This document shows positions 1 through 64,000 of a stretch of DNA of 64,000 bases, one piece after another. A model generated the notes under the pieces. It was not told where the DNA came from. It saw only the letters and a program-made list of their open reading frames with translations, and ran no database searches. The DNA is from Weissella diestrammenae (GTDB lineage Bacteria; Bacillota; Bacilli; Lactobacillales; Lactobacillaceae): NCBI RefSeq assembly GCF_014397255.1, contig NZ_CP060724.1, positions 1,550,001-1,614,000 of the forward strand. Direction: 5' to 3'. A program made the translations under genes and the position numbers. Positions within the stretch are counted from its first letter, which is position 1; the number at the start of each line of letters is the position of its first letter.

Positions 1-416
1 CAATGAATGAATACAATCGTTTTTCTAAGGGAATATTTACATGGGTTGGCTTCAAACAAAAGTACATTGCTTATGAAAATAAGGCACGTGTTGCTGGAAA
101 GACTTCGTGGCAATTTTTGAATCTCTTTAAATACTCCATTGATGGTATCGTTGCATTTTCTCAAACCCCTTTGGTCATTGTTTCGATTTTGGGACTAGTT
201 ACTTTTTTGTTATCAGTGATTGGTGCTATATTCGTCTTTATCAGGGCAATAGTGGTGCCTAATACATCAGCATTTGGTTGGCCATCCATGGTGGTTATCA
301 TGCTTGGTCTTGGTGGCGTTCAATTATTAAGTTTGGGGATTGTGGGACAGTACATTTCAAAAATCTATCTAGAGGTGAAAAAACGACCGTTGTATCTTAT
401 AAAAGACAGCGAATGA
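1..416 (+). CDS. Glycosyltransferase family 2, C-terminal part (GtrB/DPM1-like), 5' end outside window
   Basis: The reading frame is open from the left edge, so only the last ~137 residues are visible. They hold the end of the soluble domain (VAGKTSWQFLNLFKYSIDGI), two membrane segments (about residues 57-81 and 93-118 of the visible part) and the closing pattern GIVGQYISKIYLEVKKRPLYLIK. This ending is typical of polyprenyl-phosphate glycosyltransferases that load a sugar on undecaprenyl phosphate for wall or exopolysaccharide decoration. The catalytic domain is not in the window, so donor and acceptor are unknown. The GtrA-like gene at 3489 could be a functional partner but is not adjacent. 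A strong terminator follows. Confidence 0.85.
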   Translation, partial: MNEYNRFSKGIFTWVGFKQKYIAYENKARVAGKTSWQFLNLFKYSIDGIVAFSQTPLVIVSILGLVTFLLSVIGAIFVFIRAIVVPNTSAFGWPSMVVIMLGLGGVQLLSLGIVGQYISKIYLEVKKRPLYLIKDSE

Positions 417-468
417 TATATTTACCAGTAATTAAAATTAAGAAATGTACTGAATAATTATCTAAAGA

Positions 469-502
469 CTTGAGCTAGACTAATTCTGGTTCAAGCTTTT
501 TT
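469..502 (+). terminator. Intrinsic terminator after the glycosyltransferase
   Basis: An 11-bp stem (CTTGAGCTAGA against TCTGGTTCAAG, with two G-T pairs) closes a 5-nt loop and is followed by CTTTTTT. It ends the glycosyltransferase transcript. Confidence 0.8.
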
Positions 503-552
503 ACAGATTGTGAAGTTTGAAACACGTTATATATACGTATAAATACGATTCG

Positions 553-561
553 TGTTATAAT
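553..561 (+). promoter_or_regulatory. Extended -10 promoter of the acetyltransferase gene
   Basis: TGTTATAAT is an extended -10 box (TGn plus TATAAT) 42 bases before the start codon. The -35 position holds only a poor match, as is usual for extended -10 promoters. Confidence 0.55.
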
Positions 562-602
562 CATGCCATAATTATATGTATAAATCTCAAAAGGGAGAAT
601 GA

Positions 603-1217
603 ATGATGGCTCGGGTATTAGATGAAAAAGAATGCACACGATTACAGAAAAAAGACATTCAGGCAAAACTATTGGATGGTGATTGGTATCAGTATGCAAA
701 AGAACCGACATTACAAGCAACCGTTAAGGCTAGTGCGCAAGCAATTCAAAAGATAAATGTGTTAGCTAATCAAGATTTTGATTTAGCAACGACTGCATTG
801 CAGACGTTAGTGCCTGATTTATCTGAATCAGCCGAGGTATATTTTCCAGTTCGAACGATTGAGTATCCGAAACGTTTGAAAATTGGGGCACACACGTTTA
901 TTAATGCTGGGTTACAAATATTGAGTGCAGGCCAAGTAACGATTGGCGCACATTGCTTCATTGGGCCTAATTGTGCGTTGTATACACCGAATCATCATCC
1001 GTTTGATAAGTTACTTCGGCGTGACGGTTGGCAGTATGACGCACCGATCACAATTGGTGATGATTGTTGGTTTGGGGGAGCAGTTATTATTTTGCCGGGC
1101 GTGACATTGGGAAATAATGTGGTTGTTGGCGCTGGAAGTGTCGTCACGAAAAGTTTTGGTGATAATGTCATGATTGCAGGAAATCCAGCTCGTCAGATCA
1201 AAACCTTACCAGCGTAA
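603..1217 (+). CDS. Maltose/galactoside-type O-acetyltransferase (left-handed beta-helix)
   Basis: This 204-residue protein has the layout of the Maa/LacA family. An N-terminal helical part (about 1-60) is followed by hexapeptide repeats from about residue 90, including TFINAGLQILSAGQVTIGAHCFIGPNC, the catalytic-histidine region YTPNHHPF, and the closing GNNVVVGAGSVVTKSFGDNVMIAGNPAR. Family members transfer acetyl from acetyl-CoA to sugar hydroxyls in the cytoplasm as trimers; the natural acceptor cannot be read from sequence. The RBS GGGAG lies 5 nt before ATG 603 and 8 nt before an in-frame ATG at 606, so either may be used. It appears monocistronic. Confidence 0.88.
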   Translation: MMARVLDEKECTRLQKKDIQAKLLDGDWYQYAKEPTLQATVKASAQAIQKINVLANQDFDLATTALQTLVPDLSESAEVYFPVRTIEYPKRLKIGAHTFINAGLQILSAGQVTIGAHCFIGPNCALYTPNHHPFDKLLRRDGWQYDAPITIGDDCWFGGAVIILPGVTLGNNVVVGAGSVVTKSFGDNVMIAGNPARQIKTLPA

Positions 1218-1327
1218 TTTTGAATCAGAAAGACTTATTTTAGGTTAGGTAAAGTTTGCTTTGTTAAAGTATATTACATTGTTGAAATGTAACCTGACAA
1301 ATAAGGATTTGAGGCGGAGAGAGTGAT

Positions 1328-2170
1328 ATGCAGGCATCACGGTTAAGCAAACATCGGAAAAGACACATTAATCGTTGGATTATTCGTGTCACTGTGACAA
1401 TTGTGCTCATAGTTGGTGGTGCTTTTTGGCTGAAGACGCATGAGGTAGACGCGCAACCCAATTTACAATATTTCACATTAGATGGGAATAAGGTGAAAAT
1501 TCAAGTAATTCAAGGATCACGTTATTTGATTAATGTTAAAACCAAGCAAAAAATATATGGGTTGCAAACCTTAAATAAGAAACAATATTATTTTGATCCA
1601 AAAACTGGCAAGATGCAATTTGGGTTACAGTCGATTGATGGTTATTATTATTATTTCAAAAAAAACGGGGTTGAAGATGAACAATTGGCCTATCAGAAGG
1701 TAAGTGCACAACTTGTCTCACAAAATAGCACGATTGAATCTGTGATAAAAAAAGGTAGCCAACTAATCGGCAAGAGTGAGTACCATTATGGTGGCGGGCG
1801 CACTTCTGATTCCATTGCAAAAAATGAATTTGATTGTTCATCCTTTGTCGCATGGTTTTATCGAAAAGCGGGACAGCCTTTGGTTTATCAGTATGCTGCC
1901 TCAACATCGTTATTGGCACAAACTGGTGAGGGCGTGACATGGAACGAGAAACAACGCGGTGATTTATTAGTTACACCCGATGAATATGATGTTGATCGAC
2001 AACATGTCGCAATATATTTAGGTGGTGGCTTTATTTTACACGATGCTAATGCAACAAACGGGGTCGCTATCAGTCGTTTGAACGATGTCATTAATCTTAA
2101 AACTTCGACGACACTCACTTGGGCAGGATTATTTGAACCGGGAACGGTTCGTCGAGAAATTAACGAATAG
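1328..2170 (+). CDS. Membrane-anchored NlpC/P60 cell-wall endopeptidase with choline/glucan-binding-like repeat
   Basis: The 280-residue product begins with a basic stretch and one hydrophobic segment (about residues 17-36), a signal anchor. Residues about 75-115 resemble CW_binding/glucan-binding repeats (QYYFDPKTGKMQFGLQ, then IDGYYYYFKKNG). The C-terminal half is an NlpC/P60 domain: YHYGGGRTSD, the catalytic Cys in FDCSSFVAWFY, the catalytic His in RQHVAIYLGGG and a third polar site in LHDAN. It probably cuts peptidoglycan stem peptides outside the cell. It is followed directly by a strong terminator and looks monocistronic. Confidence in the fold is high; the exact bond cleaved is unknown. 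Confidence 0.88.
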   Translation: MQASRLSKHRKRHINRWIIRVTVTIVLIVGGAFWLKTHEVDAQPNLQYFTLDGNKVKIQVIQGSRYLINVKTKQKIYGLQTLNKKQYYFDPKTGKMQFGLQSIDGYYYYFKKNGVEDEQLAYQKVSAQLVSQNSTIESVIKKGSQLIGKSEYHYGGGRTSDSIAKNEFDCSSFVAWFYRKAGQPLVYQYAASTSLLAQTGEGVTWNEKQRGDLLVTPDEYDVDRQHVAIYLGGGFILHDANATNGVAISRLNDVINLKTSTTLTWAGLFEPGTVRREINE

Positions 2171-2171
2171 C

Positions 2172-2209
2172 AATAAAAGCTCGTGACAAAACTGGAACGA
2201 GCTTTTATT
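2172..2209 (+). terminator. Intrinsic terminator after the NlpC/P60 gene
   Basis: A perfect 13-bp stem (AATAAAAGCTCGT with its complement) encloses a 12-nt loop. The stem end itself supplies the T-rich tail. Confidence 0.85.
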
Positions 2210-2240
2210 GGTTGGTTTGATATAATGGACGTTAATTGAT

Positions 2241-2372
2241 CGTGTGTCATCACCAGGTGGGACAACGGTAGCAGGATTATTTGCATTAGAAGATGAGCGA
2301 TTTATTTCAACTATGATTAAAGGTATTGATGCGACGATTAAAAAAGATTATGATCTAATGGCTAAAGATTAA
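2241..2372 (+). pseudogene. proC: proC remnant (C-terminal end of pyrroline-5-carboxylate reductase)
   Basis: The frame ending in TAA 2370-2372 reads RVSSPGGTTVAGLFALEDER followed by FISTMIKGIDATIKK. This matches the conserved ProC C-terminal signature (SPGGTT.AG...LE...F...v..A..AT). Only about 43 codons remain; an in-frame TAA at 2223-2225 cuts off anything upstream and no Rossmann domain is nearby. The remnant cannot reduce pyrroline-5-carboxylate to proline. It is wedged between a terminator and the HAD gene and ends at the hairpin at 2391, so that hairpin was probably the original proC terminator. Confidence 0.8.
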
Positions 2373-2390
2373 TCAAGTTTGAATTTTTTG

Positions 2391-2424
2391 ACGTCCAATG
2401 TGTAAACGTTTACATATTGGACGT
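2391..2424 (+). terminator. Large palindrome: terminator hairpin with a cre box at its apex
   Basis: ACGTCCAAT and ATTGGACGT flank a central TGTAAACGTTTACA (2401-2414), giving a 34-base near-perfect inverted repeat followed by TTTTAAA. It fits a rho-independent terminator for the proC remnant. The 14-base centre is also a full match to the CcpA operator consensus TGWAANCGNTNWCA. Confidence 0.7.
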
Positions 2425-2437
2425 TTTTAAATATAAT
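2409..2437 (+). promoter_or_regulatory. Promoter of the HAD phosphatase gene, -35 inside a cre box
   Basis: TTTACA (2409-2414), a 17-base spacer and TATAAT (2432-2437) form a near-consensus promoter. The -35 hexamer is the right half of the cre palindrome 2401-2414, so CcpA binding should block RNA polymerase. Repression by preferred sugars is inferred. Confidence 0.7.
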
Positions 2438-2472
2438 CAATAGTATTCAAAACGAATGAGGGGTAAAGTACA

Positions 2473-3303
2473 TTGATTAATGATATTAAATTGATTGCAA
2501 CGGATTTAGATGGCACTTTTTTTGATGATGAGCGTCATGTTAATTTCGATAAATTTGATTGGGTATTAGAACAACTGGCTAATCAACAGCAACGCTTTGT
2601 TATCGCGACTGGCAATGACAAACCAAAAGTTGATGCGTTCTTTTCAAGATTTAAAGGCCGCTTCGATTATGTTGTGAATAATGGGGCTCAAGTTGTGACG
2701 CAGAACCAAACGCAAATTGGATTAGCAGCATTAAAGCAAGCCCAATTAACGCAACTGACAAATTTTTTGAAACAACAACAATTTCAATGGGAACAGGGCT
2801 TAATATTTAATGGATTAAGTCAGACCTATATGTTGGAAGATGATCGAGATATTGGACACTTACAAGCTGAGACGGCATGGTATTACCCGAATTTAACTTA
2901 TATTGCAGCACTTGAAAACATTCCTGCAACGGAACAGATTATTAAAGTGACTTTTAGTTTGATGACAAAGCAAGTGCCTGAGTTGATTGAAAAAATCAAT
3001 CAGGAATTTGGGGATGACTTACATGTGACGACTTCTGGTCATGGCTCAATTGATATTATGTTAGGCGGAGCGAACAAAGCAAATGGCTTACAATTGTTGT
3101 TAAATCATTACGCATTGAATGCAAGCCAGTTAATGGTATTCGGCGATGGATTAAATGATTTAGAAATGATGCAACTAGCTGAGTTTCCTCATGCAATGCC
3201 GAATGGAGATGCTTATTTGTTAGAACGCTTTCCAAAAGCAAGCGCTTCGAATAACGATGATGGTGTGTTGGATACAATTATTAATAAATTGGAATTGAAG
3301 TAA
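2473..3303 (+). CDS. HAD-superfamily Cof-type phosphatase
   Basis: The 276-residue protein starts with HAD motif I (ATDLDGTFFDD, residues 9-19; nucleophile Asp11, acid Asp13). It has motif II in RFVIATGND and motif IV in MVFGDGLNDLEMMQLA near residue 220. The long insert between them is the C2B cap of Cof/YidA-type enzymes, which dephosphorylate small sugar phosphates or cofactors in the cytoplasm; the substrate is not predictable. The start is TTG 2473, supported by the RBS GAGGGG about 9 bases upstream and by motif I lying close to it. The gene has its own promoter overlapped by a cre box, suggesting a role in carbon metabolism. Confidence 0.85.
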   Translation: MINDIKLIATDLDGTFFDDERHVNFDKFDWVLEQLANQQQRFVIATGNDKPKVDAFFSRFKGRFDYVVNNGAQVVTQNQTQIGLAALKQAQLTQLTNFLKQQQFQWEQGLIFNGLSQTYMLEDDRDIGHLQAETAWYYPNLTYIAALENIPATEQIIKVTFSLMTKQVPELIEKINQEFGDDLHVTTSGHGSIDIMLGGANKANGLQLLLNHYALNASQLMVFGDGLNDLEMMQLAEFPHAMPNGDAYLLERFPKASASNNDDGVLDTIINKLELK

Positions 3304-3488
3304 AAGTCTGTAAAAGCTAGATACCTTGTGTCACGTTCATGCCGACTACTTAAGAAACATGAAAAGGAATTATACTGTATATTTAAATGTGGAAGAAATA
3401 AGTACACAATTATATAGTCATTATTCGTATTTTTCGTGGGATGATCATCCTAAAGAAAATTTTTTTAACAAAGATAGAAGGACGTGAC

Positions 3489-3929
3489 ATGAAATTTTTA
3501 GTTAATATGTTCAATCGGTATCAAAGCCAAATTTTATATTTAGTTTTTGGGGTTGCAACGACAGTCGTCAACATTATTGTTTATGGCGTTTTACATGCGA
3601 TGAACACACCATATCAAGTATCCTATTGGGTCGCATGGTTTTGGGCAGTCTTTTTTGCTTACCTGACTAATCGAGTGTGGGTTTTTCACTCAAAAGTAGT
3701 AGGGTTCCAAAATTTAGTGAAAGAGATTATTCAATTTTATATTGCGCGAGTGGTGACCGGTATTATCGGATGGGCGATTATGTTCTTTGGTGTTAGCCTA
3801 TTACACCAAAATGACTTTGTCTGGAATATTATTCAAAATGTTTTTGTGATTGTTAGCAATTATTTTTTGAGTAAATTCATCATTTTTCGTGCAAAGGAAC
3901 GGATTGAACATGATAGTAGTTCAGATTAA
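3489..3929 (+). CDS. GtrA-family membrane protein
   Basis: The 146-residue protein has four hydrophobic segments (about 15-37, 42-62, 82-104 and 113-133) and GtrA hallmarks: LYLVFGVATTVVNIIVYG, VSYWVAWFWAVFFAYLTNRVWVF and NYFLSKFIIFR. GtrA-like proteins help move undecaprenyl-linked sugars across the membrane for wall teichoic acid or polysaccharide modification. I chose ATG 3489 rather than the upstream in-frame ATG 3441 because GAAGGACG sits just before it and the conserved domain starts there. It could act with the glycosyltransferase at the left edge, but that is inference. Confidence 0.82.
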   Translation: MKFLVNMFNRYQSQILYLVFGVATTVVNIIVYGVLHAMNTPYQVSYWVAWFWAVFFAYLTNRVWVFHSKVVGFQNLVKEIIQFYIARVVTGIIGWAIMFFGVSLLHQNDFVWNIIQNVFVIVSNYFLSKFIIFRAKERIEHDSSSD

Positions 3930-3968
3930 TTATTGATATTATGTGTGTTCTGTAATGATTTATAATGT

Positions 3969-4010
3969 AATGCCTTGGTAATTATAGTATAATTATTAAG
4001 GCATTTTTTG
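3969..4010 (+). terminator. Intrinsic terminator after the GtrA-like gene
   Basis: AATGCCTT and TAATTATA are mirrored by TATAATTA and AAGGCATT (stem with a GG/TT internal mismatch), followed by six T residues. Confidence 0.8.
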
Positions 4011-4063
4011 TTTGCATAAACTATTGGGAACGTTAGAAGCACAATTGTAGACAAAAAACAGAA

Positions 4064-4089
4064 TATAATATATCAGAGATTTGTCTGAT
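4064..4089 (+). promoter_or_regulatory. Putative -10 and short inverted repeat before the LPXTG adhesin
   Basis: TATAAT (4064-4069) is followed at once by ATCAGA-6 nt-TCTGAT (4072-4089). The repeat lies near the expected transcription start and could be an operator or a short 5' hairpin. No good -35 is visible. Confidence 0.4.
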
Positions 4090-4107
4090 CATTTTGGGGA
4101 GTATTGA

Positions 4108-5961
4108 ATGAAATTTAATTATAAACTAAGTATTTGCTTAGCTTTTTTTGTTGTGCTGAGTAGTTTTTTAGTTGCACCAATGAACATTGTTGCGAATAGT
4201 GGAAAATCTGGGCAAGTACAGCAGCAAACAAAATTAACAACAAATACTGCTGGATTAACAGACTACTTGGCCCAGACTGAGTCTTTAACAAGCACGGGTG
4301 CACAATCTGCGGTTGACGTCAGTGACCGGATTTCAGACATTTCGTTGACACAAAGTCTGGTAAGTGATGGGCAAAAAACAACCGTTCGTGTAAGGTTTAG
4401 CGATAGAATTGGGAAAATTAACGGTCACGATACGATGACAATTTCTTGGCCAAATGTGGGTAATATCTACGGTCAGGGTTATCTAAAAACAATGGACTTA
4501 ACAGTAGATGGTCGTATCTTAGGGCAAGTCAATGTGACAGATAATCAGGCGACAGTGACTTTTAATGATGAGATCAATGGCTTGGATAATGTCACTGGCT
4601 GGATTGAATTTGATATTCGTGGCAGAAATGTTACAAACACTTGTGATAAAAATACTGGTATTTTTACCATTAAGGGTGGTAATCAAGTGAGCCAAGTCAC
4701 TGTTGATAAGCCTGCTTCTGGCACCTCTGGTCCATTTTATTTTAAATCTGGTGATATGCAACCCGATGATACGAAACATGTTCGTTGGTTTTTAAATGTT
4801 AATAATCAAAAGCATTATGTCAGTGATCAAGTTTATCTAGTTGACCAAATTCAACCGGGGCAAACGTTGAAAAAGGATAGTTTTGATATTCAAATCACAG
4901 GGGCCAGAACAGCTCATTTCGTGGGTAAAGACGCATTAACGAAGTTCCGGACTGCATATCCAGGTGCTGGTATTTCAATTGACGAGCAAGCGCAAAAAAT
5001 TGTGGTTGTTCTTCCGGCATCTTTGGTCATGTGCAGCACTTTTAACATTATGTATCTAACAGATATTGATTACTTTGACCAACCAGAATTTAAGAATAAT
5101 AGTCAAATCTGGTATCGGGAATATAATCAACCTGCAGTTAGCGGACGTGAATCGAATTGTATCGTTAAAAATGCAAATGTAGATGGTGATATCGAAGGCA
5201 AAAAGAGAATTGCAATCAATGGTGTTAAAAGTTGGGCGGATAATGATAATGCTGTAGGCTTGCGACCAGAAAATGTTACATTCAATTTGTATCAAGATAA
5301 TCGACAAATTGCCACAACGACTACTAGTCAAAGTGAAAACTGGCAATATCATTTTAATAATCTCAAAAAATATAATGATAACAACATTGAATATCATTAT
5401 ACGGTTGTCGAGGAACCAGTTGAACACTATCGTTCGGTTAAAAATGGCAACGATTTTCAAAATATATTAATGGGTCAAACATCAATCTCAGGCACAAAAA
5501 CTTGGCGCGACAATGATGATGAGAATGGCTTACGGCCCCAATCGGTTTTGATTGATTTATATCGAAATGGGAAAAAAGTTGATACCAAGTCAATTGGTCA
5601 GATTGATAATTGGCAATATCGTTTTAATAATTTAGATCAATATGATATGAACGGGCACATTTATCAGTATCGGGTACAAGAAGAACCAGTACCACATTAT
5701 CGGACAACACAGTTAGGGAATGATTTTATTAATACATTGATGATTGATTCATTGAGAGAAAAAGACGTTGATCCAATCCAACCAGAAGCATCTTGCGATT
5801 CAACCACTGGCATATCACCATTAATCAATGACTTGCAACAAACAAACTACCAAGGTAATGAATTGCCTAGAACGGGTATTCAATCAGGGCGGTTCATGTC
5901 TATCGTATTGCTTGGTTCATGTATCATTTATGGTATGTTGATTATGAAACAAAGGCGCTGA
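4108..5961 (+). CDS. LPXTG surface adhesin: collagen-binding-like region plus two Cna-B repeats
   Basis: This 617-residue wall-anchored protein has a signal peptide (about 1-30) and a long N-terminal beta-rich region (about 75-360) resembling Cna/SdrG adhesin domains (DRISDISLTQSLVSDGQKTT; VRWFLNVNNQKHYVSDQVYL). Two Cna-B stalk repeats follow (about 370-455 and 460-546), each with the KxWxDNx..GLRP...V and NWQYxFNNL patterns. The sortase motif LPRTG (586-590), a hydrophobic span and KQRR close it. The likely role is adhesion to host or matrix protein; ligand unknown. The start ATG 4108 follows GGGGAG. It is monocistronic, ending at a shared terminator, and is a paralogue of the protein at 60342-61787. 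Confidence 0.88.
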   Translation: MKFNYKLSICLAFFVVLSSFLVAPMNIVANSGKSGQVQQQTKLTTNTAGLTDYLAQTESLTSTGAQSAVDVSDRISDISLTQSLVSDGQKTTVRVRFSDRIGKINGHDTMTISWPNVGNIYGQGYLKTMDLTVDGRILGQVNVTDNQATVTFNDEINGLDNVTGWIEFDIRGRNVTNTCDKNTGIFTIKGGNQVSQVTVDKPASGTSGPFYFKSGDMQPDDTKHVRWFLNVNNQKHYVSDQVYLVDQIQPGQTLKKDSFDIQITGARTAHFVGKDALTKFRTAYPGAGISIDEQAQKIVVVLPASLVMCSTFNIMYLTDIDYFDQPEFKNNSQIWYREYNQPAVSGRESNCIVKNANVDGDIEGKKRIAINGVKSWADNDNAVGLRPENVTFNLYQDNRQIATTTTSQSENWQYHFNNLKKYNDNNIEYHYTVVEEPVEHYRSVKNGNDFQNILMGQTSISGTKTWRDNDDENGLRPQSVLIDLYRNGKKVDTKSIGQIDNWQYRFNNLDQYDMNGHIYQYRVQEEPVPHYRTTQLGNDFINTLMIDSLREKDVDPIQPEASCDSTTGISPLINDLQQTNYQGNELPRTGIQSGRFMSIVLLGSCIIYGMLIMKQRR

Positions 5962-6070
5962 CCTTATGAAAAAGGTATTTCAAATCGATCAATAGGTCGA
6001 TAAACTTCGGCTAATATGTGGCATTGTAGTTATGTCAGATATTAATGAAAAGTCTTGAATAAAAAATCGA

Positions 6071-6110
6071 TAAAAAGAGCACGCCCGTAGTAAACGGGCG
6101 TGCTCTTTTA
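6071..6110. terminator. Bidirectional terminator between the adhesin and azlD
   Basis: TAAAAGAGCACGCCCGT and its exact complement enclose a 5-nt loop. A-tract and T-tract flanks make it usable from both converging genes. Confidence 0.9.
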
Positions 6111-6117
6111 TTAAGAA

Positions 6118-6444
6118 TTAACTCAACAATCGGATGATGGCTAATGAGATAATGCCAACGATAACTACGATTAACAGGCTTTTTGAAATAATAGCACTGA
6201 TAACTGTTGGCAGTGAAGCTAACATATTTTCCAAATTTGGTTCTGGCACGTGGCCTAAATGTTGGGTAAATAGGTTTTCAAACCACAAGACAGACATAAT
6301 TACTAAAGGTACGAAACTTAGAAATTCTAATACTTGTGGCGAGAGTGATAATCGTTTTAATAGTAAGAATGGCAGGACGCGTGAAGTACCAGTTGCGATA
6401 CCGCATCCAACGATGGTCAGCAAAATAAAATTAAAAGAAGGCAT
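6118..6444 (-). CDS. azlD: AzlD-family branched-chain amino acid transport subunit
   Basis: The 108-residue hydrophobic protein has three to four membrane spans and AzlD hallmarks: GIATGTSRVLPFLLLKRLSLSPQ and LSFVPLVIMSVLW. It is the small partner of AzlC; together they form an exporter of branched-chain amino acids or analogues in the cytoplasmic membrane. Its start overlaps the azlC stop by 14 bases, suggesting translational coupling. Its usual length is about 100-110 residues, so it looks complete. Confidence 0.9.
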   Translation of the reverse strand: MPSFNFILLTIVGCGIATGTSRVLPFLLLKRLSLSPQVLEFLSFVPLVIMSVLWFENLFTQHLGHVPEPNLENMLASLPTVISAIISKSLLIVVIVGIISLAIIRLLS

Positions 6445-7138
6445 GCTTAATGGTTACTCCTATTCCGCAACCCACTAGGGTCACGATTAAAATCAATAAG
6501 TTACTAGGAATGAAAATGAGACCGATAAAAGTTAGGATAAAGACAACGGCAATCACAATTAACTGTAAGTTGAAATGAATTGATTTGTCACTGATGAGTT
6601 GTAAATATAAGAGACCAATAAACATAGCAATGAGTGCGAAATCTAGACCAAGTTGCTGTGGATTAGTAACTAAAGTACCGAGTAAAGCGCCACCTAATGT
6701 TGCAAGGGCCCAAACGATGTAAGCCATGATGTTTGCAGTATTGAGCCAGGCAAAACTTAATTTGTTATCGGTATAGTTCAGTTTGTTCATCCCTAAAGCA
6801 AAACTTTCATCGGTTAGCAATAGACCGAGAATAAAGTTTCTGTGTGTGGATTCCATTTTAAAATAGGGTGCAATTGTCAACCCCATCAATATAAAACGTG
6901 AATTAACCAGAAAAACGGCAAAAATGATGCTTAATATGGGACTATTTACTGCCAACATACTGACTAAAATAAACTGGGCAGAGCCAGCATACGTAATTAA
7001 TGAGGATAATAAGACTAGAAATGGTGATAGTCCGGCTGCTTTACCAACAATACCAAAGGCAATCCCAATGCCGATGTAACCAAAAACTGTTGGTAAAGTA
7101 TCAAAGAATGCTGTTTTGGCATCTAGTTTATGATTCAT
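6431..7138 (-). CDS. azlC: AzlC-family branched-chain amino acid permease
   Basis: The 235-residue protein has multiple membrane helices and the AzlC signature region (GYIGIGIAFGIVGKAAGLSP, then YAGSAQFI and NSRFILMGLTIAPYFK). With AzlD it exports branched-chain amino acids. It is the first gene of a two-gene operon, transcribed leftward from a TTGACA promoter about 100 bases upstream. The leader holds a GC-rich hairpin (7182-7196) of unknown role. The RBS (GTAGG) is spaced rather far from ATG 7138, so initiation may be weak. Confidence 0.92.
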   Translation of the reverse strand: MNHKLDAKTAFFDTLPTVFGYIGIGIAFGIVGKAAGLSPFLVLLSSLITYAGSAQFILVSMLAVNSPILSIIFAVFLVNSRFILMGLTIAPYFKMESTHRNFILGLLLTDESFALGMNKLNYTDNKLSFAWLNTANIMAYIVWALATLGGALLGTLVTNPQQLGLDFALIAMFIGLLYLQLISDKSIHFNLQLIVIAVVFILTFIGLIFIPSNLLILIVTLVGCGIGVTIKHAFF

Positions 7139-7234
7139 AATATAAAATACCTACTAAATAATGAAAGAATGATAAGTGGCCCGGTTGGGGCCGCATAGAA
7201 CAACGATAGACATCAAGTATGTTTCTAGAATGTA

Positions 7235-7263
7235 ATGCTACGGATATCACATTGTTTTGTCAA
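7235..7263 (-). promoter_or_regulatory. Promoter of azlCD
   Basis: On the minus strand, TTGACA (7258-7263) with a 17-base spacer precedes TAGCAT (7235-7240). The roughly 95-nt leader then contains the hairpin GGCCC-loop-GGGCC. Confidence 0.5.
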
Positions 7264-7346
7264 TTTAAATTCATATGAAATTTTAAAACAATAAAAAAAC
7301 CTCGTTTTATATGTGAATATATTCGATTATGACATTGATAAAGGCG

Positions 7347-7374
7347 TATAATAAAATATGTGAAAGCGTTTGCA
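7347..7374 (+). promoter_or_regulatory. Promoter -10 and cre box of the oleate hydratase gene
   Basis: TATAAT (7347-7352) is followed by TGAAAGCGTTTGCA (7361-7374), a 13/14 match to the cre consensus. Placed at or just after the transcription start, CcpA would act as a roadblock. Confidence 0.6.
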
Positions 7375-7414
7375 TTTTGTAGCTGATTTTCACCAACGTC
7401 GAAAGGGGATCGAT

Positions 7415-9187
7415 ATGTATTATAGTAATGGTAATTTTGAAGCCTTTGCACATCCACGTGCACCAAGAAATATTGGGGATAAATCTGCGTACATTGTGGG
7501 TTCTGGTTTAGCTGGTCTCGCTGCAGCGGTATTTTTAATTCGAGATGGTCATATGGCTGGTGAAAAAATTCATATTTTTGAAGAATTGCCACTAGCTGGT
7601 GGATCATTGGATGGCGTTAATCGACCAGATGCAGGATTTGTCACCCGTGGTGGTAGAGAAATGGAGAATCATTTTGAATGTTTATGGGATTTGTACCGTT
7701 CAATTCCGTCAATTGAAATACCAGGAGCCAGTTATCTTGATGAGTTCTATTGGTTAGATAAAGATGACCCCAACAGTTCAAATTGTCGTTTAATTTATCA
7801 ACGTGGTAACCGTTTACCCAACGACGGCGAATATGGCTTGGATAAACAATCGAGTGAGATTATCAAATTGATCATGACACCGGAGTCTGCACTAGGGGCA
7901 CAAACGATTGAAAATTACTTTTCTGATCAATTCTTTACGAGTAACTTCTGGCTTTACTGGTCAACCATGTTCGCATTTGAAAAATGGCATTCAGCTGCAG
8001 AAATGCGGCGCTATGCAATGCGTTTTATTCATCATATTGATGGGCTACCAAATTTTTCGGCACTGAAGTTCAATAAGTATAATCAATATGAATCAATGGT
8101 TAAACCACTTATTAAATATCTCGTTGACCATCAAGTTGATTTTCAATATGCAACAACAGTGACTAATGTCGAAGTTAAAATACAAGCTGGACATAAACAA
8201 GCCAAACGCATCTTACTTGACGTTTCTGGGGAGTCGCAAGCCATTGAGCTATCAGGCAACGATCTGGTATTTGTGACAAACGGATCCATTACAGAGAGTT
8301 CAACTTACGGTGATCACGATACACCAGCACCAGCGACAAACGAGTTAGGTGGTAGTTGGCAATTGTGGAAGAATTTGGCTGCACAATCGAATGAATTCGG
8401 CCATCCAGAAGTCTTTTATGACAATCTACCGGAGAAGAGTTGGTTTGTCTCAGCGACTGCAACCATTAAGAATCCTGAAGTTGATGCGTATTTTGAACGC
8501 TTAACAAAGCGCGATTTGCATGATCATAAGGTGAATACTGGTGGAATTATTACCGTGACCGATTCAAATTGGCTACTGAGCTTCGCCATTCATCGTCAGC
8601 CTCATTTTAAAGCACAATCAGATCAAGATATTACGGTTTGGATTTATGGGCTGTATTCAGATACACCTGGAAACTATGTCAAAAAAGCAATTGTTGATTG
8701 CACAGGTGAGGAAATCACACAGGAATTGTTGTATCATCTTGGTGTACCAGAAGCAAAAATCAAAGCACTGTCTGAGCAAAAATCGATAAATACGGTGCCT
8801 GTCTACATGCCATTTATTACGAGTTACTTTATGCCTCGAGTTGCTGGTGATCGACCAGCAGTTGTGCCTGAAGGATCAACTAATTTAGCATTTATCGGTA
8901 ACTTTGCGGAATCGCCATCACGGGACACAGTCTTCACAACTGAATATTCTGTGCGAACAGCAATGGAGGCGGTCTATACTTTGTTAGATGTTGAACGAGG
9001 TGTACCAGAAGTATTTAATTCGATTTATGATATTCGTGAATTATTGCGATCAGTTTATTATTTAAACGATCAAAAACCATTAAATGAAATTGATTTACCG
9101 ATTCCAAAATTAATTCAAAAAATTGGTACCAAGAAAATCAAAGGGACTTGGATTGAGGAACTTCTAAAAGAAGCGAGTCTGATGTAA
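7415..9187 (+). CDS. ohyA: Oleate hydratase (FAD-dependent)
   Basis: The protein adds water across the cis-9 double bond of oleic or linoleic acid to give 10-hydroxy fatty acids; in lactic acid bacteria this detoxifies unsaturated fatty acids. It has the FAD-binding GSGLAG (residues 29-34), the family signature [21 protein letters not shown] near residue 83, and the C-terminal blocks FGGNFAE-like ([20 protein letters not shown]). I chose ATG 7415, giving 590 residues, because GAAAGGGG lies 6-7 bases upstream and [15 protein letters not shown] is the usual N-terminus; the frame extends up to 7370 but without an RBS. It is monocistronic, with a CcpA site in the promoter. Confidence 0.95.
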
Positions 9188-9199
9188 ACAGTGTAATAA

Positions 9200-9271
9200 C
9201 ATGAGTAGTTTTGTGATATCACGGGAAGGTTATTCTAACTTTCAACGTGCTACCACATGACTGCTTTTTTT
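9200..9271 (+). terminator. Terminator after ohyA
   Basis: Nested stems CACG/CGTG and GAAGGTTA/TAACTTTC (9220-9249), extendable by GTAG/CTAC, are followed by a run of seven T residues at 9265-9271. The outer stem is imperfect. Confidence 0.6.
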
Positions 9272-9779
9272 GATATATATCGAATTGCATTATGAGATAC
9301 ATAATTGAAAACCGAATTAGAATTAAAAAGTGCTATTGAGAGTTAATCTTGGTAAATCCTAATTTAACAACTGATAAAACGTTTTACTAAAGTTTTACTA
9401 AATTTGTTTATTTTAATGTTTTTAAAACGTTTTAACAGCTATTTAAACGGTGCTTAAAGCATGAATATAAGTTATAAATGATAAAATTTTATATATTCTA
9501 ATATTTATAAATATGTATAGAAAAAAATTTACATTGATTGACTAATAATTGCGCGAAGTTAGTGGCGATGCGATCTGAGAGCTATGATTGAAAATAGCAG
9601 AATGTCAACGTTTAGAGATTATTGTTAATAAAATCACATATAGAAGCAATACGCTGTTAATTGATACAAAATCATTTTTGTGAGTTTAAAACGAGAGAAA
9701 TGAGAATTCGATAATAAAACGTCGAATATGTGCAGCAACTGCACGTGTAACAAGCATGAAAAGGCTTTCTTAATTTGCA
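9272..9779. other. Long AT-rich intergenic region with two identical 12-bp palindromes
   Basis: No gene is visible in these ~500 bases. Two copies of TAAAACGTTTTA lie at 9375-9386 and 9423-9434, 48 bases apart centre to centre, resembling LacI-family operators. A perfect GTGCAG-3 nt-CTGCAC inverted repeat lies at 9730-9744. The region upstream of the ribose genes may be regulatory, or may be left from a lost gene. Confidence 0.45.
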
Positions 9780-9817
9780 TGTAAACAATTTACAAATAAA
9801 AATTGACATCATATACT
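9780..9817 (+). promoter_or_regulatory. Promoter and overlapping operator of the ribose operon
   Basis: TTTACA (9789-9794), a 17-base spacer and TATACT (9812-9817) form the promoter. The -35 is the right arm of the 15-base inverted repeat TGTAAACAATTTACA (9780-9794), which would serve as a repressor or CcpA-like site. Confidence 0.6.
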
Positions 9818-9894
9818 GATAAAGTTCGTTTTTTAAAGCATCATTTTATTTAACGGTTAGTGAAAAAATTAATTTATTTGTAAAGGAAAATATT

Positions 9895-10827
9895 ATGGCA
9901 CACATCATTACTGTTCTAGGGTCAACAAATATCGATAAGGTTGTTAGCGTTCCTCGCTTTGCAACTAGTGGTGAAACATTGCATACACCAAACCACATGG
10001 TTGATGCAATGGGTGGAAAAGGTTTGAATCAAGGAGTTGCAGTTGCACGCTCTGGGGTTCAAACAAATATGATCACCAAAGTTGGTATGGAATTTGACAT
10101 GGCCAAGAATATGAACGTAGAGCATTTGAACACTGAGTATGTTTTACGTTCAAAGACGGAAGAGACAGGCCAAGCCTACATCACTGTTTCAGCAGAGACA
10201 GGCGACAATATTATTCATATTTACGGTGGGGCAAACGCTGACATGACAACTGCTGATGTACAAGCAAGTGCAGCCGCCATTATTGAATCTGAATTTGTGA
10301 TTGCACAATTGGAAACACCTGTTGAAACAGTCATTGAAGCGTTTAAGATTGCTCGTGAGAACGGGGTTAAAACGATTTTGAATCCTGCGCCAATGCCTGA
10401 GCATGGTGGATTGCCTGCCGAATTATTAGCAGTGACTGATATTATTGCGCCAAATGAGCACGAAACATTCCTCTTGACTGGAATTGAAGTGAGCGATGAG
10501 GCATCAATGTTGGCAAATGCGGCGTACTATTTTGAACGTGGTATCCAAACCGTGATTATCACAATTGGATCACATGGTGCATTCTACATGCACAAGTCAG
10601 GTGACCATGGCGTTGTGCCAGCATTCAAAGTCAATGCTGTTGATACAACAGCTGCGGGTGATACATTTATTGGTGCAACAGCAACACGTTTGCACGCTAA
10701 TTTGGATAACTTGGCTGAAGCAATGCGCTATGGTGCAGCTGCTTCATCATTGACGGTATCACGTGCGGGTGCACAACCAAGTATTCCAACTGAAGACGAA
10801 GTATTAGCAGTACTTGCTGCACATTAA
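9895..10827 (+). CDS. rbsK: Ribokinase
   Basis: The 310-residue PfkB-family kinase phosphorylates D-ribose to ribose 5-phosphate with ATP in the cytoplasm. It shows the N-terminal signature DAMGGKGLNQGVAVARSG (near residue 38), the substrate region VLGSTNIDKVVSVPRF, and the C-terminal motif DTTAAGDTFIGA with the catalytic Asp and anion hole. The start ATG 9895 follows AAAGGAA. It is the first gene of rbsK-rbsD-rbsU, with 10 bases to rbsD, which marks the cluster as ribose uptake and entry to the pentose phosphate/phosphoketolase pathway. Confidence 0.95.
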   Translation: MAHIITVLGSTNIDKVVSVPRFATSGETLHTPNHMVDAMGGKGLNQGVAVARSGVQTNMITKVGMEFDMAKNMNVEHLNTEYVLRSKTEETGQAYITVSAETGDNIIHIYGGANADMTTADVQASAAAIIESEFVIAQLETPVETVIEAFKIARENGVKTILNPAPMPEHGGLPAELLAVTDIIAPNEHETFLLTGIEVSDEASMLANAAYYFERGIQTVIITIGSHGAFYMHKSGDHGVVPAFKVNAVDTTAAGDTFIGATATRLHANLDNLAEAMRYGAAASSLTVSRAGAQPSIPTEDEVLAVLAAH

Positions 10828-10837
10828 GGAGATTGAG

Positions 10838-11260
10838 ATGCGTAAGACAAACTTATTAAACACAAAATTATCAGCTGCTATTTCACAGATCGGACATACA
10901 CAATGGTTGACGATCGGTGACTCAGGACTTCCTGTTCGTGATGATGGTCGTAAAATCGATTTGTCTGTTATTCGTGGGTTGCCATTGTTTATTGATGTAT
11001 TGGCAGCCACTTTATCTGAGATGAAGGTACAAAAAGTTTATCTCGCTGAAGAAATTAAAACTGAAAATCCAGAGCAATTAAAGGCGATTGAAGCATTGTT
11101 AGATGCTGATGTTGAAATTGCATGGGTTCATCACGATGATTTGAAAGCTATGAGCCGCGATGATAATAATATTGCAACAGTTCGTACAGGTGAAATTACA
11201 CCATTTTCAAATATTGTTTTAGAATCTAACGTTGACTTTGTTGGCGAAGCCATTAAGTAG
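10838..11260 (+). CDS. rbsD: D-ribose pyranase
   Basis: The 140-residue protein interconverts the pyranose and furanose forms of ribose so that ribokinase can use it. It shows the RbsD N-terminus LLNTKLSAAISQIGHTQWLT with the catalytic His near residue 20, and IGDSGLPV. The start is ATG 10838 because AAGGAG lies 7 bases upstream and it matches the family N-terminus; the frame extends a little into rbsK without an RBS. It lies between rbsK and rbsU in one operon. Confidence 0.95.
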   Translation: MRKTNLLNTKLSAAISQIGHTQWLTIGDSGLPVRDDGRKIDLSVIRGLPLFIDVLAATLSEMKVQKVYLAEEIKTENPEQLKAIEALLDADVEIAWVHHDDLKAMSRDDNNIATVRTGEITPFSNIVLESNVDFVGEAIK

Positions 11261-11281
11261 AAATAGTAGGGGAATAAATAG

Positions 11282-12190
11282 ATGAATACAGTTGGGTTAC
11301 TTTTTGCCGGCTTGGCAATGATTGGTTGGAGTGCGTATCCAACATTAGTTTCAAAATTTGGTGGTAAACCTGTTCAGGGGTTAATGGGCGCAACATTTGG
11401 TACATTGATTGTGTCAATTGTTTTGGTACTGGTTCAACATCTTGCAGTGCCAACTGGGGCTAACTTCTGGTTGTCTGTTGCATCAGGTGCCGCATGGGCC
11501 TTTGGAAACCTTTTGACGATTGTTGCTTTTGGTATGAAAGACCATGATGGAAATCCATTGGGATCAGCTAAGGCAATGCCTATCTCAACTGCTTTCCAAA
11601 TTACGGCTAACGTCCTTTGGGGTGTTATTATGCTTAACAACTGGGCATCAGTTAGCTCAAAAGTATATGGTGCCTTAGCAGTTATCGTAATTTTGATTGG
11701 GGCGTACTTAACGACTTATCAAGAAAAGAAAACTGCCGGAAACAAAGAGTTAATTATTAAAGCCGTTGGCGTTTTGTTGATTGCCCAAATCGGATACTCT
11801 TTGTATGGTATTTTGCCACAATATACACATGGGACTGATGGGTTGCATATGTTCTTCCCACAAGCAATTGGAATGGCTGGATTTGGTTTGATCCTTGGAT
11901 TGGTTGAATTAGCTAAGAATCATAATAATATTTTTGCTCAAAAAGTGACGTATAAGCAAATCTTTTCTGGTTTCTTCTTTGCAATGGCAGCACTTGGTTA
12001 CTTGGTGTCAGCACAAAAGGATATGCTCGGATTAGCAACTGGCTTTGTTTTGTCACAAGTGTCAATCGTCGGAGCTACCGTTTCTGGTATCATCGTTATG
12101 AAGACGCCAAAAACCAAGAAAGAATGGTTTGTGATTTCAATTGGATTGGTTGCAATTTTAGTTGCCGCATCAGTAACAGCGTTCCTATAA
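11282..12190 (+). CDS. rbsU: Ribose uptake protein RbsU (GRP/DMT superfamily)
   Basis: The 302-residue membrane protein has about ten hydrophobic helices and belongs to the glucose/ribose porter family (LFAGLAMIGWSAYPTLVSKFGGKPVQG; GSAKAMPISTAFQITANVLWG). It is the single-component ribose permease used by many lactic acid bacteria instead of the RbsABC transporter. It is the last gene of the rbs operon, 21 bases after rbsD, and is followed at once by a strong terminator. No rbsR repressor is present in the window. Confidence 0.92.
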   Translation: MNTVGLLFAGLAMIGWSAYPTLVSKFGGKPVQGLMGATFGTLIVSIVLVLVQHLAVPTGANFWLSVASGAAWAFGNLLTIVAFGMKDHDGNPLGSAKAMPISTAFQITANVLWGVIMLNNWASVSSKVYGALAVIVILIGAYLTTYQEKKTAGNKELIIKAVGVLLIAQIGYSLYGILPQYTHGTDGLHMFFPQAIGMAGFGLILGLVELAKNHNNIFAQKVTYKQIFSGFFFAMAALGYLVSAQKDMLGLATGFVLSQVSIVGATVSGIIVMKTPKTKKEWFVISIGLVAILVAASVTAFL

Positions 12191-12208
12191 AAGCATTAAT
12201 AATGTAGT

Positions 12209-12240
12209 AAAAAAGGTCAAACTTTGTTTGACCTTTTTTT
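12209..12240. terminator. Bidirectional terminator between rbsU and ackA
   Basis: AAAAAAGGTCAAAC-TTT-GTTTGACCTTTTTTT is a perfect hairpin with A and T tracts on its two sides, serving both converging units. Confidence 0.9.
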
Positions 12241-12257
12241 GTATCCCAATCAAGTTG

Positions 12258-13511
12258 TTAATGATTTTCAAGGGAAAAGACATCACGGGCAATCATCAAT
12301 TCTTCATTTGTTGGAATGAGAAGACCAGTCACTGTTGAATTAGAAGCAGTGATGATACGTTCTTTACCGCGTACGTTGTTAGCTTCTGGATCAAGGTGAA
12401 CACCCGCATATGACATGGCTTCAAGTACTTTTGCTCGCGTAACTGGGTCGTTTTCACCAATACCAGCTGTAAAAATGATGGCATCAACACGACCTAATGT
12501 CGCAAAATATTGTCCGACATATCGAATGACCCGGTCATAGAAAATGTCTAAGGCCAATTTTGCATGTGGGTTGGTTGTTTGTACATCCTCTAAATCACGC
12601 ATATCACTCGATAAAGTTGAAATACCTAACATACCAGATTTTGAATTGAGTAGGTGCAACATTTCATCATTGGTTAGGTTTTCATGTTTTTGAATGTAAT
12701 AAAGTAATGAAGGATCAACATCCCCAGCGCGTGTCGCCATGGTCAAACCTGCCAGTGGCGTGAAGCCCATGGACGTATCATATGATTGACCATTTTTAAT
12801 GGCAGTAATTGATGCGCCAGCACCGAGATGACAAGAAATGGCATTAAACTTTTCGAGCGGTATTCCTAATTTTTCAGCAGCGCGTTCAGTGACATAACGA
12901 TGTGACGTACCGTGTGCCCCATAGCGCCTAGCACCATATCGCGTGTAGAATTCATAAGGTAAACTATACAAGAAATTTTTTTCAGGCATCGTCTGATGAA
13001 ATGAGGTATCAAAGACAGCTACCGACAATGCATCTGGTAACAAGTGATGAAAAGCCCTAATCCCCATTGCGTTCGCAGGATTATGTAATGGCGCATAGGC
13101 GGCCAGACGGTCGATTTTTTCTAAGACGTCTTCCGTGATAATCACTGAATGATTAAACCATTCACCACCTGCAACGACGCGATGACCAACGCCAGAAATT
13201 TCATTGACTTCACGGATGATACCTAAAGCAGTTAATTTATCGAGCATCAATTCAATTGCAGCATGTTGATCTTTTATAAGTAATGTTTGTTCAAACTTTT
13301 GCTCGCCATTTTTTGTTGTAGTGAGTGAGCCGTCTTTTAAACGGTCCTGATCGACTGGTTCTATGTCTAGGCTAAATTGAATCGATAGTTTAGCATCCAT
13401 CATACCAATTCTTTCAATGATCCCTTTTGAGAGTACTTGTTCGTTGGGCATATTTAATAATTGGAATTTTAAAGATGAACTACCAGCATTAACGGCCATT
13501 ATTTTTGTCAT
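12258..13511 (-). CDS. ackA: Acetate kinase
   Basis: The enzyme makes ATP and acetate from acetyl phosphate, the energy-yielding end of the phosphoketolase pathway. The 417-residue protein has signature 1 (VNAGSSSLKFQLL, residues 7-19), signature 2 around GHRVVAGGEWFNHS, the active-site region HLGAGASITAIKNGQSYDTSMG and the C-terminal FTAGIGEN. It is about 15-20 residues longer than typical because of an insertion near residues 55-75. The RBS GAAGGGG is well placed. It is monocistronic, with a cre box at its promoter. Confidence 0.95.
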   Translation of the reverse strand: MTKIMAVNAGSSSLKFQLLNMPNEQVLSKGIIERIGMMDAKLSIQFSLDIEPVDQDRLKDGSLTTTKNGEQKFEQTLLIKDQHAAIELMLDKLTALGIIREVNEISGVGHRVVAGGEWFNHSVIITEDVLEKIDRLAAYAPLHNPANAMGIRAFHHLLPDALSVAVFDTSFHQTMPEKNFLYSLPYEFYTRYGARRYGAHGTSHRYVTERAAEKLGIPLEKFNAISCHLGAGASITAIKNGQSYDTSMGFTPLAGLTMATRAGDVDPSLLYYIQKHENLTNDEMLHLLNSKSGMLGISTLSSDMRDLEDVQTTNPHAKLALDIFYDRVIRYVGQYFATLGRVDAIIFTAGIGENDPVTRAKVLEAMSYAGVHLDPEANNVRGKERIITASNSTVTGLLIPTNEELMIARDVFSLENH

Positions 13512-13549
13512 ATCATTTCCCCTTCATTTGTAAGCATGGATGTCTGATT

Positions 13550-13587
13550 ATTGTAGCATGATATTATCAATTATGAAAACGGTTACA
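13550..13587 (-). promoter_or_regulatory. ackA promoter with perfect cre box
   Basis: On the minus strand, TGCTACAAT is an extended -10 (TACAAT at 13550-13555), and 17 bases upstream the -35 position falls inside TGTAACCGTTTTCA, a 14/14 cre match (13574-13587). In Bacillus subtilis CcpA activates ackA from a site upstream of -35; here the box appears to overlap -35, which would suit repression. Confidence 0.65.
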
Positions 13588-13773
13588 TTACATTTGGCAA
13601 TTCATTCTTTAGCTAAGAAGGACGTAAGAAATCCAGCAAGCATATTCAATATCTAATTTGATACACTGTAATAATGTCAATCTATATTTTAAATGAATAC
13701 ATAATCATTACATTATCGAGAGCTAGACAATAAACACTTACAAAAAACCAGTCAGATATTTACATACAATTTC

Positions 13774-13779
13774 TATAAT
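13774..13779 (+). promoter_or_regulatory. -10 element of the ugp operon
   Basis: TATAAT lies 52 bases before the start of the ATPase gene. The -35 region has no good match, so an activator may be needed. Confidence 0.4.
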
Positions 13780-13830
13780 GAAGTAGTTAACGAGTGATAG
13801 CATCGATGACTATATTGGGGAAGGTATGAA

Positions 13831-14931
13831 ATGACGATTGAATTACGAAGTTTAAAAAAGATTTACGCCAATGGTGAGGAAGTGCTGACTGAAATTAGTG
13901 CAACCATTGAAACTGGCCAATTTTACATTTTAGTTGGGGCATCAGGATCCGGGAAAAGCACGATTTTAAATGCAATTGCTGGTTTTATTCCGATTAATTC
14001 TGGAAAAGTTTTGATTAATGGGCACGATATGACTAATAAAAAACCAGCAGATCGTCATTTGGCAATGGTTTTTCAAAACTATGCATTAATTCCGAATTTG
14101 ACGGTAGCTGAAAATATCGTGTTCGGATTATCTGCTAGACACGTACCGAAAAATATTCAACAGGAAAAATTACGGTCTGCACTAACCTTGGTTGGTTTGG
14201 TTGAACAACAAGCAAAATATCCACGTTTCTTGTCAGGTGGTCAGAGGCAACGCGTTTCTTTAGCCCGCGCTTTGGTCTCAGATGCTGACATTATTTTGAT
14301 GGATGAACCGTTATCGAATTTGGATGCAAAATTACGTGCTGAAATGCGAAAAGAAATTCGAGCAATTCAGCAAAAATTAGGGCTAACAGTGGTTTATGTG
14401 ACACATGATCAAACTGAAGCAATGACGATGGGTGATCAAATTATGCTACTCAATAACGGAAAAATTGAACAAATTGGGCGACCATTAGACTTGTATAATG
14501 CGCCAGCGACAACATTCGTTGCTGACTTTTTTGGTAATCCAGCGATTAATTTATTACGTGTCCGTTTGGCGCATCAAACCTTATGTTTAGACAATGGCTA
14601 TCCGCTGTGTCAACTATCAGTGGTTGATGATCAAACCGAGCAAGTGACAATTTTGGGGATTCGACCAGAGAATATCCAAGTAACGCTTGAAACAGTAACA
14701 AATGGTGGTGGTCTGAGCGGTACGGTCGAGCAAATCGAGCCCCTCGGTGATGGTACAAATTTGGTGGTTGTGTTGGATTCAAAAGAACGATTAAGAATTA
14801 AAGTCCATCAGCAGTTAGGGTTAGCAGTATCTGACTCAGTCATGATTCGTTTGAATTTAAACAACATGTTGTTTTTTGATCAAAATGGCACACGTATGTT
14901 GTTACCTAATCTGGTTGAAAGCGTGGGGTAA
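13831..14931 (+). CDS. ugpC: Sugar/glycerol-3-phosphate ABC transporter ATPase (UgpC/MsmK type)
   Basis: The 366-residue ATPase powers the importer encoded by the next three genes. It has Walker A GASGSGKST (residues 36-44), the Q-loop FQNYALIPN, the signature LSGGQRQRVSLARAL, Walker B IILMDEPLSNLDAKL, and a C-terminal TOBE/MalK regulatory domain (about 240-366, TILGIRPENI). ATG 13831 is chosen because an ATG five bases earlier meets a stop after one codon and GGGGAAGG is well spaced. The ATPase is assigned to Ugp by its neighbours; by itself it could serve several sugar importers. Confidence 0.85.
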   Translation: MTIELRSLKKIYANGEEVLTEISATIETGQFYILVGASGSGKSTILNAIAGFIPINSGKVLINGHDMTNKKPADRHLAMVFQNYALIPNLTVAENIVFGLSARHVPKNIQQEKLRSALTLVGLVEQQAKYPRFLSGGQRQRVSLARALVSDADIILMDEPLSNLDAKLRAEMRKEIRAIQQKLGLTVVYVTHDQTEAMTMGDQIMLLNNGKIEQIGRPLDLYNAPATTFVADFFGNPAINLLRVRLAHQTLCLDNGYPLCQLSVVDDQTEQVTILGIRPENIQVTLETVTNGGGLSGTVEQIEPLGDGTNLVVVLDSKERLRIKVHQQLGLAVSDSVMIRLNLNNMLFFDQNGTRMLLPNLVESVG

Positions 14932-14934
14932 TTG

Positions 14935-15816
14935 ATGAAATCGAGCATTCGCGGTCATTATCTTGCATGGTTACTTTTAGCACCCACGATTGCGATTATG
15001 GTTGCTTTTATGGGTTATCCAATGTTAAAAACCATTTTTTTAAGTTCTCAATTAACTGATTTAGCTGGTAATCCAATTAAATTTGTTGGTTTCGAAAACT
15101 TCATTCATTTACTGAAGGCAGATAGTTTTCAAACATCGTTAATGGTGACTTTAATATTCGTCTGTTTTACGACTATTTTAACGATTGTCATCGCGTATGG
15201 CCTGGCGTTATTAACAAAAGATAAATTTTTGGGGATTGATATCTTTCGAACGTTGATTTCGTCAACAATGGGCGTTTCTGTCACCGTGGCTTCAATTCTG
15301 TGGCTATTTATTTTCAATCCACAAAGTGGCTTATTTAGTATTAGCTTGAAAACATTACATTTATCACCAATCAATTGGTTGTCCGATCCATTATGGTCAT
15401 TAATTGCAATTATTGGGACAACAACTTGGATGAATCTCGGCTTTGCATATTTAATTTTATTAGGATCATTGCAGTCGATTCCGGATGATTTATATCGTGT
15501 AGCCAATCTACACGGGGCCTCATGGTGGTTGACGCTACGGAAAATCACGTTGCCAGCGACGAAACCCACCGTCTTCTTTGTTAGTGTTGTTACTTTAATC
15601 AACGCTTTTCAAACTTTTGGGCAAGTCGATATCTTGACGGCTGGTGGACCTGATTTCCATACGAATTTGATGGTGTATGCCATTTATCAAGACGCATTTG
15701 TGAATCATAATGTCGGTCGAGCAAGCGCGCAGTCAATTGTCTTGACATTCATCATTATGATCGTGACGCTCATTCAATTTTGGTGGCGTCAAAAACGGCA
15801 AGGACGAAGTAAATGA
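14935..15816 (+). CDS. ugpA: ABC transporter permease, UgpA type
   Basis: The 293-residue inner-membrane permease has six predicted spans and the MalF/UgpA EAA loop ANLHGASWWLTLRKITLP, where the ATPase docks. It forms the channel with UgpE for glycerol 3-phosphate or glycerophosphodiesters. ATG 14935 begins three bases after the ugpC stop; a TTG at 14932 is also in frame. Its end overlaps the ugpE start by four bases (ATGA), typical of coupled translation. Confidence 0.87.
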   Translation: MKSSIRGHYLAWLLLAPTIAIMVAFMGYPMLKTIFLSSQLTDLAGNPIKFVGFENFIHLLKADSFQTSLMVTLIFVCFTTILTIVIAYGLALLTKDKFLGIDIFRTLISSTMGVSVTVASILWLFIFNPQSGLFSISLKTLHLSPINWLSDPLWSLIAIIGTTTWMNLGFAYLILLGSLQSIPDDLYRVANLHGASWWLTLRKITLPATKPTVFFVSVVTLINAFQTFGQVDILTAGGPDFHTNLMVYAIYQDAFVNHNVGRASAQSIVLTFIIMIVTLIQFWWRQKRQGRSK

Positions 15817-16631
15817 AAAAAAACAAACTGAAACGATTTTTGCAAATAACGCTCATCAGTATCGGGACTGGCATTGTTTTAATGCCATTAATTCTTGGCG
15901 GATTATTAAGTTTTACACCTAGTCAGTTGATTATGCAGGGACATTTACTGTCAACGCATTTTACATTAGTAAACTATCGTCAGGTATTTATTGAGACACC
16001 TATGCTGCAATTTTTATGGCATAGCTTAGTTATTTCAACATTGGTAATGCTCGGGCAAATGCTTTGTGCTATTTCGGCTGCGTATGCTTTTGTATTTTTA
16101 AAATTCCGTTTTAAACGCCTCATCTTTGGCATCTGCTTAAGTACAATGATGTTACCGTTTGAGGCACAGATTATTCCAAACTTTAACACGATGCGCGATT
16201 TGGATTTATTAAATAGTTATGCCGCAATGGGATTACCATTTATGGCGTCTGCATTTGGAATTTTTATGATTAAAACGGGGTTTGAGCGCTTGCCAAATGA
16301 GTTGTATCAATTAAGTCAATTGGAAGGACTAACGCATCTTCAATTTATCAATAAAGTTGTACTGCCTTATTCGAAGGTGACGTTAGTAACTTTTGGGCTA
16401 TATAGTTTTTTGTCAAATTGGAATATGTATTTATGGCCACTTGTCGCAACAACTAATGATAAAGTGCGGACTGTACAAATTGGACTACGCCAACTCAGGG
16501 CACAGGATACTGCTAGTAATTGGGGTTTGATTATGGCGGCAACGATGGTTGCTGTATCACCGACATTAATCATTATATTTTGTGGGCAACGTTATTTTAA
16601 ATCAGGATTAACGAGTGGTGTCGTTAAATAA
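15813..16631 (+). CDS. ugpE: ABC transporter permease, UgpE type
   Basis: The 272-residue permease has six hydrophobic segments and the MalG/UgpE EAA loop SQLEGLTHLQFINKVVLP. It pairs with UgpA. It overlaps ugpA by four bases and is followed after 36 bases by the binding-protein gene. The length and spacing are normal for the family. Confidence 0.87.
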   Translation: MKKNKLKRFLQITLISIGTGIVLMPLILGGLLSFTPSQLIMQGHLLSTHFTLVNYRQVFIETPMLQFLWHSLVISTLVMLGQMLCAISAAYAFVFLKFRFKRLIFGICLSTMMLPFEAQIIPNFNTMRDLDLLNSYAAMGLPFMASAFGIFMIKTGFERLPNELYQLSQLEGLTHLQFINKVVLPYSKVTLVTFGLYSFLSNWNMYLWPLVATTNDKVRTVQIGLRQLRAQDTASNWGLIMAATMVAVSPTLIIIFCGQRYFKSGLTSGVVK

Positions 16632-16667
16632 TGGCTATCAATCGTTACAAATATTTAGGGGGATCTT

Positions 16668-17999
16668 ATGATTAAGAAAATGAGTCAATATATTACATTA
16701 GCAACTGTTTTGGGAGCAACAGCTGCTTCAGTTGTGCCAATAGAAGCCGCCACCCACAAACGCCAAGAGATCGTCTTTTGGCATTCAATGACCGGACAGA
16801 ACGAGAAAGCAATTCAACGTGTGGTTCATAACTTTAATAACAGTCAACAAAAATATCGCGTGGTGTCAGAATTTCAAGGCCAGTATGTTGAAGCTCTGCC
16901 TAAGTTTTTATCGGTCGGTGGGACAAAGAAAGCACCTGACCTTTTTCAATCAAATGAAATTTCAACGAAACAGTTAGCAACATCAGGTATGATCGAGCCC
17001 ATGCAAACGTTGATTAATAAGTATCATTTTCAAACAAAAGGACTTCAAAAGAATATTTTGAATTATTATACGGTTGATCATAAACTCTATTCAATGCCAT
17101 TCAATTCTAGTGCACCGGTTCTTTATTATAATAAGGACGCCTTTAAGGCGGCTGGCATTGATAATTTGCCAGAAAATCCGACTTTTGAACAAGTAACGGC
17201 AGCTGCCAAGCAACTAAAAGCAAAGTCTGGTCAGGCTCGCTTATCAATTTTGCCGTATGGGTGGCTATTTGAAGAATTACTAGCAAATCAGAACCAAAAC
17301 TTGGTCAATCATGGTAATGGTCGCAAAATAACAGCGACTAAAGCAACTTTTAATAACCAAGCGGGTGAAAATATCTTAAACTGGGTAAAAACCAACGCAG
17401 ATAACAAAGCATTGGTCGACTATGGGACAGGTGCAAATGCCGGTGATAGTGAATTGTCTGGTTTTACGTCGGGTCAAATTGATATGTTCATGAATTCATC
17501 AGCTTCGCTTGGAAGCATAAAAAAGGATGCTAAATTCAATGTCGGGGTCACCTATTTACCACATCCACAAAGTCAAAAATCAAATGGGGTCGTAATTGGT
17601 GGGGCTAGCATCTGGCAAGCTAAAGGTAAGTCATTTAAGGCTCAAAAAGGGTCTATGGCATTCTTAGAATTTGCTACCTCAGCTAAAACCCAGGCACAAT
17701 GGTCAGTTGATACAGGTTACTTTGCTGTGAATAAGAAGGCATATCAAGAACCAATTTTAAAGGATGCCTTTAAAACAAGTCCGATGTTGGCTGCACCACT
17801 AAATCAATTGCAAGCAACTAAATTAAACATAGCGAGCTCGGGTGCATTAATTACCTCAATGAGCAAAGAACGGATTAATGTACAAAACGCGATGGAAAAT
17901 GTTACCAATGGCAAATCAGTTAAGGACGAGTTAAAGAAAGCAAATTCGCAAACGACCCGTGACATTAAAACGGCGAATGAACAGACAGGAGATCAATAG
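16668..17999 (+). CDS. ugpB: Extracellular solute-binding protein, UgpB type, without lipobox
   Basis: The 443-residue protein captures the substrate outside the membrane. It has a signal peptide (about 1-27, ending near VVPIEAA), then the family blocks IVFWHSMTGQNEKAIQRVV, YNKDAFKAAGIDNLPENP and the C-terminal lobe. Binding proteins of Gram-positive bacteria are normally lipoproteins, but this one has no cysteine in or near the signal peptide, so it would be released by signal peptidase I or stay anchored by an uncut signal. The linked glycerophosphodiesterase supports glycerol phosphate or glycerophosphodiester as substrate. Confidence 0.85.
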   Translation: MIKKMSQYITLATVLGATAASVVPIEAATHKRQEIVFWHSMTGQNEKAIQRVVHNFNNSQQKYRVVSEFQGQYVEALPKFLSVGGTKKAPDLFQSNEISTKQLATSGMIEPMQTLINKYHFQTKGLQKNILNYYTVDHKLYSMPFNSSAPVLYYNKDAFKAAGIDNLPENPTFEQVTAAAKQLKAKSGQARLSILPYGWLFEELLANQNQNLVNHGNGRKITATKATFNNQAGENILNWVKTNADNKALVDYGTGANAGDSELSGFTSGQIDMFMNSSASLGSIKKDAKFNVGVTYLPHPQSQKSNGVVIGGASIWQAKGKSFKAQKGSMAFLEFATSAKTQAQWSVDTGYFAVNKKAYQEPILKDAFKTSPMLAAPLNQLQATKLNIASSGALITSMSKERINVQNAMENVTNGKSVKDELKKANSQTTRDIKTANEQTGDQ

Positions 18000-18001
18000 C
18001 G

Positions 18002-18718
18002 ATGATAACGACCATTTTCGGGCATCGTGGTATACCAGCTAAGTTCATTGAAAACTCACTCACTGGTTTTGAATATGTGGCTAACTTCGGTGAGGGCGTT
18101 GAATTTGATGTTCAGCTAACAAAGGATTTGATTCCGGTAGTGATGCATGATGAACGTATTGATCGAACAACTAATGGACGAGGCTTTATAAAAAATCTAT
18201 CATTGACTGAATTACGACAATTTCATTTAGTCAATGATCCAAATTGGCAGCATCAACAAATGAGCCACTTTGAAACCATTCCAACCTTAGCTGAGGTACT
18301 TGCCATTTTTAAAAATACAACAACGGTTATTAATATTGAGTTGAAAACGGATCGTTTTGCGTACCCAGGGATTGAAGCACAAGTTTTGGAAATACTAACA
18401 GCGTTTGATTTAACTCAGCGGACAACAATATCATCATTTAATCTTGCGACGTTACAACGTGTGAAATTATTAAGTCCAATACAGCGAACGGCGTATTTAA
18501 GCGAGCAAGAAATTCAGAATCCTGATTTTTTCATACAAAAATACCAACTCGATGCATTACATTTAAAGTGGCAGGCAATGTATTTTGGTTCACAGTTTAA
18601 ACAGCGTTTATGGACGGTTAATTCGGCAGACACAATGAAAAAAATAATGGGCAAAAAAGTCGCTGGAATTTTTACAGATGATTTTGAATTGGCAGCACAA
18701 TTTAGAAAGCAAATATAA
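18002..18718 (+). CDS. Cytoplasmic glycerophosphodiester phosphodiesterase
   Basis: The 238-residue GDPD-family TIM barrel hydrolyses glycerophosphodiesters to glycerol 3-phosphate and an alcohol. It starts with the catalytic FGHRGIP (His and Arg, residues 7-9), then GVEFDVQLTKD (metal-binding Glu and Asp), VMHDERIDRTTNGRG (second catalytic His) and the late INIELKTD. There is no signal peptide, so it acts in the cytosol on imported substrates, as UgpQ does. It begins two bases after the ugpB stop and ends the operon at a terminator. Confidence 0.92.
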   Translation: MITTIFGHRGIPAKFIENSLTGFEYVANFGEGVEFDVQLTKDLIPVVMHDERIDRTTNGRGFIKNLSLTELRQFHLVNDPNWQHQQMSHFETIPTLAEVLAIFKNTTTVINIELKTDRFAYPGIEAQVLEILTAFDLTQRTTISSFNLATLQRVKLLSPIQRTAYLSEQEIQNPDFFIQKYQLDALHLKWQAMYFGSQFKQRLWTVNSADTMKKIMGKKVAGIFTDDFELAAQFRKQI

Positions 18719-18738
18719 GGTCATATTTGGCAGTTGAC

Positions 18739-18764
18739 GCATCACATTTGTGGTGCGCTTTTTA
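18739..18764 (+). terminator. Terminator of the ugp operon
   Basis: GCATCAC-4 nt-GTGGTGC (7-bp stem with one G-T pair) is followed by GCTTTTT. Confidence 0.75.
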
Positions 18765-18796
18765 CAATAAAAAATACAAAAGCCATAATAAAATAT

Positions 18797-18823
18797 TTGA
18801 CAACGCTTACATTGTGATATAAT
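18797..18823 (+). promoter_or_regulatory. Promoter of the MUB-like gene with cre-like spacer
   Basis: TTGACA (18797-18802) and TATAAT (18818-18823) are both consensus, but the spacer is only 15 bases. TGACAACGCTTACA (18798-18811) matches 13 of 14 cre positions and covers the -35 and spacer, so catabolite repression is likely. Confidence 0.65.
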
Positions 18824-18826
18824 TAA

Positions 18827-18892
18827 TTATGTTAGAAACGTTGATTTGCACGTGTTTGGGTGGGGCCAAACATCAAAACGTGCACGACATAA
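18827..18892 (+). ncRNA. Structured 5' leader RNA upstream of the MUB-like gene
   Basis: Three nested complementary blocks lie just after the promoter: TTATG (18827-18831) with CATAA (18888-18892), TGCACGT (18847-18853) with ACGTGCA (18878-18884), and GTTTGG (18854-18859) with CCAAAC (18866-18871). TTGAT (18841-18845) can alternatively pair with ATCAA (18872-18876). No T-run follows, so it is not a simple terminator. I do not recognise an Rfam class. It could stabilise the mRNA, bind a protein, or act as a switch with the leader ORF downstream. Confidence 0.5.
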
Positions 18893-18918
18893 CAATCATT
18901 TTTGAAAGGGGGATTTCA

Positions 18919-18963
18919 ATGATGACTGAACGTGAAGGGATGCATATTGATGATTCTCATTGA
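18919..18963 (+). CDS. Putative 14-residue leader peptide
   Basis: A strong RBS (AAAGGGGG) stands 7 bases before ATG 18919, opening MMTEREGMHIDDSH and a TGA stop. The peptide lies between the structured leader and the MUB-like gene in the same transcript. It is acidic and carries two His near the end. It may be a translated leader for attenuation or coupling, or simply a standby ribosome site. No homologue is known to me. Confidence 0.4.
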   Translation: MMTEREGMHIDDSH

Positions 18964-19020
18964 GAAACTATTAAGTATTGAGTGAACACATAAAAAGGGA
19001 TTTATTTTTTGGGGGAGAGA

Positions 19021-20007
19021 ATGAAATTTACGCAGAATACGAAACAAATTGTTGTAGGATCATTGATGGTCAGTATGATGAGTGGTATGATGTTAAATTC
19101 CCAGGGGGAGATATTAGCAAGTAGTCAAATTCATCAGAACAACGAGGTCAAAAATACAACGCGCGATACGGTTAAAGTTGGTAAAGCCGAGGTAACCTTT
19201 ATCGATGACACAACGGGGGCATTGTTGTATGTCGAAACAGTGATTGGACCAGTTGGCAATCAGTGCGATTATCTTGCTGTTTATCCCATAAATGCATATA
19301 TGGCACAAGGTTATCGTTTGGTATCAAATGATTTTCCTGATGATGGAATTGTGTATACCGAAAAAACCCAGCAATACACTGTTCATCTTGAGCATGCAGT
19401 GACTGTTATCGATCCGGAACATCCTCAAGTCCCAGGCGAACCAATTAATCCAGAATATCCTGAAGGAGTTAAGTGGCCAGAGGGGGTTGATGAACAGGGA
19501 CTGACCGATACAGTGAAGGAGACGATTCATTATCTATATGATGATGGCAGCATTGCAGCTCCAAATCAAGTTAATGAAATCAAATTCACCCACCAAATGA
19601 CGATTGATAATGTCACTGGTGCGATTGTCCAAGATCAGGGTTGGCAAGGTCAGCCACAGGATTCATTTGGTGCAGTACAATCACCTGATATTCCGGGGTA
19701 TACACCAGATTACACGCAGATTGATACTATTCAACATGTCAAGCATGATAGTGAAGACATTGATAAAACCATTATTTACTCAAAGCCTGTCGATAATAAT
19801 CACCAGACGGATACAAAACCTACTGTGTCTGAGAAGGAACAGGTTGTTCAATTCAAACATGCAGGCGAACAAGAAACATCAAATCCTGTGGCTTTACCAC
19901 AAACAGGTCAAGATAATCATTGGCAAACCAGCATTTATTTATTATTGAGTTTAGTGATGAGCTTGGCCATTGTTTGGATAATGCCATGGTTGAAAAAATC
20001 AAAATGA
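19021..20007 (+). CDS. LPXTG surface protein with MUB/MucBP-type mucin-binding domain
   Basis: The 328-residue protein has a signal peptide (about 1-34), then a mucus-binding-protein repeat: AEVTFIDDTTGALLYVE, MAQGYRLVSNDFPDDG, YTVHLEHAVTVIDPEHPQVPG, PEYPEGVKWPEGVD, then LTDTVKETIHYLYDDGS and IPGYTPDY. A short linker leads to LPQTG (292-296), a hydrophobic span and KKSK. It is anchored to peptidoglycan by sortase and probably binds mucin glycans. ATG 19021 is chosen over an in-frame TTG 19009 because GGGGGAG lies just before it. It is much shorter than classical multi-repeat MUB proteins. Expression runs from the cre-bearing promoter through the leader RNA. Confidence 0.87.
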   Translation: MKFTQNTKQIVVGSLMVSMMSGMMLNSQGEILASSQIHQNNEVKNTTRDTVKVGKAEVTFIDDTTGALLYVETVIGPVGNQCDYLAVYPINAYMAQGYRLVSNDFPDDGIVYTEKTQQYTVHLEHAVTVIDPEHPQVPGEPINPEYPEGVKWPEGVDEQGLTDTVKETIHYLYDDGSIAAPNQVNEIKFTHQMTIDNVTGAIVQDQGWQGQPQDSFGAVQSPDIPGYTPDYTQIDTIQHVKHDSEDIDKTIIYSKPVDNNHQTDTKPTVSEKEQVVQFKHAGEQETSNPVALPQTGQDNHWQTSIYLLLSLVMSLAIVWIMPWLKKSK

Positions 20008-20035
20008 CACCATCTTTGTATGATATTAAACCAGA

Positions 20036-20058
20036 AGCGTCTAAGGACGCTTTTTTTC
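20036..20058 (+). terminator. Terminator after the MUB-like gene
   Basis: AGCGTC-TAAG-GACGCT followed by seven T residues. Confidence 0.88.
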
Positions 20059-20116
20059 TGTCTTATCTTGTTAAATTATCAGATTGATTCTTATTAAAAA
20101 AAATAATTAATTAAGG

Positions 20117-20148
20117 CTTGACTTAAAGTCGACTTGAAGGTTTTTAAT
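20117..20148 (+). promoter_or_regulatory. MerR-type promoter/operator 1
   Basis: TTGACT (20118-20123) and TTTAAT (20143-20148) are separated by 19 bases, the long spacer typical of MerR activation. The spacer carries the dyad CTTAAAGTCGACTTGAAG (20122-20139). The same dyad architecture recurs at 23637. The MerR gene at 23081 is the likely regulator. Confidence 0.75.
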
Positions 20149-20180
20149 AGAGTTTGTTAATTGAAAGCGAGGAGAACAAC

Positions 20181-21050
20181 ATGAATTATTTGACATTAAA
20201 TAATGGTGAAAAGATGCCGCAATTAGGCTTTGGTGTCTATCAAATTGAACCGACACAAACAGCTGATGCAGTATATGAGGCTATTAAGACTGGATATCGT
20301 TTGATTGATACGGCCGCAGTCTATGGAAATGAACGCGAAACCGGTGAGGGCATTCAACGAGCTATTGATGCGGGTCTTGTGACACGACGTGAATTATTTG
20401 TCACGTCAAAATTGTTTATTTTACAAGCGCCATTTGATCGTGCACAAGCAACGATTGCGCATTCCTTAGCAACCATGGGACTTGAATATCTAGATTTGTA
20501 TTTAATTCATCAACCTTATGGGGATATTTATGGTGCATGGCGAGCACTCGTATCAGCGCAGAAAGAAGGCCTGGTTAACTCAATCGGTATTTCCAATTTT
20601 AAATCAGCTAAAATGATTGAATTTGTAGGCCTCAATCAAGTGAAGCCACAGGTCAATCAAATCGAAGTTAATCCATGGTATCAAAGGCAACATGATCAAG
20701 ATTGGCATCAAAAATATGATGTACAAGTCGAAGCTTGGGCGCCATTTGCTGAAGGTCGTCAAGATTTATTCAAAAACCCAGTTTTGCAAGAAATTGGTAA
20801 TCAATATCACAAGTCAGTGGGACAAGTTGTCTTACGTTGGTTGATGCAGCGGGGGATTGTTGCGCTTGCAAAGTCAACAAAACCAGAACGCATGGCTGAA
20901 AATATTGCTATTTTTGATTTTGAATTAACCAAAACAGATATGGCACATATTGCAGCGCTTGATTTGAACGAATCTGCATTCTTTGACCATGATGCACCTG
21001 AGCAAGTTGAGTGGTTTATGCAGCGTATGCAAGATACAGAATCAAATTAG
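20181..21050 (+). CDS. Aldo/keto reductase
   Basis: The 289-residue NADPH-dependent reductase is a TIM barrel of the AKR family (2,5-diketogluconate reductase-like). The catalytic tetrad is visible: Asp and Tyr in LIDTAAVYGNE, Lys in FVTSKLF, His in YLIHQPYG. The cofactor region is ALAKSTKPERMAEN. ATG 20181 is chosen for the GAGGAG seven bases before it; the frame extends to 20154 without support. It is the first gene after MerR operator 1 and probably detoxifies reactive aldehydes. The broken MFS transporter follows after 18 bases. Confidence 0.9.
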   Translation: MNYLTLNNGEKMPQLGFGVYQIEPTQTADAVYEAIKTGYRLIDTAAVYGNERETGEGIQRAIDAGLVTRRELFVTSKLFILQAPFDRAQATIAHSLATMGLEYLDLYLIHQPYGDIYGAWRALVSAQKEGLVNSIGISNFKSAKMIEFVGLNQVKPQVNQIEVNPWYQRQHDQDWHQKYDVQVEAWAPFAEGRQDLFKNPVLQEIGNQYHKSVGQVVLRWLMQRGIVALAKSTKPERMAENIAIFDFELTKTDMAHIAALDLNESAFFDHDAPEQVEWFMQRMQDTESN

Positions 21051-21068
21051 AGGTCAGCAAACGTTTAT

Positions 21069-22386
21069 ATGCAAAGTAGAAATAAATTTGGTATCGTATT
21101 ACCGATAGCGCTGATTGCTTATTTTTTAATCTTGATGGATAACTCGATTGTCTTCACATCTAGTGTTGCGATTGGACAAGATTTACAGTTGAATCAAATG
21201 ATGTTGGCTTGGATTTCAAATGCTTATACGCTGACATTTGGTAGTTTTTTGTTACTTAGTGGTCGATTGTCCGATTTGATTGGACGCAAGAAAATCTTCA
21301 TATTGGGACTAATGATTTTTGGCCTATCGTCATTATTAATCGCATGGTCACAACAAGCTATATTCACGATTTTTTTGCGGGGTGTCCAAGGAATTGGTTC
21401 TTCGATTTTAGCGCCTTCGACCCTAGCCTTAATGATGGATGCGTATCAGGGTGAACAACGCAGTCGAGCGATTGCTTATTATGGGCAATGGTGGTATTGG
21501 GTCGAGCTTAGGTCTGTTAATTGGTGGTTGGCTAACCACCATGATTTCATGGCGGGCAGGATTTTTAATCAATGTACCAGTTGCTTTGATGCTTTTGTGG
21601 TTAACTAGCCGGTTTATTCCATCTGATTCAGTGAACCATAAATCACAGCCACCGATAGACATCATCGGGGCCAGTCTCTCGATTATTGGTTTAATTAGTT
21701 TCGTCTACGGTTTAGTTGGTGATAGAATTCAAATGCTTTGGGTAGTCTTTGGTATCGTTATGCTGTTGCTATTTGTATATCAAGAGCATCGAACATCACA
21801 ACCATTATTGGCATTAGAATTATTCAAAAACCGTGATCGAACCAGTGCGTATTTGATGCGTTTGTTATTTATGATGGCAATGTTGCCTTACTGGTTCTTA
21901 TTGCCACAAATGATGCAAGCGCAGTACCACTTTACTGCGTTACAATCAGGAATGGCTTTCTTGCCACTCACGTTGGTGAATTTTATTGTCGCTATGCGCC
22001 TACCAGATATTACAGCAAAATTTGGGTCTAACCAAACGCTCGTTTTTGGTGAATTATTCTTGCTAGTTGGATTAGCATGGACGGCTTGGATGGATTTTAG
22101 TCAAGGCTACGTCATTGCGATTGCATTACCAATGCTAGTCATTGGCTTAGGACAAGGACTGATTTTAGCACCGGTAACGGCATTGGGGGTTGTTGATACG
22201 TCAGCGGAACTAGCCGGCATTGCATCAGGCGTGACGAATACGATGCATCAAATCGGTGGTCCGATTGGTCTGTCAGTCATGCTATTAGTGCAGGGTAATT
22301 TACATGTGAGTTTATGGATAATGGCGTTCTTTACGTTAATTGCATTGATAATTGGAATTAACGTCACCTACCATACAAAAAAATAA
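21069..22386 (+). pseudogene. MFS drug-type transporter, frameshifted
   Basis: Two overlapping frames together encode one major facilitator protein. The first (21069-~21485) gives helices 1-4, including MDNSIVFTSSVAIGQDLQL and the motif-A loop GRLSDLIGRKKIF. The second continues from GGIGSSLGLLIGGWLTTMIS to 22386. The switch lies at about 21483-21495 in a G-rich stretch and needs one extra base or two missing ones. As read, translation stops at 21608 after about 140 native residues. The family exports drugs or metabolites. It sits second in the MerR-controlled unit. Confidence 0.82.
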
Positions 22387-22426
22387 ATATTATATAATTA
22401 AAAGTGAAATTAAAAGGGGAAGAGCA

Positions 22427-23071
22427 ATGAAGATTACAATTTTAGGTGCGGCTGGACAGATCTCAAGACTGTTAATTCAGCGGTTATTGGATGAAACTGA
22501 CGCCGAACTAGTTTTGTTTGCGCGTCAAGCAGACACTCGGTTAGCACAGGCATTTAATATGCAATTTGATGACCGGATAACATTGGTTGCAGGCGATTTT
22601 TCAGACGCGAAGGTCCTGGAATCTGCAGTTTCTAATGCAGATATCGTCTATTTAAACACGGATCATGGCCAATCAGTTCAACAAACACTTATGGCCATGG
22701 ATTATGTCGGTGTTAAGCGTCTAATTGTGGCAGGTGTGCTTGGCATTTACGATGAAGTCACTGGCGCATTTGGAAAATGGAATCGTCAAATGGTTGGTCC
22801 AATTGGTGAGCGTGGCGCGATGATTGAAACTTTGGAAGCATCGGATTTAGATTATACTTATATGCGAATGACTTGGTTGTATAACCAGGCTGGTAAAACT
22901 GACTATGTTGTGTCGTATAAGGGTGAACCATTTACAGGTGCGCAAATTACGCGACAAGCGATTGTGCAGTATGTGTTGGATTTGATGGATGATTCCAAAC
23001 GCGATATTCGGGTAAGTGTTGGCCTTTGGGAACCAGGCAGTGAAGGCTTACCCAAGCCAAGCTGGTATTAG
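22427..23071 (+). CDS. NAD(P)-binding oxidoreductase, NmrA/SDR-a type
   Basis: The 214-residue protein has the N-terminal dinucleotide motif ITILGAAGQISRLLIQRLL (GxxGxxS/R variant) and later YTYMRMTWLYNQ, typical of NAD(P)H-binding NmrA-like proteins. These act as redox sensors or quinone/aldehyde reductases; the substrate is unknown. ATG 22427 is chosen because AAGGGGAAG stands just upstream. The start region overlaps nothing, and the MerR regulator gene follows after 9 bases, so the two are probably co-transcribed. Confidence 0.8.
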   Translation: MKITILGAAGQISRLLIQRLLDETDAELVLFARQADTRLAQAFNMQFDDRITLVAGDFSDAKVLESAVSNADIVYLNTDHGQSVQQTLMAMDYVGVKRLIVAGVLGIYDEVTGAFGKWNRQMVGPIGERGAMIETLEASDLDYTYMRMTWLYNQAGKTDYVVSYKGEPFTGAQITRQAIVQYVLDLMDDSKRDIRVSVGLWEPGSEGLPKPSWY

Positions 23072-23080
23072 GAGATATGA

Positions 23081-23521
23081 ATGAATATTAAAGAAGCAAG
23101 TGAATTAACAGGGGTTGAGTCGAGTACGATTCGCTATTATGAGCAAGTTGGATTGATTCCAACGGTTGATCGAAAGCCGAGCGGTGTGCGTGATTTTGAT
23201 GAATTCTATATTCGCCGCATTACCTTTGCTAAAAATATGCGTAGTGCTGGCATGTCAATTGACGCCATTAAACGATATGTGGAATTAGTGGACGATACAG
23301 CTCAACATGAGGCTGAGCAAAAAGCCATCTTAGTTGAACAAATTGGTATTCTTAAAGAAAAACGTGATGATTTAGAAGCGACAATTGGATATTTACAATT
23401 CAAAGTCGATCATTTTTATGATCATATGCTAGATGCTGAAGAGCAGTTGAAATTACTAGAAAAACAACATGAGATGACTAAGCGTAATCAAAAAGAGGCC
23501 TTGTGGTCTGATCGTGTGTAG
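23081..23521 (+). CDS. MerR-family transcriptional regulator (AdhR/NmlR-like)
   Basis: The 146-residue regulator has the MerR winged-helix N-terminus (MNIKEASELTGVESSTIRYY, EQVGLIP, RDFDEFYIRRITFAKNMRSAGMS) and a coiled-coil dimer helix (about 85-130). There is no cysteine in the visible sequence, so a thiol-switch mechanism as in AdhR of Bacillus is not supported. The flanking units each start with a 19-bp-spacer promoter with matching dyads, which this protein probably recognises. It ends the first unit. Confidence 0.9.
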   Translation: MNIKEASELTGVESSTIRYYEQVGLIPTVDRKPSGVRDFDEFYIRRITFAKNMRSAGMSIDAIKRYVELVDDTAQHEAEQKAILVEQIGILKEKRDDLEATIGYLQFKVDHFYDHMLDAEEQLKLLEKQHEMTKRNQKEALWSDRV

Positions 23522-23635
23522 TGAAGCATTTTTAAATGCTGTACTTTTATTTTATTGTTAGTTAAGAAATTGAAGGACTCTTGGTGAGATATACACTGAG
23601 AGTTTTTTTATTAAAGATATTTTAATGAAAAAAGG

Positions 23636-23667
23636 CTTGCCTTAAAGTGCACTTCAAGGTTTATTGT
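23636..23667 (+). promoter_or_regulatory. MerR-type promoter/operator 2
   Basis: TTGCCT (23637-23642), a 19-base spacer and TATTGT (23662-23667) enclose the dyad CCTTAAAGTGCACTTCAAGG (23640-23659; 18 of 20 positions symmetrical). The layout matches operator 1 at 20117. Confidence 0.78.
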
Positions 23668-23710
23668 TAATTTGTATTAAAGATGAATTGAAAGAAAGAA
23701 GGCAGTAAGT

Positions 23711-24049
23711 ATGGCTAATAAAATAACAGCTGGCGCAGACATGTTAGGTGAATTTGCGCCACAATTTGCACATTTGAATGATGATGTGCTCTTTGGCGAA
23801 GTATGGTCACAAGAGACAGAGTTGTCAGCACGTGATCGTAGTCTGATGACGATTACGGCACTAGTGACGCAGGGCGCATTTGAACAATTACCATTTCATA
23901 TGCAAAAAGGAAAAGAAAATGGGCTGAAACAAGTCGAAGTTGTCGCGATGATTACCCAATTGGCATTTTATGTTGGTTGGCCAAAAGCGTGGTCAGCTTT
24001 CAATATCGCTAAGCATATTTATGAGGAGACCGAAAATGGAAACAAATAA
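23711..24049 (+). CDS. Carboxymuconolactone decarboxylase-family protein
   Basis: The 112-residue small helical protein fits the CMD family (FGEVWSQETELSARDRSLMTITALVTQG, then ENGLKQVEVVAMITQLAFYVGWPKAWSAF). It lacks the CxxC of AhpD-type peroxidases, so a redox role through cysteines is unlikely. Family members in such islands often accompany reductases and cupins. It begins the second MerR-controlled unit; the RBS is GAAAGAAGG. Its end overlaps the cupin gene by 14 bases. Confidence 0.88.
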   Translation: MANKITAGADMLGEFAPQFAHLNDDVLFGEVWSQETELSARDRSLMTITALVTQGAFEQLPFHMQKGKENGLKQVEVVAMITQLAFYVGWPKAWSAFNIAKHIYEETENGNK

Positions 24050-24440
24050 AAACTTACGACAAGGCGCAATTTTTGGTGCTGGAGAAATTAATCCTTATGG
24101 GCAATTTTTCACAGGTGATACTTATTTGAAATTATTAGCAGATAGTCCAGATGGTCAAGTTGGTATTGGAACGGTTGATTTTGAACCAGGGGCACGCAAC
24201 AATTGGCATATTCATCATGATGGTTATCAAATTTTATTAGTGACGGCAGGCCATGGGTGGTATCAAGAGGCAGGGAAACCAGCGCAAGCATTAAAGGCTG
24301 GCGATGTTATTGTGACTCGTGAAGGTGTGAAACACTGGCACGGCGCACAAGCTGATAGCTGGTTTGAACACATTGCGTTGACTGCCGGAACACCTGAGTG
24401 GTTAGAACCAGTGAGCGACGAATGGTATCAAGCATTATAA
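24036..24440 (+). CDS. Cupin-domain protein
   Basis: The 134-residue protein is a single cupin barrel: metal-binding motif 1 NNWHIHHDGYQILLVTAGHGWYQ and motif 2 KAGDVIVTREGVKHWHG. The role is probably dioxygenase-, isomerase- or sensor-like; substrate unknown. ATG 24036 follows GAGGAGACC and overlaps the preceding gene, indicating coupling. It is commonly found next to CMD proteins and aldo/keto reductases. Confidence 0.88.
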   Translation: METNKNLRQGAIFGAGEINPYGQFFTGDTYLKLLADSPDGQVGIGTVDFEPGARNNWHIHHDGYQILLVTAGHGWYQEAGKPAQALKAGDVIVTREGVKHWHGAQADSWFEHIALTAGTPEWLEPVSDEWYQAL

Positions 24441-24459
24441 TCAAGGAGAATTAAAACAA

Positions 24460-24812
24460 ATGACAGAATCAAAGGTAATCGTGATTACGGGTGCTTCATC
24501 TGGTATTGGTGCGGCAACAGCAAAATTATTAGCTCAAAACGGGCTGTCCGCGCAATAAGCGAATCATTACGTGAGGAAATGGCACAAGCCAATAATAATG
24601 TTCGTGTGACAATTGTTTCATCAGGTGCAATTAATACCAATCTCTTGGATTCGGTAACCAATGCAGAAATGAAGGCTGGTTTTGAAGATTTTTACGCGCA
24701 ATATGGTATTTCTGCCGAACGAGTTGCCTTGACGATTAAACAGGCAATTGATTTGCCAGAAGATGCTGCTTGGAATGAGGTTGTCATACGTCCAAGTAAC
24801 CAAGTGATGTAA
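24460..24812 (+). pseudogene. Short-chain dehydrogenase, internally deleted
   Basis: The first 27 codons from ATG 24460 (RBS AAGGAG) encode an SDR start with the NADP motif VITGASSGIGAATAKLL, then the frame shifts and stops at once. In another frame the sequence resumes at about 24546 with AVRAISESLREEMAQANNN, the helix that follows the catalytic YxxxK in SDRs, and runs to a normal end at 24812. About 115-130 internal codons, including the catalytic Ser-Tyr-Lys, are missing. A single deletion explains both the loss and the frame change. The product cannot be active. Confidence 0.85.
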
Positions 24813-25024
24813 GCATACAGTGAGGTTTTTGATCCGAATGCATTAATTGGAATGAGAACCAGACGATAATATACTGATTGGTGTCTGGTAAAAAGCGGGA
24901 TGTTGTTTCTTGATTTAGTGTCTTATCATGTCATTTTGAATTCGTTCAGATTCGTTAAGCTACGTTCGAATAGTATTGTTTGTGCTAAAATTATGAATAG
25001 AGTTATAGAAAGGAAATAAATCAC

Positions 25025-26206
25025 ATGAATGATTTTCAATTTAAAAATACAACTGACATCCGTTTCGGGAAAAATCATATTGACACTGAATTACACGATG
25101 CTGTCGCAAAATTTGGTTCGAAAGTTTTGCTAACATTTGGTGGTGGATCAATTAAAAAGTCAGGACTTTACCAACGGGTTATTAAAGCCTTAGATGGTCT
25201 TGAGGTGACTGAATTATCAGGCATTGAACCAAATCCAAAGATTGACTCTGTCCGTGCTGGTCAGAAATTGGTACAAGCAAACGACATTGATGTCATTTTA
25301 GCCGTTGGTGGTGGTTCTGTCATCGATGCGTCAAAGGTGATTGCATCTGCTAAATTCTACCAAGGTGACCCTTGGGATTTAGTGATTGATTCAAAGAAGC
25401 GTGCCGATTTGCAACAATTACCAATTGTTGATATTTTGACACTTTCTGCAACTGGTACGGAAATGAATCAAGGATCGGTAATCTCAAATCCAGCTACGAA
25501 CCAAAAGCTAGGTACATTTGGACCAAATACACCGGCTGTTTCATTTTTAGACCCACAATTAACTTATTCAGTATCATCATGGCAAACTGCTGCGGGTGCC
25601 ATCGATATATTCAGTCATTTGACTGAGCAGTACTTTGATCAAGGAGCAAACGATGTCACATCTGGTTTGATGGAAGGTTTGTATCGGGCAGTGATTAAAA
25701 ATGCACCAATTGCCTTAGCAGAACCCGATAATTATGATGCACGCGCTGCTTTAATGTGGTCATCAACCATGGCTTTGAATGGGCTTGTTGGTGTCGGGAC
25801 TGAAAATAGTTGGACAGTACACCCTATTGAACATGAGTTGTCAGCCTATTATGATATTACACATGGCGTAGGGCTTGGTATTTTAACGCCACGTTGGATG
25901 ACATATATCTTAAATGACGCAACATTACCACGTTTTGCCCAATTTGGACGCAATGTATGGCAGTTAACTGGGGCCGATGAACAAGTGGCTAAAGACGCCA
26001 TTCAAGCCACATATGATTGGGTCAAGTCACTACAAGTACCAACAACATTGCCGGGTGTTGATATTAAGGATGATCAACATTTCCTTGCGATGGCCAAGAG
26101 TGCCGTTCAGGTTGGACAGTTAAATCATGCCGCCTTTGTACCACTTGAAGTAACAGATGTTGTGAAGCTATTTGAAGCCTCTATGACTGATGAAAATTTT
26201 AATTAA
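25025..26206 (+). CDS. Iron-containing alcohol dehydrogenase (butanol dehydrogenase-like)
   Basis: The 393-residue group III dehydrogenase reduces aldehydes or ketones with NAD(P)H. It has the cofactor signature VGGGSVIDASKVIASA and metal-ligand regions GAIDIFSHLTEQYF and HPIEHELSAYYDITHGVGLGIL. It resembles BdhA/YugJ-type enzymes. Start ATG 25025 follows AAAGGAAATAAATCAC. A TGCTAAAAT extended -10 lies about 40 bases upstream, so it is expressed separately from the preceding island, yet its function fits the same aldehyde detoxification theme. Confidence 0.92.
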   Translation: MNDFQFKNTTDIRFGKNHIDTELHDAVAKFGSKVLLTFGGGSIKKSGLYQRVIKALDGLEVTELSGIEPNPKIDSVRAGQKLVQANDIDVILAVGGGSVIDASKVIASAKFYQGDPWDLVIDSKKRADLQQLPIVDILTLSATGTEMNQGSVISNPATNQKLGTFGPNTPAVSFLDPQLTYSVSSWQTAAGAIDIFSHLTEQYFDQGANDVTSGLMEGLYRAVIKNAPIALAEPDNYDARAALMWSSTMALNGLVGVGTENSWTVHPIEHELSAYYDITHGVGLGILTPRWMTYILNDATLPRFAQFGRNVWQLTGADEQVAKDAIQATYDWVKSLQVPTTLPGVDIKDDQHFLAMAKSAVQVGQLNHAAFVPLEVTDVVKLFEASMTDENFN

Positions 26207-26270
26207 CGATAAACAAAAAAGCCGGATAAAATCAAATCATTAAAAATGAGGATTAGATTTAAGAGGCTGA

Positions 26271-26319
26271 TTTGACCGGAAAGGTTGCGATATGATATCG
26301 CACTTTTCCGGTCAATTTT
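26271..26319 (+). terminator. Terminator after the alcohol dehydrogenase
   Basis: TTGACCGGAAA (26272-26282) pairs with TTTTCCGGTCAA (26304-26315), with an inner GCGATAT-ATATCGC stem, followed by TTTTG. Confidence 0.82.
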
Positions 26320-26356
26320 GTTTTCTGGCGTGTTACTACGCTTAGGTAGGGGTGTT

Positions 26357-26986
26357 TTATCTGTAAAATGTGTCAAATTTTTGATTTAAATCTGATAAGG
26401 CGGTAGTCATGACATGTTGTGGTGTTTGAATTGCGGTACCTTCGGCGCGAACAATTTGGAAATCATGAAACCCCATCATTTCTTGGAAAATGGTTTGTAA
26501 ATATTGGGGGACATAATCAATCTGTTTGTAAAGATTATCTTCAGTATAGATTGAACCTGATGCCATCAACACTAATAAGCGATAATCATCAAGCATGAGG
26601 CCCCGAGAAACCTTACCATTTAAATCTGGCGTGTCTACATATTTGAATGTTTCACGCGCAATCATTAGGTTATCAATGTAGTCTTTTAGGCGACTAGGAA
26701 TATTGAAGTTGTGAACAGGCGTGACAATAACAATCCGATGGTGCGCTTTAAATACGCTCATCAATTCAGTTGAAATTGTTGCCACATTAGCATTATTGTC
26801 GTCCCAAGCCGCCAAAAGTTCGTTTTGTGAAATTGTGGGTACTTCATTATCGTAGAGATTAAAGATGGTAAGTTCATCATCAGGAAAGAATTGTTTGAAT
26901 TTATTTTGAAAAGCTGCTTGTAATCGCAAGGAAAAATGTCCTTCATGATTAAAATCTGGATGGGCATTGATGAGTAATGTGTTCAT
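26357..26986 (-). CDS. Flavodoxin-fold NAD(P)H dehydrogenase / FMN azoreductase
   Basis: The 209-residue protein has the flavodoxin-like start MNTLLINAHPDF, the conserved VIVTPVHNFNIPSRLKDYIDNL, and ASGSIYTED as flavin-contact loops, as in AzoR-type quinone reductases. It would reduce quinones or azo compounds with FMN. The start at 26986 fits the family N-terminus; the frame extends 18 codons further without an RBS. It is transcribed away from the WYL regulator gene, a pairing that suggests regulation by it. Confidence 0.85.
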   Translation of the reverse strand: MNTLLINAHPDFNHEGHFSLRLQAAFQNKFKQFFPDDELTIFNLYDNEVPTISQNELLAAWDDNNANVATISTELMSVFKAHHRIVIVTPVHNFNIPSRLKDYIDNLMIARETFKYVDTPDLNGKVSRGLMLDDYRLLVLMASGSIYTEDNLYKQIDYVPQYLQTIFQEMMGFHDFQIVRAEGTAIQTPQHVMTTALSDLNQKFDTFYR

Positions 26987-27070
26987 GATTTGAACTCGCT
27001 TTCTATTTGATATAATAACTATATGTGTTATTGGTGACAAAATGCGGCATCAATGAAAGTGAGATGAAAA

Positions 27071-28000
27071 TTGAAAAAAGCAGAGCGATTAAATCAAGAA
27101 TTAATTTATCTAAGAGACAAGTCAGCTTTCAATGTGCAAGATTTAATGGCAGAATTTAAGATATCCAAGCGTACGGCACTTCGTGATGTTGAAGAATTAG
27201 AAGATATGGGGCTACCATATTATGTTGCACCTGGCCGTTATGGCGGCTATCGGTTGATTAAACAACAACTTCTAACATCGATTAATTTTAATGTTGATGA
27301 AATCAATGCCATATTTTATGCGATTCGAAGCCTTGAAAAAATATCAGAGACGCCGTTTGATAAGTCTTTTAGTCAAATCCGAGACAAATTATTAGCAACA
27401 TTGCCAGAAGGGCAACAACAACAGTTAGATAAATTGCTGAGTGTATTACATTATTGGCAAACAGCACCGGTGAAAGAGAACCTTAATTTAGCACTAATTG
27501 CTCAGCAAATTATTGCTGAAAAGGCGTTAGAATTGACTGATACACAGTATGGGTCTAAACGAGTACAGGTACAATTTAACGAACTATTCTATCGCGATGG
27601 TATTTGGTTTGCGAGTGGCATCAATTATCAAAATGACATGTGGGGTACCTATCGCGTGGACTATTTTGAGAATGTGGTAGCGCTTGATGTACAACGGTAC
27701 ACATTGATAGAACTTAATCAACGTCAAGAAGTGTATGAGTCAACCTATCACAATCAATCATTTCGAATTGAAGTCACACAATTCGGACAAGAATTATTTC
27801 TGAGACATCACTATCCAAATATGCAGTTGATTTCTCAAGACAGTCAATACTATATTGTCGGTGGTTATAATCAATCTGAATTAAATTATATGGCACATTA
27901 TTTGGTAGGTTTTGGTACCGAAATCAAATCAATATCGCCTGAGCCATTACGCCAAAAGTATGTTGATGTTGTGGCTGAGATGTTAAAACGTCAGGCGTGA
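27071..28000 (+). CDS. HTH/WYL-domain transcriptional regulator (YafY family)
   Basis: The 309-residue regulator has an N-terminal DeoR-like winged helix (LNQELIYLRDKSAFNVQDLM, then FKISKRTALRDVEELEDMGLP and GRYGGYRL) and a WYL-type effector domain (about 135-300). It starts at TTG 27071 with GTGAG eight bases upstream. It lies head-to-head with the flavoprotein gene, with an 84-base gap where both promoters must overlap; it probably controls that gene. The ligand is unknown. Confidence 0.87.
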   Translation: MKKAERLNQELIYLRDKSAFNVQDLMAEFKISKRTALRDVEELEDMGLPYYVAPGRYGGYRLIKQQLLTSINFNVDEINAIFYAIRSLEKISETPFDKSFSQIRDKLLATLPEGQQQQLDKLLSVLHYWQTAPVKENLNLALIAQQIIAEKALELTDTQYGSKRVQVQFNELFYRDGIWFASGINYQNDMWGTYRVDYFENVVALDVQRYTLIELNQRQEVYESTYHNQSFRIEVTQFGQELFLRHHYPNMQLISQDSQYYIVGGYNQSELNYMAHYLVGFGTEIKSISPEPLRQKYVDVVAEMLKRQA

Positions 28001-28281
28001 GTGCGATTCTACTGAACTTCGTTTTGAATTTTGATTGGGGATGTCATTGTGGAGGCATGTAAGAATATATGGGAAAGCATCGAAAATAATAACGTTGCTT
28101 TTTTAAAAAGTACTACCATTTGATTGATAAAACTTATTTTTAGAATATGTATTTTCTGATATTTATATATAGAAAGTAATTAATTGTGTTTTTAAGGTAT
28201 AATTTAGTTTGATAGGGTACGGACCTTATTTTATGTTTAGGCGGATGAATATTAAACATTATCTTACTTTGGGGAAATATC

Positions 28282-29502
28282 ATGAAACTTTTTAAATATA
28301 TTTTTATTGCATTGGCTACTTCTGTCATTTCAGGGACGTTGAATGGGAAAAACAACGTTGATGTCAACCTTAAGGCTAGCGCTGCAACTATTCGAAGCCA
28401 TCACATTGCAGGTATTGGAATAGATTTTGGTACTAAATATGTTGATGATACGCTGACGTATTTCGAATTATCGTATCCACAAAATCCAAATGAGATGCAT
28501 ATTTTGACGAAAGATAATGCCAATGAGTATCTGTCAATGGTTGATGATCCCGGAATGGTTACTTTTATTCAAAATATACTTGATGATCCTACAGATTTCA
28601 TTGAAAAAAATCAAAATAAAAAAATTCGGGATGTGATGCAATTTACTTCCGACGTTACCATGGATAAATTAATTCTGCAGAATGAAACACAAGCATGGCT
28701 GTTTCAAAGTGTAGGTGCGTTTAAAGCGGGCATTAAAAATGCAGAAGACATCAAAAACGAATATGAAACGACTTACCGTAACAAATATATCGCCATGGGC
28801 GTTAATGAACCAATTATGAAGCAACAAGATGCTATTCTTGGTTCAGGTGATGAAAATGTGATTGATTCATTTGCAACACCAATGTTACCAACGATTTTTA
28901 TGTTGCTTAATACCAGTGATGTAAAAGAATTAGCAAAGCTTAGTCCTACGATGACCGTAGAGAAAGATCAGGCCTATTTGAATCTAACTATTGGTCAAGG
29001 TGGACTGTTTACTGATCGACATGGCAATGAATTAATTGATATGAGTGCCTTGTTTGCGACTAGACTACCGTTCGCATTTGTTGATCATGGCAAAGTTACA
29101 GTTAACTACGTGACTGATGACGGTGAGAATATTATTGATCCGATCACACTAACTGGAAGTATTGGTTCAATATATCAGTCAAAATCTGGTAAAGAATTGG
29201 ATAGTAGTCAAGCAATAAAATTTAATGGACTAAATTTAATTGATGTTGTTGGTGACTCTGAGGGCATGTACACGGATCAACCGAAAACTATAACTTATCG
29301 ATACAGTGTAGATGATGCACAAAATCAGCAATCTACAAATCAACCGACGAATAAAGGGCAAAATATAACAGAATCACATTCAGTAAATTCATCAAAAAAG
29401 GGTGAACTACCGCCAACTGCTGTACAAAATCCACTAGTATTTGTAGGTGTCTTAATTAGTTTTATGACACTTTTGATAGAGATAGTGAGACGTATCTGGT
29501 GA
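28282..29502 (+). CDS. Secreted MucBP-domain protein with atypical LPPTA anchor
   Basis: The 406-residue protein has a signal peptide (about 1-36, cleaved near KASA), an unrecognised region (about 40-270), one MucBP repeat (about 272-345: KVTVNYVTDDGENIIDPITL) and a Ser/Asn-rich linker. The end looks like a sortase signal, hydrophobic span plus RRIW, but the motif reads LPPTA (376-380) instead of LPXTG. Whether sortase accepts it is uncertain. RBS GGGGAAA precedes ATG 28282. It is followed immediately by a second, decapitated MucBP/anchor segment. Confidence 0.72.
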   Translation: MKLFKYIFIALATSVISGTLNGKNNVDVNLKASAATIRSHHIAGIGIDFGTKYVDDTLTYFELSYPQNPNEMHILTKDNANEYLSMVDDPGMVTFIQNILDDPTDFIEKNQNKKIRDVMQFTSDVTMDKLILQNETQAWLFQSVGAFKAGIKNAEDIKNEYETTYRNKYIAMGVNEPIMKQQDAILGSGDENVIDSFATPMLPTIFMLLNTSDVKELAKLSPTMTVEKDQAYLNLTIGQGGLFTDRHGNELIDMSALFATRLPFAFVDHGKVTVNYVTDDGENIIDPITLTGSIGSIYQSKSGKELDSSQAIKFNGLNLIDVVGDSEGMYTDQPKTITYRYSVDDAQNQQSTNQPTNKGQNITESHSVNSSKKGELPPTAVQNPLVFVGVLISFMTLLIEIVRRIW

Positions 29503-29926
29503 GAATTACTTTGATGAATAAGTTGTTAATTATGTGGACAAATCTGGTCGAGCGTTAGTAAATCCAATTATTTTATCAGGAAATGTTGGTGAAGAATATG
29601 ACACCAATAAGATAAAGCGTGACCCGGAGCTTGAAAAGTATAAACTAGAATCAATCATTGGCAATGTTGAAGGTGCTTTTTCGAAAACAGCACAAACCGT
29701 CACTTATGTTTATACCTTGCCAGATACTAAACAAGATGGGAAAATGAATGAGTTGCATAAAACAATGCCCCATGGTACTTCAGATACTTCAAATCATTCC
29801 AGTAAATTGTTAACCCTACCTCAAACTGTGGGGACAAAAGCATGGATGATGTTACTCGGAATAGGATTGATATTTAGCGTAGACCTATTGACTATTATTT
29901 TTAAGATAGTAAAAAAACGATTATAA
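29503..29926 (+). pseudogene. Orphan MucBP repeat plus sorting signal (3' fragment of a surface protein gene)
   Basis: After the stop of the previous gene the sequence reads ENYFDE, a TAA stop at 29519, then VVNYVDKSGRALVNPIILSG, a MucBP repeat related to the one just upstream. It ends with LPQTV, a hydrophobic span and KKRL. The longest open frame starts at GTG 29534, inside the repeat, with no signal peptide and no RBS. It is best read as the 3' end of a duplicated or truncated surface protein gene. The MucBP repeat starts at a stop codon that could once have been CAA. Confidence 0.7.
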
Positions 29927-29983
29927 GCTCACAATCATTACAAATGCTTGGAATAACGCGATTACAAGGATACATTAAAGAAC

Positions 29984-30664
29984 ATGAAAAAAAGAAGTAG
30001 TAAGCGGCTCAACCAAATGACAGTAATGGTTGGGGGTGTCCTGATTGTTATGATTATCGTTACTGTGACGTTAGGAATCGTTTCTCATCACTTGTTATCA
30101 CAAGTTAAAGCTCACCGGAGTAATTTAGAAACCTCAACGTCAAGTATAGATAAAGTTAAAAGTTCAAAAAGTCAAACTACCCAGTCAAATACTATGGGGC
30201 ATGTAGATGCTGTAAAGGCCGTCAAATTGCTAACTGTAGAGCAACGTGCCGCCTTAATTATTTTAGGTGCACCAGATGGTTGGTATCTGAATGGCTATCC
30301 GTCGCAAACGACGATTGGGACCTCAATTAGAAATATGGCTTTGTCAGACACGAATGAAATCACATTATCGTATGTTAATACGGCACTTGCAGAAAATACG
30401 CGGTCATCCGATCAAGTGTTGTCAGTTTTAGGTAATGATATTCAAGGCGTAGGCGGTGTTCCGGCCCAAACTTATGCTTTTGGACGTGACGGAGATGCGA
30501 TATATTATTACGTTGTTGATAATCATTTAGATAGTGACGCTCCGCAATCTATAGCGGAACCCATCGGTCAGAAAAAAGCTATTTCAAAAATTTGGCAAGA
30601 TTACTATGACGTGGGTGATTTAGGAACCGTGAATCAAATAGCAGCTCATATCAAGCTAAAATAA
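29984..30664 (+). CDS. Membrane-anchored extracellular protein of unknown function
   Basis: I do not recognise this 226-residue protein. It has a basic N-terminus, one membrane span (about 12-36), a Ser/Thr/Lys-rich spacer (about 42-70) and a globular domain (about 75-226) with LTVEQRAALIILGAPDGWYL and AFGRDGDAIYYYVVDN. The topology is N-in, domain outside. It follows the MucBP fragment by 57 bases and precedes a terminator, so it may be co-transcribed with that locus. Confidence 0.6.
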   Translation: MKKRSSKRLNQMTVMVGGVLIVMIIVTVTLGIVSHHLLSQVKAHRSNLETSTSSIDKVKSSKSQTTQSNTMGHVDAVKAVKLLTVEQRAALIILGAPDGWYLNGYPSQTTIGTSIRNMALSDTNEITLSYVNTALAENTRSSDQVLSVLGNDIQGVGGVPAQTYAFGRDGDAIYYYVVDNHLDSDAPQSIAEPIGQKKAISKIWQDYYDVGDLGTVNQIAAHIKLK

Positions 30665-30678
30665 ATATGGTTACCACG

Positions 30679-30712
30679 AAAAAACGCTATCTTGAATAAG
30701 ACGGCGTTTTTC
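30679..30712 (+). terminator. Terminator after the membrane-anchored protein gene
   Basis: AAAAACGC (ending 30687) pairs with GCGTTTTT (30704-30711); the loop itself contains a small CTT/AAG stem. Confidence 0.75.
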
Positions 30713-30861
30713 TAATTTAATAAGTACAGTATCAAAGTGAAAATATATTTAATAGTGGCATGTGATTGCGTTTCAGGAAATATTATAATGATTAAAATCT
30801 CAAATGGACGTTTGTTGGTAAAATATCAGGAATCCATCAGAAAATAATGACCAATTTTTCT

Positions 30862-33012
30862 TTATTCGTCATCTAATTTGAGTGTCGACAATAAGTTTTG
30901 TAAGGCATTGATTTGACTGCACAATTCATCAACTAATGTTTTTGAAATTAAGCCAGATTTTTTACTATTGATTAAATATATTAGCTCTTCCTCAAGTACC
31001 ATGGCATATAGTTCATACTCATCATTGGTTAATAGCTTTAACTTTGGATCAAAAATGTCAGAATCCATACGGCTCCTTTCGCGCAGTGCAAAAATTAAAA
31101 CTGGATCTGTATTTTGGGCTGATAATTGGGTTAAGTAGGCATCTACAGCAGGATTAATAATGGCCATTATTTCGTTAAAAGCATCTTTCCAACGTTTGTC
31201 GATAAGGTAACTAGTCATCATTGGATTATCGCTATTTTGCTCGATTTCATAATGGTAGTATGCTAGTCTTTTATTGGCCCAGGCAATTTTTTCTCGTAAT
31301 CGCCGGTGACGTTGATTCATGACGCTTAACGCAGTTATTTGTTTCTGATATTTTTTTAATTGATGTTCTAAATGATGAACACGCTTTAAATCACGCTGAT
31401 ATAGATTTTTTGTACCATCCATCAAGTGCCTAAAATAGTAGTAAATTATCCATAAATACCATCTCACTTGAGCGATCAGGGGTGTTTTATCTTTTCCATT
31501 ATGTTTGAATAATTTGTGACAAATGATAATTGCGTCACCCGACAATGCATTATTTTCGAGAGCGGCATCAATTGCAGTTTGTCGAACTGTCTGTAATTGT
31601 TTAAAAGCTTGATTCCAATCATTTGCGAACCAGTGTTTCGGTTGCCAACCGATTTGTAAAGTGAGTAGGTTTGATACGCTTTGTTTTAACACATCTGAAA
31701 TCGGTAGCTCACTGACATAATTAAGCGCTGAGGATACCATTCGTGTTTGAACAGCATATATTTCTTCTTGTTGATAATTTAAACATTTTTGTGTGGTGAA
31801 GTACGAAACTGACAATGCTGGAACAATTAAACTGAGCAAGACAACAATCATAGCAATGAGCAGAATATCATCTCGATAAAGAAAGCGATGGGTTGAATCA
31901 ATCATGATTGGAATTGCCAAGGCCAGTGCAATGGTTTTTGTACCATGGACACCGCCTAGTGAGAAAAGTAGTGCTTCGTTGAGATTATCTTTTGAATTTT
32001 CTAGGCGATTGGTACTGATGATAAATATGAAACGAATAATTAGCATTGTGGCATAAATTAAAATGGCAAGTGCAATTCGAGTGACTAACTGAACAGTATT
32101 AAATTCGTGGTATATTTTAACAATGCTAATCACACTAATGCCTAGCATAATAAACACAACACCGCCTAGAATTTTAGTGAGTATTTGCCAAACTTGATAA
32201 ATTGAGTTGTTTAATTTAGCTGAATCAAAATCACCACGATGGCGCTCAGTGTTATGCCAAATGCCGGCAACAACTACGGCAAGAAAACCAGAACAATGGA
32301 GATGTTCGGCAAAGAGATAGATGGCAAGTGGCCCTAATAGTTGAATCATCATGTGAGTGGATAAATCAGTTGCTTTTTTTCTAATCATGAACTGACGTAA
32401 ATAAATCATAACAGTACCACTAATAAATCCAATCGTGATGCCACCAATGATGGCGCTTGGTAAACGAGAAATGCCATGAAAAATGTTTAATTCTTGGGTT
32501 TCAACATATTGCACAGCGACGGACATAATGACAAGGCACGTCGTTTCTATGAACAATGATTCCAGCCCCAGTATTCGTTCAATATTGGATTTAATATTTT
32601 TGTCACCACTGATAGCGCTTAGCGATGTTGCATCAGTCGGTGTAATAATGGCGGCGAGAATAATACCAAATACAAGAGGCCAGCCTAAAGTGCTTTGGAC
32701 AATCAGACTTATCGAAATGATTAATACTGCGGCCATAAAAAAAGTGATTTTTAAAATTGAAAAAATATTTGCAGAAATATTATAGAGTGGAGTACGATAG
32801 CTCTCAAAAAAAATCAAAGGCACAATGACAATTAACATAAACCATTCAGAATGTAACTCGATGATGTACTTTGAAAAATATGGCAGAAAAGGTAGTGCCA
32901 TGCCGATGGAGATTTGAAAAAAAGCTTGTGGTATTCTGGGAAATATTTGACTAATTAAGTTGGCAACAATCATTGCACAAAAGATTGTTGCAACAGCGTA
33001 TATATTGTCCAT
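30862..33012 (-). CDS. Na+/H+ antiporter, CPA1/NhaP family
   Basis: The 716-residue protein has about 12 membrane helices in the first ~420 residues and a long soluble C-terminal tail (about 420-716). The CPA1 core is visible: IILAAIITPTDATSLSAI, with the ion-binding Asp, and GLESLFIETTCLVIMSVAV. It exchanges Na+ or K+ for protons to maintain pH and salt balance. The large cytoplasmic tail with coiled-coil character (YQRDLKRVHHLEHQLKKYQK) is likely regulatory. It stands alone on the minus strand. Confidence 0.9.
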   Translation of the reverse strand: MDNIYAVATIFCAMIVANLISQIFPRIPQAFFQISIGMALPFLPYFSKYIIELHSEWFMLIVIVPLIFFESYRTPLYNISANIFSILKITFFMAAVLIISISLIVQSTLGWPLVFGIILAAIITPTDATSLSAISGDKNIKSNIERILGLESLFIETTCLVIMSVAVQYVETQELNIFHGISRLPSAIIGGITIGFISGTVMIYLRQFMIRKKATDLSTHMMIQLLGPLAIYLFAEHLHCSGFLAVVVAGIWHNTERHRGDFDSAKLNNSIYQVWQILTKILGGVVFIMLGISVISIVKIYHEFNTVQLVTRIALAILIYATMLIIRFIFIISTNRLENSKDNLNEALLFSLGGVHGTKTIALALAIPIMIDSTHRFLYRDDILLIAMIVVLLSLIVPALSVSYFTTQKCLNYQQEEIYAVQTRMVSSALNYVSELPISDVLKQSVSNLLTLQIGWQPKHWFANDWNQAFKQLQTVRQTAIDAALENNALSGDAIIICHKLFKHNGKDKTPLIAQVRWYLWIIYYYFRHLMDGTKNLYQRDLKRVHHLEHQLKKYQKQITALSVMNQRHRRLREKIAWANKRLAYYHYEIEQNSDNPMMTSYLIDKRWKDAFNEIMAIINPAVDAYLTQLSAQNTDPVLIFALRERSRMDSDIFDPKLKLLTNDEYELYAMVLEEELIYLINSKKSGLISKTLVDELCSQINALQNLLSTLKLDDE

Positions 33013-33140
33013 AACTGGTGTCTTTCAAGTGTTTTTTTCAATAATAGCATAGGATTTCATTGAATTTGATAAGTTCTCAAATTGGTCAATAATTGACCTT
33101 ATTACCATCGCTGATTAGATGTTTTTGTCGCAAATAGTTC

Positions 33141-33186
33141 AAAAAAGAGCCAGTCTATCAGGCAGAATAGACTAGCTCTTTTTAAT
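33141..33186. terminator. Hairpin terminator upstream of the antiporter and downstream of the DUF2075 gene
   Basis: AAAAGAGC and AGTCTAT pair with ATAGACT and GCTCTTTTT. In minus orientation it ends the DUF2075 transcript; it has A/T tracts on both sides. Confidence 0.8.
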
Positions 33187-33309
33187 TAAGTGTATGCGAC
33201 AAGTTGATATCGATATCGCAATATTTCAGTTTTTGTGATGTCTCGTGGTGTTCAATGAGCCGGTAGACCAAATTACTTTTTTGATTAAGATTCTCTAAAC
33301 GATAGATAA

Positions 33310-34467
33310 CTAATTTAATTTCATGAGCCGCTGACGTAAGGCGTCATCATAAGCTGTCAGGTATAAACCATATTTACCACGTTTCATTAAAACATTTAAG
33401 ACGTTGCCAATGAATTCTTTATATTCATCCGTTGTGAATGTGATATCTTTGCGCTTTTTGAAAATTTCTTTGTGTGAATATTTTTCGGGGATAATCGTCA
33501 TTGAATCCGTTTTTTCATCATAACCAAAGGATGGACCGATAATCATACCAACGTAGTTTAAGTCAAAACCTTGAAGCGTATAAATAGTACCAACTTGAGT
33601 GATTGATGACTCACGCTTGGCCCAATGTGTACGTTGTGGATCCCATTCGTCCCAAGGTAGTGAAAATGAATCCATTTCAACATTGTGCCGTCCATCAATA
33701 CGTGGAAAACCAGAAGTTGCAACCACTCGACTGAGACCAACTGTTTTATTTTTTTCAATAATATTTTGGTAGAGTTCACCGGCAGTGTCAAAGACTTTAA
33801 ATTCGAACTCACTGTTATTGGGGAAGGGTGTGATTCTTTGCTCAGCAGTTAAATGATCCATCCATGCCGTTTGTTCGTCGCTGGTAATCATACGATATTG
33901 GAAATTCATATCAAATTCTTTGTATGGATAATCACCGATTGCGGCTTTGACTAGCATTGGTGACCAGTACATTTTTGATTGAAAGACTTGTGCAAAATCG
34001 TAAACGACAACCACGAATTTGGCTAAATTCATTAAATCAACTAGCTGGTTCTCTCCGTGATAGTGCATGTATGGCTCAGGTTTTGAAAGGAGTAAGTGCG
34101 CCTCGTCAACAAAGATTACGTCGTATTGCCAGTTCTTTTCCTGGGCTTTATTAATTAATGGGGTTGGACGTGTGATATCGCGTTGATTGATACCCGGCAT
34201 ATCGGCTGCCAAATCTTTATATGCCTTAAATAGTTCAGGGTGATTAACCACCAAAGCAGTGCGATATTTTTTGTCTGCCATATATTTGGCAACAAGATGC
34301 ATCAAGACAACTGATTTACCTGTCCCAGCCGCACCATTAATAATAGCTGCTGAATGACTATTAGCTTTAATGGCATCTGCAATATACGCATTCATTTCAT
34401 CAATGATGTGTTCTTGATCGTCAGATAAGGTATCAATTAGGAATTGTTCTTTGAGTATTTGATTCAT
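33310..34467 (-). CDS. DUF2075-type P-loop ATPase
   Basis: The 385-residue protein has Walker A in NGAAGTGKSVVLMHL (near residue 47), Walker B VIFVDEAHLLLS, a helicase-like arginine/Gln region (YTLQGFDLNYVGMIIGP) and the ending MKRGKYGLYLTAYDDAL, the usual close of DUF2075 proteins. These resemble superfamily 1 helicases and are often found near restriction or defence genes; the biological role is unsettled. Start 34467 is chosen because AGAAGG lies upstream and the conserved domain begins soon after; the frame extends 36 codons further. No nuclease or methyltransferase gene adjoins it here. Confidence 0.8.
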   Translation of the reverse strand: MNQILKEQFLIDTLSDDQEHIIDEMNAYIADAIKANSHSAAIINGAAGTGKSVVLMHLVAKYMADKKYRTALVVNHPELFKAYKDLAADMPGINQRDITRPTPLINKAQEKNWQYDVIFVDEAHLLLSKPEPYMHYHGENQLVDLMNLAKFVVVVYDFAQVFQSKMYWSPMLVKAAIGDYPYKEFDMNFQYRMITSDEQTAWMDHLTAEQRITPFPNNSEFEFKVFDTAGELYQNIIEKNKTVGLSRVVATSGFPRIDGRHNVEMDSFSLPWDEWDPQRTHWAKRESSITQVGTIYTLQGFDLNYVGMIIGPSFGYDEKTDSMTIIPEKYSHKEIFKKRKDITFTTDEYKEFIGNVLNVLMKRGKYGLYLTAYDDALRQRLMKLN

Positions 34468-34575
34468 TTTAAATATATCCTTCTTATAAGTAGCTGTATT
34501 GAGAATACCACGAATAAATGCTGTTGGGTAATAGTTACTGGTATCGGGGAGGATAATTGATGAAATAATGTGCAA

Positions 34576-35178
34576 AGGTGGATATTAATTATCGCAGTGA
34601 GGTGGAAATTAAATAGTGATTCCCAAACCATGAAACTTCAGGGATAATTTCATGCACTGGTCGAACAAAAAGAGCATCTTGTTGGTAAACGCTTGATATT
34701 AAGTCATTTTTGTTGGATGAATCGGTAGTTTATATGTTTGACCTGTATCAATTTTAGAAAGTTTGGTAGCCCTAGATTGTTTCAAATTAACAAATTCAAC
34801 ATACGTACGCTCGATATAGCCTAGCATAACACTGAATTATCGAGGATAAGCATAATATAATTATCCTCGGCCTGATATAGATACAATGTTGCTCTAGTTT
34901 TTTCTCCAGAAATTTCTGTGAAATGCACAACTTATCTGCTTAGCATGGTCAATACTTTACTTATGACAAAATGCAATCTTTAGTAGAGTAATCGGATAGG
35001 ATGAAAAAATATGAACTTTGTTCGACTCTTTTTAGAAGAGATGTAGAGTTTGCTTGCGTTGATAATTTATTAAAGATAAAGTGACGTTACAATAGTGATT
35101 TTAGTTTAGATGATTTGTTACTATTGTGAGTTGAAAATGTTGTGACAGGCTACTGATACATAAGAATGGAGATAGACT
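34576..35178. other. Gene-poor stretch with an antisense ORF remnant and a hairpin
   Basis: No complete gene is visible. On the minus strand 34699-34827 there is a 42-codon frame (MLGYIERTYVEFVNLKQSRA and then SKIDTGQTYKLPIHPTKMT) with protein-like composition but a stop just upstream and no RBS, perhaps the 3' end of a lost gene. CGAGGATAA (34841-34849) is perfectly repeated inverted at 34861-34869 without a T-run and could be an operator. The rest is AT-rich with the promoter of the next gene. Confidence 0.4.
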
Positions 35179-36045
35179 ATGAATAAACATATTTATTTAC
35201 TAATGACTACTGTTGTTTTTATTTCAGCTTTAACAAGCGCTTTGCCAATTTTAGCTGATGAAATGCGAACTCATGAATATTCAATGATTAATGGTCATAC
35301 TGTAGAGATAAAAGATTGTGACCTGGTAGACGCAACAGGTGATGATAAGGGGGATCGTGCAGAGTTGTTACTAGATTCTAAAGAAAAGACTTTAATCATT
35401 GATGGATCTAAATTATTAATGCCATTAGTAGATGGAAAATGGAATGTGATGAACAATTATTTATTCGATGAAAATGATGATTTGAAAGAAAATATGCGGC
35501 CTTTAGTTGGAGCAGCCATCAATGCGGTTGCGCCAGACTATTTGCAGACTGGGAATGGGTGGTCATGGCAAAATGGTCGACAATCTGGAATAACTGTTGC
35601 TGGATATAACTATCAAAACTCATTGAAGATGTATGATAATATTTCAGCTGCAATGCTTATCACTGGTGTAGCAGGATTTGCCGCTGGTAATCCGATTAGA
35701 CAAATACTTGGCGTACTGGGTGTAGTGGGTATTGATGGGCTTGGTTTATCCGCCATTAAAAATGAATTAAGCAACCTCAAAAATGCTTATGATAAAACTA
35801 CAGATCGTGGGTTTGGGACAGTTACAACAACTAAGGGTGGCCGTTTTTATGATTATTTTTATAACGATAGTTGGGGAACACCGCAATCTGCTCTGAGCAA
35901 AGCAGACGGTTCAGACAAGCGAACACCAAACAATTGGCCTGGTGGGCTAAATGCAATGCATATGGATTTTTATTTAGGATGGTCATGTGATTACAATAGT
36001 TCAGGACGATGGGTGGGTGTGAATGGTAATAAGGTAGCTTATTAG
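35179..36045 (+). CDS. Secreted protein of unknown function with glycine-rich hydrophobic centre
   Basis: Not recognised. The 288-residue protein has a signal peptide (about 1-26, ALPILA), an N-terminal beta-like part, a hydrophobic Gly/Ala-rich segment (about 155-195: AAMLITGVAGFAAGNPIRQI, then LGVLGVVGIDGLGL) and a Trp/Tyr/Asn-rich C-terminus (GRFYDYFYNDSWGTPQSAL). RBS ATGGAGAT precedes ATG 35179. The next gene, 18 bases downstream, encodes a 53-residue membrane protein. A secreted protein with membrane-active segment plus a small co-encoded membrane protein resembles toxin-immunity pairs, but this is inference. Confidence 0.6.
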   Translation: MNKHIYLLMTTVVFISALTSALPILADEMRTHEYSMINGHTVEIKDCDLVDATGDDKGDRAELLLDSKEKTLIIDGSKLLMPLVDGKWNVMNNYLFDENDDLKENMRPLVGAAINAVAPDYLQTGNGWSWQNGRQSGITVAGYNYQNSLKMYDNISAAMLITGVAGFAAGNPIRQILGVLGVVGIDGLGLSAIKNELSNLKNAYDKTTDRGFGTVTTTKGGRFYDYFYNDSWGTPQSALSKADGSDKRTPNNWPGGLNAMHMDFYLGWSCDYNSSGRWVGVNGNKVAY

Positions 36046-36063
36046 AAATAAAGGATGTGCGAA

Positions 36064-36225
36064 ATGATGAAAAGGATACTGTCAAGCAAAATTACTTCTC
36101 GGGAAAAAGCAATCTTTTGGATAGGGTTTTCAATTTCTTCAGTTCAAATCGATATCCCATCTGGCCTTTTTTTGCTAATTGTCGCATTCATATTTTTAAT
36201 AGTAGCTATCTATAGGAACCCTTAA
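36064..36225 (+). CDS. Small membrane protein (53 residues)
   Basis: ATG 36064 follows AAAGGATG and opens a basic start (MMKRILSSKITSREKA) with two hydrophobic segments, IFWIGFSISSVQI and GLFLLIVAFIFLIVAI, ending YRNP. It is probably co-transcribed with the secreted protein gene. Size and topology fit small immunity or accessory proteins, but there is no recognisable family. Confidence 0.55.
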   Translation: MMKRILSSKITSREKAIFWIGFSISSVQIDIPSGLFLLIVAFIFLIVAIYRNP

Positions 36226-36309
36226 AAATGGGGACCATTGTTTCGTAACTTTGAACATAGAAAATAGAATTTAGTTTGAAGCAATGCTATTTAATTTTTG
36301 CTGACCTGA

Positions 36310-36334
36310 GTCTGCCAATTTGGCGGGCTTTTTA
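36310..36334 (+). terminator. Terminator after the small membrane protein gene
   Basis: CTGCC-5 nt-GGCGG followed by GCTTTTTAG. Confidence 0.6.
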
Positions 36335-36614
36335 GTTTGATTTTAGAGTTGTATGTTGTTTTGCGTGATATTCTTGAGAATCTTTACAAGCGATTCAAAT
36401 AATCCCAGCTGAATTCATCGATAAAATGTTTGATCGAAGAATTCTGTGTTGATACATTGTTTCTGATAAATGTCATACAGTATGATGAAAGTCATTTTAA
36501 ATAAAATGCATTAATCTGTATAAGGGCATTTGTTTTGTAGTCATATATAATTAATTTTGAATGAATTATCTTTAATGATATTTATTTGATTTTACTGAGA
36601 ATAAGGGAGCGGAT

Positions 36615-37181
36615 TTGAAAATGAAAAAAGAACGGATGATTACCTTTTTAGATGCAATGATTCCAATTATTATGATCTTTTTAGTGTTGGAGTTTCCTAA
36701 ACCAGAGCATATAAGTTTGTCAACTTTGTTGGAACTAAGAACTGACTTTTTTGCTTATTTCGTATCATTTTTTTGGTTAGGTATGATGTGGGTCGGTAGT
36801 CATGAACGATTTGAAAATATTGATGAAATACAAGATAAAACGTTCTGGGCTACAATTATCATGTTATTTTTTACCTCGCTCATTCCGTAGGCAACAGAAG
36901 CGTTAACCATGGATCCTAACAATCATTTTGCAGCTGCTATTTATGGTATTATCATTATTCTAGTTAGTGTATCTAATGTTGCGCAATATGCAACTTTGGA
37001 CAGAAACGGCGCCATTAAAACGTACTTAAGGAATATGTCGATTGACTTAGGCATAAAAGTAGTTGGATTAATTATTGCTGTGCTATGTTATCCCATTTCT
37101 ATGCCAATTTTTGTATTTGTTGCTGTTATATTTTTATTTATTAAGTCGTCACTAAGTAAAAATAATCAGTTAAACGATTGA
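36615..37181 (+). pseudogene. TMEM175/DUF1211-like potassium channel gene with in-frame stop
   Basis: One frame runs from TTG 36615 (or ATG 36621; RBS AAGGGAG) to 37181 but is interrupted by TAG at 36888-36890. Before it lie RMITFLDAMIPIIMIFLVLE, LRTDFFAYFVSFFWLGMMWVG and SHERF, the DUF1211 core; after it ATEALTMDPNNHFAAAIYGI and two more spans. Together they make about 188 residues with six spans, the normal bacterial length. The family forms K+-selective channels. Unless the TAG is read through, the product is a half-channel. Confidence 0.78.
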
Positions 37182-37256
37182 TACAATAGTAGTATATGAA
37201 TTATATTTTATTCTGAATAGAAAATCATAGGTTGAGTTAAAACCAAATATACTAAA

Positions 37257-37358
37257 ATAAGCCTCACAAGTCGGACTAGGTCTAACCCGTGAGGCTTTAT
37301 GACATGTTGAAAAGAAACATGCGGTGTAAATCCTAGGTGAATGCACTGATTGCCGCAT
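37257..37358. other. Cluster of three inverted repeats in an intergenic region
   Basis: AAGCCTCAC with GTGAGGCTT (37259-37298), CATGTT with AACATG (37303-37321) and ATGCGG with CCGCAT (37319-37358) lie in tandem. The first is a plausible terminator hairpin with a weak T-tail. The stretch 37182-37547 holds no gene. Confidence 0.45.
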
Positions 37359-37601
37359 AGTATTGGTTAGTATTTTGTAATACTGAGTTATCGTAACTGA
37401 GATAAATTCAACAGCCATAGATTAGTGGTTACAAATCAGATGCCTGATATGATGTGTATTTTTTGTGATAATATAGGAAAGTCCTCTTTAAATATTTTGG
37501 GAGAGGTAGAATATACTAGATGTCTATTGTCTAGCAGATGATTCTATGTGAAATCTAGGAGATTTTTAAGCGTTAAAAATAATGGAGAAGTATTAAAATA
37601 T

Positions 37602-38069
37602 ATGTTTGAGTCACTGATTTCATTTTCGTTACCCTTTGCGTGGATATATATCATTGTAGCGTCAATTATAATTTTCTACATAAATTGTAAAAATAAATAT
37701 CCAATTAAAGGATTAGGAAAAAAGCTAAACGTGAGGAATACAGTGTGGTCACAGGTCGGATTAATTCTAATTTGTTATTTACTGATACAGTTCTTGATAA
37801 TTCAAATAAAGCATAACCATGAAATTATAGGTATCTTGCTATCAGTATTAGTCGTAGCTCTCACCATATTTGGTTTGATACGGTTTGATATTAGAAAATT
37901 CAAACACATTAAACAAAATTATTCGATTGAAATTCGGATACCTTATGTCGACGTAATGACTATATTTATAATACAGGCATTAACTTCATATCTATTTGCT
38001 TATTACATTGTACTTAGATTAGGTATAGTTGTAATTTTGGAAGATTTGCAATTAATAGCTCAGGGATAA
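37602..38069 (+). CDS. Hypothetical polytopic membrane protein
   Basis: Not recognised. The 155-residue protein from ATG 37602 has about four hydrophobic segments (FAWIYIIVASIIIFYI; VGLILICYLLIQFLII; IIGILLSVLVVALTIFGLI; MTIFIIQALTSYLFAYYIVL). The frame extends upstream to GTG 37548 without a better RBS; GGAGAAG lies 14 bases before the ATG, which is long. The high AT content matches the surrounding accessory zone. The pattern could fit a truncated CPBP or immunity-type membrane protein, but no motif supports it. Confidence 0.5.
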   Translation: MFESLISFSLPFAWIYIIVASIIIFYINCKNKYPIKGLGKKLNVRNTVWSQVGLILICYLLIQFLIIQIKHNHEIIGILLSVLVVALTIFGLIRFDIRKFKHIKQNYSIEIRIPYVDVMTIFIIQALTSYLFAYYIVLRLGIVVILEDLQLIAQG

Positions 38070-38138
38070 TTGATGATATGTATGTAAAAAACATTTAACC
38101 TAGGGTTAACGAGAAGTGAATAATTAAATAATAAATAG

Positions 38139-38225
38139 ATGAATCGGACCTCTAAAGCTGGATTCAAATTAACCCAGCAAATTGATTGGGAAAATTTAGT
38201 AGGTCTTGAAACGAAGCTTCTCTAA
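38139..38225 (+). other. Short ORF remnant (28 codons)
   Basis: ATG 38139 opens MNRTSKAGFKLTQQIDWENL followed by VGLETKLL and TAA. The composition is protein-like but there is no RBS. It may be the start of a lost gene. The surrounding 38070-38442 holds nothing else I can identify except a short TTG-started frame at 38344 behind AGGAG. Confidence 0.25.
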
Positions 38226-38442
38226 ATAGTTTTGCAATAACTTGCTTATTGTTATGTACTGCTTAATATTTAAATCGTGGAGTTTATCGTTTGATTCACA
38301 AAACAAGTAATGTGAAGTGTTGTAGGTAAGGAGTTTTATATTATTGGAGATCGAGAATTATTTACCAAAAAAATGGCAGCTACCAGTCCAATCAAAATAT
38401 CGATGGATATTATTGATGAATTTAATTTTAGAATAAGGTAAT

Positions 38443-38482
38443 AAATATCCCCGATATATTGAATATATATCGGGGATATTTT
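38443..38482. terminator. Strong hairpin terminator
   Basis: AAATATCCCCGATATAT and its complement form a 17-bp stem with a 3-nt loop and T-tail. It sits between gene fragments. Confidence 0.75.
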
Positions 38483-38601
38483 CAAATTGTTCAATTAAGT
38501 GTGATTGCAAGCCACGAGATGAGCGCAGTTCACCAGCAGACATTTCAATAATTGTTTTTTTCTGATAATATGTAAGCATAAAGAATGTAAAGGTATGTAT
38601 T

Positions 38602-39117
38602 ATGAATTTAAATAGTATTAAAAATAAAAAAGGTGGTAATTGGATCACTAGTTGCTGTTGTTGTGTTAGGCGTTACTGGTACTAGCGTTGCTGTTGCACA
38701 ACATTCAAATAGTGTAGACACTGCTAAATCAGCTTCTCATAAGGTTAAGAAGTCTATGAAAAAGGCTGTTAAAAAAGAAAGTTCTTCATCAAGTTCATCT
38801 TCATCTGAAAGTTCAATATCAAGTGAAGTTGAATCGTCAGTAGTTGCGAGTTCTGTTGCTGTAAAGCCTCAAACACAAGCTACTGCTCCGCTACACCTGC
38901 TACTCAACAAACGGTAGCTAGTGGGACACAATTAGTTTCACCAAACCTCTATGTATATGGTGCGCCGGGATTGTGCTTAGGCTATGTTGATTCAGCATTT
39001 GGTGTGGCTGGCCGTGGTGGTTCACTTAGCTATTCTGCAAGGGAAGCTGCTACAGCAAATCATGTTATGATGTTTAGCCTAAATACGTTATGCTTAGATC
39101 AGTTAATAAAACTTTAG
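38602..39117 (+). pseudogene. Secreted Ser-rich wall-hydrolase-like gene, twice frameshifted
   Basis: ATG 38602 begins MNLNSIKNKK; a slip in the A-run at about 38624-38632 shifts into VVIGSLVAVVVLGVTGTSVA (signal peptide), then a Lys/Ser linker (about 38745-38860). A second slip near 38885-38895 moves into SATPATQQTVASGTQLVSPN and YVYGAPGLCLGYVDSAFGVA, resembling the Cys-containing start of a phage-lysin/CHAP-type domain, which then stops at 39117. The catalytic His part is missing. The original product was a secreted peptidoglycan-acting protein; the present copy cannot be functional. Confidence 0.7.
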
Positions 39118-39515
39118 GTTAGCTACATGATTTTATATAAAGCAAGATAAAAGGACCATATGCTAAATAAGATTACGATAACAGGAACATCGCGAAGAAA
39201 TTAAAAAAGATATAAAAATAGAACTCAGGGTTGGAAAATTATTTAAAGACTTCAAAAGTTAAAGCTCTTGATAATATATATTATGTAAACTAAGCTGTCG
39301 AGAAATCATTGGTCTTTGTCAAATTAATGTTAAAGATTTGTTTATACTTAATTAAAAGCCTCAGATAAAGAATTTATTCGGGGCTGTTTTGTGAAATATT
39401 ACTAACCCACAAATACTCTAAGCTCTTGCTATTGTCATTAAATGTATCAGTTCTTATCTTATACTAAACTTTGCTCTTGTGAGGCACTATAGCACTATAG
39501 AAAAGCAGCAAAAAT
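39118..39515. other. Intergenic stretch with fragments
   Basis: It holds a short RBS-preceded frame MLNKITITGTSRRN (39162-39206) and an overlapping frame reading EEIKKDIKIELRVGKLFKDF, both too short to assign. A terminator-like hairpin AGCCTC/GGGGCT (39356-39385) with a short T-tail is present. I see no complete gene. Confidence 0.35.
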
Positions 39516-40103
39516 TTATATGTTTTTGAAGTGTTTTTCGACTTTCACTAACCAAGATGTCCTTCTTTTAATCGAACTCGATTTAATCATATTAAAACTG
39601 AGCCAAGTGATATTTTTCATACCACTTTTTTTAAGTGTTCCCCTAATTAAGGAACGTTGAATGGCATTACTGAATATCATCCTATAAAGTGCTTTTGGGG
39701 TATTCATTGTAGTGATAACAGTTGTTTTCTTTAATCTGCTCAGTTTAGAGATCATGCCATAACCAGATTTTGTATAATCAAATGTCCCACCTGGAAAAAT
39801 TACTTTATCTATGAATCCTTTCATCATTGCTGGCATTAATTCCCACCAAATAGGGAAAATAAACACTAAATTATCTGCATTTTGCAATCGATTAATATAA
39901 TCAACTGCTTGGTCATCGACAGCTGAATGCCTTACAAAACCAAGAAGATCCTCTTTTTCCATAACTGGGTTAAATTTATCTTCATCGAGATTAATTAAAT
40001 CAATTTCATTTTCACTGTGCTTTAGTCCACGCATGGTTGCTTCTAATATGGCATGATTGAAGCTCTTTTCATATGGATGATTATAAACTATTACTGTTTT
40101 CAT
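39516..40103 (-). CDS. NAD(P)H dehydrogenase (quinone), flavodoxin fold
   Basis: The 195-residue protein starts MKTVIVYNHPYEKSFNHAIL and contains LVFIFPIWWELMPAMMKGFIDKV and FPGGTFDY, the FMN-binding and active-site blocks of NQO/KefF-like quinone reductases. It performs two-electron reduction of quinones using NAD(P)H. The start at 40103 has GGAGAAA 7 bases upstream; the frame extends 11 codons further without an RBS. The upstream Crp/Fnr-type regulator on the same strand probably controls or accompanies it. Confidence 0.87.
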   Translation of the reverse strand: MKTVIVYNHPYEKSFNHAILEATMRGLKHSENEIDLINLDEDKFNPVMEKEDLLGFVRHSAVDDQAVDYINRLQNADNLVFIFPIWWELMPAMMKGFIDKVIFPGGTFDYTKSGYGMISKLSRLKKTTVITTMNTPKALYRMIFSNAIQRSLIRGTLKKSGMKNITWLSFNMIKSSSIKRRTSWLVKVEKHFKNI

Positions 40104-40191
40104 GTGATATTTCTCCGTTCTGAAATGAATAAACAAAACTTAGTATATATTCATATGAATCCAACTTCATTAACATTTGTTAATTTTAATA

Positions 40192-40749
40192 TTACTTATT
40201 TAGGCGGTTTCTTATTCGAGACAATGATACTGGTGTAATACCCAAATAAGACGCTATATAGTAATGTGGCACTTGTTTGAAAATCAATGGATTTTGTTCC
40301 GATAGTTCTATAAATCTTTGCTCAGGGTTATTTTTAATGCGAGAAAAGAAATAATTTGTATAGTCAATAAAACGACGACTTATCGCGAGGAAAAGATTTT
40401 CATATAGGTCGGGATATCTATCTAGAAGCGTAGTAAAGTCATTGTGTGAAATGAAATATATGGTTGAATTTTCAACGGCGTCAAGACTAAATTTACTAGG
40501 CTTTTGGAAATAAAAACTTTCGAATGAAGAGACGACATCGCCTGGAAAGAAAAATTGAAGAGTGATGTCTACCCCGTCATTATTATTCCAGAGTCTTAGC
40601 AAACCAGAGTCGACAAAATATATTGAATTTGATATATCTCCTTCAGATAATAATATTTCTTTTGATATAATATTCTTTGTTGAAATCATATTATGATTAT
40701 TCGCAATATCAAATAATTCATTTAATTTATCATTATTGAGTTGTACCAT
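40192..40749 (-). CDS. Crp/Fnr-family transcriptional regulator
   Basis: The 185-residue regulator has a cyclic-nucleotide-binding-like beta barrel (about 20-120: EILLSEGDISNSIYFVDSGL, FFFPGDVVSSFESF) and a C-terminal helix-turn-helix (VPHYYIASYLGITPVSLSRI). There is no N-terminal cysteine cluster, so it is not an Fnr-type iron-sulfur sensor. It lies 88 bases upstream of the quinone reductase gene on the same strand; such pairs are common and suggest stress-linked control. Confidence 0.88.
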   Translation of the reverse strand: MVQLNNDKLNELFDIANNHNMISTKNIISKEILLSEGDISNSIYFVDSGLLRLWNNNDGVDITLQFFFPGDVVSSFESFYFQKPSKFSLDAVENSTIYFISHNDFTTLLDRYPDLYENLFLAISRRFIDYTNYFFSRIKNNPEQRFIELSEQNPLIFKQVPHYYIASYLGITPVSLSRIRNRLNK

Positions 40750-41421
40750 GTTATCAAATGCTCCTAGTTATATATTGTTTAATTGTTGTTTATTAATACT
40801 AACCCAATTTTAACCAATCTGATATCTGTGTATAAAAAAGTGGTATTGCTTGTGCGCCTAAACCAATGATATGTTCATTGTATTGTTTCCGGGAAAATTA
40901 AATAAACGAATCAAAAAAATAAAATACAATAATACCTGTTATATAGACCGGTCCTATTGTATTTTTTCACGTCCCTTATTAGAATATTTTCTTGATTTTT
41001 ACTCGGCACAGTTACTACATCTTTTCACAAACTATATCTGGATAGATTATGTAAAACAAGTCTAGTCGTAATAGGTTTCACCATTCTAAATGATATATAC
41101 TGCTTTAAACTATCTTACACTGATTTCGATAGTTATCCAGGGGACATCGGTTTTAAAAAAAGCACAAATCGACTTGTACACCCTGTATACTTATATATAG
41201 CGTATGAAATTAAAATGGATTAAATATAAATGTATCAACTGTTGATTTGTCATGTTGATTGCCGATAGAATGATTGTGAGTTGATAGCAACCACTGATAT
41301 TTTGGCCAGCGTATTTTTATATTTTAGAACACATGGCATAGATAATCTTTTACCTCCCTATTACTTATTTGTACGAAATTTAGCTTACAACATAAAAACG
41401 AATACGAAATGGACTTAGAAC
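40750..41421. other. Intergenic stretch with one long-armed hairpin
   Basis: AAAATACAATA (40921-40931) and TATTGTATTTT (40955-40965) form an 11-bp stem with T-tail, a likely terminator. A 64-codon frame at 40871-41065 crosses this hairpin and has unlikely composition, so I do not count it as a gene. The rest is AT-rich; nothing else is visible. Confidence 0.5.
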
Positions 41422-42063
41422 ATGAAATCGAGACAAAACATTAATAAACCAAAAAGATATCGCTCAGCAGTACTGACTATTATATTTTTATTGCTTGGGT
41501 TAATCATTGGATTCACGGTGAATACGTTTCTCAATGGCAAAAATTCTGGTTTTCAGACTAGCCAATCATCAACAGCGACGATGGTTAAAAATTTAGAAAA
41601 GGTTGATCAACATGTCTTTTTAAATGTTGGTATCCAGGATATTGAAACAAGGCAAAACAATCTCAAAATACCTTGGACTAAAATTGGTGTACCATTAACA
41701 GAGAAGAAAGCAATCATTATTCTCAACTATGATGCCAAATTAGGCATTAAAAAACCAGTGACAATCAACTATGATGAGCAAAATAAAAAGTTAGCCATTA
41801 TGGTTCCAAAATTTGATGTCATTGGGGTTGATTTGGACGCCAAAAATCCTTATCAGTTGTATGATAGCCGTGGCAATATTCTAAGTGCCACAACCAAAAA
41901 TGTTGATACAGGTCGACTTGTATCTCAAGCACTTTCGAATGATAAACAAGCACATTACCTAAAAACCTATACGACAATGATTCAGGAATCAGCCCGAGAC
42001 TACTACACTACTCTGTTTACCTCAACGGCAAAAGATTTATCCGTTACCGTGAATTTTGAATAG
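41422..42063 (+). CDS. DUF4230-type membrane-anchored protein
   Basis: The 213-residue protein has a basic start, one membrane span (about 16-36) and an outside domain with KIPWTKIGVPLTEKKAIIIL and KLAIMVPKFDVIGVDLDAKN followed by a helical end (about 165-200), matching the DUF4230 layout. The function is unknown. The RBS is weak (GGA nine bases before ATG 41422). It is a single-gene unit ended by a strong hairpin. Confidence 0.75.
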   Translation: MKSRQNINKPKRYRSAVLTIIFLLLGLIIGFTVNTFLNGKNSGFQTSQSSTATMVKNLEKVDQHVFLNVGIQDIETRQNNLKIPWTKIGVPLTEKKAIIILNYDAKLGIKKPVTINYDEQNKKLAIMVPKFDVIGVDLDAKNPYQLYDSRGNILSATTKNVDTGRLVSQALSNDKQAHYLKTYTTMIQESARDYYTTLFTSTAKDLSVTVNFE

Positions 42064-42079
42064 CGTTATATATTGCATG

Positions 42080-42116
42080 AAAAGTTTGATGATTGTAAAT
42101 ACATCAAACTTTTTTC
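42080..42116 (+). terminator. Terminator after the DUF4230 gene
   Basis: AAAAGTTTGATG and CATCAAACTTTTTT form a 12-bp stem with T-run. Confidence 0.88.
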
Positions 42117-42380
42117 GTATACAATCATTAACATACGTTGCTACTTTGAAGGCTGTCAACATGACTTATAAAGATGCAAAAGTTATAAAAAACAAAATTT
42201 CTAAAGCTTATCATTTTTCAATTCTCCTCTATTGATAAATAACTGATGTTGATTTCAAATGAAATGTAAACCATTATGTTTTGATTACTTAAAAGTCATT
42301 CGCATAATTAATTAAAGACGCGTACAATTGTATATGTTTACAAGTTGCATATTTTATATATATCGAGGGAGGATATATTT

Positions 42381-43142
42381 ATGGCAAAAGTTGCGATTGT
42401 TACCGGTGCAGCCCAAGGAATTGGCTTGGCGATTGCACAACGTTTGTATGAAGATGATTTTAAAGTCGCGTTGGTTGACTATAAAATTGATGTGGCTCAA
42501 GTCGCTGCAGCAGATTTGGGGCCAAATGCGATTGCACTTCAAGCTGACGTTTCAAAGCGTGATGATATGTTCCGAGTTGTTCATGAAACCGTTGAAAAGT
42601 TAGGTGACCTGAACGTCCTAGTTAATAATGCCGGATTGGGTCCTACAACACCGATTGACACAATTACTGAGGAACAATTCAAACAAGTTTATGGCGTTAA
42701 TGTTGGTGGCGTACTTTGGGGAACACAGGCCGCACATGAGGCGTTTAAAAAACTAGGTCACGGCGGAAAGATTATCAATGCGACATCACAAGCAGGTGTT
42801 GTTGGTAATCCCGAATTAGCACTTTACTCAGGAACAAAATTTGCAGTTCGTGGAATCACGCAAGTCACTGCACGTGATTTGGCCTCTGAAAATATTACGG
42901 TCAATGCGTACGCACCTGGAATTGTTAAAACACCAATGATGTTTGATATTGCCCATGAAGTTGGACAGAATGCTGGAAAAGATGACGATTGGGGTATGCA
43001 ACAATTTGCAAAGGATATCGCATTAAAGCGTCTATCAGAACCTTCTGATGTTGCTAATGTTGTCTCATTCCTTGCAGGATCAGATTCAGATTATATTACT
43101 GGACAGACCATAATCGTTGACGGTGGTATGCAATTCCACTAG
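42381..43142 (+). CDS. budC: Diacetyl reductase / meso-2,3-butanediol dehydrogenase (SDR)
   Basis: The 253-residue SDR reduces diacetyl to acetoin and acetoin to 2,3-butanediol with NADH, a redox outlet in lactic acid bacteria. It shows the NAD motif [20 protein letters not shown], the catalytic Ser in [16 protein letters not shown], and the closing [15 protein letters not shown] typical of BudC/ButA. ATG 42381 is chosen for GGGAGGATATATTT before it; the frame extends to 42345. It is monocistronic, followed by a strong terminator. Confidence 0.92.
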
Positions 43143-43162
43143 TTTTAAAATGAATTAATTTA

Positions 43163-43205
43163 AAAACAACCGGAGATTAGTAGTAATCAAGCCTCCGGTT
43201 GTTTT
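43163..43205 (+). terminator. Terminator after budC
   Basis: AAAACAACCGGAG with its perfect complement CTCCGGTTGTTTT. Confidence 0.88.
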
Positions 43206-43320
43206 AGTTTATTTAGAAAATATTTTAAAGCTATTATTATATTTTTTAATTGCTAGTGACTCCAGAATTTAAATCATATACATTGTGAAAACCTTTAAAC
43301 ATAGGCTACCAACATTGAGT

Positions 43321-44058
43321 TTATTTTGTGGTATTGATTTTTTTCGAAGCAATAACTGAATAAGTTGGCATCCACGGTCCAGTCCACCAGCCATTAATTC
43401 CATATGTTTTTGACTTGATGTTTTCCATTCCTGCTGTGCGTAGAATATTCATGTATTCTCGCTTATTATGCCCTGTATCAACAATAATGATTTTCCCACC
43501 TGCTTCCAAGACACGAAGGGCTTCTAACAATGCATTTTTTCGATTTGAACTTGGCTTGATATTGTGAAATGCTAGACTAGATACGACTAAATTGTATGAC
43601 TCATCTGAAATTGAAAGCTCACACATATCTGCTGTTTTAATGGTGATTTGTTCGGATAAGCCACTTGCTTGAACGATTTTAAGAGTATTTTCAGCACTAT
43701 TATCACTTTGATCTGCACTATGCCATATATCAATTCCCATTGATTTTTTTATTCGTGATAACTTATGAGCGAGTTGTAATAAAACATTTGCGTGGCCAGT
43801 TCCCAAATCCAACACATGATATGCCGATTCAGGTAATTCTTCTTCAATGATAGATGCCCATATTTTCTTTTTGCCGATAATCGACGTATTGATAAAAATG
43901 ATGCCTCCTATGATCATTAGAACACCATAAAGAATTGTCCAAAGATACCCATTATATTGATGGAACATCGCAACAAATGATAGGACAATTAGACCTGTCA
44001 ATATATATAGCGTTGGAACTAATGGCGCATCTAATCCACTCTCTCTTAATTTTTTCAA
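43321..44058 (-). CDS. Class I SAM-dependent methyltransferase with N-terminal membrane anchor
   Basis: The 245-residue protein has two hydrophobic helices (about 17-60) and then a Rossmann methyltransferase domain: VLDLGTGHANVLLQLAHKL, GIDIW, the acidic loop IKTADMCELSI, VVSSLAFHNI and GGKIIIVDTG. Substrate unknown; the membrane anchor suggests a lipid or quinone-like acceptor. I chose TTG 44058 because AAAGGAGAG lies nine bases upstream, whereas the longer frame to 44091 has no RBS. Confidence 0.82.
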   Translation of the reverse strand: MKKLRESGLDAPLVPTLYILTGLIVLSFVAMFHQYNGYLWTILYGVLMIIGGIIFINTSIIGKKKIWASIIEEELPESAYHVLDLGTGHANVLLQLAHKLSRIKKSMGIDIWHSADQSDNSAENTLKIVQASGLSEQITIKTADMCELSISDESYNLVVSSLAFHNIKPSSNRKNALLEALRVLEAGGKIIIVDTGHNKREYMNILRTAGMENIKSKTYGINGWWTGPWMPTYSVIASKKINTTK

Positions 44059-44423
44059 ACTAATACTCTCCTTTTCATTGCTGCATAACAATTTATTATA
44101 AATTTTAATAATTTAACTCAACATTCATAATTTAACTAATACCAATATAACTTCATTCTTATTCTATAATAATTGGTATTCGATAGGGCTAATATAAAAT
44201 TTTTATTCATATTTTATATGTATATCTTTAACAATTTAATTTGATAAGCACTCGAAATTGAGTTTATACGCATGTTTTCTAATTGAAAAACGCTGTCTAT
44301 TCTATTTGTTCTGAAACAGATGAGAATGTAGGCATAAAAAGCAGCTCTGGCTGAAACTAGCGGAAAACAAGGTGATGATTAATCTTTCTTTTTCATAAAT
44401 AAAGATTATTTGTACATCACAAA

Positions 44424-44454
44424 AAAGGATTCAAAATGAACTGTTGAATCCTTT
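44424..44454 (-). terminator. Terminator of the DUF5695-AraC-transporter unit
   Basis: AAAGGATTCAA and TTGAATCCTTT form an 11-bp stem; in minus orientation it is followed by TTTTTTG. Confidence 0.85.
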
Positions 44455-44460
44455 CAAATA

Positions 44461-45795
44461 TTATCGATTTAATAAATCTGATTTAACTAACTTTTCTTGT
44501 TTTTCATATTTACGATACGCTAACATAATCAAAGCACCAATCAAGAAACAGACGGCTGGAACAATAATAAAGGATACTTTAATGCCGACTAAAGCCATTT
44601 CTGTCTGTATATGATTGGCAACATAACCTGTCTTGTCCATAATCATTGATGGTAAAAAACCACCTAACCCAGAGCCCATCTTGATGCAAAATGCACTTCC
44701 AATCGCTGTTAAGAATCCAGCTGAACGGATACCTGTTTTCCATTCACCATAATCGACCGTATCTGACAACATGGCAAACGGCATTGAAACTGCAATCCCT
44801 GTTCCAAGTGATGTTAGAATCCAGGTCGTAACAATTAAGGCAAAATTATTCCCTACTACGCCCATTAATAGTTGGCCAGTCGCAGCTATCCCGAACCCAA
44901 GAATTAATGTATTGCTTTTTGACAGTTTTTTGACTAAAAATGGAATTAAGGCAACACCAAGCACTTGAACAAGTACCAAGCCATTTAAAATTGACGCATA
45001 GTTTAAATGACCTAAATTATACTCTGCATAATAAATGACGGTTGACGTTCGCACTGTATTACCTAGCCAATACATAATATTAGCTAGCACAATGATGACC
45101 CATGGCCAATTACCACGCATGGCTTTAAAACTATCTTTAACGGGGATACTTTTAGTTTCCTTTGTTTCGATATTATTTTCTTTCATATTTGCAAAAGCGA
45201 ACAAAAACATGAATGTACCAATGATTGAATACGCAATTGCAGTAATCATAAACCCCTTTTGATCATTACCACCACCAAAATATGCCACTAATGGTAAAGT
45301 GAATGATGCTGTGACGAAGTAGCCAATATTTCCACCTATCATTCGATATGAATTGAGTTTGATTCGTTCGTCTGAATCATTACTTAAGTTGGGTAAAATT
45401 GACGTAATCGGTGTTGAAATACCAGTGTATATGATACCTGTAATTAAATAGGTAATTAATGCATATATGACCTTACTGCTAGTACTGATGTCAGGAGTGA
45501 TAAATGATAGAGCTAAAAAAATACCAAATGGAACCGCCAGCCATAGGAACCACGGACGACTTTTACCATATTTAGAATGCGTATGATCAATAATCAAACC
45601 CCAGATAGGTGCATCAAACGAATCAATGATTCGCGCAACCAATAAGATCATACCTGCCATTCCAACCGAAATACCAAAAACATCAGTATAAAAATATAAT
45701 ATAAAGCTAGTCAATGTGCAGTACAATAGATTCCCAGCAGTATCTGTGCTGGCATATGCCAATATGTTTTTTAAACGCAATTTTGATTGATTCAT
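44461..45795 (-). CDS. GPH-family glycoside/pentoside-cation symporter
   Basis: The 444-residue transporter has 12 membrane helices and GPH hallmarks: GMAGMILLVARIIDSFDAPIW, GLIIDHTHSKYGKSRPWFLW and the late block LSDTVDYGEWKTGIRSAG. It imports oligosaccharides or glycosides with H+ or Na+. It is the last gene of a minus-strand cluster with an AraC-type regulator and a DUF5695 protein, which suggests the substrate is the product of the latter's target glycan. It lacks the PTS EIIA-like tail of LacS. Confidence 0.9.
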   Translation of the reverse strand: MNQSKLRLKNILAYASTDTAGNLLYCTLTSFILYFYTDVFGISVGMAGMILLVARIIDSFDAPIWGLIIDHTHSKYGKSRPWFLWLAVPFGIFLALSFITPDISTSSKVIYALITYLITGIIYTGISTPITSILPNLSNDSDERIKLNSYRMIGGNIGYFVTASFTLPLVAYFGGGNDQKGFMITAIAYSIIGTFMFLFAFANMKENNIETKETKSIPVKDSFKAMRGNWPWVIIVLANIMYWLGNTVRTSTVIYYAEYNLGHLNYASILNGLVLVQVLGVALIPFLVKKLSKSNTLILGFGIAATGQLLMGVVGNNFALIVTTWILTSLGTGIAVSMPFAMLSDTVDYGEWKTGIRSAGFLTAIGSAFCIKMGSGLGGFLPSMIMDKTGYVANHIQTEMALVGIKVSFIIVPAVCFLIGALIMLAYRKYEKQEKLVKSDLLNR

Positions 45796-45809
45796 TTTTT
45801 TCCGCTCCT

Positions 45810-46679
45810 TTAAACTTTCTCACGATAATGTTCTCTAAAATCGCGAGGTGATAATCCCGTAACTTTTTTAAAATGATTTGAAAACGAAATATATGATTCA
45901 TACCCAACAATAGTTGAAATGCTTTTTAACAATACATTACTTTTTACTAAATACTCTTTAGCGACTTCAATTCTTAAATCATCTAGCACTTCTAATGGTG
46001 TTTTTCCATAAATTTGTCTTGAAACACGGGCTAAATAATTGATATGCAAATGAAAATGACTCGAAATATCTTGATTAGTTAAATGCCGACAAATATTTTT
46101 TTCTAAATATAAATGGATTTTTTCGGCCAAAATTGTAACACGATCTTTTGTAAAGCCTTCATTTTCTATATATTTTAAGAATTTCAAAAATAATTCTTCA
46201 GTATGCCAAATTGCATCTACGTCTGTTTTTTCAGTACTACTTTGAATTTGCAGTAATAATTCGAAAATCAATTCTTGGTCGAGAATTTCAGCCTGTTTTG
46301 GTAAATGTAGCGTGTAGTTTCTCTGATGGAAATGTAAATCAGGAATTGGTAGCATCGAAGTAAAGTGTTTAGGCCGATTACTTTCTTCCCACTGGGCAGT
46401 TGTATAAATATGAATCCAAAAAAATTCAGTTTTTTCTTCACACGCCTGCCATGAGTAATGATGTTGATCAGGTAATAGAATGAACATCTCGTTTTGCTTG
46501 ATTGTGTAATTTAATCCAGCTTCAGATATGAACAATTGTCCTTTTTTTACAAAAATTAAATCAAAGTACCCTAATTTGTTTCGATCAGGATGCATCTGTC
46601 CAGCTTGAAAAGAGGTTAGATTCCCTTCGATAAAGTTTGGGAACGGCGGTAAAGCAATCGAAATGATTTTTTGTTCCAT
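45810..46679 (-). CDS. AraC-family transcriptional regulator
   Basis: The 289-residue regulator has an N-terminal cupin-like sensing domain (FDLIFVKKGQLFISEAGLNY, FILLPDQHHYSW) and a C-terminal double helix-turn-helix (ISSHFHLHINYLARVSRQIY, GKTPLEVL, then ISTIVGYESYISFSNHFKKV). ATG 46679 is preceded by GGAGGGCTTT; the frame reaches 46691 by a TTG that falls inside the RBS, so that start is rejected. It lies between the glycoside transporter and the DUF5695 gene and is their likely activator. Confidence 0.9.
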   Translation of the reverse strand: MEQKIISIALPPFPNFIEGNLTSFQAGQMHPDRNKLGYFDLIFVKKGQLFISEAGLNYTIKQNEMFILLPDQHHYSWQACEEKTEFFWIHIYTTAQWEESNRPKHFTSMLPIPDLHFHQRNYTLHLPKQAEILDQELIFELLLQIQSSTEKTDVDAIWHTEELFLKFLKYIENEGFTKDRVTILAEKIHLYLEKNICRHLTNQDISSHFHLHINYLARVSRQIYGKTPLEVLDDLRIEVAKEYLVKSNVLLKSISTIVGYESYISFSNHFKKVTGLSPRDFREHYREKV

Positions 46680-46700
46680 AAAGCCCTCCAAATGAACAAC

Positions 46701-49069
46701 CTATTTCAGCTCATCTTCATTAATTTTAATTTGATGATTATTATCTGTGATTCCAATTTTCTTTAGCATCGATGATTTTATTAAATAAACTTCTGCTTGG
46801 TATGGCGTAAAGCTAGTTATAATAATTTGATTATTCTGATAAGAATAAGTTCCATTAATCACCTGAAGGTCATTATCTTCATAAATAACAAAAGTTTTTT
46901 GACCGATGCCGTCAAGATATGCAACAAGTTCTTCCCCATATCCCAATCAGATGTTTTCTCATTTCCAGTAAAGAGTCTTTTGAATATGCCACCATCTTGG
47001 TGGAAGGTAGCTTGTCCAAATCGCGCACGAGACAAATCTGGCCGATTTATATGTGGGCCAGCAACTGAATATGTCGAAGCGGCCATTCCAGTCGAAATGG
47101 GTGTCGTTGCGGTTGCGTTATTGTCATAACAATACAAAATACCTGGTAGTGAGCGATAGCTTGCTTTTAAATATTCAATGTTATTATTCAACTCAAAGAC
47201 CTTATACGCCGAGGCTGACGTAATTCCACCCCATAACGAATGAATCATATAGCTTAATGCTTCCCACCAGCGATCCGGATTTTGTGCTCTAAAGTCATTC
47301 GAAATACCGATGTTTGCTAGCAATAATTCGCCATACAATTCAGCGCTTTCTTTTTGTTTAGCTGAACTCATTGCGCCAGCAGTTGGGCCAAATCCAGCAT
47401 TGTCATAGAAATGCTCGGTAATTGCAGCGTTATATGTTTTACTTTGACTAGCAATTCTTCGCGTTGTTTTTGTCCAAAGTTCATTTATCTTATGATATTC
47501 ATCGGTTAAATGGTGCGCCTTTAATTTATTTAAAAGTGAATCAATATATAAAAAGTACACACCTAGCATTTGCGCTTCTTCTTTACCTCTGTCTGTTTCA
47601 TGTAAGTCGGGATCAACACGCAATTCAAAAACGTCTGCTGCCCATTTTAAATACGTATTAGGTTGATTGATTTGTAATACGTCTTCATCAAATTCTGACA
47701 AAAGATAGAAAAGGTGTCCAATATACTCAAAATCCATACATCGGTAAAAGCTACCATATAGGAATGCAGGTGTTCTTAAATCACCATCTTGAAACCATTT
47801 CTGTTTAACATAGTGAACAGCACTTGCTTCGACTTGTTGGACTTGTTGTATATTTAATTGACCTAATAAATTCTTTTTAAGAATTAAATTTAATTTTCCT
47901 AATGACTCCCCTTGATTGGAAACTGGCGTAAACGCATATGGTACTTCACCATCTGGCCCTAAATAAGAATGAGTTGATAGATAATCAACCCTAGTTTCAA
48001 GTAGTTGATCCAATGGTGGCATTACATTCAATACAATAAAGTCTGAAGTACCATCGTCAAAAGTAAATTCGATTTTATGCTCGCCTAACTGATCTGAGAC
48101 AAATGTCAACTCAAAATTGTCAGTGCCTTTTTTGACCAAATTTTGATTGAGCAGTCTTTTTGTTTGACCGTTTCTACCAGAAATACTTTTAACGGTAATT
48201 ACCCGACGCTCGGCACTATCAATTTTGATATGAATTTCCTGGCCGATTATACTCAACGGATCAAACACAATGACTGGGTGATGTGCAGCTTTTGCGTTCT
48301 TGTAAAATTCATTAGTATTATCATTAACATTCATAACATACTGCCATACTTGACATTCATCAGGACCAAGGGTGATATCACTTTGGCTATATATCCAGTC
48401 GTTCGGATTATTATTTTCATCATAACCACCTGCCAATATCAATTGATGAAATAACATGCCGTCTAAGGAAGGCGATACATTCTCGAAAAATTTATTGTCA
48501 TAATCACAATAAGTACCAATAGATTTTGTTTCACCTTTGATTTGATATAGTCCCAAACTCATTCCAGCATTATCACGTCTGACAAGATTAAGTTTTGTAA
48601 AGTTAGTTGAAATCGATGGGAAAACAGCTGTTGATTGATGCATATTACGTGCAACATTTTTGTCACGGAACATGATATAAGCAAACGAAATCCACACGCC
48701 AAAATAATTGACAGTCAAGGCACTGCTTGTCAGATTGATTAGCTTAATGGTCCACACTAACTGCCCTTCTTGATCCAAAAAATAATCGAATTCAACTTTT
48801 ACAAGTTTTTCAATCGTGTAAATCACACTGATATTTTGATTGTTTTGCAAAATTTGAGGGCCCATTTGATAACTTTCAAACGTATTTCCATCAATCGTCA
48901 ACTTAAACTGGCCGAATAATTTATTTGAATCATTGTAATCATTTTGTTTCAGATATTGATTGTCAATGACCCAATTCATATGATATTGGTCTTCTTTCAT
49001 GATTAATGATTTAATGTACCCTGCTTTAGCAACTTCTAATTGTATCTTATCATTTTCAATCACTGTCAT
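46701..49069 (-). pseudogene. DUF5695-type glycan-active protein, frameshifted near the 3' end
   Basis: A long frame from 49069 encodes about 710 native residues of a DUF5695-like protein (N-terminal beta-sandwich, then an alpha-helical part with FLYGSFYRCMDFEYIGHLFY and FGPTAGAMSSAKQ), probably acting on a carbohydrate. At about 46934-46937, a run of four G on the coding strand, the frame is lost: it ends soon in nonsense at 46859, while the frame to 46701 continues EELVAYLDGIGQKTFVIYED and a beta-strand tail. Adding one G restores the match. Either start 49069 (ATG, touching the RBS) or GTG 49063 (seven bases after GGAGG) is possible; the latter fits better. A sequencing error is possible. 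Confidence 0.75.
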
Positions 49070-49111
49070 ACCTCCATATTGATGACTATGAAATATATTC
49101 TAGCATTATTT

Positions 49112-49125
49112 TGATAGCGCTTACA
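49112..49125 (-). promoter_or_regulatory. cre box upstream of the DUF5695 unit
   Basis: TGATAGCGCTTACA matches 13 of 14 cre positions and lies just upstream of a TAGAAT -10-like element on the minus strand, about 45 bases before the start codon. CcpA repression of the glycan locus is likely. Confidence 0.65.
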
Positions 49126-49245
49126 TTGGTAATGACAAACAAAAGTTATTCAAATTAACACAAAGTAATTTATTCGTATCCTGCGTTTAATATTTGCTTA
49201 ACACCTAAACCGCTTCTGTGACTAGTCGTTTATGTGCTACAAAAA

Positions 49246-49270
49246 GGCCATTGTGTAGTCCACAATGACC
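49246..49270 (-). terminator. Terminator after the Rrf2-type regulator gene
   Basis: GGTCATTGTG-5 nt-CACAATGGCC with TTTTTG in minus orientation. Confidence 0.82.
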
Positions 49271-49308
49271 TCTTATTATTTACATGAGTCTAGTGTTGTA
49301 TTAAGCCA

Positions 49309-49764
49309 TTAGTGCCACTCAACTTTACCAGCTTGAAAGGCATCCGCTTCCAATAATTCTGATAAGAATACGTTACCTAAAGTTTGGATATAATTTTTTT
49401 CTGCAGATAATAATACTTGTGAAATGAATTTTTTGCTCTCATTGATGTGGTTTTGGTTCTGAAAGACCTTATTTGCTAGATTTGATGGGGTAAATTGAAT
49501 AACTGGGGTATCTTCAATTGCAAGTAGAATATCAGCGAGGGCTATTTCATCTGCACGTTTCAATAGTGTATAACCACCGTCTTTTGATGCATTTGACTCG
49601 ATGAGCTTTGCCACGACCAATTTGCGTAACGTTTTTTTTAATGAAGAGTCAGATATGAGCAAAAGTTCGCTTAATCGAGTACTTTTAATGCTCGTATGAT
49701 TTATTTGCGTCGCCAAAACGATTAAAACAAATATGCTGATTTCAAAATCTTTTGGTAATTTCAT
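49309..49764 (-). CDS. Rrf2-family transcriptional regulator
   Basis: The 151-residue regulator has an N-terminal winged helix (ISIFVLIVLATQI, STRLSELLLISDSSLKKTLR, KLVVAKLIES) and the Rrf2 wing KDGGYTLLKRADEIALADIL. There are no cysteines, so it does not hold an iron-sulfur cluster like IscR or NsrR; it resembles YwnA-type members. Its start overlaps the stop of the NAD-binding gene by four bases, so the two form an operon and it may regulate that gene. Confidence 0.85.
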   Translation of the reverse strand: MKLPKDFEISIFVLIVLATQINHTSIKSTRLSELLLISDSSLKKTLRKLVVAKLIESNASKDGGYTLLKRADEIALADILLAIEDTPVIQFTPSNLANKVFQNQNHINESKKFISQVLLSAEKNYIQTLGNVFLSELLEADAFQAGKVEWH

Positions 49765-50336
49765 GGCAATCTCACCAAGTCATCTATTAATTGGTTAGCT
49801 AAAACTGACACCTTAATTGGTTTAAATTTTTTTGAAAATTTGCTCATGAATTTGAGAATTGGCACCATTTTAGTGATATTATCTTTTCGACCACCGCCAT
49901 AGACAATCGTTGGCTCTACAACACTTAAACGTATTTCTGATGCTTGCAGCATCTCAATGATTTCAGACTTAATGTCAGTGAATGATTTAGGGCCTAATTT
50001 ACCACCAATTATACCCATTGCAGATACCTGATAATGTCTGGCTAGTTGCAACATCATCTGAGCTGGCTTGACATTAATATCAATTAATTCTTTTTTATTT
50101 TTTTCGGGTCGCCCAATCAAATCAATAATATAATCAACTTTTTTTGGTAACTGTCCAATCATCTGCGCTGTATTACTCAAATCTGCTTGAATGACTTGAA
50201 TTTGACGGTTGTTGAAATTGTTTACGTTGTTTCGAGAAATGATAAAGAAACTAACCTGCGGATCACGCTTTAACCATGCTCGTGTTATTTCACGTCCAAT
50301 ATAGCCAGTACCACCTAATAGAACGACATTTGTCAT
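49761..50336 (-). CDS. NAD(P)-binding oxidoreductase (NmrA/atypical SDR)
   Basis: The 191-residue protein has the dinucleotide motif VVLLGGTGYIGREITRAWL, DLSNTAQMIGQLP, VDYIIDLIGRPE and VVEPTIVYGGGR. It resembles NAD-dependent epimerase-like proteins without the catalytic YxxxK, so it may be a sensor or reductase. It is first of a two-gene operon with the Rrf2-type regulator, overlapping by four bases. Confidence 0.82.
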   Translation of the reverse strand: MTNVVLLGGTGYIGREITRAWLKRDPQVSFFIISRNNVNNFNNRQIQVIQADLSNTAQMIGQLPKKVDYIIDLIGRPEKNKKELIDINVKPAQMMLQLARHYQVSAMGIIGGKLGPKSFTDIKSEIIEMLQASEIRLSVVEPTIVYGGGRKDNITKMVPILKFMSKFSKKFKPIKVSVLANQLIDDLVRLP

Positions 50337-50644
50337 ATTTAATTACTTCCTTATTTTAAATAATGCTATCCATAGAAATTATAATTCCACGGATAACGAA
50401 TGTCAAATTCAAGTATATCTAAGTATGTTAATTGCCAAATCAATATATTATTAAGCATAAATGGAATCTCAACATTATTTTGTCATAAGTTGGCAGAATC
50501 CTTTTAAATTTGCTTTTCTAATCCACTTAAAGGTTTTATTTAATACGAAATATTATTTTTGTTCAATTGTCTTAAAAAGAATTTGACTCAATCAAAAAAT
50601 CCGACATAACGAATCCTAGCTACAGTCATAGTAATGAATACCAT
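50337..50644. other. Intergenic stretch without visible gene
   Basis: AT-rich; it must hold the promoter of the NAD-binding gene on the minus strand and the 3' end of the riboswitch-controlled transcript. No clear hairpin with T-run or ORF is visible. Confidence 0.5.
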
Positions 50645-50989
50645 TTATTTAATATTTTTCAGCGCATTCTTTGCAATTTTTTGTTGATCCGCCGTGCCTT
50701 CTTTTGCAAATCTTTCAATAATATGCCGTTTTTTTGAACGTTCCTGCATGACGCCCATACCATTGATATGGTTAATATGTTGATACGTATCGATACTATT
50801 AATTAATTCTACATAGTCATTTTTAACAATGTACAAATCAATCTGTTCGATTAGGATTTCATCAGTTGTATATTGTCGCATTGCATGCAAATCATCATTA
50901 CTCAAATCAGTAACTGTGAGAACGCGATCAACGCCAAATTGTGCTAGCATCATACCTCGTAATTGTTGGTTTAGTTCCTTTGTGTTCAT
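50645..50989 (-). CDS. Small protein of unknown function behind a SAM-I riboswitch
   Basis: Not recognised. The 114-residue soluble protein is largely helical and charged: MNTKELNQQLRGMMLAQFGV, a middle with DEILIEQIDLYIVKNDYVEL, and a basic C-terminus (QERSKKRHIIERFAKEGTAD). No cysteine, signal peptide or membrane span. ATG 50989 is preceded by GGGAGTTTTGCC; the frame extends 8 codons further into the leader without support. It is the only gene after the S-box leader, promoter and terminator at 51035-51214, so its expression should rise when S-adenosylmethionine is low. A link to methionine or SAM metabolism is therefore inferred, not shown by the protein itself. Confidence 0.7.
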   Translation of the reverse strand: MNTKELNQQLRGMMLAQFGVDRVLTVTDLSNDDLHAMRQYTTDEILIEQIDLYIVKNDYVELINSIDTYQHINHINGMGVMQERSKKRHIIERFAKEGTADQQKIAKNALKNIK

Positions 50990-51034
50990 GGCAAAACTCC
51001 CGTTTAACGTCACGTGGACAGAATTTTACCAATT

Positions 51035-51066
51035 AAAAACCGCATTCGGAAATACGAACGCGGTTT
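51035..51066 (-). terminator. Riboswitch expression-platform terminator
   Basis: On the minus strand AAACCGCGTTCG pairs with CGAATGCGGTTT (12 bp, one G-T) around TATTTC, followed by TTTTT. It lies between the SAM-I aptamer and the gene start, so it controls read-through. Confidence 0.88.
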
Positions 51067-51075
51067 AACTCGATA

Positions 51076-51166
51076 CGTATATCCGTTTACAGTGGAGCAC
51101 CTTGCCGAATCGGTAGGTTGCTGCTGGGTCAAAGTGTGTAACCACTCGCCAGCTCTTGATATTGCG
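51076..51166 (-). ncRNA. SAM-I (S-box) riboswitch
   Basis: Read on the minus strand, the leader shows the S-box order: ATATCAAGAG (51162-51153), P2 arm GCTGG with CCAGC, a kink-turn-like GCGAG...TTTGACCC, then the invariant GCAACC (51121-51116), hairpin P3 ACCTACCGATTCGGCAAGGT, GGTGCT (51101-51096), and the closing GGATAT, which pairs with the 5' ATATC as P1. GGATATACG (51084-51076) can instead pair with CGTATTTCC (51056-51048) in the terminator, giving the antiterminator. SAM binding would favour P1 and termination. P4 is short, so a covariance search should confirm the class. Confidence 0.82.
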
Positions 51167-51185
51167 ATATTTAATTGATATGGGT

Positions 51186-51214
51186 AGTATAATTCCGCCC
51201 TGTTTTAAAGTCAA
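51186..51214 (-). promoter_or_regulatory. Promoter of the SAM riboswitch transcript
   Basis: On the minus strand TTGACT (51209-51214), a 17-base spacer and TATACT (51186-51191). Transcription would begin near 51179, just before the aptamer. Confidence 0.8.
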
Positions 51215-51243
51215 TAGTGTATTGATTATATACAAAGCCTTAC

Positions 51244-51873
51244 TTAATCCGACAAACTGCGCAGAACACTTTGTGCAATTTTGTCAGCTGTCGTATTAAT
51301 ATCGTATGCTTCAGTTGGTGCGAGTCTTGTCATCCGAATAAACTCAAACACAAGTTGACCAGTCATTAATCTCAAAATATCGATTGTATCTAAGTCACTA
51401 TGTGCCCCTAGTTGTTCGGCTATATTTAGCATGTTATCAACAATTGGTGCGAGTTTAGTCTTTAATTGCCCAAGTAATACATCATTGACCATCAATTCGC
51501 TGACTAAAATTTTTAGTATATGACGATTGGTATAAACAAAGGCCAGACGATTGCGGATTGCTTCATTAATTGTTTGAGCGAACGATCCATTTAATGGTAA
51601 TTGATGGTTAATAAAATTATCTGCATACATAGGAATCAATTGATTAATTAATGGATCAAGAACGGCATCTAATAACAATCGCTTAGTTTTGAAATATTTG
51701 AAGATGGTTGCCTCGCTCATCCCGGACTCTTGAGCAATACTAGCTGTAGACGTACCATCATACCCATATTTAGCAAATAACTTGATTGCCGCTAATAATA
51801 CTTTCTGCTTGCCAGCGGGCATTTTATCATCAACCATCCACTTAGAATAATCATCTAAAATTTTTTCTGACAT
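51244..51873 (-). CDS. TetR-family transcriptional regulator
   Basis: The 209-residue repressor has the TetR N-terminal helix-turn-helix (KVLLAAIKLFAKYGYDGTST, ASIAQESGMSEATIFKYFKT) and a helical ligand domain. It is the third gene of the ABC exporter operon (28 bases after the permease) and most likely represses it from the 18-bp palindrome at 53734. The ligand is unknown. Confidence 0.92.
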   Translation of the reverse strand: MSEKILDDYSKWMVDDKMPAGKQKVLLAAIKLFAKYGYDGTSTASIAQESGMSEATIFKYFKTKRLLLDAVLDPLINQLIPMYADNFINHQLPLNGSFAQTINEAIRNRLAFVYTNRHILKILVSELMVNDVLLGQLKTKLAPIVDNMLNIAEQLGAHSDLDTIDILRLMTGQLVFEFIRMTRLAPTEAYDINTTADKIAQSVLRSLSD

Positions 51874-51900
51874 ATACGCCCCAATCTAAAATATAATAAT

Positions 51901-52989
51901 CTATACGCGGCGATACCGCTTTAGGCCCACAATATTAATAAAAGTTAAGCCTACTATAAATATTAGCAGAATTAACAAATCAAACCAAATGTTGGTCAAT
52001 CCCTGTCCGGTCATAATTACTTGGTTTAAAGCATCACCAGCATATTTCATTGGCAAAATATTGGCAAACCACTGCAACCAATTTGCCATGCCATCTAATG
52101 AAATCAGGCCTGAAAAGAAAATCTGGGGCACGACGATGATGGGAATGAATTGCATCATCTGAAATTCCGATTTAGCAAACGTTGACATTAGGATACCAAA
52201 TGACAATGCAACCAGAGCTAACAGAATATTAATTAACATAACTAGGCCTAATGCCCCAGCTACTTCGACATTTAAAATAAAGATTGTGAATGTGACAATG
52301 ACGAGTGTCTGTAAAATAGCTAAAATTCCGTAGCTTAACAGATAACCTAAGACAATTTCTGAGCGTTTAACAGGTGTCGCTAAGAGTCTGGTCAATGTGC
52401 CAGTTGTACGTTCTTTTAGAAGCGCCATCCCAGAAATAAGAAAAACAAACAGGAAGACAAAGAAGCCCATTAAAATTGGTAGTATTTTATCAAAGTATGT
52501 TGTCTTGGCATTGCCATATAAATAGATATTCTTAAAAACCTTTGTCTGCGAAACATTAGCTGAATTATTATTCTTCTGACCTGCAGGTAATTGCGCTTGT
52601 AAGTTATTCATCTGATTCATAATCATAGCGGATTTTAGAACATTCTTAATGGTAGCAGTTTTTGACGGATCAATGTTAGCGTATGTCACCGTAAATTTTT
52701 TCTTATTATTGACCATATACGCATCAATTTTTTCTTGATTGATCGCTTTCTTTGCATTTGATTGGTCAGAATATTTTTTTACATGTACGCCTTTCCCCGA
52801 ATTCAATTGATGAATCAATGTTTGTTCAACATTAACGGCACCGATTTGGACATTAACCTGTGAATTAGTATTAAAAACAACTTTCATCAAAGTCAGTACA
52901 AGTAAAGGTGCTAAAAACATTAACGCTAGTGTCCGTTTGTCCCGCAAAAGTTCTTTAAGGACGCGAATTGTTATTGATAAAAATCTCAT
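51901..52989 (-). CDS. ABC-2 type exporter permease
   Basis: The 362-residue permease has one N-terminal span (about 22-42), a large outside domain (about 45-160) and five C-terminal spans, the YhgE/ABC-2 layout (LLKERTTGTLTRLLATPVKR; MQFIPIIVVPQIFFSGLISL). It forms an exporter with the ATPase encoded just upstream; start and stop share one base (ATG overlaps). Drug or lipid export is likely given the TetR regulator. Confidence 0.9.
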   Translation of the reverse strand: MRFLSITIRVLKELLRDKRTLALMFLAPLLVLTLMKVVFNTNSQVNVQIGAVNVEQTLIHQLNSGKGVHVKKYSDQSNAKKAINQEKIDAYMVNNKKKFTVTYANIDPSKTATIKNVLKSAMIMNQMNNLQAQLPAGQKNNNSANVSQTKVFKNIYLYGNAKTTYFDKILPILMGFFVFLFVFLISGMALLKERTTGTLTRLLATPVKRSEIVLGYLLSYGILAILQTLVIVTFTIFILNVEVAGALGLVMLINILLALVALSFGILMSTFAKSEFQMMQFIPIIVVPQIFFSGLISLDGMANWLQWFANILPMKYAGDALNQVIMTGQGLTNIWFDLLILLIFIVGLTFINIVGLKRYRRV

Positions 52990-53711
52990 CAGTTTGTCTC
53001 CTCTACTTTTAAGAATACTTCTTCGATGGAATTAACTTGATATTGTGTTTCCAGATGCTGTGGCGCATCATTTGCAATAAGGCGCCCGTCTAGTAGCAGT
53101 GCAACACGATCTGTCAATTCTGCTTCATCCATGACGTGAGTTGTCACTAGTATGGCGTGTCCTTTATCCCGCATCGATTGTAGTTCCGACCAAATTTGAC
53201 GTCGAAGCGCCGGATCGATTCCCACAGTCGGTTCGTCAAGAATCAATATTTGTGGGTCACCCAGTAAGGCAATTGCAAGTGACAATCGACGTTTCATACC
53301 GCCAGAAAACTGGCTCACCATTCGATCCAAATATGGTATTAGATTAACGACCTTTGCTACTCGTGTGACTTCCGCTTGACGATTACCACGTGAAATACCC
53401 TTCATATCTGCAAAGAAGTTGAGATTCTCGCGAGCAGACAGGGTTTCATAAAGTGCATCTGACTGTGCCATATAGCCTAAATCAGCCAATACTTTTCGAT
53501 TTGGCATCAATTCTGCCATGACAGTCGCATGTCCCTCGTCGGCTTTAATCATCCCAAGTGCAATATTGATGATCGTGGATTTACCTGATCCACTTGGACC
53601 AATGAGGCCTACAATTTCACCTGAATTCAGGTGAAATGAAACATTATCAAGAATAATTTGATCACTATAATGTTTATGAATATTCGTTAATTCAATCATT
53701 TGTTTTGTCAT
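52989..53711 (-). CDS. ABC exporter ATPase
   Basis: The 240-residue ATPase has Walker A GPSGSGKST, signature FSGGMKRRLSLAIALL, Walker B ILILDEPTVGIDP and the switch His in VTTHVMDEAELTD. It powers the ABC-2 permease. I chose 53711 (MTKQMIELTNIHKHY) because the longer frame begins at 53750 inside the operator and upstream of any plausible ribosome site. First gene of the ATPase-permease-TetR operon. Confidence 0.92.
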   Translation of the reverse strand: MTKQMIELTNIHKHYSDQIILDNVSFHLNSGEIVGLIGPSGSGKSTIINIALGMIKADEGHATVMAELMPNRKVLADLGYMAQSDALYETLSARENLNFFADMKGISRGNRQAEVTRVAKVVNLIPYLDRMVSQFSGGMKRRLSLAIALLGDPQILILDEPTVGIDPALRRQIWSELQSMRDKGHAILVTTHVMDEAELTDRVALLLDGRLIANDAPQHLETQYQVNSIEEVFLKVEETN

Positions 53712-53733
53712 TATCAAACCCGTCTTTTTAGTG

Positions 53734-53760
53734 AGTGAGTAATTACTCACTAAATTGTAG
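53734..53760 (-). promoter_or_regulatory. Promoter and TetR operator of the ABC exporter operon
   Basis: AGTGAGTAATTACTCACT (53734-53751) is a perfect 18-bp palindrome. On the minus strand it follows directly after the extended -10 TGCTACAAT (TACAAT 53755-53760), so repressor binding would block transcription start. Confidence 0.82.
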
Positions 53761-53792
53761 CATGTTATTTGTTACATGGCCAGTAATTTGAA

Positions 53793-53824
53793 AAAAAATA
53801 AAAGCCATGACTTTTGTCATGGCT
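53793..53824 (-). terminator. Minus-strand terminator downstream of the antitoxin gene
   Basis: AGCCATGAC-4 nt-GTCATGGCT with TTTTATTTTTTTT in minus orientation. It ends transcripts coming from the antitoxin side. Confidence 0.82.
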
Positions 53825-54044
53825 AAATATATAAAATTGTCATCTTATCTTAAAGTAGACTCATTCAAAAGTTGATTGTTTGAGCGCTCACTTTGACATC
53901 TAACAAATGTCTCAAGTTACTCTCCCCCTGATACATAACTTGATTGTTACTTATTATGACATTTACTAAGTTTATCGGTCGATAATCAGGATAGATGCGA
54001 CTAATAGGCAATACGAAATCAATCTTTACACTTCAAATGCATCG

Positions 54045-54215
54045 TTATTTTGCATCAAAAAGATGCGAAAATGGACTATTTCCAGTATTTGCGATATCCG
54101 TTAAAAAAATTTTTGTTGCTAACTGGACGTTCAGCCCTTGTGTTTTTAATATGTCGTTTGCCTTTTCAGCAACATCGCTATCCATTCTGAATTGAATTAA
54201 TTTCTGGTCCATCAT
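54045..54215 (-). CDS. RelB/DinJ-family antitoxin (orphan, 56 residues)
   Basis: On the minus strand ATG 54215 (a second ATG follows directly) behind AGGGGAATC opens MMDQKLIQFRMDSDVAEKAN, DILKTQGLNVQLATKIFLTD and FSHLFDAK. This is the ribbon-helix-helix start of RelB/DinJ antitoxins: a beta strand with FRMDSDVAEKA, then the GLNVQLATKIFL helix. Typical members have 80-100 residues, so the toxin-neutralising C-terminus is short or lost. No RelE/YafQ-like toxin is found downstream; 53825-54044 holds only an unstarted open frame. A solitary antitoxin may act as an anti-addiction factor or be a remnant. Confidence 0.75.
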   Translation of the reverse strand: MMDQKLIQFRMDSDVAEKANDILKTQGLNVQLATKIFLTDIANTGNSPFSHLFDAK

Positions 54216-54366
54216 GATTCCCCTAATAAATATTTTTCACACACGTGTATAATAGATTTTACATACAATATCGTTAATTAAAGATTTAGTACGATAAATA
54301 AGACCAATGAGTCTATGAATCAGAATTGCCCGTAGTTTCCTACGCATAAGAAATCGAGGTCGTTAT

Positions 54367-55239
54367 ATGAATCGTTATGGAAAAACAATTAGATCAATTA
54401 GAATTGGTAAGGGACTAAGTCAAAAGGATTTGTATACAGGTATCATCTCTAAATCCTACGCTATCGGTTTTGAGCAAGGTAAACATAATATAACTATCAA
54501 TTTATTTGAAAAAATTATCCAACGGCTTAATATGAACCTAGATGAATTTTTCTTTCTTTATCGAGATACAAATTCATCATTAGAGACAGATTTATGGTAT
54601 GAACATGAAAAATTTGGTCGCTCATATGATATAAAGCAATTGTCACATTTATTAGCTGTCCTACAAACGCAACAGACACCCATTGGTCTAGTTCGAAGTG
54701 CTTTGGTTAAAGCTCGAATCAAAATCATTAACGCAACGTTATCAGATTCAAAGCTTATTCAACCGGCAAGGATTATTAATCCAGACGATTTGTTATTAAT
54801 TCAGAGTTTTTTATTTACAGCTCAAACATGGACACTTGAGGAGATAAAAATTCTTGCAAATACGCTGTCGCTTTTTGAACCTGTTTTACAAGATCAATTT
54901 TTTTCTCAAGCACAGAAATCATTTACGCTTTATCAGTCTTATGATCGTGGAAGAAGTGTTTTTAGTTCCCTATTCATTCATATGATTGTTGAATTGATTA
55001 AAAGAAATGAATTAACGCGTGCAGAATCTTATTTGAATCAACTATCGGATTTGATTGACTACTATGAAGGTGCGGTTTATAAAATTCTTGTCGTCTATTT
55101 ACGTGGCATATTACAAATCAAATCAGGTCAAAAAACAGCGGGTCATAAAAAAGCACGTCGAGCCGTCGATCTACTTGCAAGTTTAGACTATTCCGATTTA
55201 TCCGCATTCTACGGTGCAATGTTAGACAGAATTGTCTAA
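54367..55239 (+). CDS. Rgg/GadR/MutR-family transcriptional regulator
   Basis: The 290-residue regulator starts with an XRE-type helix-turn-helix (YGKTIRSIRIGKGLSQKDLY, SYAIGFEQGKHNI) and continues as an all-helical Rgg repeat domain (about 70-290, e.g. EEIKILANTLSLFEPVLQDQ). Rgg proteins sense short secreted peptides or act as stand-alone regulators. No convincing SHP-like hydrophobic peptide gene lies beside it. RBS GAGGTCG precedes ATG 54367. The target genes are unknown. Confidence 0.88.
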   Translation: MNRYGKTIRSIRIGKGLSQKDLYTGIISKSYAIGFEQGKHNITINLFEKIIQRLNMNLDEFFFLYRDTNSSLETDLWYEHEKFGRSYDIKQLSHLLAVLQTQQTPIGLVRSALVKARIKIINATLSDSKLIQPARIINPDDLLLIQSFLFTAQTWTLEEIKILANTLSLFEPVLQDQFFSQAQKSFTLYQSYDRGRSVFSSLFIHMIVELIKRNELTRAESYLNQLSDLIDYYEGAVYKILVVYLRGILQIKSGQKTAGHKKARRAVDLLASLDYSDLSAFYGAMLDRIV

Positions 55240-55283
55240 AACCATTTGCGGTATCAACCTGAATACCTCAGAAAATGGACAAA

Positions 55284-55310
55284 CCACCGATCACAGTGTG
55301 CCGGTGGATG
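55284..55310. repeat. GC-rich inverted repeat after the Rgg gene
   Basis: CCACCG and CGGTGG pair around an 11-nt loop; no T-run follows. It may be a weak terminator or processing stem. Confidence 0.35.
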
Positions 55311-55403
55311 TATATACATAGTAACATATTGATATTACAGATATCATGAAAGTGTTTTCATTATTAAATTCCGCTTTCGTTTATTATCATACAAATTACA
55401 TCA

Positions 55404-55439
55404 AATAAAAAACGCACTAATTACCAAATTAGCACGTTT
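55404..55439 (-). terminator. Terminator after the GlsB-like gene
   Basis: AAACG and CTAATT pair with AATTAG and CGTTT (CA/CA internal mismatch); minus orientation ends in a T-run TTTTTTATTT. Confidence 0.7.
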
Positions 55440-55488
55440 CAACTGTTTTCATCCGTGATGTTCACAAAGACACCACATTCACTAAATT

Positions 55489-55731
55489 CTACTTAGATTT
55501 TACGCCAAATATCGCTGACACAATCAACACCAAGATGACTGCCCCAATGATTGACGGCACAATCGCCATGCCTGCGAGGCTGGGGCCCCAGCTACCTAAA
55601 AGCCACTGACCAAGAGTAGAACCTATTAAGCCGGCTAAAATATTACTAATCCAGCCCATTGATTCACCCCGATTAGTAAGTGCACCAGCAATTACTCCAA
55701 TCAGTGCACCAACAAGAATTGACCATAACAT
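55489..55731 (-). CDS. GlsB/YeaQ/YmgE-family stress membrane protein
   Basis: The 80-residue protein has three membrane spans and the family pattern ILVGALIGVIAGALTNRGES, MGWISNILAGLIGSTLGQWL and the late hydrophobic helix. Members are induced by envelope or general stress. Start 55731 is preceded by GGAGGTATTATT; the frame extends to 55749 through the RBS and is rejected. The promoter carries a perfect cre box. Confidence 0.92.
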   Translation of the reverse strand: MLWSILVGALIGVIAGALTNRGESMGWISNILAGLIGSTLGQWLLGSWGPSLAGMAIVPSIIGAVILVLIVSAIFGVKSK

Positions 55732-55775
55732 AATAATACCTCCATTCATATGTTAGCAATTATCATTTATTATCT

Positions 55776-55806
55776 ATCATATTACCATGATATGTAAACG
55801 TTTTCA
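55776..55806 (-). promoter_or_regulatory. Promoter and cre box of the GlsB-like gene
   Basis: TGTAAACGTTTTCA (55793-55806) is a 14/14 cre match. On the minus strand its end TTTACA serves as -35, with GATAAT-like sequence about 17-18 bases downstream. CcpA repression is likely. Confidence 0.65.
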
Positions 55807-55837
55807 ACGTAACGCACAACGTACTTAACGTTTGTTC

Positions 55838-56305
55838 CTATTGGCGTAATTCACTTTTAATTTTTATTTGTAATTGCTCAGTCGTTTCTGGTATCACGGC
55901 GCCAATAAATTGCATGCCTGTCCGTTCAGCCCAATTAGCAACAACATTAGTAATCGGCGATATGACAGCTGCTGGATTATTACCTTGGACTAATAATGTG
56001 ACTTTAATTTGAGAAAACTGCTCTCGGTATTTATCAACAGTACGATCAATAAATGTTTTCAGAGTACCTGGCATATCTGAACAGTACACCGGTGTTGTGA
56101 TGACTAGGTTATTAATTGATTTAAATTGCATCACAATTTCATCTAACTGATCATCTTGAAAGCTTTGCCCAAGTGGATAGACCCGGTAATCCACCAAATT
56201 AATTTGCGAAAATTCGATACCACTAAGTATTTGTTTTGCAAAGTCAGTTGAATGTCCTATACGATTTTGACTGGCATTCAATACCACCGTTTGAAAATTT
56301 GTCAT
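55838..56305 (-). CDS. NADPH-dependent FMN reductase-like flavoprotein
   Basis: The 155-residue flavodoxin-fold protein has the phosphate-binding start VVLNASQNRIGHSTDFAKQI and the flavin-contact block LVITTPVYCSDMPGTLKTFIDR. It is likely an FMN reductase or quinone reductase. It is a little short compared with ~180 residues for the family, but the core is complete. Monocistronic on the minus strand. Confidence 0.8.
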   Translation of the reverse strand: MTNFQTVVLNASQNRIGHSTDFAKQILSGIEFSQINLVDYRVYPLGQSFQDDQLDEIVMQFKSINNLVITTPVYCSDMPGTLKTFIDRTVDKYREQFSQIKVTLLVQGNNPAAVISPITNVVANWAERTGMQFIGAVIPETTEQLQIKIKSELRQ

Positions 56306-56369
56306 TATTGTTCTCCCTATTTATAAATTACAATCTCAATGTTCTCATCTAATTATAACGTATTCTTTT

Positions 56370-57509
56370 TTATTTATTTAATACCATAATATACCGTAAA
56401 TATTCAAAAATCTGGCGTAGGCGTTCCTGGCATTTCATCCAAGTAAAGCACCATTGAAATTTTCTTTTTAAGTACCGACTGTTTGCTCTTGAGGAGCGAC
56501 CATTGATTTGATACAAACTTTTTCGGCTGGTAAATGAAAACTGATTTTGACTGAGCTGTGGTGCACGAAAATGGTTGATTTCAAGTAAATCCCGTCGCCA
56601 TTTTGGATCAACGGATTGAATTAACACATCCAACCGTTGATGTGTTATATCATTTGCATTTGCATAATTAAAGCTTGCACCATTCACAATTCCATTCACA
56701 GTATTATCATTCATCATAGTTAATTCATTTTGAAATTGACCGAAGCTATTTAAAATAAATTCACTATGAAAATCAATGACAATTTTGTAGTTACCGTTAG
56801 CATAGCCATCCGGAAACTCACCATATCCAAAATTCGCTTTTTTCTGATGCAAACGATCTGATTCATCACTTGAATAATTGATATGCTGGGTAATTAAATA
56901 GATTAATAATTTTTCTCGATCGCTGCGCATTGGTGAAGCAAAATTATGACGAACATATTCGGCTTGCTGTAAAGATATTACATAACGTAAATTATGCAAT
57001 TTTTGTCCCAATTTATCCTGACTTAATGTGTTGGGCGCTGGATATGCAAGTTGAACTGTTTTTGCCAAATCATGCCAAAATGAATGATGTGGTGCTAGTG
57101 TGGCAGAAAATCGACGTAAAAGGTTTTGCGTGGGAATCATTTCCGATGCTAATTCTAATGGCACTCGAATTATCTGACATAGTAATTCGATTTTTTGGCG
57201 TGCAGTTTGGCTTTTGTTTTGTAGCGGCCAGTTTTGCCAAAAAAGCATAAAATTGATCGATCCAACAAGATACAACTCGCTATCAGTAATATTAAGTGTC
57301 TGGATTAACACATCAATTGACTTTAGCTTTCTAAATTGTAATTCTTTGAAGTAACGCCTTACTGAATCGAGATGCCATCCTTGCTTTAACCATTTAAGTG
57401 CATAACCTTGTAGCAAAATGCGTGTTCGCTGCTCTTTACTAAGTAAATCGATTATTTGTGCTAAGGAATTATCTATTTTTACGCCTTGGCCTTCATCTGG
57501 ATGAACCAT
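56370..57509 (-). CDS. Hypothetical cytoplasmic protein (possibly DUF3114-like)
   Basis: The 379-residue soluble protein is rich in aromatic and basic residues, e.g. RTRILLQGYALKWLKQGWHL, YKIVIDFHSEFILNSFGQFQ, FNYANANDITHQRLDVLI. The general layout recalls DUF3114 proteins of streptococci and lactobacilli, but I hold this loosely. No signal peptide or membrane span. It lies alone between the flavoprotein and ABC genes. Confidence 0.5.
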   Translation of the reverse strand: MVHPDEGQGVKIDNSLAQIIDLLSKEQRTRILLQGYALKWLKQGWHLDSVRRYFKELQFRKLKSIDVLIQTLNITDSELYLVGSINFMLFWQNWPLQNKSQTARQKIELLCQIIRVPLELASEMIPTQNLLRRFSATLAPHHSFWHDLAKTVQLAYPAPNTLSQDKLGQKLHNLRYVISLQQAEYVRHNFASPMRSDREKLLIYLITQHINYSSDESDRLHQKKANFGYGEFPDGYANGNYKIVIDFHSEFILNSFGQFQNELTMMNDNTVNGIVNGASFNYANANDITHQRLDVLIQSVDPKWRRDLLEINHFRAPQLSQNQFSFTSRKSLYQINGRSSRANSRYLKRKFQWCFTWMKCQERLRQIFEYLRYIMVLNK

Positions 57510-57585
57510 ATCTCATACATCCTATTTTTATTTTATATTGCTAGTATAACCAATTAAATTAATCTTAGCCCAATTAGTTGTGCCA

Positions 57586-58257
57586 TCATACACGTGATAG
57601 TTTTCCATCCACCAAATTATAAATCTTATCAGCATATTTCTTTAATCGTAAGTCGTGAGTCACAATAACAATGGCTTTATGCTCACGACTTGCAATTAAA
57701 CCAAATAAAGCGCCAATTTCTTCAACCCGTTCACTATCCAGTGCTGAGGTTGGTTCGTCAGCCAAAATAATGGTTGGGTCGGCAAATAATGCTCGTGCGA
57801 TGGCCACCCATTGCGCTTGGCCACCAGACAATTCACTGGGATATTTTTCCAAAAGATTAGTAATGCCTAATCGCTCAAGATAATGGTTGAATGTTACATT
57901 GTCTAAGTTATGGTCCGGCTTCACTTTCGTCACTAACGAAAATTGTTCCTTCACTTGTAAAAATGGCACCAAATTATATTTCTGTAAAATAAATCCTATT
58001 TGAGATAAACGTAGATTTTCAAGTGACTTGACAGATAAATTACTAATGACATCACCATTAATCTTGATTTCGCCAGTAGTTGGTATCTGTAGGCCACCGA
58101 GTAATGTTAATAATGTACTCTTTCCAGAACCAGAGGGCCCGATAATCAGTGTCACTTCATCCAGTTCTGCTGTAAAATCAACTTCCTTGATTGCCTCAAC
58201 CCGATTGATACCTCGACCAAAAACTTTTGATACATGGTGTAATTCTAATACTGGCAT
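57586..58257 (-). CDS. MacB/LolD-type ABC transporter ATPase
   Basis: The 223-residue ATPase has Walker A GPSGSGKST, the Q-loop FILQKYNLVPF, signature LSGGQAQWVAIARAL (QxQ instead of the usual QQQR) and Walker B IILADEPTSALDS. With the FtsX-like permease it forms a MacB-type mechanotransmission exporter. Start 58257 (MPVLELHHVSKVF) has GGAGGATAGACAT upstream; the longer frame overlaps the permease end and is rejected. It follows the permease by four bases. Confidence 0.9.
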   Translation of the reverse strand: MPVLELHHVSKVFGRGINRVEAIKEVDFTAELDEVTLIIGPSGSGKSTLLTLLGGLQIPTTGEIKINGDVISNLSVKSLENLRLSQIGFILQKYNLVPFLQVKEQFSLVTKVKPDHNLDNVTFNHYLERLGITNLLEKYPSELSGGQAQWVAIARALFADPTIILADEPTSALDSERVEEIGALFGLIASREHKAIVIVTHDLRLKKYADKIYNLVDGKLSRV

Positions 58258-58261
58258 ATGT

Positions 58262-59329
58262 CTATCCTCCAATGGCACTGATTGGTTCAATTTTTGAAAT
58301 AATTCGAATTGGGATTAAAGCCCCCATTGTTCCAGTGATGATAATGGCTAAACCAATACCAGTTAATAAAGGTGTATCAAAGTACATGGGCACGCTCTGA
58401 GGCAAGAATAATCCAGTTAGAGCAGCTAAACCACCGGCAATGCAAATTGAGACAATCATAATAAACAGTGTCTCAAACAGCGTATTACTAATTAAGTAAC
58501 GAACAGGAATACCTTGTACCCGCAAAACAGCAAAATTTTGCTTCTTCTGCATTGTTAAAATATATAAGAATATTGTGACAACAATCAATGAAATCACAAC
58601 TAGAAATCCAATCATAAAAATAAACGTGGTCGTTTGCGCGACATAACCGGGCATTTTATTAATTAGCGTCTGCTTTGAAATAATTGCCGTATTTTGTGGT
58701 TTTTCATTAACCGATAACACTTTTTTTGAAATGATCCCGCTTCCAACAAACTGTTGGCTAACACCTTTGATTAAATGCCAATTTTCTAACTTGCCATAAA
58801 TAATTGGCGCGATATTATATTCTGCATTTTTCACAAAACCGACAACCTCATAGATTTGATGCGATTGTCCAATATGCATTTGATGATGCAATTTGACACC
58901 ATTATTTTTTAATTTATCTGAGACAATGACCTCATTGCTCTTTGACGGCCACTTACCAAATTCAAGCGTCAAATTACGAAATATAAATTCCGAAAAATTT
59001 AGTCCAATGTAATTAACTGACAATCGTTTACTGTCGATAGTTGCAACAGCCGGTGCCGTAGCAACCAACGCAACGTTTTCATTATCACTCTCTTGATAGT
59101 GAGCAACCTGTTTTTGATTTAACAATGATTGATTAAGATTGACATTCGCATCTTGGCTAATTACCACTGAGTTTGTCTGCCATGCATCTACAGCAGCTGT
59201 GTTTTGATTAGCCAAACCTAATGCCAGTGCACTTAAAATAAAAATAAGATAGCTAATCAGCATTATAACGGTAATGACTAACCCATATCTAAATTTATTA
59301 TGTCGAATTTCTCGTATCGATAAAAACAT
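58262..59329 (-). CDS. FtsX-like ABC transporter permease
   Basis: The 355-residue permease has one N-terminal span (about 15-37), a large outside domain (about 40-225) and three C-terminal spans with the FtsX pattern (FAVLRVQGIPVRYLISNTLF, GTMGALIPIRIISKIEPISA). It belongs to the DevC/MacB type. Start 59329 (MFLSIREIRHNKFRYG) follows GGAGGCACAC. It is the first gene of the two-gene operon. Substrate unknown. Confidence 0.9.
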   Translation of the reverse strand: MFLSIREIRHNKFRYGLVITVIMLISYLIFILSALALGLANQNTAAVDAWQTNSVVISQDANVNLNQSLLNQKQVAHYQESDNENVALVATAPAVATIDSKRLSVNYIGLNFSEFIFRNLTLEFGKWPSKSNEVIVSDKLKNNGVKLHHQMHIGQSHQIYEVVGFVKNAEYNIAPIIYGKLENWHLIKGVSQQFVGSGIISKKVLSVNEKPQNTAIISKQTLINKMPGYVAQTTTFIFMIGFLVVISLIVVTIFLYILTMQKKQNFAVLRVQGIPVRYLISNTLFETLFIMIVSICIAGGLAALTGLFLPQSVPMYFDTPLLTGIGLAIIITGTMGALIPIRIISKIEPISAIGG

Positions 59330-59520
59330 GTGTGCCTCCATTCATTGATTAAAGAATTATTGCAGTGATCAATATATTTATTGCAAAGACTTTACAAGTA
59401 TATTATATGTTTTAAATATACAAAAAGATAGCGTTTACATTATTAAAGGCGCGTACTTCAAATATAGTGTGACATTAATGAATGGCGATCAAAACGTAAC
59501 CGTTTGATAGTAAAATAAAA

Positions 59521-59557
59521 CACTTAAAAACGAAAATGTTTTTAAGTGCATCTTTTT
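59521..59557. terminator. Hairpin terminator downstream of the Pr6Pr gene
   Basis: CACTTAAAAAC-6 nt-GTTTTTAAGTG with T-rich flanks on both sides; in minus orientation it ends the Pr6Pr gene. Confidence 0.82.
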
Positions 59558-59577
59558 GACGGCATTAGAATTGACGT

Positions 59578-60240
59578 CTAGTTTTGCCGGTTTTGCATAA
59601 ATTTTGTTTGCCCAATTTTGAGCCACTTTAACAAATAACCCATGAATAAAAAGACGATGAATATAACCAAAACATTTAATGCAACCTGTTTCAAACCATA
59701 TTTCTGGATGTTGATGAAAAAATATGGATATGGGCTATTAGTTCCTGGGATGTTTCGATGTGTTCCCTCTGCGTAAACGATGATGAAGGCAAGATAAATT
59801 AATGGAATTTCAGTCCACGTAATTGGCTTTAACTGGTATTTTGCTTGGTGCGCAACAAAAATTAACCAGTCAATAAATACTAATAATGGTGTCAACGTAT
59901 GCACAAGAAAATTGGCAATGATATCTGGTGCATAGGTGTTTGCCTCAATTCGTCCAGCCAGTAGAATATTGAAAATCAAGCCGGTGATCATAATCATCAA
60001 CATGAACGCCCCCATCTGATTTTCTCGCAAATTATAAATCTTGTTTTGAGACTTAATATTTTTAATGACTAAATATACAAATTCACCAAAAATAATCGCG
60101 TTACTTAACACCGTGTAGTATAACAAGGCATCCCAATTAAAAATTCCCTTAAAAATTCCTATTTCGTACGCGACACCTACGCCACTTGAAATAACAATTA
60201 ATATCCTGAATAATAGCATAAACTTTCGATAGTACTGCAT
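59578..60240 (-). CDS. Pr6Pr-family six-span membrane protein
   Basis: The 220-residue protein has six membrane spans and the Pr6Pr features YYTVLSNAIIFGEFVYLVI, LVHTLTPLLVFIDWLIF and the end segment GTNSPYPYFFINIQKYG. Family function is unknown; it resembles rhomboid-like or FAR-17a-type integral proteins. ATG 60240 is preceded by AGGAG. Monocistronic. Confidence 0.87.
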   Translation of the reverse strand: MQYYRKFMLLFRILIVISSGVGVAYEIGIFKGIFNWDALLYYTVLSNAIIFGEFVYLVIKNIKSQNKIYNLRENQMGAFMLMIMITGLIFNILLAGRIEANTYAPDIIANFLVHTLTPLLVFIDWLIFVAHQAKYQLKPITWTEIPLIYLAFIIVYAEGTHRNIPGTNSPYPYFFINIQKYGLKQVALNVLVIFIVFLFMGYLLKWLKIGQTKFMQNRQN

Positions 60241-60341
60241 TTAAATTCTCCTAATGAAATATAATTACAATGATATTGTATACCATTTGACTAATTAAAT
60301 ATATTAAAAAACAGATCATAAAGACCTGCTTTAAAATTCAT

Positions 60342-61787
60342 TTAGATATTTTTCTTTTTTAACCAGTAAACACCGTACCCACTTGCTAAGATTAAGCCAG
60401 CAAATAGGCAAACAAATGCCAATACTTGAGCTGTAGATTTCAATGATTGACTAGCGGTTTGAGGCAATGCAATCGTTTTTGCAGGCGCTTGATGTACTGT
60501 GTTAATTGGCGTGTTTGGTTGAACTGGAGTAGTCGGTACAACATTTAATGTATTGATAAAATCTGTCCCAACTTGTTGACTTGAATAGTTAGAAACTTCT
60601 ACCTCAGTCACTGTGTAGTTATATGGTAATCCATTTGTATCAAGTGCAACTAGATGTTCAAAACTATATTGCCAATTTGTCTGCTCTGAAACACGTTGCT
60701 GATCAATAACTTTCCCATTTTGATGTAATTCAACAGTTATAGCATCCGGCCTTAACTTGGCGGCATTGCCATTATCTCGCCAAATTTTTTTACCAGCAAC
60801 TTTAGTATATGTTGAACCTTGACCACTACCACCGTATTCCGGACTATATACGTCAGTCACTTCAGTCGTGATATTATCACCAGATAATTCACCATAATTC
60901 TCGTAGCTGTTGGCTGCTCCGCCGTCTTGTATTTTAGTTTCATAGTCAACGACAATCGTATCATCGATTGATCCTAAATCAATATGGAATTTAGATGAAC
61001 TATCTTCAAAAATAGATTGATTCGGAATATTATTCATCACGGTGAAATCAACGCCATTTGCTGCATAAACCACATGGTAAGCATTGATTGATCCAGTAAC
61101 TAGTTCTTGATTAGCACCAATCTGATCAGTATAAATAGCATTGTCAATTTGAACCTTTGCATAATTTAAACGGACGCGCCAGTGGATAATACTTGAATCC
61201 TTATCATCGTACCATCCCCACTTAGCAATTTTTTCGTCCGTGTCAGGTTTTGTATTGCCGGTATCGACATTTACATCAGTTGATCCAGCATTCCCCCAAT
61301 CAAGATGAACGGTAGTTTCATGGCTTATTTCGGTCATATTCCAATTCACCCAGACTTTAAATGACCCAGTAATGCCTGATGTTTTAGCTTCCTGTGCCCC
61401 AAAATCAGTCAACGTAATGGTGACTTTACCAGTTGTATGATCTGCAACCGCATGCCCAATGACATTTCCTTTTGCATCCTTAATATCAAAATTAACATCA
61501 TTTGAAAGCGTGAGTTCCTTTGGAATAGTAACCGTCATTGTGTCACCGGCACTAATATTTGTACCTGCGGGTAAGTTAAATTGCCAATTTGCTTGCATCG
61601 AATCATATTGACTAAAATCGGTTTTGGGGTTGCCATTCTCATCTACTAATTCTGCTTTTGTGATATACGTGTCTCCATAATCACTTGCAGCATGAGCAAG
61701 TTTTGGAATTTGGGTTATACTGCCAAATATCACAGTCAATATTGCCAACAACGTGACAGTATATCGATTAATTTTATGATTAAACAT
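60342..61787 (-). CDS. Cna-type surface adhesin with LPQTA anchor
   Basis: The 481-residue protein has a signal peptide (about 1-33), an N1-like bacterial adhesin domain (about 35-170: DTMTVTIPKELTLSNDVNFD), a collagen-binding-like domain (about 185-320: SIIHWRVRLNYAKVQIDNAI), one Cna-B repeat (about 325-420: KKIWRDNGNAAKLRPDAITV) and a Pro-rich linker. The sortase motif is LPQTA (441-445) followed by a hydrophobic span and KKK. It is the paralogue of the adhesin at 4108, with one stalk repeat instead of two. It lies 29 bases after the lectin gene in one transcript. Confidence 0.85.
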   Translation of the reverse strand: MFNHKINRYTVTLLAILTVIFGSITQIPKLAHAASDYGDTYITKAELVDENGNPKTDFSQYDSMQANWQFNLPAGTNISAGDTMTVTIPKELTLSNDVNFDIKDAKGNVIGHAVADHTTGKVTITLTDFGAQEAKTSGITGSFKVWVNWNMTEISHETTVHLDWGNAGSTDVNVDTGNTKPDTDEKIAKWGWYDDKDSSIIHWRVRLNYAKVQIDNAIYTDQIGANQELVTGSINAYHVVYAANGVDFTVMNNIPNQSIFEDSSSKFHIDLGSIDDTIVVDYETKIQDGGAANSYENYGELSGDNITTEVTDVYSPEYGGSGQGSTYTKVAGKKIWRDNGNAAKLRPDAITVELHQNGKVIDQQRVSEQTNWQYSFEHLVALDTNGLPYNYTVTEVEVSNYSSQQVGTDFINTLNVVPTTPVQPNTPINTVHQAPAKTIALPQTASQSLKSTAQVLAFVCLFAGLILASGYGVYWLKKKNI

Positions 61788-61816
61788 GAGTTATTACTCC
61801 TTTTTAATAGTTTCAA

Positions 61817-63082
61817 CTAACGGGCAATTAAAATGTTTGAAGCTAATAAATATAATGTTCGTGCAAACTCACCATTATTAGCTGAAATATTCGGTGGATA
61901 CACTGCACTTATTGGACTTTGGTTATTGGTAACATCACTACCTTTGTCTTGAACCATCAATTGATGGTTTGCTGTATTATCAGTTACTGCCTGTAAGCTT
62001 GATGTACGATACGGTTGCCATAAAACGATTTGTTGTTTTTGTTCCGGTGTATCAATTTTTTCTGGTGCTTGCTCAACTTTTTTTGGTTGTTCATCTTGCT
62101 TAGGTGCCAAAACAATAGGTGTTCTGGGCTTCTGTACCACTTCACTGACTTGTTTGCTATAATGCAGCGTTAATTCTTGATCAGAATCCGTAAATTGCAA
62201 ACCAGATGGTTGGCCACTCATTTCGTCATAGCCATCAACTTGTCTTGTCGGCATACTGAACTCATCACCAGGATATCCTCGATAGGTTTCATCACTCTTA
62301 ATTTTTAAGCCAGCATCATCGACAAAATGAACCGTTACTTGTGACGAAATGGTTTGATAGTCAAGTTCATCGACTGAAACACGCTGTGTAGAATACTTCA
62401 CACCCGTACCACCAGTTATACTAAAATATGCGCGGTTCTCTGGGAAATTAGGGACATCCAGTGACCATGATGCTTGGCCAACATGAATGATAAATCGCTT
62501 TTGCTCGGCTTGATAATTGATTTCAACTGTTTGTTCATCTTCATGCGGCCACGTAAATGCTTGATCAGTACTGTGAACATTAGTGATGTAACCCGTTGAA
62601 TCCACTTGATAGAATCCACCAAAAGATGAATGTTGAAAAATATCTGGATCTTTTTCATAGGAATCGCCGTCTACCCAATTATAAAAAGTATCTAATTTAA
62701 AACCTACCCCAGATTGTTTGGGAATACCAAGACGTCCGCCCTCACCTCGACTTTGTGTGTAGTAGTCGCTTGGATGTTCACCACTAAAGAAGAAAGAGAT
62801 ACCATCTCCAATCCAACGATGATTCAAGTCATCAATTGAAATACGGCCCTTAAAATGAAAATCAGACTGTGGATCGAAAGGATATTTAAAACTAATTAAC
62901 CCATGCTGATAAGGTTGACCAGGTGTCAAAAGATAATCATTTTCGCTCACTTGATTCGCAATGCCATATTGATCTGTTGTACGTAAAGCTTGATTATTAA
63001 TTTCAGCACTTATTGATTCATTTGAAACGGTAGCCATCAATATGCCACCAGCTAACATTGATGTTAATGGTTTATACTTCAT
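61817..63082 (-). CDS. L-type lectin domain surface protein with MucBP repeat and degenerate anchor
   Basis: The 421-residue protein has a signal peptide (about 1-26), a legume-lectin-like domain (about 55-235: HRWIGDGISFFFSGEHPSDY, GRLGIPKQSGVGFKLDTFYN, carbohydrate/metal-site-like loops), one MucBP repeat (about 238-312) and a Pro/Lys/Glu linker. The C-terminus reads YPPNISANNGEFARTLYLLA, resembling a decayed LPXTG signal, and stops after a short hydrophobic stretch without a basic tail beyond Arg. Sortase anchoring is doubtful. Its start overlaps the upstream regulator gene by 11 bases. Confidence 0.78.
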   Translation of the reverse strand: MKYKPLTSMLAGGILMATVSNESISAEINNQALRTTDQYGIANQVSENDYLLTPGQPYQHGLISFKYPFDPQSDFHFKGRISIDDLNHRWIGDGISFFFSGEHPSDYYTQSRGEGGRLGIPKQSGVGFKLDTFYNWVDGDSYEKDPDIFQHSSFGGFYQVDSTGYITNVHSTDQAFTWPHEDEQTVEINYQAEQKRFIIHVGQASWSLDVPNFPENRAYFSITGGTGVKYSTQRVSVDELDYQTISSQVTVHFVDDAGLKIKSDETYRGYPGDEFSMPTRQVDGYDEMSGQPSGLQFTDSDQELTLHYSKQVSEVVQKPRTPIVLAPKQDEQPKKVEQAPEKIDTPEQKQQIVLWQPYRTSSLQAVTDNTANHQLMVQDKGSDVTNNQSPISAVYPPNISANNGEFARTLYLLASNILIAR

Positions 63083-64000
63083 AATTTAACTCATTCTCTC
63101 GCATTTCTTGTAAGAACAATGTCATTTTATCCTTTTTAATCTCAATGACCTGTTCACCGAATAAATACCAATCTTCAGGAGTTGGTGGCTCTAACCAAAT
63201 AATTGTACGTTTCTTAGTTTCGTCAGTAAACATATAATCAGACAAAATAATATCTGCTAAATTTGGATCATTAGTCACCTCAACATCCATCCACTGGAAT
63301 GAACGAATTTGAGTCGCCAGCCACTCCGTCAATGCAGTACCGGCCGAAAAACTCAGGTAAACTGAAATGTTGTTTTTTTCTGGTAATAATTCATTTTGTT
63401 CGAGCAAAACGCACAAACGAATGAATGTTCGCATTGATACGGTACTCTGCGTTTCTATTTGAAAATGTTCACGTAACGAATCGGCAATATAGAAAGCAAC
63501 GGGTGAATTGTCAATAAAGTAGCGTTTACGAAGTTGGAACATATCGTACTCTACAAAATTTGGTCGGAGGTAGCCCGCTAATAAGATTAAAAACAATTGT
63601 TTTTTAATCTTACCAACCGGCTGCGCTTCTTGTAGTTGGGTGCGTGCCATGTGTGAAAAAACGCGTTCAAACACATTAACTAAAGATGATGTCAGTTCAA
63701 GCTCATTCATCCGATCAATTTGTAAGAAATCTTCTGAGAGCAAGAAGAAAATAATGAATTGAATGCTGTTGGAATGCTCTAAGTGCTTTGCTACATCATG
63801 CCAAACACTGGATGCATCTAAATTTATTAAGAGTTCATCAACACCAATTTGTTGATATTGGCACAGATCAATGATCATCAACATTGATTCAACTTGCCGT
63901 TCAAAATGTGCGTCGATGAGCTGATTTTGAATTAAATATGTCACAAAAGCACGAGATTTAATTTTTTGACTAGTTTTAATGTCGGCCCATGAATTTAAAT
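63072..64000 (-). CDS. Mga-like transcriptional regulator, 5' end outside window
   Basis: The frame is open past the right edge, so only about 308 C-terminal residues are visible; the DNA-binding part is missing. Visible parts are helical (QLIDAHFERQVESMLMIIDL; SMRTFIRLCVLLEQNELLPE) with a C-terminal EIIB-like block (NNISVYLSFSAGTALTEWLA, IILSDYMFTD), the layout of Mga/PRD regulators. A GTG at 63944 is not a real start, since the sequence before it continues in frame. It overlaps the lectin gene by 11 bases, so it probably controls this adhesin locus. Confidence 0.65.
   Translation of the reverse strand, partial: LNSWADIKTSQKIKSRAFVTYLIQNQLIDAHFERQVESMLMIIDLCQYQQIGVDELLINLDASSVWHDVAKHLEHSNSIQFIIFFLLSEDFLQIDRMNELELTSSLVNVFERVFSHMARTQLQEAQPVGKIKKQLFLILLAGYLRPNFVEYDMFQLRKRYFIDNSPVAFYIADSLREHFQIETQSTVSMRTFIRLCVLLEQNELLPEKNNISVYLSFSAGTALTEWLATQIRSFQWMDVEVTNDPNLADIILSDYMFTDETKKRTIIWLEPPTPEDWYLFGEQVIEIKKDKMTLFLQEMRENELNYEV

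Follow-up and report, generated by a model that had tools for sequence, protein, structure and literature searches.

The textbook role of S-boxes is the regulation of methionine genes. The window (the whole stretch of 64,000 nucleotides of the Weissella diestrammenae genome that was analysed) has, on its minus strand, a leader with an S-box layout, followed by a single small gene without recognised family. What this leader responds to, and what kind of function it controls, is the question raised by the locus. We consider it likely that the unit is a mobile cassette made of a P4-less S-box attenuator and one gene, and that the small protein takes part in an accessory response to a shortage of SAM (methionine or sulfur) rather than acting as a core methionine enzyme or transporter. 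The switch is of a known kind; the P4-less variant and the undescribed set of genes that it accompanies are new.

Organisation of the locus

All the elements of the leader and the gene are on the minus strand. The earlier note had proposed a promoter, an aptamer, a terminator and a gene of 114 codons, and all four were found where it had placed them. The promoter is a sigma-70-type candidate, TTGACT-17-TATACT (51186..51214), with 10 of 12 matches in a consensus scan. Promoter-like matches as such are not more frequent than in shuffled sequences; the transcript would start in the block CAATTAAAT, which is conserved in the alignment immediately 5' of the aptamer. The S-box/SAM-I-class aptamer (51076..51165) is composed of P1, P2 with a kink-turn, P3 and a pseudoknot between the P2 loop and J3/4, with no P4, as delimited by the model RF00162, by covariation and by the class model R1 described below. 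Its P1 3' strand GGATATACG (51076..51084) is also the predicted 5' strand of the antiterminator, by its duplex energy with an alternative partner in the terminator. The stem-loop of the intrinsic terminator (51037..51066), AAACCGCGTTCG-TATTTC-CGAATGCGGTTT, is followed by a T5 run; it was recognised from the sequence and from the consensus fold, in which the stem displays compensatory changes. The antiterminator 3' strand CGTATTTCC (51048..51056), complementary to GGATATACG, is located inside the terminator. A block GTGACGTTAAACGGGAG (50997..51013), conserved in the alignment, includes the Shine-Dalgarno sequence GGGAG (51001-50997).

The S-box-controlled gene extends over 50645..50989 (ATG at 50989, stop at 50645) and encodes the orphan protein, predicted to be all-alpha. 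Downstream of it, the next gene (49761-50336) is preceded by a separate consensus promoter, TTGACA-17-TATAAT (50406-50378), so that the S-box gene probably forms an independent transcription unit. Positions 45810-49069 of the window encode an AraC-type regulator and a protein of 736 aa without significant Pfam match; this pair is syntenic with W. paramesenteroides and lies close to the cassette in both genomes.

The aptamer class

The earlier note had proposed a SAM-I candidate and a search against RF00162. In a permissive covariance scan, the window aptamer matches RF00162 over the full model length (1-108) with an E value of 1.4e-6 and a score of 35.8 bits. This part of the proposal held, together with the covariation of the class; the score itself is below the Rfam gathering score of 44.4, which is why the default Rfam scan of the window reported no match. 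The homologous aptamers (n = 14) obtain 36.5-41.2 bits with RF00162, likewise under 44.4. With R1, a covariance model built from the class of the window aptamer, the latter obtains 105.6 bits.

The junction J1/2 (AUCAAGAG) and the P3 core GCAACC/GGUGC are intact relative to the SAM-I consensus and near-invariant in 20 homologues, whereas 6 nt stand in place of the 22 of P4 in the RF00162 consensus. An alignment of 20 aptamers of the class, including those of the W. confusa group, has 95% of the cells paired and 9 pairs changed on both sides; neither figure was attained by any of 500 shuffles, and sliding the pair partners abolishes the pairing signal. The covariation in these 20 homologues supports P1, P2, P3 and the pseudoknot between the P2 loop and J3-4. 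Five pairs of the pseudoknot are kept in all 20 sequences, two of them with changes on both sides; they read UUACA/UGUAA in most aptamers and UACCA/UGGUA in the W. confusa group. The window leader has the same P1-P2-P3 layout, kink-turn, pseudoknot and SAM-contacting core as the SAM-I riboswitches of RF00162, as well as their platform of P1, antiterminator and terminator. It differs from them by the missing P4, by its score under the threshold and by the five-pair covarying pseudoknot. These comparisons of sequences support its assignment to the S-box/SAM-I class as a P4-less variant. Since J1/2 and the P3 internal loop match the SAM-I consensus, SAM would be the expected ligand.

Predicted switching mechanism

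The strand GGATATACG (51084-51076) can form 8 of 9 pairs with CGTATTTCC (51056-51048), with an energy of -8.9 kcal/mol, in agreement with the pairing that the earlier note had predicted. The corresponding duplex has -7.4 to -9.5 kcal/mol in nearly all homologous leaders. The window leader folds to -56.3 kcal/mol in the ON (antiterminator) form and to -55.9 kcal/mol in the OFF (P1/terminator) form, a gap of 0.4 kcal/mol; such near-equal modelled energies are as expected of a switch tipped by its ligand. When SAM is plentiful, it would bind the aptamer, P1 would keep GGATATACG, the terminator would form and the gene would be off. When SAM is scarce, GGATATACG would pair with CGTATTTCC within the terminator and the gene would be transcribed. 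We infer SAM as the ligand, and the OFF direction of the response to it, from the class of the aptamer. The cassette would be self-contained, with one promoter, one P4-less S-box attenuator and one gene; the product, a small cytosolic protein that is all-helical and evolves fast, would be made when SAM, and hence methionine or sulfur, is short.

In contrast to RF00162, most of the relatives add a long-range helix before the Shine-Dalgarno sequence. It is formed, in the relatives' sequences, by ACGTCAC just 3' of P1 (51072-51078) and GTGACGT before the Shine-Dalgarno sequence (51007-51013), and spans the terminator. In most of the relatives its energy lies between -9.8 and -14.3 kcal/mol, against -6.5 kcal/mol in four Leuconostoc-type leaders and -6.0 kcal/mol in the window. 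Own partners give -10.7 kcal/mol and swapped partners -9.7 kcal/mol. With this little gain, and the weakness of the helix in the window and in the four Leuconostoc-type leaders, it was left out of the main switch.

The protein and its relatives

The absence of a recognised family for the 114-aa protein, as the earlier note had it, was borne out by the sequence searches. Nothing above the curated cut-offs was found in Pfam and NCBIfam (best matches DUF6858, E 0.094, and uS13, E 0.0032) nor in PHROGs (best E 0.13), and the best match of the protein profile to PDB sequences has an E value of 0.016. The AlphaFold model, with a pLDDT of 84 and a pTM of 0.68, contains five helices and predicts an all-helical protein. 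It has no significant structural match with Foldseek (best E 0.87 in the PDB and 0.76 among viral models), and the best VIA Z (8.1, for 55 residues) is of the size that helical proteins would be expected to give. The matches of a first profile to the ClpX N-terminal domain (E 1e-4 to 1e-3) were regarded as chance matches, as they disappeared with a fuller profile.

Within the genus, the sole significant homologue is found in W. paramesenteroides (24% identity, E 4e-8), with an S-box directly upstream. A profile of these two proteins recovered 14 further relatives in six other Lactobacillaceae genera (E 1e-8 to 1e-17); in all 14, an S-box precedes the start codon by about 75-100 nt. An S-box is thus present directly upstream of 16 of 16 genes of the family, the window gene included. 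The earlier note had held that the lack of an aptamer before homologues would speak against its reading; the opposite was observed. Outside the Lactobacillaceae, the protein family was not found in 395 genomes of the order, the copy of Lactococcus being plasmid-borne. A search of named genomes with a peptide pattern found no homologues because the protein is too divergent, and a DNA pattern derived from the aptamer was used to locate the leader in these genomes. By this pattern scan, the leader is present in Weissella, Periweissella, Leuconostoc, Fructobacillus, Ligilactobacillus, Liquorilactobacillus and Lactobacillus. A Lactobacillus-like cassette was also seen close to the end of a contig labelled Faecalicatena absiana (L071, JAEDAG010000001.1), either by contamination or by transfer.

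Relatives in other species have leaders 77-84% identical to that of the window and proteins only 17-33% identical, whereas a comparable set gives 57-85% identity for MetK. The dN/dS ratio is mostly 0.15-0.5 in close pairs of relatives, with some pairs near 1; the former values mark the ORF as a genuine gene on which purifying selection acts among close relatives. The Shine-Dalgarno sequence and the start position are conserved in the alignment of the relatives. The Lactobacillus members of the family contain an internal duplication.

Mobility and decay of the cassette

The cassette is carried by plasmids of Lactococcus, Leuconostoc carnosum and Latilactobacillus curvatus, where it adjoins a pilin/sortase cluster and, in some cases, insertion sequences. 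A leader without gene is found on a plasmid of Leuconostoc pseudomesenteroides, and broken copies of the cassette in Leuconostoc and Ligilactobacillus. A phage origin was considered and has no support, given that the cassette pattern was absent from viral contigs and the cassette DNA from phage records.

Sporadic occurrence, carriage by plasmids, rapid evolution and decay argue for an accessory function outside core metabolism, and we infer such a role for the protein. Hypervariable mobile accessory genes (anti-restriction, immunity, addiction) are likewise small, fast-evolving, plasmid-borne and organised as single genes with decaying copies. The window gene differs from them in being placed under a metabolite riboswitch, and no homology to them was found. 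The recurrence of the pair of switch and small gene across lactic acid bacteria and their plasmids points to an undescribed response to SAM shortage.

S-boxes across the Lactobacillaceae

The host genome contains a second match to RF00162 (607887-607979, 44.6 bits), located directly before metK. The scan with R1 detected at least one S-box in 96 of 397 Lactobacillaceae genomes, belonging to 18 of 40 genera. This contradicts an older statement that almost all Lactobacillus have lost them (PMC3766115); S-boxes are no rarity in the family, and the similar view of the earlier note, that they are uncommon in these bacteria, is not supported. The metK S-boxes of Weissella and of other Lactobacillaceae are mostly 83-93 nt long, leaving no room for P4, and some of them pass the Rfam cut-off. 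They are short and P4-less like the window aptamer and come from the same bacterial family, but the window aptamer has an unchanged P3 region and another target gene. In the metK S-boxes of the host and other Lactobacillaceae, this region was seen to read CACCAAC or CACCAGC...GAUGUGG instead of GCAACC...GGUGC.

Downstream genes were read for about 50 S-box sites, most of which precede metK or small hypervariable orphan ORFs. A genome can have up to four S-boxes, arranged in tandem or scattered (G400), and every orphan ORF has a leader of its own. These ORFs form several families without Pfam or NCBIfam match. Family B (L043-L048, W. confusa/cibaria group, for example L046 1501-2080) follows a second S-box and encodes an orphan protein of 117-149 aa; its homology to the window family was examined and is not significant (hhalign P 0.035). 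In most genomes the family B gene is followed by a gene for a cysteine hydrolase and one for an ABC transporter, and several family B genes contain the parS-like sequence TGTTTCACGTGGAAC in their terminal part.

The profile of family C gave 15.1, 10.1 and 8.5 bits with three members of the window family, against a maximum of 10.3 in 1952 shuffles. The protein of Lb. delbrueckii (L082), with 15.1 bits, is above all 1952 shuffles, and the window protein, with only 2.2 bits, is not significant. From these scores, a distant relationship between family C and the window family is likely but not proven. In L131, L142, L143 and L151, the gene after the family-C S-box gene encodes a strongly acidic protein, which ends in ...EDEQxAYGDDWDG in three of the four cases; the one member scanned had no Pfam or NCBIfam match. 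Family E, an orphan gene of 87 aa, is present on 54 plasmids, 50 of them from Lactiplantibacillus plantarum, and follows an S-box in L133, L136 and L140. In three annotated regions (L165, L167, L168), it is located between an IS30 element and a gene with a LysM domain. Another S-box of the class (L138, G315:C1:1351458, minus strand) precedes a gene that resembles, by eye, an RNA polymerase sigma factor.

A trimmed class of S-box accompanies orphan genes, plasmid-borne as well as chromosomal, in bacteria said to have largely lost the S-box (PMC3766115). This predicts that SAM shortage serves as a signal for accessory, fast-evolving functions in bacteria of food and gut, and the leader offers a uniform handle for finding the whole set of genes.

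Possible roles of the protein

The classic S-box genes belong to the methionine/SAM pathway and metK of the host has its own S-box, so that the protein might be a modulator of this pathway, adjusting MetK, methionine uptake or a SAM-consuming enzyme at low SAM. A core metabolic partner is ill-suited to the sporadic distribution, the plasmid location, the hypervariability and the decayed copies, and no methionine gene adjoins the window gene; we regard this role as possible but doubtful. More generally, a part in methionine, SAM or sulfur handling, as the earlier note proposed, is suggested by the regulation, and sequence, fold and neighbourhood gave no sign of it. It is very unlikely that the functional product is the RNA, the terminated leader acting in trans as a small RNA, as reportedly occurs with S-boxes of Listeria, and the ORF being secondary. 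The leader is indeed far more conserved than the protein, but this explanation is opposed by the purifying selection that close pairs reveal in the ORF, by the conserved Shine-Dalgarno sequence and start position, and by a protein homology detectable across genera. Less probable still is a changed ligand, as in the spermidine-sensing variants of SAM-I. These share the SAM-I scaffold and unusual target genes with the window leader, and its score below the Rfam cut-off, its missing P4 and its association with genes foreign to methionine metabolism would be in line with such a change. However, J1/2 and the P3 internal loop are reportedly altered in the spermidine variants (PMC10853860) and match the SAM-I consensus in the window aptamer, and the targets of the class are not polyamine genes.

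If the protein belongs to an accessory response to SAM shortage, as we prefer, its most likely target would be, with low confidence, a process that does harm or serves no purpose once SAM or sulfur runs short, for example modification-dependent restriction. In a rival reading, the protein would guard SAM- or sulfur-dependent DNA modification: it would restrain restriction, or set off a defence response, once SAM or sulfur no longer sufficed to keep host DNA modified or once a phage destroyed SAM. Fast evolution and mobility, as displayed by the cassette, are typical of defence and anti-defence genes. The regions of about 5.5 kb around 18 cassette loci were compared with 18 control loci on the same contigs. 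Defence genes (restriction, phosphorothioate or related) are near 6 of the 18 cassette loci: DndH (G017), a type I REase (G205), HKD-Snf2 helicases (G103, G237), a helicase of model C3a193 (G164) and PbeA (G414); the controls contain one clear case (AbiD). The enrichment is only marginally significant: a one-sided Fisher test, calculated by hand once the pattern had come to notice, gives p about 0.04. Defence genes are in any case common in accessory regions. On an L. plantarum plasmid, a Pbe-type (phosphorothioate-dependent) operon has a family-C gene downstream of it; on a Leuconostoc plasmid (L096 12041-12306), pbeA/pbeC are immediately preceded by a remnant leader. In G414 (L164, G414:C1:57213, minus strand), the gene just behind the S-box is homologous to the first gene of the former operon. 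The link of the cassettes to modification-dependent defence is a weak hint, a lead and not a result. Against a guarding role, most of the loci, that of the window included, have no modification-dependent defence neighbour, and the acidic character of a DNA mimic is not seen in the protein; we therefore think this role unlikely. It is more unlikely again that the Lactobacillaceae possess a dispersed mobile regulon of hypervariable small proteins, of several families under the same class of P4-less S-box on chromosomes and plasmids, that would be switched on at SAM or sulfur shortage and guard or modulate SAM- or sulfur-dependent DNA-modification defence. In the host genome no clear DndD, no clear HsdM and no C5 methylase were found; two amino-methyltransferases (N6/N4 family) are encoded elsewhere than at the window locus.
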